Part shown: positions 1 through 5,093 of the stretch, piece after piece | How positions within the stretch are numbered: the stretch's first letter is position 1 | Layout: each line of letters starts with the position of its first letter | NCBI GenBank assembly: GCA_021106775.1 | Contig: JAIOTL010000309.1 | Location: 1-5,093 of the forward strand | DNA: 5,093 nt | Direction: 5' to 3' | Origin: Planctomycetota bacterium | GTDB taxonomy: Bacteria > Planctomycetota > UBA8742 > SKZP01 > JAIOTL01 | Position numbers and translations under genes: made by a program | The notes under the pieces: generated by a model | The model's database searches: none | What the model was told of the DNA's origin: nothing | What the model saw: only the letters and a program-made list of their open reading frames with translations

Positions 1-582
1 TCTTTCACCGAGGGGTTCTCCATCTACTTCAAAATAATTAGAGATTCTAGATTTATCCTTTATTTTACCTCTTAGAAGGTCAGCTATCCATTTGGATTCA
101 TTAGCAGAGTGACCAGCGTATGGAGGATTTCCAATTACTACACTTATCTGGGAATTTGCTTTGATTTCATCTGCTCTACGTCCTTCTTCTGCCAACCAAT
201 TTAAAAAAGCATCTAATGTCCCAGCGCCCTCGTGTGTCCCCTCTAAAGTATTTGTTAAATAGACACCAAGCCTCTTATCTGATTTGAAATCATAATCGGT
301 CTCGGCCAATTCCAAACCTAGTTTGAGATGAGCTACTGCATAAGGTGCAGCCATTAATTCAAAGCCAAAAATTCGTGGGAGTAAATGTTTTGGAACATAC
401 TTGTTCCATTCCTCTTTTAGCTCATCTTCACTTAATTCCTTATGTTTTTCATCAAAAGTACTTTTTATTTCTTTTATAACGTATTTAAGAAAGGTTCCCG
501 TACCTGTTGCCGGATCAAGAACTTGTACTTTTGGCACTTCTTTCACATCTTCTATGAGTTTCTTACTCCTTTTTGATTTACG
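1..582 (-). pseudogene. Catalytic part of a gamma-class adenine-N6 DNA methyltransferase, after an in-frame stop; runs off the left edge
   Basis: This 194-codon open stretch follows the TAA at 585-583 in the same frame as the 403-residue protein upstream, with no further stop up to position 1. It holds the S-adenosylmethionine-binding motif I, DPATGTGTF (516-490), and the catalytic motif IV, NPPY (129-118), about 120 residues apart. That order and the NPPY form are typical of gamma-class N6-adenine methyltransferases such as Eco57I-like and type ISP enzymes, which transfer a methyl group to adenine in a DNA target site. Between the motifs lies a conserved-looking stretch (FGFELMAAPYAVAHLKLGLE, about 369-310). 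Motif X sits in the preceding protein, so the two pieces look like one enzyme split by a single stop. No ATG or TTG start lies early in the frame; the first possible starts before motif I are GTG at 546-544 and 537-535. The C-terminal target-recognition part lies beyond the window. Family assignment is firm; whether this piece is translated is unknown. Confidence 0.85.
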
Positions 583-585
583 TTA
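583..585 (-). other. In-frame TAA separating motif X from motif I of the methyltransferase
   Basis: Reading through this codon gives LADTSTTKLKY-stop-RKSKRSKKLIEDVKEVPK and then VQVLDPATGTGTF in one frame, with no shift needed. The basic linker on both sides and the spacing from LADT to motif I look like those of intact relatives. A single base change from AAA, GAA or CAA would produce the TAA. TAA is not the pyrrolysine codon (UAG), so that kind of recoding does not explain it. Confidence 0.9.
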
Positions 586-1794
586 ATATTTTAGTTTTGT
601 AGTTGACGTGTCAGCAAGACCATCAAGACAATCAAACTCTGTTCGGAGAATATGGTCTACCGATCTAACAATAAACGATACCACAGGATCAGGTGTGGAA
701 AAGACCCCCCTCTTAATCCTCTGGTGGGAATCGTATTCTCGTAAAAAATCTTCATAAAAATGGATTACAGGGTCTTCATTTTTTTTCTGCCGTCCAAAAT
801 CTTGCAGGACAGCTTCAATATTACTTTCTTTTAGTAATATAATTAATTCTGATACACCAAGTTCCACAAGGTTGAGATTATCAGAAACTGAATCACCTAA
901 TCTCGTGCATTCTTCAAAAAGATTTTTTAAAAAAGGATTGGTGTTTGGTATCATTGCAGAAATATCCTCAACTTCAAAATCGCGCTCGTGGGATGCCCTG
1001 GCCGAGAATAAACCATAGGTAATTGTTTGGGCATACATATCTGCAAATGAATCAATTGTTAAGTCATGAATCAATACCTGTTCGAAATTGTCAAATAGAT
1101 TGTGCAGTGGTCCATTTTTCATTTCATATTCAAAAACGTCCTTAATTCGGTCTCTTATTTGAATCGCCAGTTGTGCCATAGCAGTAGCTAACTGCTGAGA
1201 TGTGCGGATTACTTCACGATGTTTAAGTCTAAATGCTGAAGTCCATTGTTCGCGCCAGGCATCTGCATCGCTTTCGTCATCAGGCCAACTTAATTTTTCG
1301 AGCTCAATTCGAGTTTGTGCATAATGGAAATGCGTATCCATTACATCCCATGAAACAGTTCTCAGTTCTGGAAGACCATCCGACGTTTCCGAAAAATGAG
1401 CAAATGAAACCTGCCGATTTTCCGTCTCACCTAAAGAAGAAATGAATATCAAATCATGTAGGTTCCATGACTTCATCCTGTCATCTCTTTTCCTACTGGA
1501 AAAAATGAGAGCTCTAAGAAGTCTTCGTAAAACCACTACAGGTAATTTTTTAGTTTCAAAATCAATATAAAATAATCCCCACGGCTGATTATCTGTTAAA
1601 GGACGAATCTGTTTAATGGTTTTTATCTTTGGCACATATTGTTCTTCAATACCCAGGTCTTCAGGAGTGTAATCAAAGGTTATGTCCTCTGCATCCTCTG
1701 CCTCAATTGGCCAATATAACTTATCCTTAAGATAATCTACCAATGATTCGAAGCTATTAATATTTTTCAAATCCAAAATTTCAGACGTTGACAT
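583..1794 (-). CDS. N-terminal part of a gamma-class adenine-N6 DNA methyltransferase (403 residues, ended by a stop inside the methyltransferase domain)
   Basis: The protein matches the front end of large Eco57I/type ISP-like N6-adenine methyltransferases, from memory of that family. Residues about 14-100 form an N-terminal domain with IKQIRPLTDNQPWG (60-73) and LPVVVLRRLLRAL (84-96). Residues 190-340 look like a helical domain with FADMYAQTITYGLFSAR (250-266), a stretch characteristic of these enzymes. Residues 362-376 (RGVFSTPDPVVSFIV) match motif X, which helps bind S-adenosylmethionine. The protein then stops at residue 403, before motifs I and IV, which lie in the same frame just downstream. 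Full-length relatives run to roughly 1000 residues, so alone this piece should not methylate DNA. No PD-(D/E)xK nuclease signature is evident. The ATG start is backed by AGGAA 8 bases upstream. The gene starts 13 bases after the helicase gene on the same strand, so the two are probably co-transcribed and would act as the modification and restriction arms of one system. Confidence 0.88.
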   Translation of the reverse strand: MSTSEILDLKNINSFESLVDYLKDKLYWPIEAEDAEDITFDYTPEDLGIEEQYVPKIKTIKQIRPLTDNQPWGLFYIDFETKKLPVVVLRRLLRALIFSSRKRDDRMKSWNLHDLIFISSLGETENRQVSFAHFSETSDGLPELRTVSWDVMDTHFHYAQTRIELEKLSWPDDESDADAWREQWTSAFRLKHREVIRTSQQLATAMAQLAIQIRDRIKDVFEYEMKNGPLHNLFDNFEQVLIHDLTIDSFADMYAQTITYGLFSARASHERDFEVEDISAMIPNTNPFLKNLFEECTRLGDSVSDNLNLVELGVSELIILLKESNIEAVLQDFGRQKKNEDPVIHFYEDFLREYDSHQRIKRGVFSTPDPVVSFIVRSVDHILRTEFDCLDGLADTSTTKLKY

Positions 1795-1801
1795 AAAACC
1801 A

Positions 1802-1806
1802 TTCCT
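1802..1806 (-). promoter_or_regulatory. Ribosome binding site of the methyltransferase gene
   Basis: AGGAA lies in the 13-base gap after the helicase gene, with AGGA ending 8 bases before the ATG at 1794. The helicase ends in tandem in-frame stops, TAA then TAG (1810-1805), and the TAG overlaps this site, so termination and re-initiation are closely coupled. An ATG also occurs at 1802-1800 but in another frame, so it is not the start of the 403-residue protein. Confidence 0.6.
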
Positions 1807-1807
1807 A

Positions 1808-4800
1808 TTATGATAATTCCATCCATGTTTTCAATAAAGCCTTCACACCTATTGGTGCTTGTACAGATTTCAAATATGTATTTTTTATATGTTTGTCCAT
1901 CTTCAACCTGATTTCTTTTAATGATTCGTGTGGGATTATTTGTTTCTTTGGCGTGTCAATGTCACATCGGATATGTTCAAGTATCTCAGCAGGATCCTCA
2001 ATAATATTATCAGAACCAATGTCATAAAGATACCATTTTGTGAATCCTGCATCTTCAGTCCACTCCTCGGTTGAAACATCTTTTGCTGGTAGAATATAGC
2101 AGAAAAACACACCTTTTGCATCTGGTGATATGTGCTCCTTGCCACTGAAAACTTTTAAGGGCAGAGATTGTATTTTTGATAGGAGTTCGGGATTTTGTTG
2201 GATTAATTCCTGATATTCTAAATGCATCTTTTCCAGAAATGTCGTAGTACCTTCATAATTTTGATTGAATTCATTTAATGCTTCATAGTCATCATCTGGT
2301 CTAAGCAGTTTTTTGCCTTCAATTCCAAATGTCTTTGAAATCCTGAGTGTTTTACTTGTCACCTTCTCGTACAAACTTAAAACTTCGTTCAATTCATTAG
2401 GTGGTAGGAAGTTCCAATATTGTACTTTTTTTCTTATATCTGCATACTCAGGATGGTCAGTGATCATTTTCTCTTCGATTTCTGGATTAAGTCTGCGGTC
2501 TACACGACCAATCCTTTGCATTAATCGTACAGGATTCCAATGCAAATCATAGTTAATTAGAAATGTTGCATCTTGGAGATTCAACCCTTCAGCAAGTACG
2601 TCTGTTGAGATGAGAATTCGTGTTTCTTTTTTCCCCATCTCTTTTATTTCTTGACTACTCGATCCGTTATAATAAGGCGAGAAACAATTGATAATCTCAC
2701 CTCGATCTCTTTTAGATGAACTATCAACCTCATCGACCTGATCAAACCCTCTGGATTTCAATTCCTTTAAAAGATATTGAGCTGTGGTCATATATTCAGT
2801 GAAAATTATGACTTTGTTTTTACTTAAAAGAGGATTTTCATTGAGAGTTTCTATTAAATTCTCTAATTTATCATCTTTGCTTCCTTTAATGTCCAATAAA
2901 TCTTGAATGAATTCTGCCAATTGATTCATATCTAGCAGGGTTACAGTAATGATTGCGTCAACATTAAAATCATCATTTGATAATTTATCATCATTTTGAA
3001 GTAATTCCTCTGGAAGGTAATCCTCATCAGGATCCTCTTCCAGAATACGTCCCCTCTCTATTTGGTGTTGCTTAAGGTGTTCGAGAATTTCTTTATGTTG
3101 CTTTTCCCACCTAGTACATATTTCCTCATTATGCATACGTACAAATGCTATCAATTTGAGCAATAAATCCTCACAGGAGAATTCAAATGCCTGTCTGGAA
3201 CTTTCGAACCTTTTTAGAAGCAATGTGCGAATCAATCCGACAATTTGCTTCTGCCTTCCTTCAGCCATTGGGTCAATATCTTCATCTGGACCAATGTAAT
3301 ACTTCAAAGGATAGTAAATTACCAAATCTAAAAGTGGTTCGTCCTTATTGAATGCTTCTTCCAAATGAGTCAACAATTTCCCATATGTCTTTTTCAAGGA
3401 ATAATCAATGACAATCGGAGGTCTTCTTTCAGGGAACACTGCATCTCTTCCTTCTGTTCTTCTTTGACTATCTTTAACATATGAACGACTTCTTTGGACT
3501 ACAAGTGCATTGAATAAATCATCCCCAGCCAATGTATCCTTTGCTTCATCAGCATCTATGGTCACATCAGAGCCATCTACATTACCAATTAAAGCGTTTT
3601 GAAGTTCCTTTTCCAACTTCATAAAATGCCCTTTAAGACTGTTGATTCCTAATGGAGATTCACCAAAATAATCCCTTATCTCTCTAGAGAATAACTCTAT
3701 TTGATGTTGAACATCTAAAAGAGAATTGTTAATCGGTGTGGCAGTTAAAAGAAAAACTTGTTTGTTATCACAAATTTCGAATATCTTTCGATATCTATCA
3801 GTATTGCGGTTTCTGAAATGGTGTGCCTCATCTATGATGATGACTTCAGCCTGTTCTTTAATACTTTCCATTACCTCTGGCCAGTCTATTTCAGAATTTG
3901 CACTTCTTGTCAAATCAGAATGGTTGATTATTCTAAATGGTAAAAAGCCATTCAATACCTTAGGCGTGTAATTCTTTATTGTAAATTCCCAAACAGGTTT
4001 ACGTGCTGCTTTTGGTACGATTAATACAACCCGTTTATTTTCAAGCATTAACAGGCGTTCAATCAACATCAAACCAATGAAAGTCTTGCCAAGACCCACA
4101 CCATCACATAAAAATGCCCCATTATATCGGGATGCGATTTTCATTAGAGCATGATATCCATCTCTTTGATACTGATCGAGAACCGGGTACATCTTTGAAA
4201 TATTCTTCTCCCATTCACTCTCGGTCAATTCATGTCCTTTGAAGTATTCGTAAAGTGATTTTGCATAGACTTCAAAAGGTAAAAATTCCTGTGTATGGCG
4301 TTCTATGGTCTTAAGAATCTCAGGTGTAATATCTTCTGCTTCATTCCAATGCTTCTCGTACCAATCTTGTAGAACTTGAACTTCTTGTTTAATTTGAACA
4401 TTCAATTCAACATTTTGAGTCATTCCTGGTAATGTAAAATTACTTGATCCAACCAAAGCGGCGGATCCAACAACTTCAAATTTTGAGTGTGTAATGTAAG
4501 CTTTTGCATGAAATTTCTTTTTTCTATATATTCTACACTCGATTTTTTGATTTTTTATTCCATCTACAATAGCAGGGACTCCATTGAGAAAGTCGTTTTC
4601 CTCTTTTTCTACTTCCATGCTTAAATCAAGTTTAGAATTTATTTTTTGAAGCCCTTCAATAAAAGCCTGTTGAGTTCTTTTAGAAACTTCATCTCCCATT
4701 AATATTCTAATTTTTTCAAGCTTTTGCCATTTTCCATCCAAATTCAATAAAGATCCAATTTCAAAGTAACCAGTAGAAATGTCAAATTTCTTGGAGAGTT

Positions 4801-4882
4801 CACACCATTCAGCAAGATACTTTTGTACTTTCCATTCCCCACTATTATCAACAATGAATATATCTGATTCTTTGTTTTTCAT
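1808..4882 (-). CDS. PLD-nuclease/SF2 (SNF2-like) helicase fusion, probable restriction subunit
   Basis: This 1024-residue protein likely uses ATP to translocate on DNA and cuts it with its own nuclease domain. Residues 1-200 form a PLD-type domain with FHAKAYI (124-130, the HxK motif) and GSSNFT (145-150). There is only one HxK, so the active site should need a dimer, as in BfiI-type PLD nucleases. The helicase follows: a Q-like segment (DQYQRDGY, 236-243), Walker A GVGLGKT (261-267), DEAH box (351-354) and TATP (380-383). The second lobe has VIIFTEYM (691-698), STDVLAEGLNLQ (759-770) and QRIGRVDRR (789-797). A long insert rich in charged residues (about 470-690) separates the lobes, including an acidic stretch at 615-642. 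Residues 830-1024 form a C-terminal domain I do not recognise. All core helicase motifs look intact. The start is backed by GGAG 5 bases upstream. The methyltransferase gene follows after 13 bases, which supports a restriction role. An alternative is a PLD-helicase acting in another defence pathway. Confident in the domains, less so in the role. Confidence 0.93.
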   Translation of the reverse strand: MKNKESDIFIVDNSGEWKVQKYLAEWCELSKKFDISTGYFEIGSLLNLDGKWQKLEKIRILMGDEVSKRTQQAFIEGLQKINSKLDLSMEVEKEENDFLNGVPAIVDGIKNQKIECRIYRKKKFHAKAYITHSKFEVVGSAALVGSSNFTLPGMTQNVELNVQIKQEVQVLQDWYEKHWNEAEDITPEILKTIERHTQEFLPFEVYAKSLYEYFKGHELTESEWEKNISKMYPVLDQYQRDGYHALMKIASRYNGAFLCDGVGLGKTFIGLMLIERLLMLENKRVVLIVPKAARKPVWEFTIKNYTPKVLNGFLPFRIINHSDLTRSANSEIDWPEVMESIKEQAEVIIIDEAHHFRNRNTDRYRKIFEICDNKQVFLLTATPINNSLLDVQHQIELFSREIRDYFGESPLGINSLKGHFMKLEKELQNALIGNVDGSDVTIDADEAKDTLAGDDLFNALVVQRSRSYVKDSQRRTEGRDAVFPERRPPIVIDYSLKKTYGKLLTHLEEAFNKDEPLLDLVIYYPLKYYIGPDEDIDPMAEGRQKQIVGLIRTLLLKRFESSRQAFEFSCEDLLLKLIAFVRMHNEEICTRWEKQHKEILEHLKQHQIERGRILEEDPDEDYLPEELLQNDDKLSNDDFNVDAIITVTLLDMNQLAEFIQDLLDIKGSKDDKLENLIETLNENPLLSKNKVIIFTEYMTTAQYLLKELKSRGFDQVDEVDSSSKRDRGEIINCFSPYYNGSSSQEIKEMGKKETRILISTDVLAEGLNLQDATFLINYDLHWNPVRLMQRIGRVDRRLNPEIEEKMITDHPEYADIRKKVQYWNFLPPNELNEVLSLYEKVTSKTLRISKTFGIEGKKLLRPDDDYEALNEFNQNYEGTTTFLEKMHLEYQELIQQNPELLSKIQSLPLKVFSGKEHISPDAKGVFFCYILPAKDVSTEEWTEDAGFTKWYLYDIGSDNIIEDPAEILEHIRCDIDTPKKQIIPHESLKEIRLKMDKHIKNTYLKSVQAPIGVKALLKTWMELS

Positions 4883-4887
4883 GTGAA

Positions 4888-4891
4888 CTCC
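4888..4891 (-). promoter_or_regulatory. Ribosome binding site of the PLD-helicase gene
   Basis: GGAG is placed 5 bases before the ATG at 4882 (TTTTGGAGTTCACATG). The spacing is normal and it supports this start for the 1024-residue protein. Confidence 0.65.
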
Positions 4892-4911
4892 AAAATATAT
4901 GTTTTTGTTAT

Positions 4912-4925
4912 AAATTAGTTAATTT
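4912..4925. promoter_or_regulatory. Short palindrome between promoter and start codon, possible operator
   Basis: AAATTA and TAATTT form a 6-base inverted repeat around GT, downstream of the TATA element and close to the likely transcription start. A repressor bound here could block the operon. Such palindromes arise easily by chance in AT-rich DNA, so the support is weak. Confidence 0.15.
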
Positions 4926-4930
4926 TTAGC

Positions 4931-4963
4931 TATATATATATTTCTATTTTGTAGAAGTTGCAA
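4931..4963 (-). promoter_or_regulatory. Candidate promoter of the helicase-methyltransferase operon
   Basis: An alternating TATATATATA (4940-4931) sits about 50 bases before the helicase ATG. It is preceded by the A-rich AATAGAAA, which would fit an archaeal TATA box with a BRE element and a start site near 4908. Read as bacterial, TTGCAA (4963-4958) and TATATA (4940-4935) are 17 bases apart, a normal -35/-10 spacing with four of six matches in each hexamer. Both readings put transcription in the same place. The prediction rests on sequence likeness alone in an AT-rich stretch. Confidence 0.4.
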
Positions 4964-4981
4964 TAAAATTATATTAAATTT

Positions 4982-5023
4982 GGTCACGGGGTGCATAGAG
5001 CGATTTAACATTTCTCTGTGACC
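4982..5023 (+). other. Possible hairpin overlapping the CACAGAG repeat
   Basis: GGTCACGGGG (4982-4991) can pair with CTCTGTGACC (5014-5023) across a 22-base loop. In plus-strand RNA this gives ten pairs, two of them G-U; on the minus strand only the outer six pairs are perfect. No T-run follows, so it does not look like a standard terminator. It could be an RNA structure or chance. Confidence 0.2.
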
Positions 5024-5034
5024 TCTGTGGTTAA
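5011..5034. repeat. CACAGAG-type intergenic repeat element
   Basis: On the minus strand CACAGAG occurs twice, 9 bases apart, in ACCACAGAGGTCACAGAGAAA. Close variants of this sequence are familiar as a dispersed non-coding intergenic element in many bacterial and methanogen genomes; that is recalled knowledge, not a search. It lies upstream of the operon promoter and outside any convincing gene. Its function is not known to me. Confidence 0.5.
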
Positions 5035-5093
5035 TCTTGAATGATTTTCAGCCCCCATCCCTTCTTCAGTTCCCTCTGCCGCCCCCCTCTCGC

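Follow-up and report, generated by a model that had tools for sequence, protein, structure and literature searches.

Among the closest known systems is DrdV (7lo5, 7lvv), a Type II enzyme that carries an N-terminal nuclease on a single chain and has no known helicase partner, in which it differs from the locus described here, where the helicase is a separate partner. Type ISP enzymes such as LlaBIII and LlaGI hold nuclease, ATPase, coupler, methyltransferase and target-recognition domain (TRD) in one chain, with an Mrr nuclease and an SF2 ATPase in front, as outlined in PMC4666363; according to PMC4872093, the methyltransferase domain and the TRD jointly grip the target site. In CglI and NgoAVII, a PLD-family nuclease and an SF2 helicase-type ATPase stand beside a methyltransferase, and in the description given in PMC4267653 the PLD protein bears a B3 recognition domain, the helicase is separate and the methyltransferase is a C5 enzyme. 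DUF499-centred loci related to Type-2 BREX show an N-terminal HKD (PLD) nuclease on a Swi2/Snf2 helicase together with an N6-methyltransferase, and additionally hold a DUF499 ATPase and DUF3780, as presented in PMC12839542.

The window, that is, the whole stretch of 5,093 nucleotides analysed here, contains an intact helicase gene and, just downstream of it with 13 bases between them, a methyltransferase frame interrupted by a stop codon (Table 1). The helicase had C3a139 'HKD+Snf2' as its best PADLOC match, and its RE_NgoFVII domain recalls the CglI/NgoAVII nucleases. No Pfam match to an Mrr nuclease was found in this chain (E 0.01), which has a PLD-like domain instead, nor in P0133, a close full-length relative of the methyltransferase. 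The likeness to Type ISP enzymes lies in the methyltransferase, whose family has the coupler-MTase-TRD half and the Type ISP C-terminal specificity domain: an intact relative matched the coupler-MTase-TRD half of LlaBIII and carried the specificity domain PF18135 at residues 759-1088, beyond the position of the stop. Unlike in Type ISP enzymes, however, the motor is here a separate gene with a PLD-like domain, and the methyltransferase has an N-terminal domain of its own of about 190 residues. The same separation was seen in an intact archaeal pair (L119:10326-16715), in which a PLD-SNF2 helicase is followed by the methyltransferase chain. By its domains and gene order, the methyltransferase provides the modification chain in a two-gene system of Type ISP-like make-up, and the module resembles a Type ISP enzyme that is divided over two chains and equipped with another nuclease. 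This PLD-helicase and methyltransferase module recurs in many bacterial loci, and was found in archaea and several bacterial phyla. Ten flanking ORFs taken from 9 related loci included neither DUF499 nor DUF3780. No experiments on a pair of PLD-helicase and Type ISP half were found in the literature searched, nor was any paper recognised there as dealing with the pair, which is not to claim that the pair itself is absent from the literature.

Table 1. Features of the 5,093-nucleotide window.
Feature	Position	Strand	Details
PLD-like and SNF2-type helicase gene, intact, ending in TAA	1808..4882	-	1024 aa; Pfam PLDc_2, RE_NgoFVII, SNF2-rel_dom, Helicase_C
Methyltransferase gene, first part	583..1794	-	403 codons and TAA; 97.8% identical to P0133 residues 1-403
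Helical coupler and motif X region, residues 197-370, predicted to be retained in the truncated product	685..1206	-	
Motif X, GVFSTP; Ser (codon 366, 699-697) in place of an aromatic residue	691..708	-	Sequence, alignment column counts
TAA in frame (codon 404), within the linker that joins motifs X and I	583..585	-	Sense codon in the eight closest full-length relatives found
First GTG after the stop, possible restart, poorly spaced	544..546	-	AGGAG at 570-566, 19 bases before the GTG
Continuation of the methyltransferase frame	1..582	-	194 codons, runs off the window; 98.5% identical to P0133 residues 405-598
Motif I, DPATGTGTF	490..516	-	Sequence
Motif IV, NPPY	118..129	-	Sequence

About 190 residues at the N-terminus of the methyltransferase (window 1210-1794) contain conserved positions, e.g. 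W28, P65, F79, W110 and W149, and gave no Pfam match and no clear fold match. This domain may dock the helicase.

The earlier note, made from the letters of the window, had reported a 403-residue protein followed by 194 further codons in frame without a stop. Both the ORF listing and the window sequence bear this out: the minus-strand ORF runs from 1794 to 583, including its TAA (585-583), and beyond this codon no further stop occurs in frame between 582 and the window edge at position 1. When aligned with related methyltransferases, the frame after the stop proved so similar to P0133 that it is not a chance opening, and it matched the Pfam families MmeI_Mtase, Eco57I and N6_Mtase. Counting residues puts motif X, the SAM-binding motif I and the catalytic motif IV where the note had placed them. 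The protein does not end with motif X as had been stated, since 35 residues come after it. Relative to the ANME-2 genome G215, dN/dS was 0.129 in residues 172-403 of the methyltransferase, 0.125 beyond the stop and 0.140 in the helicase. These alike and low values before and after the stop indicate that the part beyond it was under normal selection until lately.

A break shared by relatives would point to a natural two-chain enzyme. Among the best 80 of 112 genome loci, both halves of the methyltransferase were present in 79, and in all 79 they lay in a single open frame (in L049 the second half is represented by 22 residues only); at the 80th locus, L002, the match runs off the contig. In agreement with this, two broader samples of 369 and 392 genomes gave 6 and 10 positive genomes, both centre genomes included, and 16 of the 17 matched places were within open frames of at least 586 codons, while the 17th, in G954, starts at the first base of its contig. 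Of the full-length proteins found, the eight closest (P0133, P0138, P0135, P0136, P0139, P0140, P0152 and P0132) are all unbroken, at 1,100-1,122 residues, and each has a sense codon where the window has its stop, though the residue encoded varies. A natural split at the linker between motifs X and I, one of the readings offered in the earlier note, was ruled out on these grounds (0/79 two-half loci).

Because a protein database cannot show stops, shorter proteins were also inspected, namely the best 120 of 1777, ranked on the N part. They end at many different positions. An excess of ends fell at residues 375-399 (17 of the 120 listed, and 12 of the 60 with an unaligned tail), but we do not count it as a hot spot: the variable linker is unaligned, which puts every end within it at 398, and the N part determined the ranking of the list. 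The test is weak. In P0001 (69%) a foreign tail starts at about residue 383, which implies that other breaks near this linker do occur. The only near-identical short protein among the matches listed was P0004 (97%), whose foreign tail begins after residue 268 and not at the linker. This tail is 18 residues long and, read by eye, fits a tandem duplication of about 40 bases with a frame change.

The note had also seen no sign of decay. That does not fully hold, as it overlooks the serine in motif X. Among 121 aligned relatives, residue 366 was never Ser but Tyr (117) or Phe (4); across loci it was Tyr in 84/85 and Phe in 1/85, and a second set of 98 relatives, which overlaps partly with the first, had 96 Tyr, 1 Phe and 1 His. 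Two other changes were private to the window, Asp500 (92 Gly, 5 Glu and 1 Lys in the same column of the 98 relatives) and Glu164. Two of the three are non-conservative, in contrast to none of the private changes of P0138 or P0135. In number, the changes of the window (3, the stop not counted) did not exceed those of P0138 (3) or P0135 (4), three of the proteins compared being near-copies of one another that score zero by construction. The argument for decay therefore rests on the kind of change and not on the number, and Ser366 fits a gene that is no longer maintained.

Taken as observed are the stop itself, the intact close relatives, the lack of the same break at any locus examined and the intact helicase frame. 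From these we lean, with only modest confidence, towards a nonsense allele that arose recently and is private to this copy; in this reading, the gene encodes a single-chain N6-adenine methyltransferase, which supplies both modification and target recognition to a two-gene, ATP-dependent Type ISP-like system. Alternatively, the real gene may be intact and the stop a product of faulty base calling or assembly of a metagenomic contig, perhaps through thin end coverage or strain mixing; such an error fits as well and is a serious possibility, though we find it less probable than a real allele. Both belong to the ordinary options of the earlier note (recent nonsense mutation or error), which are favoured by a stop present in no relative, intact near-identical chains and low dN/dS on both sides. 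An error would account for the clustering of the stop, Ser366 and Asp500 within the 700 bases nearest the window edge, where assembly may be poor (Glu164 lies outside), and this clustering, like the unraised count of private changes, speaks against a real allele; the edge is, however, only possibly a contig end. The methyltransferase is moreover a mosaic: residues 1-60 are P0138-like (0 differences, vs 7 from P0133), residues 361-420 are P0133-like (1 difference, vs 12 from P0138), and in a blockwise comparison residues 61-598 equal P0133 except at 164, 366, 500, 530 and 549, plus the stop. This ancestry could be that of a chimeric contig, but recombination between strains yields the same mosaic. 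The tail of P0004, if the reading by eye is right, is another possible assembly fault in a near-identical gene. Against an error, the helicase has no excess of private changes, with 13 at 782 comparable sites vs 17, 18 and 17 in its three nearest relatives.

The remaining readings of the note fared worse. A freshly split enzyme, cut between motifs X and I, would reassemble from the 403-residue N part (N-terminal domain and coupler) and a C part whose translation restarts at GTG 546. The linker varies in length across the methyltransferase family (the stop column is a gap in 84 and a residue in 14 of 98 full-length relatives), and in the P0133 model residue 404 lies in the first strand of a hairpin at 398-406, predicted to be clear of the helices and strands that form the core of motifs X and I, so that a chain break here is structurally conceivable. 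The GTG lies 12 codons past the stop and ahead of motif I, but the Shine-Dalgarno-like AGGAG is poorly spaced from it, motif X carries Ser366, and no relative among the 79 loci is split at this linker, so that we hold this reading to be barely alive and very improbable. Still less probable is a switchable state in which intact and stopped versions alternate in the population. Nearly the same protein exists intact (P0133) and broken (the window and P0004), yet P0004 is broken at another place, and no mechanism is known that would switch a point change back and forth. Nor did searches for repeats reveal such a device at the stop: there was no tandem repeat at 583-585, no simple-sequence or inverted repeat spans the stop, and the inverted pairs at or flanking it amounted to one weak 37-nt pair with 70% complementarity that reaches into the helicase gene. 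Phase variation was rejected on the absence of a switching repeat. Least probable of all is that the stop is read through or recoded. The frame beyond it is conserved in sequence, but a recent loss would account for this just as well; a sense codon stands here in close relatives, and no positive support for readthrough was obtained. As the helicase gene upstream ends in TAA, this codon terminates genes here, and reassignment of TAA was rejected.

If the nonsense allele is real, translation would end at codon 404, giving a 403-residue fragment with the N-terminal domain and the coupler and without the SAM-binding core, the catalytic motif and the target-recognition domain. Since target recognition sits in the methyltransferase chain, the PLD-helicase partner would, by analogy with LlaBIII and LlaGI, also lose its aim. 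Restriction and modification would then be off together, the nuclease would not poison its own cell, and the loss would be tolerable. Such a loss should be harmless because the cutting chain is left without its guide, and the locus would represent one more restriction system silenced through the loss of a chain responsible for both marking and aiming.

Other damaged copies of the module were found in 2 of 28 loci, several of which end early at contig ends. In L016 the methyltransferase match is interrupted between P0133 residues 632 and 625 by about 3.3 kb (L016:7876-11222), and the helicase match is in one piece; this implies that loss of the methyltransferase chain beside a helicase reading frame occurs elsewhere. 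The ORFs of the insert, judged by eye, are presumably pieces of an IS110-like transposase. L010 (L010:2087-9454) shows frame changes in both the helicase and the methyltransferase matches. The more useful subject is, in our opinion, the wider locus, in which a PLD-helicase gene accompanies the coupler-MTase-TRD half of a Type ISP enzyme.

The closest named relatives of both proteins, P0203 for the methyltransferase and P0238 for the helicase, come from ANME-2 cluster archaea, and the host of the system is probably an ANME-2-type (methane-eating) archaeon. A viral or plasmid origin was rejected: searches of viral contigs gave no exact match to a 31-base stretch beside the stop, and five related viral contigs were 36-40% identical to the later portion of the query; no phage record matched, and of the 58 plasmid records that did, none covered more than 80% of the query. 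A search of Rfam gave no match at the gathering score. The system is rare, as with strict cut-offs the methyltransferase was found in 2/392 genomes of the phylum sample and the helicase in 2/185 genomes of the order of G215. A radical-SAM protein and a methenyl-H4MPT cyclohydrolase are encoded by the ORFs past the helicase in G215. The gene that immediately follows the intact archaeal pair (L119:16880-17770) codes for a nucleotidyltransferase whose SMODS match is weak and falls below the cut-off; it may be another defence gene.
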